DNA of 39,977 bases from the IMG/VR virus record IMGVR_UViG_3300010375_000010, positions 1 to 39,977 of that record; one strand, 5' to 3'. This document shows, piece after piece, positions 1 through 39,977 of this stretch. Position 1 is the first letter of the stretch. Every line of letters begins with the position of its first letter. The position numbers and the translations under genes are program-made. The notes beneath the pieces are model-generated. The model was not told the DNA's origin. It did not search any database and worked only from the letters and a program-made list of their open reading frames with translations. The DNA is from a virus.

Positions 1-123
1 GTGTACGCCTGCAGCCAGCGCGGCACCGTCATCGCGTCACGCTGGCGGTGTCTCCGCAGGCGTCCCGTTCCAATGCGTCGACTCCGGGGGAAGCGCCGGG
101 AGATTCTTGATCGCGGCTTTCGA
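1..123. repeat. Left copy of 123-bp terminal redundancy
   Basis: The first 123 bases are identical to bases 39855-39977. Reading frames continue through the join: the small gene ending at 37 is followed 4 bp later by the primase-like start (position 32, equal to 39886). This fits an assembly of a circular or circularly permuted molecule of 39,854 bp. A true direct terminal repeat of 123 bp is possible, but is less likely because the repeat lies inside two coding regions. Confidence 0.95.
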
Positions 124-300
124 AAACCGCCCGACCATTCCCTGGTCGGCACTCGCCATCAAGCGGTAGATCGCTGCTGTCGGCAACGAGCCTTCGGCCC
201 ATATCTCCTGCGTATAGGTCACCACGGTGTTGCCTTCCACGTGGTCGATATTGACATTCGACCGCTTACTGATAACCGTGGGCGTACGAATCTCCGCCAT
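37..300 (-). CDS. Hypothetical protein, 87 aa
   Basis: I do not recognise the family. The product starts MAEIRTPTVISKRSN and contains a possible beta-rich stretch (VNIDHVEGNTVVTYTQ). The ATG at 300 is chosen because an AGGAG-type ribosome site lies about 8 nt upstream. A GTG at 315 would overlap the previous stop (GTGA) and add five residues, but has no such site. The gene sits between terminase and portal genes on the same strand and is followed 4 bp later by the primase-like gene, so it belongs to the packaging/late operon. Its last 29 codons are duplicated at the right end of the contig. Confidence 0.6.
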   Translation of the reverse strand: MAEIRTPTVISKRSNVNIDHVEGNTVVTYTQEIWAEGSLPTAAIYRLMASADQGMVGRFSKAAIKNLPALPPESTHWNGTPAETPPA

Positions 301-311
301 CACATCTCTCC

Positions 312-653
312 TCACGCTGCCACATCGGGCATCGGGTTACCCATGCTCCGTTCTTGTCGGTACTCGGGGCGCTCCCACAGCACGTCGCCCACGTCGGGAT
401 GCAGGCCGCGTGTCGTTACGACTGCGCGGCGATCGCTGACTCGCTGGATCCAGCCCCGCCACCACTCGCGTTCAGCGTGCGCGAGCTGGGGGTGGCCCAG
501 CGCCCTCGTTATCCGACCTAACTCCCAATCACTCAGCGGTAACCCTTGCTCAACTAGCGCAAGGCGATCACGGCTAAGCACACCGACATACTCAAGTGTG
601 CGAACCACACGCGCTGGCGATGACCAACGCAGCCTACGTTTCCGATGAGGCAC
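312..653 (-). CDS. Hypothetical protein, 113 aa
   Basis: Unrecognised basic protein between the large terminase and the primase/portal genes. The segment LSRDRLALVEQGLPLSDW followed by ELGRITRALGH is helical and could be a helix-turn-helix, but I see no family signature. It starts with GTG, with a GAGGA site about 10 nt upstream. The stop overlaps the alternative GTG start of the next gene. It follows one of the few real gaps in the operon (654-762), so it may be read from a fresh promoter. Confidence 0.55.
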   Translation of the reverse strand: MPHRKRRLRWSSPARVVRTLEYVGVLSRDRLALVEQGLPLSDWELGRITRALGHPQLAHAEREWWRGWIQRVSDRRAVVTTRGLHPDVGDVLWERPEYRQERSMGNPMPDVAA

Positions 654-762
654 TTCGCCAATTCCTCATATTCCAACTAATGCGGGGCTCTTAGGCGCGT
701 TAACCCCGCGCGGAAACGCAGTAACGACCAGTTTAGTAGCCACCTGTTTGCTATGGCAATGG
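654..762. other. Intergenic gap downstream of terL, with a hairpin
   Basis: This 109-bp gap is unusual in an operon where most genes overlap. It holds a 6-bp perfect inverted repeat (GCGGGG at 682-687, CCCCGC at 704-709) with a 16-nt loop and no U-tract. On the minus strand TTGCCA is followed 18 nt later by TAAACT, a poor promoter match. It could be an attenuator, a processing site or a late promoter. No gene was found in it. Confidence 0.35.
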
Positions 763-2022
763 TCATCGCCTCGCGGCGAATGCGTAGCTCGAGCGCGTCG
801 GCGCCGGGTCCACCACCGCGCCCAGGTTGGCGAGCGCGAGCGCAATCACACAGTCGTCATGCATGCCCGGCGGTGCCGCGTACCGGACCATGCCCGACAC
901 GGTAGACGTCGACTCGAACGCGAGTAGCTCGGCCTGCTGCACCTTGTCGGCGAGTAGCGTCAGCTCGCCACGCTCGATGGTGAGCGCCAGCTTCTCGATT
1001 GCCGCGGCTTTGCTGGCGTTGGTGTTGTCCCAGCCGTAGACCGGCAACGCCGGCCGCGCCTTGTTGAGCAGCCGCGCGTAACCGCGCTGTAACCGCTCGA
1101 CCAACGGCCCGCCCATGCTGTTGCGCTCGGCGATGATCTGCACCGGGTGGTAGACGGATGCCCACTCATGCAGTCGCTCGGTCTGGATCTCGAAGTCCAG
1201 GTCCGTGAAACGATCGAGCGCGGCCTGCTCGAACGTGGTGATGTCGAGCACGCTGATGACCGTGAAGTCGTCGGACCGCCCCCAGTCGACGCCGAAGACG
1301 TACTGGTGACCGCGCTGCGGCGGCTTGGGCTCGAGTCGCGACACCGCGCGTACACCGCGGAAGACGCCGGCGCCCTCGAGCGACAGGAACTCGCCGAGGT
1401 ATTCCTGGGCAAACACCCGCTCGGGCAGCTCGTGCTTGGCCGCCGCAACTTCCGCCGCCGCAATGTACGGATTGACCGATGTTGGCATCTGCCAGGCCAT
1501 CCACTCCGGCTCGAGCCCGTCCTGGCCGCGCGAAAACAGCGTGTGAAAATCGTTCAGGCCGCGCGGGGTGGACATGAACCACGCCTCGCCCTGGTAGTCG
1601 GTCAGAGTTGGCCGGATCGCCTGGCCCCACACGTCGCTCAGATGCGGCACCATTGCGGCCTCATCGATGACCACGAGCCCATAGCGCCGGCCGCGCGCGG
1701 GATCGCCGGTGTCGGTCGACCAGCACTCGATGACGCCGCCGCCGTACACCTCGAGCCGATGCTCCTGCTCGGACTTGTCGCGCGTGACCTCGGCAAGCGT
1801 GGCCTTGAGCGCGCGCCAGAATTCCTCGAGCAATTTGTACGTGGGCGCGAAGTAGCCGCCGGGTTTCTGCTCGAGCGCACAGTCGACCAATAGGTCCTGG
1901 GCGAGCTTTGACTTGCCCGCGCGGCGGCCGAGCGCGACGACGTTGAAGCGGCGTCGTTCGGCCTTGATCTGCGCCTGCGCCGGGTGCAACCGCGCGAGCC
2001 TAATCGTGCGTGTTGTGGCCAT
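763..2022 (-). CDS. terL: Terminase large subunit (packaging ATPase/nuclease)
   Basis: This is the motor that cuts concatemeric DNA and pumps it through the portal. All expected motifs of the 419-aa product are visible: Walker A GRRAGKS (residues 32-38), Walker B LVVIDEA (116-122), coupling motif MSTPRG (150-155), then an RNase-H-type nuclease with GVDWG (Asp 246), AERNS (Glu 299) and MHDDC (Asp 389/390). Length is normal for the family. The ATG at 2022 lies inside the end of the small-subunit-like gene (23-bp overlap), suggesting translational coupling. Identification is secure; the packaging strategy (headful, cos or direct repeat) cannot be told from the sequence. Confidence 0.95.
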   Translation of the reverse strand: MATTRTIRLARLHPAQAQIKAERRRFNVVALGRRAGKSKLAQDLLVDCALEQKPGGYFAPTYKLLEEFWRALKATLAEVTRDKSEQEHRLEVYGGGVIECWSTDTGDPARGRRYGLVVIDEAAMVPHLSDVWGQAIRPTLTDYQGEAWFMSTPRGLNDFHTLFSRGQDGLEPEWMAWQMPTSVNPYIAAAEVAAAKHELPERVFAQEYLGEFLSLEGAGVFRGVRAVSRLEPKPPQRGHQYVFGVDWGRSDDFTVISVLDITTFEQAALDRFTDLDFEIQTERLHEWASVYHPVQIIAERNSMGGPLVERLQRGYARLLNKARPALPVYGWDNTNASKAAAIEKLALTIERGELTLLADKVQQAELLAFESTSTVSGMVRYAAPPGMHDDCVIALALANLGAVVDPAPTRSSYAFAARR

Positions 2023-2377
2023 TGCTCAAAGCATGATTGACGGTGCGCTCGAGCACGATGGGCTGGTCCTCGTGCAGGATACGAATGGTCACTTCCTGGT
2101 CGCCCTCGATGCGCTCCGCGGCCTTGTAGCCGGCCCAGTCGAGCACGTAGCGCACGGCTGAGAATTCGTCCGATTCGATCTGGCGAGCGAGCGAGCTGAT
2201 GGCCGGGTGGACGAGCGCGCGCATCCGCTCCTCGGCACGCTCTGCAGCCTTGCGCAGATTCTGTGGAGCCTTCCCACCGTGCATGCGGCACACCGTCTGA
2301 TCGTGCATCGCCCAGGATCCGCATGGCTTTCCGTGTCGACCCTTGCGATGGCAACGCACGGGGTTAGCCAATTGCAT
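2000..2377 (-). CDS. terS: Terminase small subunit-like DNA-binding protein
   Basis: This 125-aa protein is immediately upstream of and overlaps terL. The N-terminal part has a Cys/His cluster (VRCHRKGRHGKPCGSW, then CRMHGGKAPQ), a pattern I associate with small phage proteins encoded next to terL. The rest is helical, as expected of a terminase small subunit that recognises packaging sites. The ATG at 2377 was preferred because the Cys/His domain begins directly after it and it lies 5 bp past the previous gene's stop. Position supports the call more than sequence; it could be an HNH-associated or other zinc-binding packaging factor. Confidence 0.6.
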   Translation of the reverse strand: MQLANPVRCHRKGRHGKPCGSWAMHDQTVCRMHGGKAPQNLRKAAERAEERMRALVHPAISSLARQIESDEFSAVRYVLDWAGYKAAERIEGDQEVTIRILHEDQPIVLERTVNHALSNGHNTHD

Positions 2378-2381
2378 GGGG

Positions 2382-2588
2382 TTACTGAGCTTCTCGAGGC
2401 ACGGGTGTGACCGGCACCAACGCGTCTTCCCACGCCGTGCGGCTCGCGCCATCGGACGTTTCGAGTCGGAACAGCCGGTGAGTGGCGCTCGGCTCGGCGA
2501 CAACGTCGGTGATGCGATAGACCCGATACACGGCGCCGCCACGCTGCCGCAGGCGCACCTGGTCGCCGATCTTCAGTCGGTCGGTCAT
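2382..2588 (-). CDS. Small SH3-like barrel protein, 68 aa
   Basis: Short beta-rich protein beginning MTDRLKIGDQVRLRQRGG, a pattern typical of small SH3/KOW-like barrels. A similar opening (FRVGDKVVW) occurs in the plus-strand gene at 12259. The ATG at 2588 overlaps the stop of the replication gene (ATGA). Role unknown; it lies between replication and packaging genes. Confidence 0.6.
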   Translation of the reverse strand: MTDRLKIGDQVRLRQRGGAVYRVYRITDVVAEPSATHRLFRLETSDGASRTAWEDALVPVTPVPREAQ

Positions 2589-3256
2589 GCTCGAGCCGCA
2601 GCTTTCAAGCGTTGCTGCGCCACGATCAAACACCGCGGACAGAGTCCGTCGAGTTCGGATTCATCCTCGGCCAGAGGCAATCCTTCTGGGGCGTACACCT
2701 CGGCAGCGCCGCAGTCTCGGCAGAGTGTGCGCTGCACGTGCATTTTTTCGGGTGGGGGGGGTCCGGGGGGGCCGGTCCTCTTGTGTTCTGTACTGTCCTG
2801 TCCTGTAGCGGGTGCACGTGCACCGGACGTGCGTTGCACTGTGCGTTGCACGTTCTCTGCACGTGCAGTGTTCGGTGCACCGTTTGTGCGCTGTTCGCGG
2901 GCTGCGCGTGCGGCGGCCATGCGCGTCCGATTCTTGGCCCGCATAGCGCTCAGCTTGCCGCTGTAGTCAAACCAGTCGTGCAGCACATACCCGTCCTCCG
3001 TCCGCTCGATGAACCCCGACGACACCAGCGCGTCGACGAACCGCTCCGCATCCTTGAGTGGCCAGCCCGCGGCATCCGCGAGCGCGCTCGGTGGCACGCG
3101 CCCGAGCTGCCCGCCCGGACTGGCATTGTCGATCCCCCACCACCACAGCTCGTGCAGATGGCCGATGAATTTGTGCCGATCGACGTGCAGCAACGCCACC
3201 GCCTCCAGGGTCTTGCGGTGCCGCGAAAGTGATTGGTGGCTCTCAATCCACGCCAT
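2585..3256 (-). CDS. Replication initiator-like protein (winged-helix N-terminus)
   Basis: The first ~105 residues (MAWIESHQSLSRHRKTL, then GHLHELWWWGIDNASPGG, then GFIERTEDGYVLHDWFDYSG) match the N-terminal winged-helix domain common in phage replication-initiator/replisome-organiser proteins, which bind the origin. The middle is a basic, Pro- and Thr-rich linker. The C-terminus carries two CxxC pairs (CRDCG and CPRC), probably one zinc ribbon. The ATG at 3256 overlaps the previous stop (ATGA), giving 223 aa. I see no ATPase or helicase-loader domain, so it may recruit host helicase. An origin might lie in or near this gene, but I found no clear iterons. Confidence 0.65.
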   Translation of the reverse strand: MAWIESHQSLSRHRKTLEAVALLHVDRHKFIGHLHELWWWGIDNASPGGQLGRVPPSALADAAGWPLKDAERFVDALVSSGFIERTEDGYVLHDWFDYSGKLSAMRAKNRTRMAAARAAREQRTNGAPNTARAENVQRTVQRTSGARAPATGQDSTEHKRTGPPGPPPPEKMHVQRTLCRDCGAAEVYAPEGLPLAEDESELDGLCPRCLIVAQQRLKAAARA

Positions 3257-3843
3257 CAGACAGTCGCCACTTCCGCCTGATGCTGCAGCGCTTCCATCGC
3301 GTTCTCCACGATCCACACATCTGATAGTGGATGCACCCAGAAGGGACCAATCCGCGGCGCCTGGTTCGGATCGACATCCAGGTGCACCAGCCGCATTCCA
3401 CTCAACGGCGGGTGACGCTGACGCTTCACGTGCTGCCACGATGCCGCGATATCCGTCGATACCGATAGAGCCACGCCCAGCAGGAAGCCGCGATCCAACA
3501 CCATCAAGTCGACGCCAGCCATATCAAGCCCGATGATCCAGTGCACACCCTCAAAGTGACCGTAGGTCTTCAGGGCCGTTTGAAAGTGCGACTGTCGCAC
3601 GAGCGCGGGATAGGTCCGACTCGCGCGCGCGCGCACGCTCATCTCAGGCAAGTCAGGGGCTGCGTCGATAACGGCCTTCAGATAGCGCTCCTGTGTTGGC
3701 AACCCGCTCAGGGCGCGGCGGCGTTCCTTCAGAAAGATCTCAACCAGCCCAGGTAGGGCGAGTTGTTCACTGTCAAGCGTCCGCGGATACATGCTCAAGC
3801 GCTGACTGAGCATGGCCGATTCGAGTCGCTCGAGATCGTTCAT
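3256..3843 (-). CDS. Hypothetical protein, 195 aa
   Basis: Not recognised. The N-terminal half is helical and charged. The C-terminal half alternates hydrophobic strands (VHWIIGLDMAGVDLMVLDR, then FLLGVALSV), followed by a basic loop (KRQRH) and more strands, suggesting an alpha/beta domain. The ATG at 3843 overlaps the methyltransferase stop (ATGA); a GTG lies one codon upstream. It lies between a methyltransferase and a replication initiator and may be a DNA-processing partner of either. A nuclease fold was considered, but no convincing catalytic triad is visible. Confidence 0.65.
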   Translation of the reverse strand: MNDLERLESAMLSQRLSMYPRTLDSEQLALPGLVEIFLKERRRALSGLPTQERYLKAVIDAAPDLPEMSVRARASRTYPALVRQSHFQTALKTYGHFEGVHWIIGLDMAGVDLMVLDRGFLLGVALSVSTDIAASWQHVKRQRHPPLSGMRLVHLDVDPNQAPRIGPFWVHPLSDVWIVENAMEALQHQAEVATV

Positions 3844-4892
3844 CACTGCCGTCGCCGCTTGTGGAGCGGTCCATCCTTGCGAAAGATCAGATACGTCGCG
3901 CCGTTGTTATAAGCACTGAGCTGCTCAGTCCACTTCGGGTCGATCACCGCGTTGGCGCGCACCTGATAGACCTCGTCAAACGGTGGCTGACCGATCGCCT
4001 CGCGTACCCAGTCGCTCTCGAGCACGTAGCGCTGCCCATGCACGTGATCGGTCACCTTGACAACAGTGCCCAGTCGCCCGATCCGCCACGCTTCGCGACA
4101 CCCATCCTGGATCGCCTGCTCGATGTCGGCATCTTCGAAAGTGCCGAACTTCGCGCCCATGATCGACTCATCGCCCGCGTCCGCAACGTGCGGCGGGTCG
4201 AACAGCGTCACGTCATAGCTATCGTCGGGTACGTGTGGCAGTGACCGGAAGTCCTCGGTCCCGTTTGGCGACTTGCTCGGGTCGATAATCAGCCGCGTGA
4301 CTTCCAAGAGCTCGGAGCCGTCCCAGAATCCACCATCGCCGCCCGTCAGGTCCAATGCAGTGCTGGCGTTCGGGAAATACACGCGCAGGATCTGCGCGAC
4401 GATGATCGATGTCGGCAAGTCCTGACAGAACCGCAACAAGGGCTTGTGAGTCGGGAGTGGCTTCAGCTTCGCACCCTTGACGCGTGCTCTTAGCTCGCGC
4501 GTACTCCATCCCATTGCCTCTGCTTGATCAAGCCATCGTTCCTGTAAATCCTCATCGAGCGCCGCTACAACTTCATGGTGCGACCATGAAAAGTCCCGGC
4601 GCCGGGACTTTTCGACTTGTGCTGCCACCCACTTCCAGTTTTTCAGCGTTTGGAGCGGAGCCTCGAATAGGTTGAGCGCTTCCGTATACGTCTCACCGTA
4701 GGGCTGCTGTTCTCCGTAATTAAGCAGATCACCAATCCACCATTGGGCAGCACGTTCAACAAGCGCGCACAAGTGTGCTGCTTCCAACCATTCGGCTTTA
4801 CTGAGCCCCGGGCGTAATTCCAATGCTGTCCGAGTTACGATGCCTGGCAGCGCGAGCTGCGACTCTTGCCGCCGGCGCAGTGCTGTCGTCAC
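3843..4892 (-). CDS. DNA methyltransferase with N-terminal accessory domain
   Basis: 349 aa. The C-terminal half is a class I S-adenosylmethionine-dependent methyltransferase: SAM-binding motif DLTGGDGGFW (181-190) and catalytic motif FDPPH (231-235), a DPPY/F-type motif used by N6-adenine and N4-cytosine methylases. The N-terminal 30-140 region (WWIGDLLNYGE, SWSHHEVVAAL, GWSTRELRA) is a helical domain that I recall from ParB-like and other mobile-element proteins. No restriction endonuclease is adjacent, so it is probably an orphan enzyme protecting phage DNA or tuning regulation. It starts with GTG overlapping the upstream stop (GTGA). Target base and site cannot be read from sequence. Confidence 0.75.
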   Translation of the reverse strand: MTTALRRRQESQLALPGIVTRTALELRPGLSKAEWLEAAHLCALVERAAQWWIGDLLNYGEQQPYGETYTEALNLFEAPLQTLKNWKWVAAQVEKSRRRDFSWSHHEVVAALDEDLQERWLDQAEAMGWSTRELRARVKGAKLKPLPTHKPLLRFCQDLPTSIIVAQILRVYFPNASTALDLTGGDGGFWDGSELLEVTRLIIDPSKSPNGTEDFRSLPHVPDDSYDVTLFDPPHVADAGDESIMGAKFGTFEDADIEQAIQDGCREAWRIGRLGTVVKVTDHVHGQRYVLESDWVREAIGQPPFDEVYQVRANAVIDPKWTEQLSAYNNGATYLIFRKDGPLHKRRRQ

Positions 4893-5740
4893 GCCGGCAG
4901 TTCCACCTGACCTTCTACCGTGGTGGCGCGTTCGCCTTCGCGCGAGTGAATGCGTTCCCGCAGCTCGTCATTCGCACCCAGGACGCGCTCGAGTGGCCAG
5001 GTCTCCCTAGCCTTGAACGCGTGCAGACCGAGCACGCCGACACTTTCGGCACCGTCCAGCAGACGCCGATTGTCCTCGAGCGCATCGGCCCGCTCGGCCA
5101 GATCGTCGGCATTCGGCGGCTGCGCTGGTGCCGGCGTCTGCGGCAATGGCGCATCGTCCTGGGCATAGATCTGTTCGTGCTTGGCTGCGAGCGCAGCGAC
5201 GCGTTGCGCTTCAGGATGCTGCTGCTCGTACGCCAGACGCCCGAACTCCTCGTCGTCAGGCACGTCCTGGCCGAATGCGAGGCGCGATGCCCGCGCGATC
5301 GCACGTTTCTCCGCCATCTCCTGGGGATACTGCCGCGCCACGGGTTGGCGAGCGAACTCCTCAGGATTGACCTTGCCGCGAGCGCTGATCTCGCCCCAGT
5401 CACGTGTGCGGATCGTGCATTCGACGACGATCTCGTTCGCCTTGTACCCCCAGGCTTCCTTTTCGCTGGCCGATAGTGGGCGGCACTTGTAGCCGCGGTA
5501 CTGGGGATGCCGCTTCATCGTGCGGATTCGGCCATCGATCGTCAGCGTCGGCTGCCCGTACTGCAGCGTCACGTCGATGATGGGATCGACGTCGTAGTGC
5601 TTCGCGAACAGATAGACCATGTTGCGCTGGTCAACTGTCGCGCCAGCCATGCCGAAACCCGTCTTACTCGCCGCTTCGATGCGTGTCTGGATCTGCTTGT
5701 CGGTGAACTCGCGATTGGCGAGCTCGGTCGCCTGGGTCAC
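4889..5740 (-). CDS. RecT-like single-strand annealing protein (probable)
   Basis: 283 aa. The order of features resembles RecT-family recombinases: a helical start, YLFAKHYDVDPIIDVTL, then PTLTIDGRIR, then a beta-rich stretch, then PQEMAEKRAIARASRLAFG. These proteins anneal ssDNA in phage replication and recombination. The C-terminal ~110 residues are a charged, Pro-rich tail. No partner exonuclease (RecE or lambda Exo) is obvious nearby. The GTG start overlaps the stop of the 44-aa zinc protein. I am moderately sure of the family; an ERF/Sak-type annealase is the main alternative. Confidence 0.55.
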   Translation of the reverse strand: MTQATELANREFTDKQIQTRIEAASKTGFGMAGATVDQRNMVYLFAKHYDVDPIIDVTLQYGQPTLTIDGRIRTMKRHPQYRGYKCRPLSASEKEAWGYKANEIVVECTIRTRDWGEISARGKVNPEEFARQPVARQYPQEMAEKRAIARASRLAFGQDVPDDEEFGRLAYEQQHPEAQRVAALAAKHEQIYAQDDAPLPQTPAPAQPPNADDLAERADALEDNRRLLDGAESVGVLGLHAFKARETWPLERVLGANDELRERIHSREGERATTVEGQVELPA

Positions 5741-5871
5741 GCTTTCTTTGCCTCCAGTTTGATCTTTGCGAGGATCTCGGCTTGCTTCGCCTCACACGGC
5801 CACGGCACGCCGCACCTGGCGCACACGATCTTGCGGCGTTCGGTGTCTTTGAACATGACGTGGTCACTCAT
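5737..5871 (-). CDS. Zinc-knuckle mini-protein, 44 aa
   Basis: Tiny protein with CARCGVPWPCE, likely one half of a zinc site, followed by a lysine-rich helix. The ATG at 5871 overlaps the preceding stop (ATGA), and its own stop overlaps the RecT-like start, so it is translated in series with its neighbours. Function unknown. Confidence 0.6.
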   Translation of the reverse strand: MSDHVMFKDTERRKIVCARCGVPWPCEAKQAEILAKIKLEAKKA

Positions 5872-6026
5872 CCGGAGAACCTCGCCAGGAACAGGATCAC
5901 GATGCCCACCAGGCCGAGCGCGAGACCGACACCGAGCGCCATGTCGACCAGGAACGTCGGCCACCACCGCACGCGCTTCGGATGACGGTGCGCCTCGAGC
6001 CACACGAGGTCCTCGACATCGCGCAT
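5868..6026 (-). CDS. Small membrane protein, 52 aa (holin-like candidate)
   Basis: MRDVEDLVWLEAHRHPKR leads into one long hydrophobic helix (FLVDMALGVGLALGLVGIV) ending in a short basic tail. A GAGG site precedes the ATG. It lies 9 bp after a lytic transglycosylase gene, where holin or spanin-like partners are often encoded. The class cannot be set from sequence. Confidence 0.55.
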   Translation of the reverse strand: MRDVEDLVWLEAHRHPKRVRWWPTFLVDMALGVGLALGLVGIVILFLARFSG

Positions 6027-6034
6027 CCGCGGCC

Positions 6035-6559
6035 TCACGCGCACATCCTCCACGTCGACCACTCGCGCAGGCGTCCCTGGCCGATCATCCACTTGGCCGC
6101 CGCCCGCGCGGCCGCGGGGTCGAACACGCTCAGCCCCGCCTTGCCCTGGGGTGTCGTGGCAAAGGTCGAGGGCAGGAACTGCAATAACCCCGACGCGCCC
6201 GAGCGGCGGTTGTAGGCGCCGGCGAACCCGCGCGACTCGTGCCACGCCAGACAGTCGATGAGTCGGTCGACGGCGGACACCGCAGCGCCGAGCGGTGAAG
6301 GCGGCGCCACGCCGGCCTGCGCGACGGCCGCGGGTGAAGCGAGCTCGCCGACGCTGATCAGGTACGCACGGGCTGGTAAGCCCGTCGTGCTGGTCGCACC
6401 GAGCAGATCGACCAGATTGACGCCGGCCTCCCTGGCCGCGACGACCGTGTCGACCGTCAGCATGCGGTCCAGGTCCTCGGCGCGCGACACGAGCGTCGCC
6501 GTCCCGATCACAAAGCCCGCCACCATGCCCAGCCCCACATACAGCGCCCTTACCGCCAC
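6035..6559 (-). CDS. Membrane-anchored lytic transglycosylase-like protein
   Basis: 174 aa. The N-terminus is a signal anchor (LYVGLGMVAGFVIGTATLV). Residues from about 98 carry a lysozyme-like pattern: CLAWHESRG with candidate catalytic Glu, then SGASGLLQFLPSTFATTP and AAKWMIGQG, as in SLT-type transglycosylases and Rpf-like enzymes. It would cut peptidoglycan glycan chains outside the membrane. It lies in a run of membrane peptides upstream of replication genes, early in the leftward operon. It could be a host-wall remodeller used early or during entry rather than the main endolysin. It starts with GTG directly after the 25-aa membrane peptide gene. Confidence 0.7.
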   Translation of the reverse strand: MAVRALYVGLGMVAGFVIGTATLVSRAEDLDRMLTVDTVVAAREAGVNLVDLLGATSTTGLPARAYLISVGELASPAAVAQAGVAPPSPLGAAVSAVDRLIDCLAWHESRGFAGAYNRRSGASGLLQFLPSTFATTPQGKAGLSVFDPAAARAAAKWMIGQGRLREWSTWRMCA

Positions 6560-6560
6560 G

Positions 6561-6638
6561 TCACCGCCAGTTCCAGTACGAGACGAAGACCACGATGAGC
6601 GCGATCACGATCGCGATCCACAGCCATCGGTCACTCAC
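6561..6638 (-). CDS. 25-aa single-span membrane peptide
   Basis: A very short reading frame on the minus strand, starting GTG at 6638 in a GTGA overlap with the previous stop and ending one base before the transglycosylase start. The product is SDRW, then a hydrophobic span (LWIAIVIALIVVFV), then SYWNWR with an aromatic/basic end. The tight fit between two genes and the clean membrane segment argue that it is real. It may modulate the holin-like neighbours. Confidence 0.6.
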   Translation of the reverse strand: MSDRWLWIAIVIALIVVFVSYWNWR

Positions 6639-6841
6639 CCTCCCACGCGCCGCACGAGGTCGGTCCAGAACCACGCCGCGGCCCAGATGCTGCCGGCCAG
6701 CAGCGCCAGACAGAGCGCGATCGACGCCACGAGCGCCGTGCCGAGCACCAGCCCAAACAGGATCTCGAACCAGTCGGGCGGGCGCCGGCGCGTCTTGACT
6801 GCTCCATTGGTCACGCTCCGTCGCGACTCAAGCGTCTGCAT
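6635..6841 (-). CDS. Small membrane protein, 68 aa (holin-like candidate)
   Basis: A basic N-terminus (VKTRRRPPDW) precedes a 35-residue hydrophobic stretch (EILFGLVLGTALVASIA, then LCLALLAGSIWAAAW) that can form one long or two short membrane helices, ending in a charged WTDLVRR tail. Size and charge pattern suit a class II or III holin. The ATG at 6841 overlaps the upstream stop. Confidence 0.55.
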   Translation of the reverse strand: MQTLESRRSVTNGAVKTRRRPPDWFEILFGLVLGTALVASIALCLALLAGSIWAAAWFWTDLVRRVGG

Positions 6842-7131
6842 CAGAACGGCAGCTCCTCCTGTTCGTTGTCGTCCGCGCGGATGGCGTGTTCCTCGGCGTT
6901 GGCGTTGCTCAGGGCCCAGTCGTAGGCGCGGTCAACCTGGTCACGCCGCTCGAGTCCATGCACGAACTCGAAGAGCACCTGTAGGTGAGGACTGAGCGCC
7001 CGCCCGGCCCGGATCGACCAGATAACGCCCTCATGCCAGCATGACCAGCAGGCGGCCTCATGCTCGGTCGACCAGCGATAGAACGCTTGCCGGGCACCGG
7101 GCACAGCGACGCCAGAGTTCGCGTGGCTCAT
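6841..7131 (-). CDS. Hypothetical protein with SSB-like acidic tail, 96 aa
   Basis: Unrecognised helical protein with an early CWSCWH cluster and a highly acidic end (DDNEQEELPF). The terminal acidic-Leu-Pro-Phe resembles the tip by which bacterial SSB recruits partner proteins. There is no OB-fold pattern, so it is not an SSB itself; it could mimic the tail. It starts with ATG 4 bp after the RHH-like gene and overlaps the next gene (ATGA). Confidence 0.6.
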   Translation of the reverse strand: MSHANSGVAVPGARQAFYRWSTEHEAACWSCWHEGVIWSIRAGRALSPHLQVLFEFVHGLERRDQVDRAYDWALSNANAEEHAIRADDNEQEELPF

Positions 7132-7134
7132 CGT

Positions 7135-7299
7135 CTACGCCGCGACTTCGGTTTGCTTGGCGTCCTTGGGACGCATTTCCTCCTGCATCTTCTCGTCGAG
7201 CAGGAAGGACGCGTGCTCGCGCGTGGTGCGGTGGGCCTCACGCGCCTGCTTCTCGAGCCACTCGCGGCGTTCAGTGCGAACATCGACCATCAAGCGCAT
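7135..7299 (-). CDS. Ribbon-helix-helix-like regulator, 54 aa
   Basis: The first half reads as an Arc/CopG-type fold: a short strand (LMVDVRTE), helix WLEKQAREAH, turn RTTRE and helix HASFLLDEKM. Such proteins dimerise and bind short palindromes. A perfect 19-bp palindrome lies just upstream (7344-7362), which suggests autoregulation. The ATG at 7299 is chosen; ATG at 7290 is possible. No clear Shine-Dalgarno is visible at either. Confidence 0.5.
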   Translation of the reverse strand: MRLMVDVRTERREWLEKQAREAHRTTREHASFLLDEKMQEEMRPKDAKQTEVAA

Positions 7300-7343
7300 G
7301 GCGCTAGGATGGCGCGCCGGCATGCCGGATGGGGTGACTCGAA

Positions 7344-7362
7344 GTGACAGAAATTCTGTCAC
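7344..7362. promoter_or_regulatory. 19-bp perfect palindrome, candidate operator
   Basis: GTGACAGAA, one central base, TTCTGTCAC: nine matching bases on each side. It lies 45 bp upstream of the RHH-like gene and 16 bp past the previous stop. With no loop it suits a dimeric repressor, not a terminator. A CAGAAT within it could act as a -10 element on the minus strand, so binding would block transcription. That reading is inferred. Confidence 0.55.
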
Positions 7363-7377
7363 TAACGAGTCCGCTGT

Positions 7378-8124
7378 TTAAGGCTGAACTAACCCCACCC
7401 CGCAGGCTTTCAGGATCACCAGGATGTGGTCGAACCTGCCGTCAACCACGTAATCCACCAGTCCGTAGCCGAAGAGCAGAGCGGCCGCGAGGCTCGTCTC
7501 GAAGTCGGTAATCGTCACCGATCTACGCTTCCGAATTGGGCGCGGTGGGGCCTGGATGGGCCACTTCGATGGCGGCCAGCGCTTCTTGTCGAGTCCCTGC
7601 CACTCCATCCCGCGCGTAATCGAGCGCGGATGGCAACCGATGACGCCAGCCAGTTTGACCTTGGTGCGATTGTCCTCCGTCTCACCCTGTTCGTACTTGA
7701 CGAAGAACGCGCGGAACTCGACCCATTCGTCCGGGAAGCCACCCGGACAGTGCTCGTCAGGCTCAACGGGATCGTCCGCGCCTGGGAACAGATGCAGTTG
7801 CCGCAGCAGCGCGGGGATCGCCTCCACGGCCGCTCTGGTGGCGGCAGCAGCCGCGGTGCTGGTGAACTCCTCGGCGCGCTGCACCCGCTCGAGCAGCGCC
7901 TCGAGCCGTGTAGCCTCAGCGGCCAGGCGTTCGGCGGCTTCGTTGAGTCGCTGCTCGCGCAGGTTATTCAGCGCTTCTTGTTTGAAGACCCGCGCGAGCT
8001 GACCTTCGGGGGTATCGGGGAACTGTGGCTGCATGAGGCGTCCGACTTCACGCAGTTGGCTGGGCGTCAGGCGCGGCCGATCTTCGTCGGGTTCAGGGTT
8101 CGGTGGGACTCGCTTCGGCATCAT
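7378..8124 (-). CDS. Hypothetical first gene of the leftward operon, 248 aa
   Basis: No family recognised. A Pro/Glu-rich start (PNPEPDEDRPRLTPSQLRE) is followed by a long coiled-coil-like helix (RLAAEATRLEALLERVQRA) and then a region with TKVKLAGVIGCHPRSITRG, which fits a helix-turn-helix. Start ATG at 8124 (a second ATG follows) has a GAGGG ribosome site 3-8 nt upstream. As the promoter-proximal gene of the long leftward operon, a DNA-binding regulator or replication accessory factor is plausible. Confidence 0.6.
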   Translation of the reverse strand: MMPKRVPPNPEPDEDRPRLTPSQLREVGRLMQPQFPDTPEGQLARVFKQEALNNLREQRLNEAAERLAAEATRLEALLERVQRAEEFTSTAAAAATRAAVEAIPALLRQLHLFPGADDPVEPDEHCPGGFPDEWVEFRAFFVKYEQGETEDNRTKVKLAGVIGCHPRSITRGMEWQGLDKKRWPPSKWPIQAPPRPIRKRRSVTITDFETSLAAALLFGYGLVDYVVDGRFDHILVILKACGVGLVQP

Positions 8125-8201
8125 GGGCCCTCATTCCCACACTGCCACTATGTTGCGGACACATCGAGCAGTCATCCACACGGCCCTCCAATAGGCGCGG
8201 G

Positions 8202-8207
8202 ATTATA
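8202..8207 (-). promoter_or_regulatory. Candidate -10 of the leftward operon
   Basis: A perfect TATAAT on the minus strand, with transcription expected to start near 8195, about 70 nt before the ATG at 8124. The -35 region (GAGCAG at 17-nt spacing) is poor, so it may depend on an activator or an alternative sigma factor. Confidence 0.4.
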
Positions 8208-8411
8208 GAACACACGTTCGACTGCTGCTCCCCGGCCGAAGTTCCACGCGTGTCGCTCCTGAGATAGCCCCCAGTCTCAGTATCGCCGCGCAATACTAGT
8301 AGCCGCGTGGCTGTCAAGTAAACAAACGACGGTTGCGCAATGGCGCACGTTTTGGGCACTGTGCGGGTTGGGTTTGCGGACTCATAGGTGACTGGAAAAT
8401 TGTCCGCTCGA

Positions 8412-8424
8412 GTCACACTGTGAC
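8412..8424. promoter_or_regulatory. 13-bp palindrome, candidate operator
   Basis: GTCACA, one base, TGTGAC, just upstream of the small plus-strand gene at 8451. It shares GTGAC elements with the palindrome at 7344-7362 but in the opposite arrangement, so the same protein need not bind both. Confidence 0.35.
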
Positions 8425-8450
8425 GCGCTGTGCCGGCGCACACTGCCTGC

Positions 8451-8630
8451 ATGGCTCACGCGCGCCAACCCGACGACGAGCACGAGCTGGCCGTCAGGTT
8501 CGCGGAACGTCCACCCGACTACACACCCGAGCAGTGGGAGGCGCGCGTGCTCAATGCCCAGCTCACCCTGGTGCGCGTGCTGCTGCGCGTCCGCGAGCGG
8601 CTGATCCGCGAGGGCCAGCTCGACGAATGA
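8451..8630 (+). CDS. Small helical protein, 59 aa
   Basis: Lone plus-strand gene convergent with the integrase. The product begins MAHARQPDDEHELAV and has a charged amphipathic helix (ARVLNAQLTLVRVLLRVRER), suggesting a small dimeric protein. No Shine-Dalgarno is visible before the ATG at 8451, so it may be leaderless or start upstream at GTG 8430. Its site next to the integrase and candidate attP suits an excision factor or other recombination partner, but no such motif is visible. Confidence 0.45.
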   Translation: MAHARQPDDEHELAVRFAERPPDYTPEQWEARVLNAQLTLVRVLLRVRERLIREGQLDE

Positions 8631-8634
8631 CATG

Positions 8635-8667
8635 GCGTCGGTTGCGTTGTAAGAACGATACCGACGC
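8635..8667. repeat. 33-bp imperfect inverted repeat, candidate attP core
   Basis: Arms GCGTCGGT (8635-8642) and ACCGACGC (8660-8667) match perfectly. Inner CGTT/AACG extends the match, leaving two mismatched positions per arm around a 5-base centre (gtaag). It lies 8 bp from the integrase stop codon. Large serine integrases use about 40-50 bp attP sites of this form next to their gene. A bidirectional terminator is the alternative, but there is no U-tract on either side. Confidence 0.4.
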
Positions 8668-8674
8668 TACGTCC

Positions 8675-10465
8675 TCAGGCAACGAGTTTGATAACCGTTG
8701 TGTCCGAGCACTTGGATACCGAGATTGCCAAATGCGGCGAGCCCGAAAGCGCGAGCGCCACGTGCGGCCGATTCTCCGAGTCGATCACCACGCGGTACAC
8801 GAGCGCGGGGATCAGCTCGGCCCAGTCCTCGTCGGTGAGCGCGCTCCACGGCACGGCACGCAGCTTGTCGGCCAACTCGGCTGCACCGATCACGTCAAAG
8901 CGCGAACGCTCGAGTTCGGCGTCTTCGATGGCGCGCTCGAGTTCGGCGATGCGCTGCTCGGTGCCTTCCTGTTTCACCAGCAACTCGTGCTCCAGGATCG
9001 TGTACGCGCCCTTGCTGAGCGTGTCCTTGTGCTTGAACAGATCCACCTCCTCTGCGGTCAACTCCTCAAGTCGCTGGCGCGTGGTGCGCAGTTCGTCGAC
9101 GAGCGACGCCGGCGTGGCCGCGGCCGCCTCAGCCTGCTGGGTGTAGAGCGTCGCCGCGCGTTCGATCGCGTCAGGCAAGTCGGCGCGCTGCAACTGCTCG
9201 AGGACCTGGCCGTAGACCGTGTCAACCTTGAGCAATGCCGGCGTGCGGCAGCGATGCTTGCCGGCGTCCATGAGCAGCTCGGCGGCTCGGCCGATGCCGT
9301 TGCTGCGCGTGCAGCGCAGGTACAGATGCGGCTCGGGATAGCGCCGCCGCTCGCCCGAGCGGGCGATGTAGTAGTTCGCGATCTGCAGCGTCATCATGCC
9401 CTCACAGACGCCACAGAACACCTTGTTGCGCAGTGGGTGTTTGAGCAGCGCCGGCCGACCAGGACCAGACTTGCCGTCAGGGACGCAGCGTCGGCGCTCG
9501 AGCTCGGCGTGGACGTCGTCGCGCGTCGGTCGATCGTCCATGTCGCAGCCCGTGCACGCCAGCTTGTCGGCCGCGGTGCGGTGCAGCAGCGGCGGAACGG
9601 GGATGGTGACGACCTGCGACTCGTCCTTCCACTCGCGGTGGCGCACCTTGGTGCCCGTCTCGGGATGGCGCCGCTTGGTGTACAGCGCCGCGCCGTAGCG
9701 CAGTTGGCCGATGAACGCACCGTTGCGGTCCTTGAGCGTCGTGGTGATGCGATTGACGCTCCATGTCGCGTCGCGGTGATAGTCAGCCGGCGGCGCAGCC
9801 TGACGCAGCCAACGCGCCAAGTCGCGCGTCGGCACGCCACCGACGTAGCGCTTGACCAGCTCCACCATGATGGCCGCGCGATCCTCGATCAGGACGCCGT
9901 GGTTCGTGTCGTCGCGACCGATCCAGTAGGGCAGTGTGCCGGCCATGAGCTGGCCGCGCCGCGCGTAGTTCAGCCGCGTATCCATCGTGCGCCGGCGGAT
10001 GGCCTGGCGCTCGGTGTCGCCGACGAAAGCATTGATGCCGAGGTAGTTCGCGTCGAAGTGGTCGGTGACCGACTCGAGCGCGATGCGTCCGCCCGTCTCG
10101 TACAGCAACAGCGCGAGCGGACCAGCGGCAGCGACGCCGCGGAAAGGTCGGTCGGAGCGCCAGACGACCAGCACGTCGAAGCGGTCGTCGCGGCCCCACG
10201 CGAGCATCTGCTGATAACCAGGACGATCGGGATCGACGCCCTCAGCGCCGAGATCCCAGGCGTCACCGACGTGAACCCAACCCCTGGCTTGGATCAGGTT
10301 GAGGTTGGCGGTCCACTGCTCGTCGAGCGAGACATCGTCCTCTTTGCCGCTCTTGCTCTTGCGGCGGTAGGTGAAGGCACGCAGGGAGCCGCGCGGGGCG
10401 ATGTGCGGGTAGAGCTCGTGGCCGTGCTTGTTGATCGTGCGGCTGCCGATGACGCCGCGCGGCAT
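8675..10465 (-). CDS. int: Large serine recombinase (phage integrase)
   Basis: 596 aa. The N-terminal catalytic domain shows the serine-recombinase pattern: RAFTYRRKSKS (nucleophile Ser after the Arg), SLDEQ, the DRPGYQQML region, VVWRSDRPFR and ERQAIRRR. The recombinase domain follows, then a zinc ribbon (FCGVC ... LRCTR ... HRC), then a coiled coil (residues ~450-540) that controls integration versus excision. These enzymes join attP and attB without host factors. The gene follows the repressor on the same strand; an 11-codon frame (10500-10465) overlaps its ATG and could couple translation. It marks the phage as temperate. Confidence 0.93.
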   Translation of the reverse strand: MPRGVIGSRTINKHGHELYPHIAPRGSLRAFTYRRKSKSGKEDDVSLDEQWTANLNLIQARGWVHVGDAWDLGAEGVDPDRPGYQQMLAWGRDDRFDVLVVWRSDRPFRGVAAAGPLALLLYETGGRIALESVTDHFDANYLGINAFVGDTERQAIRRRTMDTRLNYARRGQLMAGTLPYWIGRDDTNHGVLIEDRAAIMVELVKRYVGGVPTRDLARWLRQAAPPADYHRDATWSVNRITTTLKDRNGAFIGQLRYGAALYTKRRHPETGTKVRHREWKDESQVVTIPVPPLLHRTAADKLACTGCDMDDRPTRDDVHAELERRRCVPDGKSGPGRPALLKHPLRNKVFCGVCEGMMTLQIANYYIARSGERRRYPEPHLYLRCTRSNGIGRAAELLMDAGKHRCRTPALLKVDTVYGQVLEQLQRADLPDAIERAATLYTQQAEAAAATPASLVDELRTTRQRLEELTAEEVDLFKHKDTLSKGAYTILEHELLVKQEGTEQRIAELERAIEDAELERSRFDVIGAAELADKLRAVPWSALTDEDWAELIPALVYRVVIDSENRPHVALALSGSPHLAISVSKCSDTTVIKLVA

Positions 10466-10540
10466 CAGTTAGCGCCCTTGTTCGGTGGTACAGTGGTCAT
10501 CGCAGGTCTTCGGTCCTTTCAACTGTTCGGTGATCTGCCA
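10466..10540. other. Integrase upstream region with TTCGGT repeats
   Basis: Between the repressor and integrase genes TTCGGT occurs three times (10481, 10509, 10526), and the longer TGTTCGGTG occurs twice, 45 bp apart. This could bind the integrase or a regulator, or be an alternative att location. An 11-codon leader frame starts at 10500 on the minus strand (MTTVPPNKGAN). Confidence 0.3.
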
Positions 10541-10577
10541 GCCCCGGCCGCTTCACACGGTGCGGGGCACTCTTTTT
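10541..10577 (+). terminator. Rho-independent terminator (plus strand)
   Basis: GCCCCG (10541-10546) pairs with CGGGGC (10563-10568), followed by ACTCTTTTT. This is the only hairpin with a clear T-run seen in the window. It would stop rightward transcripts crossing the integrase in antisense before they enter the early plus-strand operon at 10936. Confidence 0.6.
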
Positions 10578-10875
10578 ACTTCTCCCAGAGGTCGGTCGGT
10601 TTCACACGCAGGGCTTTGGCGAGCCGGCGCAGGGTGGTGGGCAAGACGTTCGGGTCGCCCTTTTCAAGTCGGACGATGGTCGTCCGCGCGACCCCTGCGA
10701 GTTCGGCAAGGTCGGCCTGGGTGAGAGCGCGCCGAAGTCGAAGCTCGCGCAACCGTATCAGGCGCGGCATGAACTGTTCGACGGTAGATAACTCGGCGTG
10801 TGGCAGGAGTTCGCTCAGTGTACTCCCCGTGGACTTTGTGGGCCTAGGTGTGAGCCGCATTACAGTTGCGTACAT
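10576..10875 (-). CDS. XRE-family repressor (HTH)
   Basis: The C-terminal ~60 residues are a textbook HTH_XRE domain: RELRLRRALTQADLAELAG, VARTTIVRLEKG, then TLRRLAKALRVKPTDLW. The N-terminal ~35 residues are unrelated. The ATG at 10875 (99 aa) lies about 12 nt after the predicted transcription start; an internal ATG at 10770 would give just the HTH. It faces away from the plus-strand operon and precedes the integrase, the arrangement of a phage immunity repressor controlling both. It has no peptidase/LexA-like domain, so induction is not through self-cleavage. Confidence 0.8.
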   Translation of the reverse strand: MYATVMRLTPRPTKSTGSTLSELLPHAELSTVEQFMPRLIRLRELRLRRALTQADLAELAGVARTTIVRLEKGDPNVLPTTLRRLAKALRVKPTDLWEK

Positions 10876-10893
10876 CTTTGCATGACGTGTCCT

Positions 10894-10922
10894 ATTATAG
10901 TTGCATGTGTGTTCGCTGTCGA
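10894..10922 (-). promoter_or_regulatory. Repressor promoter (sigma-70 type)
   Basis: Minus strand: TCGACA (10922-10917; five of six matches to TTGACA), 17-nt spacer, perfect TATAAT (10899-10894). The start is expected near 10887, giving a very short leader before ATG 10875. TGCATG elements at 10879 and 10902 flank it and could be operator half-sites. Confidence 0.65.
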
Positions 10923-10936
10923 GTATAAATAGTCCA
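10901..10936 (+). promoter_or_regulatory. Promoter of the plus-strand operon, apparently leaderless
   Basis: Plus strand: TTGCAT (10901-10906), 17-nt spacer, TATAAA (10924-10929), with the first ATG at 10936, the expected transcription start. It overlaps the repressor promoter, so one bound protein could switch between the two. A CATGCA element lies at 10935-10940. Confidence 0.55.
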
Positions 10937-11148
10937 TGCAGACACACCAACTGGACACCCGCTACGGCGCAGGCTCGAAAACCCTGTGCTGCCTCGACGT
11001 TACGCCGCGCCGCCTGCGCAGCGGCAAGATGGCCGTGAGCACCGACGCCGCGAGCGTCGACTGCCTTATCTGCCAGCAGGTTGGCGGCGCGCGCGCGCAG
11101 ATGGACGCCGAAGTGGCAAACGGCACGTTCTGGAATCGCTTCGCCTGA
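10936..11148 (+). CDS. Small Cys-containing protein, 70 aa
   Basis: First gene of the plus-strand operon, likely translated from a leaderless message starting at its own ATG. It contains LCCLDVTPRRL and VDCLICQQV, which could form one zinc site, and ends NGTFWNRFA. Not recognised. As the gene facing the repressor it is where a Cro-like or early regulatory factor would be expected, but no HTH is visible. Its stop overlaps the next start (TGATG). Confidence 0.6.
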   Translation: MQTHQLDTRYGAGSKTLCCLDVTPRRLRSGKMAVSTDAASVDCLICQQVGGARAQMDAEVANGTFWNRFA

Positions 11149-11411
11149 TGCCTATCCTCATCAGCCCGACCGATCCGCGCGGCCCGCAGGCGATCGCCAT
11201 CCTTCTGGCTGATGCGTTCAAGACTTTCGTCGATGCCGAGGGCCGCCGCTCATGGGGCGTGCCATCGCAGAGCAAGCCCGACCTGTACTACCGGGTCACT
11301 GACAACGGCTGCACCTGTCCCGACATCAAGTACCGCCCGTGGCTAGCGTGCAAACACATGCTGGCTATTCGCCTGCACCTCGAATCCGAAGAACAGGAGT
11401 ACGCGTTCTGA
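11148..11411 (+). CDS. SWIM zinc-finger protein, 87 aa
   Basis: The product has the SWIM signature CxCx(n)CxH: NGCTCPDIKYR, then ACKHMLAIRL. SWIM domains bind DNA or proteins and are common in small phage and mobile-element proteins. The N-terminal half (AIAILLADAFKTFVDAEGRR) is helical and may contact the partner. ATG at 11148 overlaps the upstream stop. A single-domain protein of this size probably acts as an adaptor or DNA-binding factor. Confidence 0.75.
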   Translation: MPILISPTDPRGPQAIAILLADAFKTFVDAEGRRSWGVPSQSKPDLYYRVTDNGCTCPDIKYRPWLACKHMLAIRLHLESEEQEYAF

Positions 11412-11734
11412 TGACGCTCGAGGGCCCTGTCGAGGCGCGCAATGAGCGCGGCATCAAACTCGACGGCGACTGGCTGAATGTGTCCAAATTCAACCCCGTG
11501 GATCTGCCGCCGGTGGGCGCACGCGTACGCGCGGAAGTCGACAGCAAGAGCTACTTGAAGTCGCTCGAGTTGCTGGACGGCGCACCCGACGCGCCGGCGC
11601 GTTCGAAGACCATCTCGCGGCTGGCCGTGCTCAAGGCCGCGGCCAATTTCGCAGCCGACCGCATCGACGTCAAGTCGGCCGATGTGCTGCGTATAGCCGA
11701 CGCGTGGCTGGCGTGGGTCGAACGTGAAGACTAG
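11411..11734 (+). CDS. Possible OB-fold ssDNA-binding-like protein, 107 aa
   Basis: Residues ~5-60 form a beta-rich unit (GIKLDGDWLNVSKF, VGARVRAEVDSKSYLKSLELLDG) of a kind I have seen in small phage nucleic-acid-binding proteins and read as an OB-like barrel. The C-terminal helix (AVLKAAANFAADRIDVKSADVLRIADAWLAWVE) resembles tails of proteins annotated as ssDNA-binding. ATG at 11411 overlaps the SWIM gene stop. Moderately uncertain. Confidence 0.5.
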   Translation: MTLEGPVEARNERGIKLDGDWLNVSKFNPVDLPPVGARVRAEVDSKSYLKSLELLDGAPDAPARSKTISRLAVLKAAANFAADRIDVKSADVLRIADAWLAWVERED

Positions 11735-11885
11735 CCTTAACGAGCCGTGGGCCGAGCTCGTGACCTGCCTCGAGCAGTACCGCACACGCGCCTGGCCATT
11801 GCCCCAGACGACGCACCACTGTGTGCGCTGGGGCCCGCATGACGAGCACCAGTGCCCGTGCGGCATCACGTGGAAGAACCGATGA
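11724..11885 (+). CDS. Cys/His mini-protein, 53 aa
   Basis: Starts at GTG 11724 inside the end of the preceding gene (11-bp overlap) and ends overlapping the next ATG (ATGA). The product contains TTHHCVRWGPHDEHQCPCG, a likely zinc-binding knuckle. Its coding potential rests on the chain of overlaps and the motif. Confidence 0.5.
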   Translation: MKTSLNEPWAELVTCLEQYRTRAWPLPQTTHHCVRWGPHDEHQCPCGITWKNR

Positions 11886-12067
11886 ACTGTCCTCACACCC
11901 ACGGTGATCATCGCTGCAAACACGAAGCACAGCACCGCTCGGTCATTCACGCTTGTGCCTGCGGTCATGCTTGGCAGCGCCATGCCGATGGCTCGGTGAC
12001 ACCACACGCGGCCCCACCCTGTACGCTCGCGACGCCGAACGGTAAGCCGGTGACCAGTGCAATCTAA
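11882..12067 (+). CDS. Cys/His-rich zinc-ribbon-like protein, 61 aa
   Basis: MNCPHTHGDHRCKHEAQH followed by HACACGHAWQRH gives two Cys/His clusters suited to one or two zinc ions. The rest is a short Pro-rich tail. Function unknown. Start ATG overlaps the previous stop; its TAA overlaps an ATG at 12067. Confidence 0.55.
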   Translation: MNCPHTHGDHRCKHEAQHRSVIHACACGHAWQRHADGSVTPHAAPPCTLATPNGKPVTSAI

Positions 12068-12073
12068 TGGTGC

Positions 12074-12087
12074 TTATGTCTGACAAG
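12074..12087 (+). repeat. Start-module repeat, copy 1
   Basis: TTATGTCTGACAAG. The 12 bases from the ATG are identical to those at 12690 and 14154. TCTAAT lies 7 nt before the ATG, a possible -10 for a leaderless message. No inverted partner is visible upstream of this copy. Confidence 0.6.
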
Positions 12088-12258
12088 CTCGCATGCGAGT
12101 GGTGCGAGAACGAGGCGTCCTACTCGATCAATTGGGAATGCGGGCACGCTTCGGCCTGCTGTGCGCTGTGTTTCGAGCCAAGCGACGCACGCGACTGGAC
12201 GATGGACTTCGCTGACTGGGATGCCGACCCAGCTGAATGTCCGAACTGTGCCGGCTAG
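12076..12258 (+). CDS. Nine-cysteine mini-protein, 60 aa
   Basis: Nine cysteines in 60 residues: CEWCEN, WECGH, ACCALCF and ECPNC, which suggests two zinc ions in a treble-clef or RING-like arrangement. It begins MSDK, from the repeated start module. An ATG at 12067 overlapping the previous stop is an alternative start (adds three residues). No family recognised. Confidence 0.55.
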   Translation: MSDKLACEWCENEASYSINWECGHASACCALCFEPSDARDWTMDFADWDADPAECPNCAG

Positions 12259-12471
12259 ATGAATACCGTCTTTCGAGTGGGAGACAAAGTGGTCTGGCGC
12301 GAAGTATTCGCTAGGTCTGGCGGCGTGGATTATAGATATGTGGATCATGCCGCGACCGTGACCAGCTTCACACAAAGCCGAGTAAGAATCGAGATTGATG
12401 AACAAGCGAGCGGCGGCGCCGAGCGAAGACGTGTCGTGAAGGCAACAAGGCTTATCAGGATGGATTCATGA
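12259..12471 (+). CDS. Small SH3/KOW-like protein, 70 aa
   Basis: FRVGDKVVWREVF, then DHAATVTSFTQSRVRIEID, ending in a basic RRRVVKATRL segment: the strand pattern of a small SH3-like barrel. It resembles in style the 68-aa protein at 2382-2588. The ATG directly follows the previous TAG. Confidence 0.55.
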   Translation: MNTVFRVGDKVVWREVFARSGGVDYRYVDHAATVTSFTQSRVRIEIDEQASGGAERRRVVKATRLIRMDS

Positions 12472-12665
12472 ATAACGACGGATCGTATGGCTTGCCGGAG
12501 CCCAACCCCACACCGCGTTGCTGGTGCGGTTCGCGGATGAGGCCAGGGGCGTCAGCGCAGCAACCCTGGTATTGCACGCATCAACGGCGCGAAGATCCTG
12601 CGCCTCTGTCTTCGCCACAGGCGATTGCCTGGGCCATCGAAAACGATTGCGACGCCGACGACTAG
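12468..12665 (+). CDS. Small Cys-containing protein, 65 aa
   Basis: Contains PRCWCGSRM and WYCTHQRRED, a likely four-ligand zinc knuckle, then an acidic end (NDCDADD). Starts in an ATGA overlap with the previous gene. Unknown function. Confidence 0.5.
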   Translation: MNNDGSYGLPEPNPTPRCWCGSRMRPGASAQQPWYCTHQRREDPAPLSSPQAIAWAIENDCDADD

Positions 12666-12667
12666 CG

Positions 12668-12701
12668 CTTATCAGAAGTAATTGTGGTTATGTCTGACAA
12701 G
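12668..12701 (+). repeat. Start-module repeat with inverted partner, copy 2
   Basis: CTTATCAGA (12668-12676) is an inverted copy of the region around TTATGTCTGACAAG (12688-12701); 11 of 14 positions pair. The start codon lies in the right arm. AGTAAT sits exactly 7 nt before the ATG. Confidence 0.6.
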
Positions 12702-12986
12702 ATCGAACGGGCCAAGGCGCACTTGGCGACGTGCATGGAGCGCGATGACTTTCCGTATCACAACTGCGCCTGTAACTGCGATGACGTGGCCCAGCTGCTG
12801 GCCGAGAACGAACGGCTCAAGGCTCAGAAGCCGGGTTGCCTGTACCACTGTGAGTGTGACCGGCTGACCACCGAGAACGAACGGCTGCGGGCGGCATTAG
12901 ATTGGATTTGGAACCAGTCGGGAGATCTCGCATCAGCCCAGTGGGCGGCTCGCAATACGCTTGTCGGACCCAAGGAGAAGTTGTGA
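12690..12986 (+). CDS. Coiled-coil Cys-rich protein, 98 aa
   Basis: Starts MSDKIERAKAHL, carries HNCACNCDD and CLYHCECD clusters between leucine-zipper-like helices (LLAENERLKAQ, RLTTENERLRAAL). It resembles in layout the genes at 14154 and 14789, and the three may be paralogues. It is followed in a GTGA overlap by the transporter gene. The ATG at 12690 is preferred over GTG 12684 because of the conserved start module. Confidence 0.55.
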   Translation: MSDKIERAKAHLATCMERDDFPYHNCACNCDDVAQLLAENERLKAQKPGCLYHCECDRLTTENERLRAALDWIWNQSGDLASAQWAARNTLVGPKEKL

Positions 12987-13507
12987 GGTTCCTACCACTC
13001 GTCGCGTACATCGCGACGATCTTCCTCGCGAACTGGGCCATCACCACCTTTGGCCTCGTGCCAGTCGGCTTCGGTCTGCTCGCGCCTGCGGGCGTCTACT
13101 TTGCCGGCCTCGCCTTCACCTTCCGCGATCTCACCCAGGAGTCGCTCGGCCGACGCTGGACATACGCAGCCATCCTCATCGGCGCGGCTCTGTCGGGTCT
13201 GCTGAGTGGGCCACTCGCCCTCGCCTCGGGTGTCGCGTTCCTGGTCAGCGAAACCGCCGATCTGCTCGTCTACACGCCCCTGCGCCGGCGCCATTGGCTC
13301 GGAGCTGTGGCGACGTCGAACGTGGTCGGCCTATGGATCGACTCGGCGCTGTTCCTGCTGCTCGCGTTCGGGTCGCTCGACTTTTTAATCGGTCAGGTGG
13401 TCGGTAAGCTGGAGACCACCATTCTCGCGGTCATCGTCTTGTGGGGTTGGCGTGCTGTTTCTAAGCGGCGTCATTACCCAGACCTTGCTGGCCAATCCCC
13501 GGCCTGA
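12983..13507 (+). CDS. yhhQ-like: VUT/YhhQ-family queuosine-precursor transporter
   Basis: 174-aa integral membrane protein with about five helices. The conserved family blocks are clear: GVYFAGLAFTFRDLTQES, the Ala/Gly-rich helix GAALSGLLSGPLALASG, SETADLLVYTPLRRR, SNVVGLWIDSALF and AFGSLDFLIGQVVGK. Family members import preQ0/preQ1-type 7-deazaguanine precursors. It starts with GTG in a GTGA overlap, and its 3' end overlaps the DpdA-like gene by 56 bp, tying the two together. Likely role: raise the precursor pool used for phage DNA modification. Confidence 0.85.
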   Translation: MRFLPLVAYIATIFLANWAITTFGLVPVGFGLLAPAGVYFAGLAFTFRDLTQESLGRRWTYAAILIGAALSGLLSGPLALASGVAFLVSETADLLVYTPLRRRHWLGAVATSNVVGLWIDSALFLLLAFGSLDFLIGQVVGKLETTILAVIVLWGWRAVSKRRHYPDLAGQSPA

Positions 13508-14081
13508 GCTCGGCCTGATGTACCAGCCTGGGATGGGCAACAGTTCGCCTGCATTCCAGTTCTGGCAGTTCGCCTGCGACAACGGACGCTTCGCGAAGCC
13601 TGAGCAGTGGAACGCGGGCGACTGGCTCGAGTGGCTGGCCGGCCTGCGCCGCTACCGCAGCAACTGCCTGTTCGCGACGGCGCCTGACGTGGTCGGTGAC
13701 GCGCTCGCCACCCTGCACCTATCGATGCCCTACCTCGAGACGATCCGCCAACTCGGCTACCGTGCGGCATTCGTCGCCCAGGACGGGTTTCACGATGCCT
13801 TCCCCGACCCTGACACATTCGACGTGCTGTTCATTGGTGGGCGCGACGAGTGGAAGTTTGCCGAGGATGGCGGCTACGCAGCTGCGCGTTGGGGCCGCGC
13901 CCACGGCAAGCCAACGCACATGGGCCGGGTCAATAGCGAGCGGCGGACGGTAACCATGCTGGTGTCGCTGTTCGACTCAGTCGACGGCACGTACCTGAAG
14001 CATGGCCCCGACGTGAACTGGCCGAAGTTGAACGCCTGGCTCGACAAGATCCGCGACCAGACGTTCATGGAAGCAGCATGA
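13452..14081 (+). CDS. dpdA-like: DpdA-like 7-deazaguanine DNA base-exchange enzyme (TGT-related)
   Basis: 209 aa. Visible blocks: CDNGRF (42-47), FATAPDVVGD (74-83), VAQDG (108-112), LFIGGRDEWK (126-135), HMGRVNS (156-162) and FDSVDGT (174-180). This order matches short phage proteins related to tRNA-guanine transglycosylase, of which DpdA swaps guanine for a 7-deazaguanine in DNA; the Asp in FDSVDGT is the likely nucleophile position and GGxxEWK the base-binding loop. It starts GTG at 13452 after GGGG, inside the transporter gene. It is much shorter than bacterial TGT (~370 aa). A tRNA-acting paralogue cannot be excluded, but the phage context favours DNA. Confidence 0.72.
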   Translation: MLFLSGVITQTLLANPRPELGLMYQPGMGNSSPAFQFWQFACDNGRFAKPEQWNAGDWLEWLAGLRRYRSNCLFATAPDVVGDALATLHLSMPYLETIRQLGYRAAFVAQDGFHDAFPDPDTFDVLFIGGRDEWKFAEDGGYAAARWGRAHGKPTHMGRVNSERRTVTMLVSLFDSVDGTYLKHGPDVNWPKLNAWLDKIRDQTFMEAA

Positions 14082-14099
14082 CAACTCTCTGCTGGCGAC

Positions 14100-14121
14100 G
14101 GGCGGACGGTGGATTCCGCCC
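14100..14121. terminator. Hairpin after the dpdA-like gene
   Basis: GGGCGGA (14100-14106) pairs perfectly with TCCGCCC (14115-14121) over an 8-nt loop, 19 nt past the stop. No T-run follows, so it is a weak or high-GC-type terminator or an RNA-stabilising end. Confidence 0.4.
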
Positions 14122-14131
14122 CCACCAGCCT

Positions 14132-14165
14132 CTTATCAGACATAAGTGCCGTAATGTCTGACAAG
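14132..14165 (+). repeat. Start-module repeat with inverted partner, copy 3
   Basis: CTTATCAGACAT (14132-14143) pairs with ATGTCTGACAAG (14154-14165) at 11 of 12 positions around a 10-nt loop, so the ATG at 14154 would be buried in an RNA stem. Alternatively it is a DNA operator. CATAAG lies exactly 7 nt before the ATG. Confidence 0.65.
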
Positions 14166-14489
14166 ATCATCGTCACCGTGGATGACTGGAAGGCAGGCAG
14201 TGATGCCATCCGCTCCCTCACCCGCGAGCGCGACGAACTGCGCGCCGAGGTCGAGCGGCTTGTGATGCAGCACGAGAACCTCAGCCGCGAGTGCCTGGGT
14301 CAGTACGAATTGATGAGCGCCGAGGTCGAGCGGCTGCAGGCTAAGGTCGACGACCTGACGAACGCCGCAACCACCGCCAAGAACCTGCTCTCGCGCAAGC
14401 AGCCGCATAGCGTAGCTGACGTTGACGGCGATGCCTGGGAAGCGTGGGCCGTACTCGAAGCCGCGCTTGTCAACGATAAGGAGTGTTAG
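14154..14489 (+). CDS. Coiled-coil protein, 111 aa
   Basis: MSDKIIVTVDDWKAG followed by long heptad-rich helices (TRERDELRAEVERLV, SAEVERLQAKVDDL), ending in a Trp-rich helix (DGDAWEAWAVLEAAL). The start module is shared with 12076 and 12690. Likely a small oligomeric regulator or scaffold; no family recognised. Confidence 0.55.
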   Translation: MSDKIIVTVDDWKAGSDAIRSLTRERDELRAEVERLVMQHENLSRECLGQYELMSAEVERLQAKVDDLTNAATTAKNLLSRKQPHSVADVDGDAWEAWAVLEAALVNDKEC

Positions 14490-14490
14490 A

Positions 14491-14661
14491 TTGCCCAGGA
14501 TTCCGTTCTGGTTTTGGCGGCTCTTCCACCCCGGCTGCATCCTCTGCCAGCCTCACGTCGGCACCTTCAAGCTATCTGCGGACAACGTCTGCCGACTGCA
14601 TGCACCGGTGCCCCTCACTGGCCCTGCTTGTGCGGGGTTAGCGAGGGAGCATCGGTCCTGA
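14491..14661 (+). CDS. Small Cys-containing protein, 56 aa, TTG start
   Basis: A strong AAGGAG site lies 8 nt before TTG 14491, directly after the preceding stop; this is one of the few clear Shine-Dalgarno sites in the operon. The product PRIPFWFWRLFHPGCILCQPH has an aromatic start and a CxxC, with a further Cys downstream. Function unknown. Confidence 0.55.
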   Translation: MPRIPFWFWRLFHPGCILCQPHVGTFKLSADNVCRLHAPVPLTGPACAGLAREHRS

Positions 14662-14788
14662 TACATGCGGACCGACCTGACGGCATCGACCCCGTCAGTG
14701 TTCGGAGGGGTCGGGGGTGGGAGGTCAGATCCACCCCTCCCCTTACCAGGCGAACTAACTAACGCCTCACCACCACCTGAGGAGCGCC
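14662..14788 (+). other. Structured gap between small genes
   Basis: Contains a 7-bp perfect stem CTGACGG/CCGTCAG (14677-14683, 14692-14698) and an 8-bp stem GGAGGGGT/ACCCCTCC (14704-14711, 14733-14740). A 43-codon frame (14665-14796, MRTDLTASTPSVFGG...) spans it, low in complexity and without a Shine-Dalgarno site, so I do not call it a gene. A cis-acting RNA structure or attenuator is plausible. Confidence 0.35.
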
Positions 14789-15118
14789 ATGCCTAACTAT
14801 GATCGCGAGCACACTGTCACCCTGACCAGTGGCGACGTCGGCAAAACAACCTTCACGGTTCCGTGTGACCTTGCGGCCGAGGTCGAACGGCTGACGATAG
14901 AAAACAAACGTCTTCAATGGTTGATGCTGCCCTCAGTGTCTGGTCGTGCAGTACCGCTTGGAACCAACGACGAACTTCGCGTCAAGATCGAGCGGCTACA
15001 GGCAGCACTAGAGAAACACCACTGGCCCGACCTCGTACCCGGCGATGGCCCATGCGAAACGTGTGGCCTGAACGCCGAGGCGTGGTATGACCTCGTCAAA
15101 TCGGTTAGTCAGACCTAA
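14789..15118 (+). CDS. Coiled-coil/CxxC protein, 109 aa
   Basis: A beta-like start (EHTVTLTSGDVGKTTFTV) followed by two leucine-rich helices (AAEVERLTIENKRLQWL, RVKIERLQAALEKHH) and CETCGLNAEAW. Layout resembles the proteins at 12690 and 14154. An AGGAG site precedes the ATG. Last gene of the plus-strand operon. Confidence 0.6.
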   Translation: MPNYDREHTVTLTSGDVGKTTFTVPCDLAAEVERLTIENKRLQWLMLPSVSGRAVPLGTNDELRVKIERLQAALEKHHWPDLVPGDGPCETCGLNAEAWYDLVKSVSQT

Positions 15119-15246
15119 GAAATATTCGCGCTGACAAACGAACACCCCGCCTCCTCACCCCGGACGCGGAATAAAGGCAAGGACGACGGGGCTGACCGTT
15201 ACACGGATGGCGTACTACTCAAGTCACCGCAGTGGCCTCACCCCCC
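15119..15246. other. Convergent junction between the two operons
   Basis: 128 bp between the ends of the rightward and leftward operons. I see no hairpin with a T-run on either strand and no gene. Termination here may be Rho-dependent. Confidence 0.4.
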
Positions 15247-15477
15247 TCAGTCATGCCTCCGCACGATCGGTCGGAACGCTTGCGATCGCACGTAGCCGAA
15301 TGACGCGCCGACCACCACGCCGATGAACGCCACGCACACGTTGGCAAACTCGGGATGGAACAGCAGCATCACCCCCGCGCCGACGAGCACGGTCAACGCC
15401 AGGATGGTTGAGCACACCAGGCGCGTGATCGCCACCGTCGACGATTCGTGGTACTCAGACTCAGGCGGGTCGGACAC
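15247..15477 (-). CDS. Two-span membrane protein, 76 aa
   Basis: A short acidic start (SDPPESEYHESS), then two hydrophobic segments (LVCSTILALTVLVGAGVML and VCVAFIGVVVGASFGYV) and a basic tail (RSQAFRPIVRRHD). A holin-like arrangement at the very end of the late operon, close to a peptidase gene. GTG start at 15477 lies inside the previous gene (17-bp overlap). Confidence 0.55.
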   Translation of the reverse strand: MSDPPESEYHESSTVAITRLVCSTILALTVLVGAGVMLLFHPEFANVCVAFIGVVVGASFGYVRSQAFRPIVRRHD

Positions 15478-15676
15478 GTCGCCACTCCTCGCGCCGTAGC
15501 CGCGGCAGCAACCAGCGCGCCCAGAGCACACCGTCGATAAAACGCTGATCGCGCATCGCCTCGTGAGCGCCGCAGCCCTGACAGCCGGCACCCTTATGGG
15601 GGCAGTTGTTCGTGACGGCCGTGGTCAACTGGTACGACTCGGCCAGCGTGCCGTGCCAGATCGCTTGAAGCGGCAC
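15461..15676 (-). CDS. Small Cys/His protein, 71 aa
   Basis: Contains NNCPHKGAGCQGCGAHEAM, a likely zinc knuckle, followed by a Trp/Arg-rich helix (LWARWLLPRLRREEWRR). GTG at 15676 has GGGGG about 6 nt upstream. Function unknown; it lies between two small membrane proteins. Confidence 0.5.
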   Translation of the reverse strand: MPLQAIWHGTLAESYQLTTAVTNNCPHKGAGCQGCGAHEAMRDQRFIDGVLWARWLLPRLRREEWRRVRPA

Positions 15677-15693
15677 GCCATCCCCCGAATGGC

Positions 15694-15855
15694 CTAGGTC
15701 AGACGGGCCACCGCGAGCGCCCCGATCAGCCCGAACACAACGATGGGCGTACTCGGCAAGACGGCCAGTGCGCCCAGGATGCACAGCAGCAGCACGATCA
15801 ACGCGATGATGAAGCCGATGCTGATCGGCGCGATTCCTACCTGCACGTTCCTCAT
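15694..15855 (-). CDS. Two-span membrane peptide, 53 aa
   Basis: MRNVQVGIAPISIGF, then IIALIVLLLCILGALAVL and IVVFGLIGALAVARLT. The ATG at 15855 overlaps the preceding stop (ATGA), with AGGAGGG just before it. Small size and two helices suit a holin or antiholin. Confidence 0.6.
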   Translation of the reverse strand: MRNVQVGIAPISIGFIIALIVLLLCILGALAVLPSTPIVVFGLIGALAVARLT

Positions 15856-16427
15856 CCCTCCTCTCCCCTGAGCCTGTCAATGATGACCATGCCGTTCCAG
15901 CTCCCCCACGCCGCGGCTTCGTCCGCGGTCATCTCTTGCCCGACCCCCTTCCAGTTCGGTGACGGGTTCGCGAGATAGAGCACGCCGGGCCCGATCGTGC
16001 GCGCACCGCTGTGGTGATACCAGCGCGCGCCGTTGATCTGGAGTGGATAGGCGCCTGACCACGCCAGGATGTCCTCGCGCGTCAGATACTGACGCCGCGC
16101 AGCGACATAGCCGAGCGCCCGGAACATCGTCTCGAGGTCGTACATGTCCGCGCGCGCGAGCCCATAGTCAGGACTGACGGCACCGGGGTACGTCGCCGCG
16201 CGCAGCGCATCGACCACGTCCCACTCGTCCCACGCGCGGCCGAGGCGATCGTCGCCGAGACTATTGAGCAGCCACGCGGAGCTGGCGCACGAGCACGTCC
16301 AGTCCGCGGTCTGCAGCACCGCCGGCGCCCACGGATCGTACGTGATGCCCTGCTCGGGCGGCTGAGGGTCAGGCGGATACGGCTCCGCAGCGCGCGGCGT
16401 CCAGATTGGCGTCCACCAGCTCGTCAC
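15852..16427 (-). CDS. C39-like cysteine peptidase, virion or lysis protein
   Basis: 191 aa. WTCSCASSAWLLNSLG (from ~43) fits the nucleophile helix of C39/papain-like peptidases, with later His (WYHHSG, ~137-140) and Asn (LANPSPNW, ~153-159) as candidate partners. Such domains occur in tail-associated and endolysin proteins that cut peptide cross-links. The GTG at 16427 overlaps the previous stop. A Pro-rich N-terminus without a signal peptide suggests it acts from the virion or needs a holin. Moderately confident in the fold, less in the role. Confidence 0.5.
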   Translation of the reverse strand: MTSWWTPIWTPRAAEPYPPDPQPPEQGITYDPWAPAVLQTADWTCSCASSAWLLNSLGDDRLGRAWDEWDVVDALRAATYPGAVSPDYGLARADMYDLETMFRALGYVAARRQYLTREDILAWSGAYPLQINGARWYHHSGARTIGPGVLYLANPSPNWKGVGQEMTADEAAAWGSWNGMVIIDRLRGEEG

Positions 16428-16663
16428 AGCGGGTCGTTGGCGAGCTCGCCGCCGCCCTCGGCGCTCCACTGAATCACCGCGCCGGAGGCGAAGGCGCGCT
16501 GCACGATCTCGTCAGAGACCTCGATCTCGTCGCTGATCGGCGGCCCCAGGTACTGCGGCGGATCGGCGCTCTTGAGCGATCGCCAGTACTGGTAAATGCC
16601 GTTCTCGGTGTTGCCGGGCCAGTACTGCCCCCACACCAGGTGGTCGATCATGCTGCCGCTCAT
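16424..16663 (-). CDS. Hypothetical late protein, 79 aa
   Basis: An aromatic N-terminal half (DHLVWGQYWPGNTENGIYQYW) and an acidic middle (SDEIEVSDEIVQ). Overlapped at both ends (ATGA upstream, GTGA downstream), so translationally coupled to the C39-like peptidase and possibly its partner. Not recognised. Confidence 0.6.
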   Translation of the reverse strand: MSGSMIDHLVWGQYWPGNTENGIYQYWRSLKSADPPQYLGPPISDEIEVSDEIVQRAFASGAVIQWSAEGGGELANDPL

Positions 16664-17004
16664 GTCATCGGCACCTGTTCAGGCGGCAGCAAGCCGTTCT
16701 GGATGTCGCGAATCTCTTGCTTGCGCTGGGCCGTGGTCGCGGGGTTCTGAAATTCGGCCGCGTACTCCTCGCTGGTCTTGTCGCGCATCGCGACGTGGCT
16801 GGCAATCGTCTGGTCGACGACCGTCGTCTCGGCACTCGCAAAATCGGTAGCCACGCCCTCGGTGTCGTAGGTGAACACAAACTCGCCGGTCATCCCCAGG
16901 CCACGCGTCACGTCCACGCCAGCCGTCACCAACTCGGCCTGTAACTGGCTCAGGTTGATGAGCTTACCGCCGGTCGATCGGCCAGCCTGCTCGGTCACGG
17001 TCAT
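16660..17004 (-). CDS. Hypothetical tail-associated protein, 114 aa
   Basis: Begins MTVTEQAGRSTGGKLINLSQLQAEL and has a mixed alpha/beta body, with TTVVDQTIASHVAM in the middle. Follows a repeat-rich fibre gene (ATGA overlap), as tail-fibre assembly or accessory proteins often do. No signature seen. Confidence 0.55.
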   Translation of the reverse strand: MTVTEQAGRSTGGKLINLSQLQAELVTAGVDVTRGLGMTGEFVFTYDTEGVATDFASAETTVVDQTIASHVAMRDKTSEEYAAEFQNPATTAQRKQEIRDIQNGLLPPEQVPMT

Positions 17005-17771
17005 CGCTTGACCTCCTCCACGATCAGCGTGCGATAGGTCCACGTCGCGGTGAGCGTCCCACCCGATGGTGCGCGCCAGCGTACCTTGACGACGTGCCCG
17101 GCCAGGCTGACCGCGGGAATGAAGTACGCCATCGACGCCACGAGCACCTGGTTGGTGGCCGCCGCCGACACCTGCGCAATCGGCCCCACGTCCCCCCCGT
17201 CCACGTTGATCTGCAAGTCGGCGAACGCGCCGACGCTCGACACCTGCACCGTACACATCAGGTGGATCAGCAGCGCTGACGCACCGGTGGTGATGCTCAC
17301 CGTCAGATCCGGCATGTCGACGAAACTGGTACTCGTGGTGGTCGGGTTGTTGGTGCTGCCAACCGCGGCCACGATCTGATGAACGGCATTCGGCGCAAGT
17401 TTGGCCGTGGGCACATTGTTGTCGGCAATGCGATCGCTGATCACCGCGTTGAGTGCGATCTTCTGCGTGATAACCGCAGAGTCCGCGAGTTGACCCTGAC
17501 CAACAGCGCCCGGCGCGATCTTGGCCGCGGAGATCTGCTGATCGGCGATGTCGGCCGTGGTGATCGAGCCATCGGCGATCATCGCGCCAGTGATCGTGCC
17601 CGCCGCGATCGACCCCGCGCCCAGGATCAGCCCCTTGCCGGTCGTATGGTCGTGTCCGCTCATCGCCTCGGCAAGCTTCTGGACGTCCTCCTTCTTGAAC
17701 AGGTCCGTCGCGGCCGTGGCGCGGCTGAAGGTCGGGCTGGTGTAGTTTGGATCGGTTTCGATGCGTGCCAT
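17001..17771 (-). CDS. Tail fibre/virion protein with hexapeptide-like repeats
   Basis: 256 aa. The N-terminal 40 residues are a linker. Residues ~45-125 are tandem repeats of the type GSITTADIADQQISAAKIA, which form elongated beta structures in fibres. The C-terminal ~120 residues form a beta-sandwich-like head (SFVDMPDLTVSI, TYRTLIVEEVKR). It shares both parts with the 275-aa protein at 20765-21592, so the two are paralogues. Probably receptor-binding. Confidence 0.65.
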   Translation of the reverse strand: MARIETDPNYTSPTFSRATAATDLFKKEDVQKLAEAMSGHDHTTGKGLILGAGSIAAGTITGAMIADGSITTADIADQQISAAKIAPGAVGQGQLADSAVITQKIALNAVISDRIADNNVPTAKLAPNAVHQIVAAVGSTNNPTTTSTSFVDMPDLTVSITTGASALLIHLMCTVQVSSVGAFADLQINVDGGDVGPIAQVSAAATNQVLVASMAYFIPAVSLAGHVVKVRWRAPSGGTLTATWTYRTLIVEEVKR

Positions 17772-17785
17772 TCACGTCCTCGCTT

Positions 17786-19732
17786 TCATGCTGCGTCGGA
17801 GACCCACTGCACCGCCTTGACCGACAGCGACCCACGCCACTGGCGGCCAATCTCGTCGAAGCTTTGCGACACCGAGTAGTCGGTGAAGCTGAGCTGCACG
17901 ACCTTTTCGTCGGGCAACGTGCACGTCACGGCACCGGGCGTATCGACCGCGGCTTCGACCGCCCGCTGGATCTCGCGCCGCCCGATGCGCAGCGGCACGC
18001 CGTCGCGGCGCACCAGCCCGTCCGAGCACAGAATGGCGACCTGGACCTGCATGAAGCGCTGCGGGCGCAGCGCGTGGCCGATCGAGAAGGCCGACACCAG
18101 TGGCGACTTCAGGTTGCTCGCGGTGTTGACCAGGTGCACGCGAAACGCACCGAGCACCGTCACGTTCGCGGTGGTCGATGGGAACGCGAGCTGCTGGTAC
18201 GGCGCCTGGTTGAACTGGCCCGTCAGCGACAACCACGCCGTCTGCGAGGTGTCGACCTTGTACTCGAGCGTGACGTAGTTCTGCGCGTCGAGCGTGCCCG
18301 TCACCGCGGCGTGCCGCAGCGACTTCTTCGACGCGTGATAGCCGCCATGCCACTGCGGCAAGTCGACCCAACCGTCGCCGACGCTGAAGCGATACGCCGA
18401 GCACGCCGCCGGGTTGGGCACGCACGGATTGACCATCCAGCCCACGGTGCCATCGCTGAAGCCGAGATAGGTCCGGGTGTGCCCGGCAGGCGCGCCGACG
18501 CTCGAGACGAACAAACTCTGGATCGCGCGATTCGCAAACGGGACGCTCAGACTGCCGTGCCAGGCGTCCACGTGCACCGGCGCGAGCTGGTCCTGGCCGA
18601 CTCCCTGCGAGACCCAGCTCCCAAACTTCATCACGTAGCCGGTCAGCGTGTCGGGGTTGTAGATCGCCGCATAGGCGAACATGGTGCCCACGGCTGCGAA
18701 CGCGGTAATGCGCCCGCGGACCGGACTATCGTTGTTGACCAGCCGCTCGGGCCCGATCTGCTCGAGCGCGAGGTCGGGCGTGATGCGCATGAACTGCCGT
18801 CCGTAGCTGACGTACACGGCGTTCTCGAACTGGCCCCAGAACTTGCCGTTGTTGCTATCGACCGCGAATTTCAGGAACGGGAAGAGCTGGTGATCCTCGC
18901 CGGAGGCGTCGAGCGTGTACACACCGTCGGTCTTCAGGATCAGCAGCGTGCCCGCGGCCGTCACCGCGAGCGAGCTGATGACCGAGGACTTGTCGCCGAC
19001 GCGGAAGATCAGGCTCGTGTAATTCGCCTCGAGCGTCGGGTCGGCATTGGTGTCGCACTTCCTGAGCCGGTTCGTGTCGTCGGCCCACCAGAACTCGCGA
19101 CCAATGACCGCGAACGCGAGCGACGCAAACGTGGCCATCGGCGTCCAGGTCGTGCCGTTGCTCGAGTACTGCGCCGGTCCAGTTGAGAGCGCCACGAAGG
19201 CGCGCTGGATCCCGTCAAAGTTGGACGTGAACACCGCCACGTTGAGCACCGCGACGCCGGCGCCGAAGTCCTTGACCATCGTCCACGTCGTGTCGTTGTC
19301 GCGCCGATTGATGTACCGCCCGCACGCGCTGTAGAGCACTCCGCCCAGCTCGAAGAAGGTGCGCACACCGACGGCTGCGTCCGCGCCTGAGGGTGTCAGC
19401 AGCGTGATCTCCGGGCCCTTGCACCACGGCCACACGCTGCAGTCCACCGCCTGCGCCGACAGGTAGCGGAAGTCCTGCCACTTCTCCTGGACCTTCATGC
19501 CCATGCCGAGCACCAGGCTTTCGTACGGCTCCTCGCGATCGCTGATCGGTGACGTGCCGGCGTAGCCAAAGTCGGGCGGTTGGACCTGGCTGATGTCCTG
19601 CGATTTGCTCGAGACCAGCATCGGCGGCGCGGGATTGCCGCGCGTCGGTGTCGGCGTGCCGAGCAGAAGCCCGACGTTGCCGATCTTGAAGTGGTACGGA
19701 TATGGCGAGCGGCGCGCGGAGATGACGCTCAT
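17786..19732 (-). CDS. Large beta-rich tail/virion structural protein, 648 aa
   Basis: Repeated beta blocks rich in aromatic and Gly residues across the length (FELGGVLYSACGRYINR, FVALSTGPAQYSSNG, VGDKSSVISSLAVTAAGTL, GQFENAVYVSYGRQFM) suggest a beta-propeller-like body; the C-terminus is a beta domain. Size and place, between a 340-aa structural protein and the fibres, suit a tail hub or stem protein of a short tail. The ATG at 19732 overlaps the previous stop. Family not named with confidence. Confidence 0.6.
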   Translation of the reverse strand: MSVISARRSPYPYHFKIGNVGLLLGTPTPTRGNPAPPMLVSSKSQDISQVQPPDFGYAGTSPISDREEPYESLVLGMGMKVQEKWQDFRYLSAQAVDCSVWPWCKGPEITLLTPSGADAAVGVRTFFELGGVLYSACGRYINRRDNDTTWTMVKDFGAGVAVLNVAVFTSNFDGIQRAFVALSTGPAQYSSNGTTWTPMATFASLAFAVIGREFWWADDTNRLRKCDTNADPTLEANYTSLIFRVGDKSSVISSLAVTAAGTLLILKTDGVYTLDASGEDHQLFPFLKFAVDSNNGKFWGQFENAVYVSYGRQFMRITPDLALEQIGPERLVNNDSPVRGRITAFAAVGTMFAYAAIYNPDTLTGYVMKFGSWVSQGVGQDQLAPVHVDAWHGSLSVPFANRAIQSLFVSSVGAPAGHTRTYLGFSDGTVGWMVNPCVPNPAACSAYRFSVGDGWVDLPQWHGGYHASKKSLRHAAVTGTLDAQNYVTLEYKVDTSQTAWLSLTGQFNQAPYQQLAFPSTTANVTVLGAFRVHLVNTASNLKSPLVSAFSIGHALRPQRFMQVQVAILCSDGLVRRDGVPLRIGRREIQRAVEAAVDTPGAVTCTLPDEKVVQLSFTDYSVSQSFDEIGRQWRGSLSVKAVQWVSDAA

Positions 19733-20751
19733 CGAAAGACCGGGCCGAAACGGCGCGCCGGGCGGAGGGTGAGTTGCGGCTGGACGGCGGTGAAGTGCTC
19801 GCGCGTACGGTCGCTGAACCACGCCGCGGCAGCCGTCGCGTCGCGAATCAGTCGCTGATTGGCCAGCGGCTCGAGCAGGTGACCGAATCGTCGCCAGCCC
19901 ACGGTCAGCGCCGACGACACCAGCCAGTCGCGATCGATGGGTGCCTCGTCCGTTTCGACCGCCAGCCCGGCCTGTTCGCCGTACGTGCCGCCCGCCATGC
20001 GGCAGTGGTCGAATGCCCGCTTGTAGCAGCGCAGATAAATGATGTCGCCGTCATTGAAGCTGCGCGAACCGGTGTTCAAGATCATCGTGCCCCCGTCACG
20101 CTCGACCGTGCCGTAGACGATGCGCTCGAACGGATCGACCTGCGAGGGGTCCTCCCCCGCGGCGAGCACGCCGGCCTGACGGATGTGATTCGGATCGCGC
20201 AACCACGGCGTGACCAGTTGGAGATCGTGGCGCGTCACGCCGGCGACCGCCGTGCACGGCACATCGACCACCAGCCAGCACTGTTTCAGCCCGTCATTGA
20301 TGAGCTGGTGCATCGTCGGTACGTCCCACGGACCGAGGATCTCGAACCGCTCGCCGATACCGCTGATGCCGGTGCCTTCCATGTTTTCGTAGGTGAGCAG
20401 CAGATCCTCAAAGTCGAAGTAGGTGTGCGCCTCGAGCTCGCCGTAGGTCGTCCCGCCGGTGGTACTGATCGGCGAGTTCGTCCACGGCAGGTCGGGCGTA
20501 ACCGTGCCCGTCGGCGGGTCGTAACTCGCCACGTATCGATGGCGGTCCTGCTCCCACGTAGCACTCGGACGGTAGAGCGGGCGATCGAGCAGCAGGTCGC
20601 CCTGGCCGATGCTCGACATGATCGGGTAGTTCGAGCACACCAGTTTGGTGGTATTCGAGCCCGAGGTCGCGCGCACGTCATAGCTTTCGGGCCCCACGTA
20701 GGGGCCGCTTTCGACGGCCAGATTGCGGCGGTACTCGGCGAGACTCGACAT
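19729..20751 (-). CDS. Probable tail or head-tail structural protein, 340 aa
   Basis: Starts MSSLAEYRRNLAVE, with beta-rich and helical stretches (HTYFDFEDLLLTYENMEG, PTMHQLINDGLKQCWLVVD, DGDIIYLRCYKRAFDHCR). Pattern and length resemble tail-tube/gatekeeper-type proteins of podoviruses, but no motif is decisive. It couples by ATGA to the 648-aa protein. Confidence 0.5.
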   Translation of the reverse strand: MSSLAEYRRNLAVESGPYVGPESYDVRATSGSNTTKLVCSNYPIMSSIGQGDLLLDRPLYRPSATWEQDRHRYVASYDPPTGTVTPDLPWTNSPISTTGGTTYGELEAHTYFDFEDLLLTYENMEGTGISGIGERFEILGPWDVPTMHQLINDGLKQCWLVVDVPCTAVAGVTRHDLQLVTPWLRDPNHIRQAGVLAAGEDPSQVDPFERIVYGTVERDGGTMILNTGSRSFNDGDIIYLRCYKRAFDHCRMAGGTYGEQAGLAVETDEAPIDRDWLVSSALTVGWRRFGHLLEPLANQRLIRDATAAAAWFSDRTREHFTAVQPQLTLRPARRFGPVFR

Positions 20752-20764
20752 CAGCGTTGCTCTC

Positions 20765-21592
20765 TCATCGTTTGAGCGCGATCAGGACCAATGTGCTGGG
20801 AGCATTGGCGTTGAGCGCGAGGGTTCCAGCCTGTGTTAGCCAGCGAGCCTTGACCGTGTACGGGGTAAGACCGGGCGCCGTCGTCCAGCGGTAGACAAGC
20901 GTCGCGTGCAAACCCCTGGGACTCACGGCGTAGGTTGAGACGGCAGTTGCAGTGATGTCTGCACCGCCGTTCAGGCTGAATCCGAAATAACTGTCGGTAT
21001 TGAGTATTGAATGGGTAAAGTTGATCTGAGCAATCGCGACCAGCGGACCGCCATCCGCCACCACGCTCGCCGACAACGAGGGAACATCTACGTAACTCGC
21101 CGATGTCGTACTGGCAGTGGACGCGATTGCGAAGGCTGAGTCCGTAGCCGAGGTCGGTGCCAGATCGACTGAGGCGATCGTGCCGTCGGCGATTTTCAGC
21201 GAGGTCACGGAACCATCGGCCAGTTCAGTTGTACCGACCGATAGGTCGGTAATCTGTGAGGCCCCCACCGAGTTGGCGGGTAGTGCGGCCAGCCCAGGGT
21301 TGGGCAACGTACCGGTCAGCGCACCACCGAGCGTGCCGACGTTGCTCGCTGCAACGCCCGCGGCCAAGTCGCCACTGGCGATCGTGCCGTCCGCAATCTT
21401 GGCGCTAGTGATCGACCCATCTGGAATCTGAGACGCCCCCACCGAGTTGGTTGCCAGTCCAGGATTCGGCAGGGTGCCCGTCAGTGCCCCGCCCAGCGTG
21501 CCCACATTCGAGGCTGCCGCGCCGTTCGCGAGATCGACCGCCGCCACCGTGGCGTCCTGGATCATGCCCGTGACGATCCGCTGACGGCTCAT
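20765..21592 (-). CDS. Tail fibre with duplicated repeat module, 275 aa
   Basis: Contains GTLGGALTGTLPNPGLA twice, interleaved with GSITSAKIADGTIASGDLA-type repeats, giving a long thin shaft. The C-terminal beta domain (SYVDVPSLSASVVADGG ... STLVLIALKR) is related to that of the 256-aa fibre. The repeats are also visible in DNA around 21290-21360 and 21450-21530 and may allow length change by recombination. Likely a host-binding fibre. Confidence 0.65.
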   Translation of the reverse strand: MSRQRIVTGMIQDATVAAVDLANGAAASNVGTLGGALTGTLPNPGLATNSVGASQIPDGSITSAKIADGTIASGDLAAGVAASNVGTLGGALTGTLPNPGLAALPANSVGASQITDLSVGTTELADGSVTSLKIADGTIASVDLAPTSATDSAFAIASTASTTSASYVDVPSLSASVVADGGPLVAIAQINFTHSILNTDSYFGFSLNGGADITATAVSTYAVSPRGLHATLVYRWTTAPGLTPYTVKARWLTQAGTLALNANAPSTLVLIALKR

Positions 21593-21954
21593 GAGGCGAA
21601 CTCGAACCGACCGTTCTGCCAGACCACTATGGCCGTTCCGCTCGAGTCGAAGCGGTTGCTGCGCCAGTACACCAGCGGTGAGCTGGTGCCCATCTCGAAC
21701 ACCGCGCCCGACCAGCGCACGGCAGCGGTGGGAATAGCACTGACGACATAGTCGACCATCATGCCAATGGTGCCCAGTCGACCGCTCGGATGCACCGAAG
21801 CAACGTCAAGATTGACGCCCACATGACCGTAGAACGTGCCCGATGGATACAGGTAGTCGAACTGCACCACCAGCGCATCGACCTGTCGCTCACCAACCAG
21901 TAGCGGCTTCAGATCAACCTGGGCACCCAGGCCGCCAATGTTGCGATCGGTCAA
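21589..21954 (-). CDS. Beta-rich virion protein, 121 aa, TTG start
   Basis: [18 protein letters not shown], then alternating strands (VQFDYLYPSGTFYGHVGV, IVVWQNGRFEFAS). The TTG at 21954 overlaps the preceding stop in the same way as ATGA and GTGA elsewhere in the operon. A longer start would lie within the previous gene. Likely a fibre tip or chaperone; not recognised. Confidence 0.5.
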   Translation of the reverse strand: MTDRNIGGLGAQVDLKPLLVGERQVDALVVQFDYLYPSGTFYGHVGVNLDVASVHPSGRLGTIGMMVDYVVSAIPTAAVRWSGAVFEMGTSSPLVYWRSNRFDSSGTAIVVWQNGRFEFAS

Positions 21955-23027
21955 CGGATTGTCGCTCCCGCTTCGAGCGCGTCGAGCGCTGTTGTGGTCC
22001 ACGCCGCGCCGGTATTTGGATCAGTCTCCCAGCGCGAACGGACGTACGCTGCCGTCGTGCTCAGGCCGATCGCGGTCGCCTCATTGGTCGTTCCTCCGCT
22101 GCGCACCGTGGGTGCGACGGAGCCACCGCCGGCATCAGAATTCTGCGCCAGCGCAATGACCTCCACGACATTGATCGACTGGACCGCGACCGCGAGGTTG
22201 TCGAGCGCGTACAGGTCGCGCTGCCCGATCGTGGGCGACCCAACGTACTGTGCCATCGACGGCGGCGTCTCATTGACCTGGCTGTAATTTGCGCCGGTGT
22301 CCGTGCCGCCACGTGCTAGTTGCGTCGAGCTCCCCGCACCATTGGGCCTGAGCAGAATGATGCGACCATCGCCCGGTCTGGTGTTATTCGGCGTAGATGC
22401 CGTCGTGTCGTTGATGGCAATGTCATCAAATGCCACATATGCACCGGCGGCCATGGAGATGCCGCCCACACTGGTCTGACCCAAGAGGAGCGTCTGGACA
22501 GACAATGTTGAGGTGGACGAGTTGTCGCCGCTGAACGTGATGACCTGGTTACCGTCCAGCCACACCTCAGACGTACCTGTCGTAGTTGTCAGCAACTGGG
22601 TCCGCCACTCGATCACGTGCCAGCCATCCAGGCCCATTACGCTGCTCGCCGTGCCAAGCAGCGTGCCGGACGATACTGCTCCACGATACAGACGCAGGAG
22701 GCCATCGGATTGGCCGATGGCCAACGCTGCCTGGATGCCCGGTGTTGGATCACGCAGTTCCGCTATTGGCAGGTTGGAAGCGCCACCCGTGTGTAAGAAA
22801 AAGGCAAAGCGCACCCACACGTCCGCTTTTGCGGCAGGCAGGGGCAGCGTCATGTACGTCACACCCATTATCGTTGACGCGGTTACTGCCATTTTCAAGC
22901 AGTAGCTGCCAGCACGTGGCGTGGGCGTGTTGTTGACAGCAGTGATTGAGTTGTTGGCGGCAATGGTAGCCGTGCCCATTTCGGCAATATCACCCGTCTC
23001 GTAACCACACGTCAGCAGTCGGGTCAT
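21951..23027 (-). CDS. Tail fibre with concanavalin A/LamG-like lectin domain
   Basis: 358 aa. Residues ~20-210 have the jelly-roll signature of phage lectin-like proteins: [44 protein letters not shown] and EVWLDGNQV. The C-terminal ~140 residues form a second beta/alpha domain ([28 protein letters not shown]) common in fibres. Likely binds surface carbohydrate. ATGA overlap with the collagen-like gene. Confidence 0.65.
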
Positions 23028-23596
23028 GGCGGTGGTGGCGGCGGCCCGCTCGGATCGATGATGGCCATGATGTGCTGGATGTACGTGCGCAATTCGCTGT
23101 CCGTGCCTGTCGATGAGCCAGCCGGGCCAGCGTAGGTGACGATGATGCGCTCGGTGCCGTCGAACGCATCGCTGAACGTGAGTGTGCTGCCCGCGCGACT
23201 GTAGTGGCCGTCGGTCTCGGACTGGATGACCCCCGCACGCGCGACCAGGAGCAGGGTCGTGATCGGTTGGCCGACGATCACACTGGTGGCACCATTAGCC
23301 GGCAGGAACTCCTCGCGCGCCGATACCGCGCCGGCCGGCCCCATCGCGCCCGGATTGCCCTGTGGGCCAGTCGCCCCAGTCGGTCCCGGAGCACCCGTTG
23401 GTCCCACCGGCCCAGGTGCACCGTCTGCACCTGGCACCCCCGCCGCTCCCTGCGGACCCTGCGGGCCGGGTGGCCCCTGCCATGCCGGCGGCGTGCTTGG
23501 CTCGAGGGGCGGAATCGGCACCAGCGGCGGCAGTGGTGCGGCCGGTGGCATCGACGACGGAACGTACGGAACCAGTGCCGGCGGCGGTGTGGCCAT
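23024..23596 (-). CDS. Collagen-like virion fibre, 190 aa
   Basis: A Pro-rich start is followed by about 17 Gly-X-Y triplets ([16 protein letters not shown] and similar, ~40-90), which form a triple helix. A C-terminal beta domain ([32 protein letters not shown]) and a poly-proline end follow. Short collagen-like fibres mediate host contact or trimerisation. ATGA overlap with the preceding gene. Confidence 0.7.
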
Positions 23597-23952
23597 CAGG
23601 GCTCCTCGAGCGCCGCGGTGATCGCGACGTTGGAATGGCCGCCGGCCTGGACCACCACCAGCGTCAGGATGTCGCCGATGTTGACCGCACGCCGGTCGGG
23701 CAGAGAGCTGGTGAACCGCCCGGTCAAGCCGGCTCCCAGCGTTGGGCGGTGGGCCGGATCGGTGTAGATGCTGGTGCCGTTGTTGCGTACGTCGATGATG
23801 GTGGCGGTGCCGCCGCTGCCCTGACACGCGGCGACCACCGTGCGGATCTGGCCGCGCGCCGGCGCGCACAAAATCGCCAGGACCTGCCCGCCCGACGGCG
23901 AGGTCACCGCGCCGCCGGTGAGAAAGCCCTGGACCATCGTCGGGACAGCCAC
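23596..23952 (-). CDS. Small beta-rich virion protein, 118 aa
   Basis: [14 protein letters not shown], then beta strands ([36 protein letters not shown]) ending with [19 protein letters not shown]. The pattern resembles a small fibre knob or capsid decoration protein. Starts GTG just before the TAA of the upstream gene. Confidence 0.5.
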
Positions 23953-24126
23953 TTAGCCCATCTTCTTGAGCGTCTGTGCGAGACGCGCGCGCTGCCCGAG
24001 CTTTCCTGGTTTCCTGGCCGCTGCCGCCAGCTTGCCCGCGGGAATCGGCTTATCGCCTTTGACCCCGAGTTGCTTACGCAGCGCGCCCGGTTTCTTGATC
24101 GCCGATTGGATCCACTTCTCAGCCAC
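23953..24126 (-). CDS. Small basic virion-associated protein, 57 aa
   Basis: [20 protein letters not shown], then a lysine-rich stretch to [17 protein letters not shown] have seen this short basic protein type in many phage structural operons; its role is unknown and DNA or capsid binding is likely. GTG at 24126 overlaps the upstream stop by 8 bp (GTGGCTGA), the same overlap as between primase and portal. Confidence 0.6.
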
Positions 24127-24559
24127 TGGCCACCTGCACCCCGCGGCGCTTGAGCACGATCGAGGCGTGTACGCCGCCCTGCGCCTCGCGATTGTTGCGG
24201 CGGCTGACCGCGGCCTCGACCGCGGCGTAGGCCCGCGCGTAGTCGGTTTCCGACTCAATGCCGAGCTCGCGCATGCCGTCGGCCACCGGCAAGCCGAGCC
24301 ACCACTCACCGTCGACCACATCGGGCGTGTTGGCGTCGCCGATGTGCTGGCCGTCCAGGCAGAAGCCGTCGCGCTCGACGCGCAGGTTGTCGACGACGCC
24401 TTTGAGCAGGTCACGCGCGCGCTCGACCTCAGCCTGGTCCTGGCAGTAGCGCACGTGGTGGCCGAAGTTCAGCCGATACGCACCAGGCCCGAAGGTGCAG
24501 CCGGCGCGGTGCACGAGCTGGGTGCGCAGGTCCGGGATACGCCCGAGTGGATCGCTCAT
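24119..24559 (-). CDS. Hypothetical structural protein, 146 aa
   Basis: MSDPLGRIPDLRTQLVHRAG, several Asp/Gly turns and a basic helical C-terminal region (RRNNREAQGGVHASIVLKRR). Lies between a fibronectin-like protein and a basic virion peptide; a head-completion/adaptor role is possible. No motif recognised. Confidence 0.5.
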   Translation of the reverse strand: MSDPLGRIPDLRTQLVHRAGCTFGPGAYRLNFGHHVRYCQDQAEVERARDLLKGVVDNLRVERDGFCLDGQHIGDANTPDVVDGEWWLGLPVADGMRELGIESETDYARAYAAVEAAVSRRNNREAQGGVHASIVLKRRGVQVASG

Positions 24560-25005
24560 GAGGTCGTGAACGTGCGGTCGGTCGAGTACGTCGTCAGCCC
24601 GTTAGCCGTCGCGCGGATGCGGTAGTGGTACAGCGTGCCCGTCGTCAGGCCCGTCAGCGGCTTGGCCTGCGGACCGGTGCCCGAACCTTCGGTATTCACC
24701 GACCCGTACGCCAGCGTCGTGCCGTACTCGACCTGGTTCGTCGATGACGGCGCCAGGGTGTAGTTGATCGTTGCACCCGTCGTGGTGATCGCCGTCACCG
24801 AGATGGCGCTGATCGTCGGAGCCTGCCCCGTTGCGCCGCCGATCGACCCGTTGGGTGGTGCTGCCAACGCGGCGTCGGTCGGCCAGCCACCGGGTTTGGC
24901 CGCGCCGGGCGGATCGTTGCCGCGCCAATCAGTCGGCGTGTGCGTCCACAGTCCGCCAGCCGCACCGACTTGCGAGGCGATCGCGCCGCTCATATCACCA
25001 GGCAT
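24556..25005 (-). CDS. Fibronectin type III-like virion protein, 149 aa
   Basis: A Gly/Pro-rich N-terminus is followed by one FN3 domain (~60-149): PTISAISVTAITTTGATINY, then NQVEYGTTLAYGSV, TGLTTGTLYHYRIRATANG and TDRTFTTS. FN3 domains on phage capsids or tails bind surface glycans. ATGA overlap upstream. Confidence 0.65.
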   Translation of the reverse strand: MPGDMSGAIASQVGAAGGLWTHTPTDWRGNDPPGAAKPGGWPTDAALAAPPNGSIGGATGQAPTISAISVTAITTTGATINYTLAPSSTNQVEYGTTLAYGSVNTEGSGTGPQAKPLTGLTTGTLYHYRIRATANGLTTYSTDRTFTTS

Positions 25006-25562
25006 CAGGGATTCGTCGGCTCGGGTTCAGGCTCAGGCTCTGATTCCGGTGCCTCAGGCTCAGTACCCGCCTTCTCAGCCCAGTACGCGACCAGGTCAGG
25101 GATCTCCTCAGCACTGCCGGAGGTGTAGCCCTTGCGCTGGTAGTACTCCTCGTTACTCAACGGAGCGAGGAACTCGGTGCCGTCAGGTTTGGTCATGTGC
25201 ACGTACATGGTCGGGCTGATCTGTTCGTGCGGTCCCTCCGTCGCCGACTCGTAATCGTTCGGCTCGAGCGCGAGGACCTCGTCGGACGACGCCGGCGCCG
25301 GGTGCGCTGCCAGCTCCTCCTCGAGGGTTTGAGTGTTGAGCGCAATCGGTGGCGCCGTCGGGCTCGGATCGACAATCGGCGGCGCACTGGATTCGGACAT
25401 CGCGGGACCTCCCGTGGATTGCAGTTCCGCGCGGCGCTCGGCGACCGCGCTTTCGACGGTCACCCGGCCGGCGGCCTGGGCCTCGATCGCGTCGAGCTCC
25501 TCCGTCGTCGTCGCCGCTCTGGCCTGCGCGATCAGGTCGGCGGCGGACATCTCCTCGGTCAC
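25005..25562 (-). CDS. Acidic virion-assembly protein, 185 aa
   Basis: A helical start (SAADLIAQARAATTTEELD), an acidic middle and a motif TKPDGTEFLAPLSNEEYYQRKGY, ending in an EPEPEPEP tail. The KPDGT...YYQxKGY unit also occurs in the next gene downstream, so they share a small domain. Next to the coat gene it could be a head-assembly or cement factor. Not recognised. Confidence 0.5.
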   Translation of the reverse strand: MTEEMSAADLIAQARAATTTEELDAIEAQAAGRVTVESAVAERRAELQSTGGPAMSESSAPPIVDPSPTAPPIALNTQTLEEELAAHPAPASSDEVLALEPNDYESATEGPHEQISPTMYVHMTKPDGTEFLAPLSNEEYYQRKGYTSGSAEEIPDLVAYWAEKAGTEPEAPESEPEPEPEPTNP

Positions 25563-26191
25563 GGGCTGCCTCCCTGGCGACTGCGTTGCTTGCGCGCCTG
25601 CTCGATCGGGTCGTACCCGGTGCCCTCGATGGTCTGCTCGCGGCTGCGCTCGATTTTGGACTGCAGCGCCTCGAGTGTCTGCGTCTCGCTCGTCTCCACA
25701 CCCGCCAGCAGCGCGGTATCGCGGGCGTCCTCGCGCGCCTGGGCACGCTTGGGCAGGATCACGCGAATGTCCTTGCCGGTCTCGCGCTTGATGTCGGCCA
25801 GGTACTCGCGCACCTCCTCGACGGAGTAGTCGTCAAACGTGTCCTCGAGGTTCAGGTCGCGATAGTGTTCGCCGGCGCGCCGGATGGCGTTGATCAGCGC
25901 GGCCTTGTCACGCTGCTGCTTCAGGATCTTGGGGTACTCCTCCTCGACGTACTGACGCAGTTCGCTCTGACCGTCACGACCCGTCGCGTCGCTGAGCAGG
26001 CGGTAGCCCTTGTCCTGGTAGTACGCGCGATTCTGGGGATCGCCCTGCAAACGGACGACCGTGCCGTCCGGCTTGAGGTAGTGGCGCAGCGGGTAGTTGT
26101 AATTTTGCCCGTGCCGCGGCTGTGAGGCCGCCGGCGGGGTCTGCTCGAGCAGCTTGTCGATGAACGGATTACCGGTGACGACGTCCGCCAT
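25559..26191 (-). CDS. Hypothetical head protein, 210 aa
   Basis: N-terminus (MADVVTGNPFIDKLLEQTPP), then LKPDGTVVRLQGDPQNRAYYQDKGYRLL, shared with its neighbour, then long charged helices (ELRQYVEEEYPKILKQQRDK, YSVEEVREYLADIKRETGK). Directly downstream of the major capsid protein (ATGA), where head-completion proteins are usually found. No family named. Confidence 0.5.
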   Translation of the reverse strand: MADVVTGNPFIDKLLEQTPPAASQPRHGQNYNYPLRHYLKPDGTVVRLQGDPQNRAYYQDKGYRLLSDATGRDGQSELRQYVEEEYPKILKQQRDKAALINAIRRAGEHYRDLNLEDTFDDYSVEEVREYLADIKRETGKDIRVILPKRAQAREDARDTALLAGVETSETQTLEALQSKIERSREQTIEGTGYDPIEQARKQRSRQGGSP

Positions 26192-27063
26192 CAGCTCGCT
26201 CCGTTGACCAGCACGCCGAAGTTGTCGCGCATCTCCTGGTGGCCGTAGATAACCTCGACCGCGAGTTTCCAGGTGAACATGTCGATGTCGTAGAAGATGT
26301 GCGTCTTGGGCGTGCGCTGCACCACCAGCGCGAGCGCGTCGCGGTGGAAGATGGCGTTGTTGGCCTGACCGCCCGCCGGCTTGACCAGGTTGGTGGTGAC
26401 GGCCAGATTGAGGCCGTACATGTCGCCGAGCATGCCCGTGCGCGTCGGGTACTGGCCGGTGCCGATGTACAGCGCGTTGCTCCAGCGGTCGAGCGCGAGT
26501 TTGGCGACCTTCTCGGCCGGCGTCATGATGAAAAAGCGATCGTCCTGCGGCACGTCGGCGTCGTCGAGCAGCTTGACCGCGGCCAGCACGTTGGCGTCCG
26601 AGGCCGCGGTGCCGAGCGTGCCGACGACCTGCGAGAAGCCCGCGAAGTCCGAGGCCAGTTTGGTGTCGATGTCTTTGGCGACCGCGTAGCCGAGCTTGCG
26701 CTGGTACTCATTTTGTACGTCAACGATGGCCTGAACCTTGACGATGTCCTCGATGCCAACCGCCGCGTAGCTCCAGATATTGAGCGTGATCGTGGTCGCC
26801 GTTTCGGCCACGGTCTCATACGTGATGGCGTTGTTCTCGCCCTTCGCGCGAGCCGCGAGGTTGCCAATCGACGCGACCTTGACGGTCTTGCCGACCGACG
26901 CATCGTCCTCGAAGCCGCGGTTGACCGAGCGTGCGATGACCAGGTTGGCCTCGGTCGCGCGCAGAACCTGCTTGCTCCAGATGTCGGGACTGAAGACGCC
27001 GTCGGCAATGGTCTTGTCTACGAACTCATTGCCGGTTGCCGCAATACCAGTACCGGTAGCCAC
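26191..27063 (-). CDS. Major capsid protein
   Basis: 290 aa with the pattern of P22/HK97-fold coat proteins: FVDKTIADGVFSPDIWSKQV, KTVKVASIGNLAAR, TITLNIWSYAAVGIEDI, RKLGYAVAKDIDTKLAS, RFFIMTPAEKVAKL, and a C-terminal receptor-like block (AIFHRDALALVVQRTPKT). GTG start with AAAGGA 9 nt upstream, a strong ribosome site consistent with high expression. It is preceded by a short gap with a perfect 14-bp palindrome. The upstream gene is the scaffold, the usual order. Confidence 0.85.
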   Translation of the reverse strand: MATGTGIAATGNEFVDKTIADGVFSPDIWSKQVLRATEANLVIARSVNRGFEDDASVGKTVKVASIGNLAARAKGENNAITYETVAETATTITLNIWSYAAVGIEDIVKVQAIVDVQNEYQRKLGYAVAKDIDTKLASDFAGFSQVVGTLGTAASDANVLAAVKLLDDADVPQDDRFFIMTPAEKVAKLALDRWSNALYIGTGQYPTRTGMLGDMYGLNLAVTTNLVKPAGGQANNAIFHRDALALVVQRTPKTHIFYDIDMFTWKLAVEVIYGHQEMRDNFGVLVNGAS

Positions 27064-27087
27064 TGGTTTGTATTCCTTTCAGCGCCA

Positions 27088-27101
27088 CCGGCCGCGGCCG
27101 G
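27088..27101. promoter_or_regulatory. 14-bp palindrome upstream of the coat gene
   Basis: CCGGCCGCGGCCGG, perfectly self-complementary, in the only gap (44 bp) between scaffold and coat protein genes. It could form a very stable RNA stem. With no U-tract it is more likely a processing or attenuation site, or a protein-binding site. Confidence 0.4.
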
Positions 27102-27107
27102 CGGAGA

Positions 27108-28028
27108 TCAGCGCCTCTGGAGCGGGATACCGCGCGTCAGGCGCACGCGAACGCCAGGTTTCGGTTTGCCCTGGTCATCAAAGTAGGTTTCGTACTCGGC
27201 CAGGGACATGCGGTCGATCTGTTCGTCCGTGATCTCGCGGACCGAAGCAGCACGACCACCATCTAGCTCGGGTACGGGCTGGGCACCGTTGCTTTCGCTG
27301 AGCCAGGCTTTTCGTAGCGCGGGCTCGCGGCGCTTCAGCTCTTGTTCGATGGCATCGTTCAGTCGGTGGCTGACCGATGCCTCAGTGACTGCGGCCAGGT
27401 ATTCGGAAACACCTTCGGAGTAACTCTTGCCGGCGCCGAATGTTTTGCCCTGCACCGCGGCCTGGACCTCCGCGGGCAGTTGCGATTGAAAGTGAGTCAC
27501 GCCGTCCATAAACGGCGCGCCCTGTTGCTGAGCAGCGAGTTGCTGCGCACGGCGCTCGAGCTCGGGCGCGGTCAGTTGGCCGAGCCCGTAGTAGTCGCCA
27601 TTCGCAAGCATCTCGCGTTTCTGCTGTTCGATCCGCTCTTGTTCTTGCTGCTGCTGGATAGCCAGCGCGCGACGCTGGCTCATATCGCCGATCCACCCCT
27701 GCAGCGTGGGGTCTTGCTCGAGTTCGGTCTTGGGCAGGTTCTTCGTGATCAGCGCCAGCGCAGCTTTTGGATCGGCGGCGTCCCTGACCTGTTGCCACCA
27801 TTCGGGTGGTTCTGCTTTCGGCGCTTCCTCCGCCGGCGCTTCAGATGCAGGTTCAGGCTCGGCGGTCGGCGCTGGCTCTGCCGGTTCCGCCGCTGCTGGA
27901 GGCGGGTCGGCCGGCAGAGCTGCACGCGCCGCACGCCCGCGCCGCGGAGATGGCGTCTCCGGCGCCGGCTGTTGCTGCGGCTCCTCGTCGATCAGGTCGG
28001 GATGGACACCCCGATCGGTCATCGTCAT
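27108..28028 (-). CDS. Scaffolding protein
   Basis: 306 aa. A Pro/Ala/Glu-rich N-terminus (~1-90), then long helices with Gln/Arg-rich coiled coil (RALAIQQQQEQERIEQQKRE) and a C-terminal charged part (ITDEQIDRMSLAEYETYF). Composition, length and position directly upstream of the coat gene fit an internal scaffold. The last residues (RVRLTRGIPLQRR) are basic, as in scaffolds that dock on coat proteins. Starts in an ATGA overlap with the 49-aa gene. Confidence 0.75.
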   Translation of the reverse strand: MTMTDRGVHPDLIDEEPQQQPAPETPSPRRGRAARAALPADPPPAAAEPAEPAPTAEPEPASEAPAEEAPKAEPPEWWQQVRDAADPKAALALITKNLPKTELEQDPTLQGWIGDMSQRRALAIQQQQEQERIEQQKREMLANGDYYGLGQLTAPELERRAQQLAAQQQGAPFMDGVTHFQSQLPAEVQAAVQGKTFGAGKSYSEGVSEYLAAVTEASVSHRLNDAIEQELKRREPALRKAWLSESNGAQPVPELDGGRAASVREITDEQIDRMSLAEYETYFDDQGKPKPGVRVRLTRGIPLQRR

Positions 28029-28174
28029 TTCTTTTTCGCCCGTTTCGGCAAGCCCTTCGGCGACTGTCCCTTGACGAACTCCGCAGCCTTGGCCTTGCTC
28101 AGCCCCTTGGCCTTGATCGAGCCGTGCGCCACGCCTTGCATGAATCGGAATTGCGCCTTACTGCTAGCTGGCAT
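28025..28174 (-). CDS. Small basic virion peptide, 49 aa (DUF3008-like)
   Basis: MPASSKAQFRFMQGVAHG, then a lysine-rich stretch to SPKGLPKRAKKK. The pattern SxxQxRxMxxVAHG...GLSKxKAxEF is typical of a short basic phage protein family (DUF3008-like). It overlaps both neighbours by ATGA. Likely binds DNA or the capsid interior. Confidence 0.65.
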   Translation of the reverse strand: MPASSKAQFRFMQGVAHGSIKAKGLSKAKAAEFVKGQSPKGLPKRAKKK

Positions 28175-29322
28175 CAACGCTTCACGGTCCCGCCAAATGT
28201 AGTCGGTGCCTGGAACTGAGGCAACGTGTTCTTGATCTGGGCCAGCGCATCGTTCGGGTTAAGGCCGTACTTCTCCTGCATGCCTTGCAGCACCATGTTC
28301 TGCGTCAACGGGCTCGAGCGCGCGAAATTGACTGAGTCGAGTTTGTTGGGCGTTGGGATCGCGTCGAGCACGCTCTGTGTTGACTGCGAGTTGATGGCGT
28401 TGGGCCCGCCCCGAATGTCGTCGATCAGGCGCTGCATGTTGCCCATACCGCTGAAGTCGGTCTGGCCCTGCGCCTGTCCGGGCGCCTGGAAGCCGGCCAC
28501 GCCGGTCCCGCGCAGCACCCCGCCGAGCTGGCCGATGACCTGCGCCTGACGGAACGGGTTTGCCTGCAGGCCGGCGGCCGTGGTGATGGCACCAAGTTGC
28601 TGGGCATAGGTCTGTTGCTCGCGCGCCATCGTCGGCGTGCCAGCACCTCCTGGCGGCGCGTTGACCAGCGCCTGCCATTGCTCGGGCGAGAGTTTCGGCA
28701 GGCTGGCAATGGTGGACGGGTCGCCCCCGAGGGCCCGGAAGTGCTCCAGGCTGCCGATTGGCGAGATCTGCCCGTTGGGAAGCACAAAGCCCAGGCCACC
28801 ATTGGCCGTGTTGCCAACAAAGGTGCCAGGGCGATATTGCAAGGCGGACGGGTTCGTGTAGTACCCGGTCAGGCCCGCCTCGGCTTGCGCCTGACTCACT
28901 GCCTGCTGCTGCGCCGCCAACGTCTGTGCGCCGCTCTGCGGCACGCCCCACGTACCGAACTGGTTCGCGTAACTGGTGAGCGCCGGCAGCGTCGGTGCGC
29001 CGTTGTAGGTTCCCGTGACACCCGCTTGGGTCACCCCAAAGGTCTGGTTGAACTGGCGCACCGCCTCGTCGAACGCGCGCTGGTCACCCCTCTGGAGTGC
29101 CTGCAGAATGGCGTCTATCCCGCCTCCCGTGGGGTTACCCGGCGTGCTCGGTGACGACGGACTACCTGGCGTCGTGGTCTGCCCACTCACCAGGACACCG
29201 GGCCCGGTCGGCGTGTTGCCGCCCTGTGTTGCGTTGACTGCTGCCTCGGCCGGATTATTAGCGTTGACCGTCATGGAGCCGGGTCCGTTTGGGCCCGTGA
29301 TCGGGACGGTGTAGCTGGGCAT
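28174..29322 (-). CDS. Virion/ejection protein candidate, 382 aa
   Basis: A Gly/Pro/Thr-rich beginning, then Ala/Gln-rich helices (QTLAAQQQAVSQAQAEAGL) and short Asn/Gly-rich turns. The composition resembles internal virion (ejection) proteins of podoviruses, which leave the capsid with the DNA. It is in a trio with the 526-aa and 1693-aa genes, as expected for an ejectosome. Not recognised by sequence. Confidence 0.5.
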   Translation of the reverse strand: MPSYTVPITGPNGPGSMTVNANNPAEAAVNATQGGNTPTGPGVLVSGQTTTPGSPSSPSTPGNPTGGGIDAILQALQRGDQRAFDEAVRQFNQTFGVTQAGVTGTYNGAPTLPALTSYANQFGTWGVPQSGAQTLAAQQQAVSQAQAEAGLTGYYTNPSALQYRPGTFVGNTANGGLGFVLPNGQISPIGSLEHFRALGGDPSTIASLPKLSPEQWQALVNAPPGGAGTPTMAREQQTYAQQLGAITTAAGLQANPFRQAQVIGQLGGVLRGTGVAGFQAPGQAQGQTDFSGMGNMQRLIDDIRGGPNAINSQSTQSVLDAIPTPNKLDSVNFARSSPLTQNMVLQGMQEKYGLNPNDALAQIKNTLPQFQAPTTFGGTVKR

Positions 29323-30902
29323 CAGTAGATCGCCCCCCGCAACCGCGGATCGGTATTGCCCAGGTTGTTCAGCGTGAGCGGTGCTACGTACGGGCCGACG
29401 GGCTGGACGGCGGCTACCGGTTGTACGGCCGCGACGGGCTGGGCAGCAGCGACCGGCTGCGTCTGTGGGACCGCCATGCCGCCCGTCTGCGCACTCGCCT
29501 GCGCGGCCTGCGTGGCGGCCACATACGGATGCGGCTGGCCCGTCTGTTGCTGGTGCTGGTCGAAGATATGCGCCAGCATGGCGTAGGCTTGCTGGCCCAT
29601 CGGACTCTGACCGCCCTGCGCGTCCGCCGCCTGCACCAGCCGCGCCGCAGTGTCGTAGACCGCCTGACCGCCACCGAGCTGCGTGGTGAACCCCTGAATA
29701 TCACCTAGCAGCGCCGCGCCCGTACCGGTTGGTAGTCCGACCATCGGCCGTTGGCCGGCCAGATTGAGGGCACTGCCGAGCATGCCCTGGCCAGCGGAGA
29801 CGCGCTGGTTGAGCAGGCCAGCACCCATCGTCCCGGCCGCAGTCTGCGCCTGTCGTTCAGTGCCGTAGACATTGGCCGCTGCCGTCGTCGCCGCAGTCTG
29901 GGCTGTTTGCGCGGCCTCAGCCTTGCGTTGCTCGAGTGCCGCGGCCTCGCTGGTCGTACGTTGCTGGAGCTCCTGGCCGCGCAGCGCGTTCTGTTGCTGC
30001 TGGACCAGGTTGGTCTGCTTCTGCTGCAGTTGATCGAGCGCAAGCTTGTCCTTGGCGAGCTGATTGGCGATGTCCTTATCGGCGTTATCGCGCGCGAACT
30101 TGGCCTGGTCCAGCCCGAGTTGACCTTCTTCGTACTTGATGCGCGCTTCGACTGCAGCCAGTTCGCGTGCCGAGTTGGCGGCTGATGTCGCGGCGTTCTG
30201 GGCCGCGATCTGGTTCTGGACCTCAGCGTTCTTGTTGTTGTTGGAGGCGATGACCCGATTCAGTGCGAGTTGACCTTCGTCGACGCCCAGGCGCTTCTGG
30301 TCGGCTTCCCACTTGGCCAACTCGGCGTTATTGAAATAGCCCTTGCCGGCCTTCTCGTTTGCCTCGGCCTCGGTCTGATCCTTTTGCAGTTGCTGCAGCC
30401 TGAGCTGCGCCGCCGTGTTCTCGGTCTGTGCCGTTTGCGTTTGGGCCTGGGCCGCGGCGATGCGCGCGTTCGTCTCCTCGGGCGTCTGCGTCGGCGGCTT
30501 GATCGAGTCCTCGACGGCCATGATGGCGAAGTTGGCGTTGGGCAGGTCCGCATCGGGCCGAGTGAACTGGGTTGGGCCCTTCTCTTCGGGTGCGTAGATC
30601 GTGGCCACGCGCTGCGCGCCATTCGGCCCGGCCAGCACGACGGTGTACACACCGGGCACCGGCAGCCCGTCGTTGTCCAGTTTGGGCGTCGCGTTGCCCG
30701 TGGCGTTCCAGCCCTCGCCCTGTTGCTTGATCAGGTCCGCGAGCCCGATCTTCTTGGCGGTCGCGGCCGGTACGGCGGGTGTCGGTTGCGCCGTCGCGAA
30801 CGGCTGGCCTGGAGCAGGCTGGGTCGCCGGTTGCCCGGTGTCGGAATCGATCCAGATCATCCGACCGGGGTTCTGGGGATCGGGTCCGACCGTCAGTGGC
30901 AT
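29322..30902 (-). CDS. Coiled-coil virion/ejection protein, 526 aa
   Basis: The N-terminal ~140 residues form a small beta domain (GVYTVVLAGPNGAQRVATIY). Residues ~140-350 are a long Gln/Ala-rich coiled coil (AQAQTQTAQTENTAAQLRLQ, KLALDQLQQKQTNLVQQQQ). Towards the C-terminus a QPVAA repeat occurs four times. Long coiled coils next to a murein-cutting polyvalent protein suggest an internal virion protein that assembles a trans-envelope channel. No tape-measure membrane segments are seen. Confidence 0.55.
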   Translation of the reverse strand: MPLTVGPDPQNPGRMIWIDSDTGQPATQPAPGQPFATAQPTPAVPAATAKKIGLADLIKQQGEGWNATGNATPKLDNDGLPVPGVYTVVLAGPNGAQRVATIYAPEEKGPTQFTRPDADLPNANFAIMAVEDSIKPPTQTPEETNARIAAAQAQTQTAQTENTAAQLRLQQLQKDQTEAEANEKAGKGYFNNAELAKWEADQKRLGVDEGQLALNRVIASNNNKNAEVQNQIAAQNAATSAANSARELAAVEARIKYEEGQLGLDQAKFARDNADKDIANQLAKDKLALDQLQQKQTNLVQQQQNALRGQELQQRTTSEAAALEQRKAEAAQTAQTAATTAAANVYGTERQAQTAAGTMGAGLLNQRVSAGQGMLGSALNLAGQRPMVGLPTGTGAALLGDIQGFTTQLGGGQAVYDTAARLVQAADAQGGQSPMGQQAYAMLAHIFDQHQQQTGQPHPYVAATQAAQASAQTGGMAVPQTQPVAAAQPVAAVQPVAAVQPVGPYVAPLTLNNLGNTDPRLRGAIY

Positions 30903-30907
30903 CTACG

Positions 30908-33900
30908 TCACGCCGCCGCGCCGGGCGCGGTGAAGCCGCCCCCGAGCTCGCCCTGATCGGCCAGTCGGCCAACCACGCGCTCCCCCTGCGCAATGCGCTC
31001 GCGCTGCTCGGTCGCCGGAGTCATCCTTCGCCAGGTGACCGTATTGTGCGCCGTTGCTTGGTTCAATGCACGCGCAATCAGCCGGGCCTTCTGATCGTCG
31101 GACAGCGTGCCCCAGTACGACGACTCCATACGGGCCCCGAGCACGCGCTCGAGCTCCTGGCCGCGCGCCTGCGCGAGTGCTCGCTGTTCGTCCGGTGCAA
31201 GGCGGATCTGCGCCCCCTTGACGGTCACCGACTGCGGGTATGCGCGCGGTGGTCGCAGGGCATAACCCTGTCGATTGAGTCGGTAAATCTCCTGCTCGAT
31301 CGGTGACTGGTTGTACGTCTCGACGCCGAATAGCGTGCCAACTGGACCCTGCCGCTCACGCTGACGTTCGCCACCGGTCGTCGGCTCGATCTGCGCCGGC
31401 AGTGTCTCGGCCAGGTACGGTACGCGCGACTTCCAGCGGTCGACGATTGACTGCGGGAAGTCTTTGCTCACCTCGCGCACGTTGTCATCGATCATCTGCT
31501 CGACCTGGTTGAAGCCGGACGGGATCGAGCGGTCGGTGTAGCTGGCGATCGTCTTGCTGATCTGACCCGTAAAGCCACCCTGGCCAATCGAATTGGCGAG
31601 GTCAAACACGCTGTTCAGGTAGTAGGCGTTCGACATCGTCTTCATCGCCGAATTGACCACGGCGCCGAGGTACTCGCGGTCGCCGGCACCCAGCTTATTG
31701 CCGGTCTTGCGCCACTCGTCCACCGCCGCGGCGGGCATCGCGAGCGGGAGCTGGAAGGCACCCCAGCCCGAGTAGTCGACCCACTGACCATTGATCAACA
31801 CGCTGTTCGGATGGTCGGGATCGTCCGGCCCGCGCACGTTGCCGGCGAAGGTCTGCGTCAGGATGACCGACGACACGACGCTCTGCATGCCCAGCTCGCC
31901 GAGCGCGCGCTGCTGCGCGGCCTTGTCACCGTTGCGGAGGGCCATGCCGAGCTCGCCCAGGCGACGCACCTCGCCCACGCCCGGTATGCGCCCGAGCCCG
32001 ATGTCCCACAGGCGCGCCGGCATGCCCGCGAACGGCACCAGCGCGTCGACCAGGAGTCCGAGGCCCTGCTTGCCATACGCCTTCAGTTGGTCCTGCCACT
32101 GCGGGCTTTGTGCGACTGCGCCGAGCAGCCCATTCTTCCAGCGACTGAACGAATCGGTCTGCGCTGCCCCCTGCGCGCCCATTGTCCCGAAGACACTCGC
32201 GGCACCTTCGCGCTGGCCCGCTTGAAAAATCTTCTGCTGGTTCTGCTGCAGGACCTGCTGAATCTCCTGAGGCGTCTTCGCGCCGGCTTCGTTGACCAGT
32301 CGCTGGGCTTCGGTGGCCATGCCCATATGCGCGCCGAGCACGCGGAAGAAGTCATCGGTGGCGCCCAGGAAGCGGAACACCGGCAGCCACGCCTGGGTGC
32401 GCTGACCGGGCTGGGCCGTGCTGCTGATGCCGCTCTGCCAGGTCTGCGCGAACTCGCGCATGGCGTCAGGGATGCCGTTGATGCCGGCGCGCATCGCCAA
32501 CAGCGCTTGATCACCCTGACCCGCCAATGCCGCTCGAGCGGGTGTGCGGACCAATTCGGCCAACTGGCTGCCGATGTTGGTGACGTGCTGCTTGACGCCG
32601 AACAGCAGGTTCTGCTTGCCGAGGGCGCTGATCAGCTCGGCCGGCGTCATGCGCTGGCCCGCGGTACCGGGGATATTCACCTGCCGTGCGCCGAGAGTCT
32701 GACGGATCTGCTCGAGTTCAGCGAGGCTCGGAGCGCGACCGCTGATCGTGGCGGCGAGCCCACGCGCGCCGGAGATCGCCAGATTGGGGGCCGCAGCGCC
32801 GAGCAAGCCACCGCTCAGGTCGCGACTGACGCGCAGGAAGGGGTTCTGTTTCTCCTCGTCGGTCATCGACGCTTCCTGGCTCCCGACGCCGGCGGCACCG
32901 CCAGCAACGTTCATCGCGAGGCGCGGGTCGATCTGGCCGCCCTGGCGCATGCTGATCGCGTTGCGCAGTTTGCTCACTGATGGTTCGAAGATCGCCGTAC
33001 CTTCGGCGAACGTGGGGCCCCGAATACCGTCAAAGCCGGCCTGTTCGATGATGCGGTTCGCTGCCGTGACGGACAACGGGCGCGGCCCGGTGGTCAGGTA
33101 GTCCCAGATCGCCTGCGGCGAGGTCAGTCGTCCTGTCAGTTGCCCGTCTCGCGTCAACTGGGCCATTCGCTCGAGCGTGCTAGCCCGTTCAGCATCGCGA
33201 GGCCGGATCGCCTGCACTACGGCATCCATCTCGGTCGGGGCCATCGCATCGCGCGCCTGAAGGTCAAACAACTTGAGGTCTTCCGGAACGTCGATTGCGC
33301 GCACGTTCGCGCCAAGTTCGGTGCCGGCTCGGTCACCGTAGTAACCGGTACCCCGCTTCGCGTACAGCCCGGCGTGCTCCGGATCGGGAGTCAGATAATA
33401 GCCCGGCCCAAGCGTGTTCTCGCCCTCGGTGGCGGGCAAGTCAGTCCGCGCAGCGCGAAAGTCTTCCGTTGTGCCGTGGTACATGCGCACCATGTGCTGC
33501 TTGATCGTCGTCGCGGCCTGCATGAGCGCATCAACATTCAGCTCGCCACGCTCGTCGCGCAGGAACTCACCCACTGGCCCACGCGCCAGGTCCCGCGCAA
33601 TGTCCTCCACGCTCGAGCGCGCCCAGCGTGCAACTGCGTTCGTCGCCTCGCGTGTGGCATCCGCGGCTCCCCTGACCACGCGCGGCACGCCCTGTTCGAT
33701 GGCCAGCATCGGACCCAATTGTTGTGACGGTCGGCCGAGCCGACTGAGCTCGGTCAGGCCGGTGCGCAGTGGGCCCTCGCCGAAACGCGCCTCGGCCCCG
33801 ATCGGCACACGTAGATTGACCGCCAACCCGATCACGTCAGCGAGCGAGACATCACCCAGACCAGGCAGCGGCACCGTGGTCTGCAGCCCGCCCGCCTTGA

Positions 33901-35989
33901 GCATGCCCGACACCACGCCGCCGGGATCGGACAGAGCCCCACTGACAGCGCGTGGCGTCGCCCCGCGCACAAGTTGCTCGGCTTCAGGACTCAGTTGCTG
34001 GCCTACAAGTCCAGCCCCGAAGCGAGCGGCCTGGGTGGGCAACCCCTCCGTTTGCTGACGTCGCTGCTCCGCTTCACCTGCCTCGAGCATTGTCCGCAGG
34101 GTCTGCAGGTCCGGTGGCGTGGTGAGCGTGCGGCCCAGGTCCGCGAGCGACTGTCCACCAGTCATCGGCATGGGCTCGTTCGTGAACCGCTGTGCGGCAC
34201 CGGCCAGCACGTTTCCGAATCCTGACGAAACGTCGGGCGCGCGGAAGCCGCTGGTCAGATCGCGCACCGGCTCGGGCAGCATGTCCGCGCCAAACTGCCG
34301 CGGCTGCATGATGTCGGCGAAGGTGCGGCCAATGTCCGCGCGCCGCGCGGCACTGTAGCGGTCGTTCTCAGTGCTAATGGACTGCTGGAGCTGGTCCATT
34401 GCGGCCCGCGCGCGTTCGCTGCTTTCCCGTGCGAGGCGTCCCGTTTCACCCGCGAGCGCTTCGCCTCGAGCGGCGATGTCAGTTCCGGTGCGCAAGAGCC
34501 CTTCGGTCGCGCTCTGGGCCGCGCTCGTGACTGCCGCCTGCCCCTGGCCGAACAGATTGCGGAAATTGTCACCGGCTCGCTCTGGTGAGACGCTGCGCTG
34601 GCCGTTGGCCTGGATCGCCGTGGCCAGGTCCGGCCCGCGGCGCCCCTGCTGCAGTGCGGACAGGATCGCCTGACCCAGGTAGCCCGGTTTGTCCGGCGTG
34701 CCGAGCGCCCAGCGGACCGCCGCGAGCGGGTTCTGCTCGATCCACTGCTTGGCCTGCTCGATGCCCATGCCCAGGTCGCGCGCGAAGTTATCGAGCTGGC
34801 CTGGCTGGCCAGGACCACCGCTGTAGAACTGCAGCGGGCCCGCAGACTGACCGTTATCGCCGCGCGCGTTGTTCAGCCCGCCCTCAGTGATCAGCACCGA
34901 CTGCACGGCTTTGACGGCATCGTCGCCGAACGCGCGGGCCATATCGCCAGCCCCGCTCAGGATCTGCTGCGCACGGTCGCTCAGATTGCCCTGCGGGCCC
35001 CCGCCACTGAGCTCGGCGGTGGTTCGGGTCACCGAACCTGGCTGTGCGGTGGTCCGCGCGACAGTTGGTCCCTGTGCTCCCGCCACGTACGGCCGAGGAT
35101 CGATGAGCTGGTCGAGCGGATCGCCGGTCGCGGCGTTCTTGCGCACCTCGTAGTGCAAGTGCGGCGAGCCTTCGGTCCCGCTCTCGCCCATCTGGGCGAT
35201 CGGCTGGCCACGCGCGACCACGTCGCCGACCTTCAGGCCCGGTGCGGTGCCGGCCAGGTGCATGTACGCGTGCGTCAGCCCCTGGTCGTCCTGCACATAG
35301 ACCATCAGCCCGCCGGCACCCGAGTCGCGACTGATGTTGGTCACGGTGCCAGGTGCGAACGCCTCGACCGGTGTGCCGATCCCGCCACCACCGCGCGGGG
35401 TCAGGTCAACGCCGCGGTGAGGTGTGCCCGTCCGATAGTTGCCGGTGTAGGTCTGTCCAAAGTCGAACTGCGTCTGCCACTTGTCTGCGCCACTCGCCAC
35501 GCCCGCGGTCCCGCCCGCCGCGGTCGGCTCCTCGTCGGGATGCTGGCTCGGTGCTTGCGTTAGTGGTGCTGGCCCTACCGGGAGCGCGCCAGCCAATGGG
35601 GGCTGGTTGCGCTCCTGGAGCCACTGGTCGAACGCGCTCGAGCGCTGCTGCGCCTCAGGCGTGGTCGGCACCTCAGCGGCCGCAGGTGCACTCGGCTGTG
35701 GGGCGACCTGTGGCACGGCCGGCGGCTGGACGATTGGCTGAGTAGGGGTCGGCGGGGCAGTCTGGGGTGGGGTCCTGGTGGCGAGCCAATCATCAAACGC
35801 CCGCGCGCGCTGGGCGACCTCTTCGGGCGCGGCCTGGACCGCCTGCTGCACCGTGGTTGCGGCAGTCTGCGCGGTTTGCTGCGCAGCTTGTGCCGCGCGT
35901 TCAGCCTCGCGTTTACGCTGCTCGAGCCAGTCGTCGAAGACGCTCTTGCGCGCCTCAACCGCATCTTGCTCGAGCAGAAACCCGACCAT
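30908..35989 (-). CDS. Giant polyvalent virion protein: M23 peptidase, lysozyme-like, ADP-ribosyltransferase-like
   Basis: 1693 aa. Three FD(D/Q)WL repeats at ~18, 65 and 120. Residues ~170-300 form an M23 endopeptidase: HRGVD (191-195), THAYMHL (240-245), HLH (278-280). Residues ~350-470 look lysozyme/transglycosylase-like (LITEGGLNNARGDNGQSAG, Glu 369; RWALGTPDKPGYL). Residues ~833-1010 resemble an ADP-ribosyltransferase: MYHGT (836-840), GPGYYLTPDPEHAGLYAKR (861-879), EGTAIFEPS (996-1004). The last ~650 residues are helical with GA-rich, possibly membrane-active stretches. Likely injected with DNA, cutting the wall and perhaps modifying host targets. Confidence 0.75.
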   Translation of the reverse strand: MVGFLLEQDAVEARKSVFDDWLEQRKREAERAAQAAQQTAQTAATTVQQAVQAAPEEVAQRARAFDDWLATRTPPQTAPPTPTQPIVQPPAVPQVAPQPSAPAAAEVPTTPEAQQRSSAFDQWLQERNQPPLAGALPVGPAPLTQAPSQHPDEEPTAAGGTAGVASGADKWQTQFDFGQTYTGNYRTGTPHRGVDLTPRGGGGIGTPVEAFAPGTVTNISRDSGAGGLMVYVQDDQGLTHAYMHLAGTAPGLKVGDVVARGQPIAQMGESGTEGSPHLHYEVRKNAATGDPLDQLIDPRPYVAGAQGPTVARTTAQPGSVTRTTAELSGGGPQGNLSDRAQQILSGAGDMARAFGDDAVKAVQSVLITEGGLNNARGDNGQSAGPLQFYSGGPGQPGQLDNFARDLGMGIEQAKQWIEQNPLAAVRWALGTPDKPGYLGQAILSALQQGRRGPDLATAIQANGQRSVSPERAGDNFRNLFGQGQAAVTSAAQSATEGLLRTGTDIAARGEALAGETGRLARESSERARAAMDQLQQSISTENDRYSAARRADIGRTFADIMQPRQFGADMLPEPVRDLTSGFRAPDVSSGFGNVLAGAAQRFTNEPMPMTGGQSLADLGRTLTTPPDLQTLRTMLEAGEAEQRRQQTEGLPTQAARFGAGLVGQQLSPEAEQLVRGATPRAVSGALSDPGGVVSGMLKAGGLQTTVPLPGLGDVSLADVIGLAVNLRVPIGAEARFGEGPLRTGLTELSRLGRPSQQLGPMLAIEQGVPRVVRGAADATREATNAVARWARSSVEDIARDLARGPVGEFLRDERGELNVDALMQAATTIKQHMVRMYHGTTEDFRAARTDLPATEGENTLGPGYYLTPDPEHAGLYAKRGTGYYGDRAGTELGANVRAIDVPEDLKLFDLQARDAMAPTEMDAVVQAIRPRDAERASTLERMAQLTRDGQLTGRLTSPQAIWDYLTTGPRPLSVTAANRIIEQAGFDGIRGPTFAEGTAIFEPSVSKLRNAISMRQGGQIDPRLAMNVAGGAAGVGSQEASMTDEEKQNPFLRVSRDLSGGLLGAAAPNLAISGARGLAATISGRAPSLAELEQIRQTLGARQVNIPGTAGQRMTPAELISALGKQNLLFGVKQHVTNIGSQLAELVRTPARAALAGQGDQALLAMRAGINGIPDAMREFAQTWQSGISSTAQPGQRTQAWLPVFRFLGATDDFFRVLGAHMGMATEAQRLVNEAGAKTPQEIQQVLQQNQQKIFQAGQREGAASVFGTMGAQGAAQTDSFSRWKNGLLGAVAQSPQWQDQLKAYGKQGLGLLVDALVPFAGMPARLWDIGLGRIPGVGEVRRLGELGMALRNGDKAAQQRALGELGMQSVVSSVILTQTFAGNVRGPDDPDHPNSVLINGQWVDYSGWGAFQLPLAMPAAAVDEWRKTGNKLGAGDREYLGAVVNSAMKTMSNAYYLNSVFDLANSIGQGGFTGQISKTIASYTDRSIPSGFNQVEQMIDDNVREVSKDFPQSIVDRWKSRVPYLAETLPAQIEPTTGGERQRERQGPVGTLFGVETYNQSPIEQEIYRLNRQGYALRPPRAYPQSVTVKGAQIRLAPDEQRALAQARGQELERVLGARMESSYWGTLSDDQKARLIARALNQATAHNTVTWRRMTPATEQRERIAQGERVVGRLADQGELGGGFTAPGAAA

Positions 35990-36014
35990 TACCTGCTCAC
36001 TCGCTCACATGCGC

Positions 36015-36020
36015 TATAAC
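36015..36020 (+). promoter_or_regulatory. Candidate -10 of the plus-strand two-gene islet
   Basis: TATAAC on the plus strand, five of six consensus bases, about 70 nt before the ATG at 36089. The -35 region is poor. It is the only promoter-like element in the 99-bp gap (35990-36088), which otherwise holds just the ribosome site. Confidence 0.35.
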
Positions 36021-36088
36021 CGCGCGCAGAAATGGCCCCGCGCCGCGCGAACGGCCGGGACCACGGCACCACAAGAGGAGTCCCTGCG

Positions 36089-36319
36089 ATGCATCTCAAG
36101 TTTACCGTCTGGATGGCACTAGGTCTGGCCATCATCGTCACTCTGCTCTTGCGCCTGATCGGCATGGGCTTCGATCTGACGGGCATCTTCGGCGCGATGC
36201 TGCGCGCCGGTGGAACCGGTCAAGCGGACTTCGGCGGCTGGCTGTTGGCGGTGCTCCTCTGGTGGGCAGCCATCTACGCCATCGGTCGCTTCGTCCGATT
36301 GCGGAGTAAGACCCAGTGA
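36089..36319 (+). CDS. Two-span membrane protein, 76 aa (moron)
   Basis: MHLKFTVWMALGLAIIVTLL starts the first membrane helix; FGGWLLAVLLWWAAIYAIG is the second; a basic RFVRLRSKTQ ends it. An AGAGGAG site precedes the ATG. Plus-strand orientation inside a minus-strand operon, its own ribosome site and a candidate promoter mark it as an inserted moron. Small membrane proteins of this kind often block superinfection, but no specific family was recognised. Confidence 0.65.
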   Translation: MHLKFTVWMALGLAIIVTLLLRLIGMGFDLTGIFGAMLRAGGTGQADFGGWLLAVLLWWAAIYAIGRFVRLRSKTQ

Positions 36320-36543
36320 AGCGGGTCATGGTCGGCGTCGCGGCGGGCTTCACGGTGGCCGTCTTCGCGTGGCTGCTATTCGTCAAGGTCGGCCCGTTTC
36401 ATCGGTACTACTACGTGAACAGCCTGCCCGGTTGGAACACGAGCGTCGGCGCGAACTCGATGAAGTACGACACCGCGCTCGGCCAGGGCTGCGAATTGAT
36501 GAGCTCGCAGACCTTGCGCTGCCCGTTCTGGGTCTCCTTGTAG
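36316..36543 (+). CDS. Membrane-anchored/exported small protein, 75 aa (moron)
   Basis: KRVMVGVAAGFTVAVFAWLLF is a signal anchor or signal peptide. The remainder (GPFHRYYYVNSLPGWNTSVG ... GQGCELMSSQTLRCPFWVSL) is outside the membrane, with two Cys that could form a disulfide. GTG start overlaps the previous stop (GTGA). Its stop touches the opposing gene. Together with the previous gene it is a candidate prophage-expressed surface function. Confidence 0.65.
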   Translation: MKRVMVGVAAGFTVAVFAWLLFVKVGPFHRYYYVNSLPGWNTSVGANSMKYDTALGQGCELMSSQTLRCPFWVSL

Positions 36544-37029
36544 TCACACCAGCCCCGGCACGGTCGGCATGACTGGCGGACCCGGAGGTGCCACCGGCCC
36601 CGGCATACCGGGGGGTACACCGGGTGCAACGGGTGGTAAGGACGATGCGAATGGGGCCGGTGGCGGCATCATCATAGGCTGCGTCGGCGCCGGCGGCACG
36701 GGCATGGCCGCTGGCTGCGGTAAGGCTGGTGGTCCAGGCGGGACTTCCTCGGGCAGCATCACCCCGATCCGCCGCGCGACCTTCACGAACTGCTCGGGAT
36801 CCCGTTGCGCCTCGCCGACCAGCCACTTGCGATCGCCCGACTGGTACGCCGCCTTGTAGCGCGCGTCGATCACGTCGTCGTCCAAGCGCTGCATGTCGGG
36901 CATGTTGCCCGGCTTGCCGAAGACCGCGGTCGCGAGGTGCTGGGCGTCCGTATTGACTTCGCGCGTGATCTCCTCCTGGAGCCGCTGCACCTCGCCCGAC
37001 GGGCCCGTGCTGACCTTCGCGTACGCCAT
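36544..37029 (-). CDS. Virion protein with Pro-rich tail, 161 aa
   Basis: The first ~95 residues are helical (EVQRLQEEITREVNTDAQHL, QFVKVARRIGVMLPEE), and the rest is a long Pro/Met-rich low-complexity tail. Position between the portal group and the polyvalent protein suggests a virion component or ejection accessory. ATGA overlap upstream. Not recognised. Confidence 0.55.
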   Translation of the reverse strand: MAYAKVSTGPSGEVQRLQEEITREVNTDAQHLATAVFGKPGNMPDMQRLDDDVIDARYKAAYQSGDRKWLVGEAQRDPEQFVKVARRIGVMLPEEVPPGPPALPQPAAMPVPPAPTQPMMMPPPAPFASSLPPVAPGVPPGMPGPVAPPGPPVMPTVPGLV

Positions 37030-37178
37030 CAGAGTGGGGTTGGCTCGCCTCCCTGCGCCAGTTCGACCTTGTGCTCGAGCTCGTCCACCCGCCGCTCGAG
37101 TTGGCCGATGCGCTCGAGCAGCGCCGTGGTTGTCGTCGGCGGCGGCGGTAGGTCCTCAGCCTGTTCCTGTTCGGTCAT
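37029..37178 (-). CDS. Coiled-coil peptide, 49 aa
   Basis: MTEQEQAEDLPPPPTTTT followed by a perfect heptad helix (ALLERIGQLERRVDELEHKV). AGGAGG lies upstream of the ATG, which overlaps the previous stop; its own stop overlaps the next start. Small enough to be missed by length filters. Probably a trimeric or dimeric virion accessory. Confidence 0.6.
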   Translation of the reverse strand: MTEQEQAEDLPPPPTTTTALLERIGQLERRVDELEHKVELAQGGEPTPL

Positions 37179-37291
37179 CGCGCCCTCCTGCGCTCAAAGT
37201 CAGAACAGCAGTACCCGCCGGCGATCCCGGCGAGGACCACGAACCAGTAGTAGAAGCGCGAGTGGCGGAGCTGCGGCCGGACCAGTCTCAC
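37175..37291 (-). CDS. Single-span membrane peptide, 38 aa
   Basis: RLVRPQLRHSRFYYWFVVL, then AGIAGGYCCSDFERRRAR. GTG overlaps the portal stop (GTGA), and its stop overlaps the next ATG. The basic ends flank a short hydrophobic core with two Cys. Function unknown; tight coupling supports it being real. Confidence 0.5.
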   Translation of the reverse strand: MRLVRPQLRHSRFYYWFVVLAGIAGGYCCSDFERRRAR

Positions 37292-39270
37292 ACCATGCCG
37301 CCCGGTTGCTGCGCACCCTGCGCAACCTGTGGGTACGCCGGCGGACCCACCCCGGCCCCGTTCGGCGCCGCGGCCAGCGCGCCCAGGTCGGGTACCGCAC
37401 CCACACCGGGTCCGCCACCTTCGAACACGCCCGGCTGTGGCTGCTGGCCGGGTGCGCCTGGCGGAAGACTGCCGGGCACCGTGCCCTGCGCCGCGAGCTG
37501 CTGCGCTTCGCCCGCCTTGGCCAGCATGTCGCCGCGGCCGGCCAGCATAAACACCTGCGCGTCCAGCCACTGCTCGTACTGCGGGCTCGCGCGGATGCGG
37601 TCGCGGGCGATGCTGCGGCGGATCTCGTCGGGGTTATCGCCCAGGTATTCAACCGCCTCGTCCTTCCCCCACGTGCCCGCGGCGAGGCGCTCGTGGGCAT
37701 ACCGCGCGGCGATCATCTCGTCCGTCGGCAGTTGCGCCTGCACCTCCCACTTGACCTGCATGGGCTTGGCAAAATCGTCAGGCCCGAGCCCGAGGTAGCC
37801 CGACGGGTTGTTGTCGTCGCCCGAGTAGAAGACCCACACCTTCTCCTGCGCGCGCTCGCGAACCAGGGTCCAGAGCTTCTCGGTCTGGCCGAGCAGCAAG
37901 CGCTCGATACCGTGGCGCACCGGGCCGACGCGCGTACGGGTGTAGCTGAGCACCTGGCTGATCGCGAAGCCGGCGCCCTCCATCCCGCTGAGCGTGGTCA
38001 CGCGCGGGCTCTCGAGGTCGCGGATCGCCTGGTCGACCAGACTCATGTGCTTCTCGAGCGTCTCGGGCCCCATGTACTGAATGCGCTGCAGCTGGCGGCC
38101 CGCGGGCAGGTTCAGGATCTCGCCCGGCCGGACCGTCAGGTCACCCTCGCGCGGCAGGCCGTCGTTGCCGATCACCGTCGTCGCCGGCGTGTCGCCGTAG
38201 GTCACCAGCGGGCTGAGCAGGTCCCTGGCGACATATTGGGCGTGCATCGCGCGCAGGAACTGGCGGTAGCGCACCAGCTCGAGCTTGGTCCGGCCGATGC
38301 CCCAACCGACTTTCCGGTTCCGCCAGTGCGACATCGACAGGCCCGGCGCGTAGTCGTACGGCACGCCAAACGGGTAGCCGTGACGGAACTGCTTGACGAT
38401 CTGGCCCGTGTCCTGGCCACTGTAGTTCTGGCCGGCGACCACGTACGTCACCCACTCGTCATCCCACAGCTCGAGCATCTCGACGCTGGCGTTCACGCTG
38501 CGCGCGGCCTCGATCTCGTTGAACCCCTGACCGAGCTCCTCGGGCACGATGTCGCCCTGCTTGTCGCGCGCCAGCCGATAGCGACGGAAGGTCGAGCGCT
38601 GCGGCTTCTCCGAGACCTCGAGGACCTCGCACAGTCGGCCACCGGACCACTGCGGGTAGATGCTGCGCGGGTCGACGTACATCCACACAAACGGTGGCCC
38701 AGCGGATTTTTTCGCGTCCTCGGTGGCCTTGTCGTAGTTGCGGTACGCCTCGTACGAGTCGTCGGCCTTGGGCCGCGGCACGCTGTACCGCGCGTCCCAC
38801 AGATCGCGCCGCCACAGCAGTTTCGACCAACCGCCACCGTCGTTCAGGCACGCGTCGGTCACCTGGGTCATCGTGTCTGAGCCCGGCTCGCGCGTGCCGC
38901 ACCGCCAGAGGACCTCCTCGGTCCAGTGCTCGCGGTCGGTGGCGAGCGTCTGCGCCGTGTCGCCCTCGCCGCCCTTGATGTTGATTTTGGGCCGCTCGAG
39001 GGTCAGGATCGCCGACTGCTGGAACGCCTCCTCGGTGATGTCCGGGTCGCGCGGGTCGACGTGGACCAGGATGTAGTCCTTGTCGGCCTCGGCCAGCGCC
39101 GGCTCACGCATCTCACGCTGTCGGCGCATGTGGTCGATGTCGTAGTCCTGGTCCTTGTACAGATTGCCGAGCTCGGTCTTGAGCGCCTGCACGTAGTGCG
39201 ACGTGGGCGGCTTGAGCGAGGTGCTCTCGCGATCGACGGACTCGCTGTCGTCCTGGGTGTTGTCAGCCAC
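37288..39270 (-). CDS. Portal protein
   Basis: 660 aa; forms the dodecameric ring through which DNA is packed and ejected. Evidence: an N-terminal charged helix region (DYDIDHMRRQREMREP), a middle with YSVPRPKADDSYEAYRNYDK and MYVDPRSIYP (portal wing/clip-like), a helical crown, and a Pro/Gln-rich C-terminus. Size is that of large podovirus portals. GTG at 39270 overlaps the primase-like stop by 8 bp. It is followed directly by small virion genes; the order terL ... portal ... scaffold, coat is typical. Confidence 0.75.
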   Translation of the reverse strand: MADNTQDDSESVDRESTSLKPPTSHYVQALKTELGNLYKDQDYDIDHMRRQREMREPALAEADKDYILVHVDPRDPDITEEAFQQSAILTLERPKINIKGGEGDTAQTLATDREHWTEEVLWRCGTREPGSDTMTQVTDACLNDGGGWSKLLWRRDLWDARYSVPRPKADDSYEAYRNYDKATEDAKKSAGPPFVWMYVDPRSIYPQWSGGRLCEVLEVSEKPQRSTFRRYRLARDKQGDIVPEELGQGFNEIEAARSVNASVEMLELWDDEWVTYVVAGQNYSGQDTGQIVKQFRHGYPFGVPYDYAPGLSMSHWRNRKVGWGIGRTKLELVRYRQFLRAMHAQYVARDLLSPLVTYGDTPATTVIGNDGLPREGDLTVRPGEILNLPAGRQLQRIQYMGPETLEKHMSLVDQAIRDLESPRVTTLSGMEGAGFAISQVLSYTRTRVGPVRHGIERLLLGQTEKLWTLVRERAQEKVWVFYSGDDNNPSGYLGLGPDDFAKPMQVKWEVQAQLPTDEMIAARYAHERLAAGTWGKDEAVEYLGDNPDEIRRSIARDRIRASPQYEQWLDAQVFMLAGRGDMLAKAGEAQQLAAQGTVPGSLPPGAPGQQPQPGVFEGGGPGVGAVPDLGALAAAPNGAGVGPPAYPQVAQGAQQPGGMV

Positions 39271-39886
39271 GATTCAGGTGCGCATCCCACATGGCATACA
39301 GGCGCCGCGGCGTGCTCAGATGCACGGGCGTATCCGCCAGGTGGTGACCAGTGACGGTCAGAAAGCGACGCTGGCTATACATCTCGATGTTCCCCCGCCG
39401 GCGCCTGCCCTCTGGCAGGGTGCCCTTGCAGAACACGCGATAGCCATCTCGGCTTGGAGAATACTCCGCATAACTGTCAAGTGCACGCACGATGGCGTCC
39501 GCGCCGGCCCGCCACTGGTCGACGTGATCGAGGTCGACGCCGACGATGCCCCAGCGCAGATCGAGCGCGAAGCTGACGCCGTCATACGGCCGCGCATCAC
39601 CCGATTGGGGTGACTGGCCGATGCGGTAGGCCTCGAAGCACGTGTCGAAGTCGAGCCACGTACTCGAGTTCGAGGCTTCGGCGCGTTCGCCGGTCTCGGG
39701 GTTGTACGGCGGCTTGCTCCAGCGGTTGTCCTGATGCTCGTACCGCCAGCACGCCCAGGCTCGGTGATTGCGCAATTCCTGGGGGATGGCCCACCGTTCG
39801 ACCTTGAGCGCACCAGTGGGCGGTGGTGACTTCTGCGGCGCGCGCGCCGGCTGGGTGTACGCCTGCAGCCAGCGCGGCACCGTCAT
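39263..39886 (-). CDS. Stand-alone primase-like (AEP/primpol) domain protein
   Basis: 207 aa, matching the N-terminal primase-like domain of phage/plasmid primase-helicases: WACWRYE (44-50), KPPYNPETGERAEAS, GVDLDH (116-121, the metal-binding DxD), SPSRDGYR (143-150), IEMYSQRRFLTVTGHH (167-182). In most relatives it is joined to an SF3/D5-type helicase; none is present here or elsewhere in the window. It lies between terminase and portal in the virion operon, an unusual place for a replication gene. It could prime replication, act in repair, or have been repurposed in packaging. Confidence 0.75.
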   Translation of the reverse strand: MTVPRWLQAYTQPARAPQKSPPPTGALKVERWAIPQELRNHRAWACWRYEHQDNRWSKPPYNPETGERAEASNSSTWLDFDTCFEAYRIGQSPQSGDARPYDGVSFALDLRWGIVGVDLDHVDQWRAGADAIVRALDSYAEYSPSRDGYRVFCKGTLPEGRRRRGNIEMYSQRRFLTVTGHHLADTPVHLSTPRRLYAMWDAHLNRG

Positions 39887-39977
39887 CGCGTCACGCTGGC
39901 GGTGTCTCCGCAGGCGTCCCGTTCCAATGCGTCGACTCCGGGGGAAGCGCCGGGAGATTCTTGATCGCGGCTTTCGA
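39855..39977. repeat. Right copy of 123-bp terminal redundancy
   Basis: Identical to bases 1-123. Contains the first 32 bases of the primase-like gene (start 39886) and, on the minus strand at 39891-39977, the last 29 codons of the 87-aa gene at 37-300, cut by the contig end. Confidence 0.95.

Follow-up and report, generated by a model that had tools for sequence, protein, structure and literature searches.

A phage gene pair predicted to salvage a 7-deazaguanine base by import and enzymatic exchange, with DNA as the likely target

Among the systems closest to the locus analysed here are phages that carry DpdA, the DNA preQ0 insertase. Hutinet et al. (2019; PMC6884629) listed 76 phages having DpdA alone, for which host supply or uptake of the base was proposed; the YhhQ homologues that they found in phages showed no correlation with any phage group, and 7-deazaguanine was undetectable in the DNA of one DpdA-only phage, Mycobacterium phage Orion. 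E. coli YhhQ is an established importer of preQ0 and preQ1 (PMC11130926). Seurat-type phages, phage EC151 and the haloviruses HCTV-1 and HCTV-16 encode a preQ0 transporter as well as genes for DNA modification, as the present phage is predicted to do, but unlike it they have a full biosynthesis pathway to which the transporter is an addition (PMC8310023, PMC8651126). DpdA-type insertion is also shared with the bacterial dpd islands, ~9% of which include YhhQ (PMC11888242); they differ in that the islands also contain DpdB and, in many cases, a restriction operon. As in the Group-3 phages of Hutinet et al. (DpdA without biosynthesis), no preQ0 genes were found in the phage described here; unlike in that report, where YhhQ was uncorrelated with phage groups, short enzymes and a YhhQ-family (Vut) gene are strongly linked here. 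Phage YhhQ homologues and DpdA-only phages are already known, and what appears to be new is a systematic, interchangeable pairing of Vut with DpdA genes together with a class of enzymes of ~200 amino acids. The literature examined, whose coverage was incomplete so that priority is not certain, contained neither a two-gene module of Vut and short DpdA nor a 200-aa class.

The window, meaning the whole stretch of DNA that was analysed, is the virus record IMGVR_UViG_3300010375_000010, of 39,977 bp and 65% G+C. Its ends are identical over 123 bp, which bears out the preliminary description's view of the genome as circular. It encodes a terminase with only distant relatives, a major head protein and a large serine integrase, the last of which marks the phage as temperate; the record is a complete temperate tailed phage. 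No tRNA genes were found in the genome. A 1,693-aa tape-measure-like protein with a metallo-endopeptidase domain is encoded at 30908-35989 on the minus strand, the strand that carries most of the phage's other genes, unlike the module operon. A promoter scan of the module region found nothing. The features discussed below are as follows.

3843-4892, minus strand: DNA methyltransferase-like gene (PHROG 954, E 1.3e-12); a possible second anti-restriction layer, given as context only
8675-10465, minus strand: large serine integrase (PHROG 95 integrase, E 7e-43)
12067-15118, plus strand: short operon of small genes, the module among them (ORF and codon-position analysis)
12983-13507, plus strand: membrane protein of the Vut_1/YhhQ (QPTR) family, 174 aa (PF02592, PHROG 4899, hydropathy)
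13452-13507, plus strand: 56-bp overlap of the Vut and small-enzyme coding regions (read from the sequence)
13452-14081, plus strand: compact DpdA/TGT-like base-exchange enzyme, 'sDpdA', 209 aa, PHROG 15826 (AlphaFold, Foldseek, hhalign, conserved columns)

The Vut gene begins with a GTG at 12983, downstream of an AAGGAG at 12972-12977, and ends with a TGA at 13507; its start codon shares a GTGA with the stop codon of the preceding ORF (12684-12986). Its product passed the cut-off for Vut_1/PF02592 (E 3.4e-10; 40.9 bits against 27.2), matched PHROG 4899 at E 2.7e-36 and showed five to six hydrophobic segments. Family membership is firm by these matches, but the substrate is something we infer, because the cut-off of the NCBIfam equivalog TIGR00697 ‘queuosine precursor transporter’ was not reached (32.5 bits against 50.95); the protein is thus a predicted importer of a 7-deazaguanine base. 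It shares its Pfam family and hydrophobic pattern with the preQ0/preQ1 transporter YhhQ/QPTR (PF02592, COG1738), from which it differs in being shorter (174 aa against the 221 positions of the E. coli-type model), in lying under the equivalog cut-off and in having a phage family of its own, PHROG 4899. The 56-bp overlap with the second gene, which starts with a GTG at 13452, suggests coupled translation.

Sequence searches with the 209-aa protein gave a match to PHROG 15826, of unknown function (E 4.6e-49), no significant match in Pfam or NCBIfam, and no match to the canonical tRNA-guanine transglycosylase (TGT) model, PF01702, even at E 1. Neither the protein nor its profiles found a useful match to TGT or a solved DpdA among PDB sequences, a negative that is uninformative because the phiG7 DpdA, from the known PHROG 887 family, likewise finds nothing there. 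Relatives in the Arthrobacter and Mycobacterium phages Sonali, Aoka and GreaseLightnin are annotated as ‘DpdA-like tRNA-guanine transglycosylase’. The AlphaFold model, built on a 54-sequence alignment, is an eight-stranded barrel with its strands in barrel order (mean pLDDT 94.2, pTM 0.90). TGTs form the majority of its best 50 Foldseek matches in the PDB (best TGT E 2.4e-4); DpdA 7UI4, which inserts preQ0 into DNA, also appears there (E 2.2e-3). In a viral structure library, several low-E matches are phage queuine tRNA-ribosyltransferases, including the Sonali DpdA. Taken alone, the modelled fold is not fully specific for TGT, because the top single PDB match is PdxJ, a non-TGT barrel, and TM-scores to TGT are only ~0.5.

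Profile comparison was more discriminating. In hhalign, the small enzyme aligned to the DpdA family PHROG 887 at E 5.8e-6 (prob 85%), against E 0.16-0.33 (prob <0.5%) for the controls Vut, QueC, QueD and FolE, and a PHROG 887 protein, the L015 DpdA, matched the PHROG 15826 model at 6.7e-5. By these profiles the small enzyme is a subfamily homologous to PHROG 887 but separate from it. Its motifs are DNGxF, PDV, GG, HxG and DSxDGT, and the aligned DpdA motifs are DN/SGAF, PDV, G-G/S and SxDS. Like the phage DpdAs (PHROG 887; CAjan, 9g and Rosebush type), it would belong to one superfamily marked by shared D-N/S-G-x-F, P-D, G-G and S-x-D-G/S motifs, and it keeps the same kind of partner genes; unlike them, it has ~200 aa rather than the ~300 of Sonali and phiG7, falls in a different PHROG and is partnered here by an importer instead of FolE-QueD-QueE-QueC. 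Eight residues are invariant across 106 relatives, near-copies included: D43, D79, Q110, G112, G130, H156, G158 and D178. Two of these, D43 in DNGxF and D178 in DSxDGT, are candidate catalytic residues by alignment; in TGT chemistry the last Asp (D178) would presumably be the nucleophile and the first (D43) the acid/base.

The protein is very probably a TGT/DpdA-type enzyme. A barrel with a different chemistry, such as that of PdxJ, that neighbours Vut incidentally would accord with the best single PDB match and with the want of a curated family assigning TGT function, but it is highly improbable in view of the DpdA homology, the conserved TGT-type motifs and the pairing, which recurs in many lineages whichever of the two genes is taken as the anchor (below). 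The preliminary description had named a VUT/YhhQ-type gene overlapping a TGT/DpdA-like gene by 56 bp and had tied its reading to a TGT fold and catalytic Asp in the second protein. Both ORFs lie where it placed them, the first passing PF02592; at the level of prediction, the second has the barrel and the invariant D43 and D178, in addition to its alignment with PHROG 887. The HMM and structure searches that it proposed yielded the PF02592 match and the comparison of the AlphaFold fold with TGT and DpdA 7UI4.

A minimal TGT acting on RNA and fed by the importer, so that the module alters host or phage translation, has to be weighed against an enzyme acting on DNA. Most of the fold matches are TGTs that act on tRNA, and Hutinet et al. 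suggested a tRNA role for preQ0-pathway phages that lack DpdA (PMC6884629). On the other hand, the 209-aa protein lacks the Cys3His zinc site that characterises TGT, its only cysteines being C42 and C72, and the profile link leads to the phage DNA-modifying DpdA family; the bacterial hosts, discussed below, also bear on this point.

Models for QueC, PTPS/QueD, FolE and canonical TGT found no match in the phage genome even at E 1, and QueE was not found by a narrow model built in this analysis, the only one applied. The earlier statement that FolE, QueC, QueD and QueE are all missing therefore stands for the first three and, for QueE, reaches as far as that narrow model.

The association of the two genes was examined in other phages. 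Among 50,697 phage records, the small enzyme occurred in 24, a related Vut in 35 and both in 15, across at least three unrelated phage lineages (hypergeometric 1.5e-43, relatives not collapsed), a co-occurrence well beyond chance. In IMG/VR, a pattern scan returned 526 relatives of the small enzyme, the best 80 of which, together with the window, gave 66 clusters at 90% identity; the 80 loci taken per scan are the top-scoring ones, not a random sample of relatives. A Vut gene on the same strand and within 1.5 kb accompanied the small enzyme in 39/66 clusters, QueC, QueD or QueE did so in 6/66, neither was present in 21/66, and no cluster (0/66) had both Vut and QueC/QueD/QueE nearby. Vut preceded the small enzyme in 43 loci and followed it in 5. 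Seen from the importer, a gene of the DpdA type was the neighbour in 36 of 50 phage Vut clusters; it was either the small enzyme or a member of another short DpdA family (PHROG 887, ~226 aa; e.g., Rhizobium phage RHph_N3_2, Pseudanabaena phage Pam5). This other family adjoined Vut in 30/52 clusters. The partner label requires at least 22 changes on a tree of 97 Vut proteins, in which bootstrap had not fully settled and rows had been chosen partly through their partners, so that the Vut/DpdA pair has been rebuilt repeatedly.

Thus the importer has repeatedly been combined with either of two kinds of writer, and the writer is accompanied now by import genes, now by synthesis genes. This exchange of partners is the strongest evidence that importer and writer act on one compound, a base of the preQ0 type. 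We consider it likely that both genes serve a joint function on a 7-deazaguanine. The preliminary description had based the functional pairing of importer and writer on their physical overlap. What upholds the pairing is that it recurs across phages and that its partners alternate and are swapped; the overlap itself is not special, and in other phages the gene order may be reversed or one small gene may intervene.

The same neighbourhoods bear on which base is involved. A pair that modifies DNA with a base other than preQ0 or preQ1 (queuine or an unknown purine), the substrate of the phage Vut having shifted, would be in keeping with a Vut score below the QPTR equivalog cut-off and with the known shift of QPTR substrate between E. 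coli (preQ0/preQ1) and Chlamydia (queuine) (PMC11130926). We regard it as rather unlikely, small-enzyme relatives in four viral contigs (L029, L050, L052, L056) directly adjoining QueC-QueE-QueD, whose product is preQ0. In these contigs the three genes precede the small enzyme by ~1-2 kb, and the stretch examined contains no longer DpdA; a biosynthetic phage of this kind may have the small enzyme as its only writer.

Phages Sonali, phiG7 and R29Z, by comparison, have the small enzyme together with preQ0-pathway genes and a longer DpdA, and L009 (Sonali gp81 and gp87), L012 and L013 are preQ0-pathway phage loci of this kind. Two such enzymes in one phage perhaps recognise different sequence motifs, and a different role for the small enzyme in Sonali and the others is possible.

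A scan of 84,980 species genomes returned 28 small-enzyme loci, mainly from actinobacteria but also from Chloroflexota, Paenibacillus and a Chromatiaceae MAG. Several of those checked had phage-type neighbours (integrases, replication initiation proteins, methyltransferases), and Vut adjoined the small enzyme in half of the bacterial loci. In 8 of 13 bacterial genomes with a prophage pair, no TGT, QueC or other Vut was found (these are drafts, and the absence is soft), so that the prophage pair is the sole 7-deazaguanine machinery detected there and an imported base would be usable only by the phage enzyme. A TGT over the cut-off was present in 2/13 hosts with a Vut prophage versus 9/13 with a Vut-less prophage (p 0.015), an effect that vanishes when the hosts are collapsed to genera (p 0.33), and the association of Vut prophages with TGT-less hosts is only suggestive. 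The 11/13 hosts of the prophage pair without a TGT over the cut-off would have no tRNA queuosine pathway to serve. Taken with the missing zinc site and the link to DpdA, this makes an RNA-directed module distinctly unlikely, and DNA is probably the target.

Two further bacterial loci, L279 and L280, come from Cellulomonas and Micromonospora genomes that lack a canonical TGT. Both have a QueC-QueE-QueD cluster, accompanied in one case by a Vut gene, and this suggests that preQ0 is used there for DNA or for secondary metabolites.

Our preferred reading, which we hold to be quite likely, is that the two genes constitute a salvage-only 7-deazaguanine module combining import with TGT-type exchange, phage DNA being the likely target. 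The Vut protein would enter the host membrane and take up a free 7-deazaguanine base from the environment, in all likelihood preQ0 or preQ1. The minimal TGT/DpdA barrel of 209 aa would then swap guanine for the imported base by the TGT mechanism, with a covalent intermediate at D178 and proton transfer by D43 (both assigned by homology), most likely in the phage's own DNA, which would as a result resist restriction enzymes. The preliminary description had likewise proposed that the phage salvages the base through its own importer and inserts it, and the pairing and the absence of the synthesis genes searched for support this; preQ0 or preQ1 as substrate, DNA as target and protection from restriction are what we infer. 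Against salvage count the lack of detectable 7-deazaguanine in the DNA of the DpdA-only phage Orion, in which our search did not list the small enzyme, the clusters with neither partner (21/66) and the sub-threshold equivalog score of Vut.

A wider possibility, to which we give an even chance, is a widespread modular strategy in which a minimal DpdA of ~200 aa can be coupled either to an importer or to preQ0 synthesis, one replacing the other, and lets phages write a community-derived base into DNA within hosts that lack queuosine metabolism, the level of modification being set by the chemical environment. If so, phage DNA hypermodification may depend on a community-shared nutrient rather than on phage or host synthesis, and restriction resistance would accordingly vary with the environment. 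This might also explain why the DNA of phages that carry DpdA alone can appear unmodified after growth in laboratory medium. A two-gene system with a ~200-aa base-exchange enzyme is easy to test, and Arthrobacter phage Aoka, Mycobacterium phage GreaseLightnin and Rhodococcus phage ReqiPine5 already exist.

Two minor observations concern the small-enzyme loci. In Escherichia phage phiG7 (L012:5881-6473), and also in SHIN8, the small-enzyme match falls in two pieces over neighbouring ORFs, as if the gene had been split or had undergone a frameshift. In L021 (9490-9765), L069 (9291-9779), L086 (3699-3956) and L089 (9744-10001), the small enzyme is preceded by a conserved protein of 85-105 aa with a CPV...IEVE...HxGV pattern, Vut being absent from three of these four loci. 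The protein matches only PHROG 37496 (unknown), and weakly; it is possibly a T-fold protein (QueF-like, by eye) that acts on the same base as the small enzyme.
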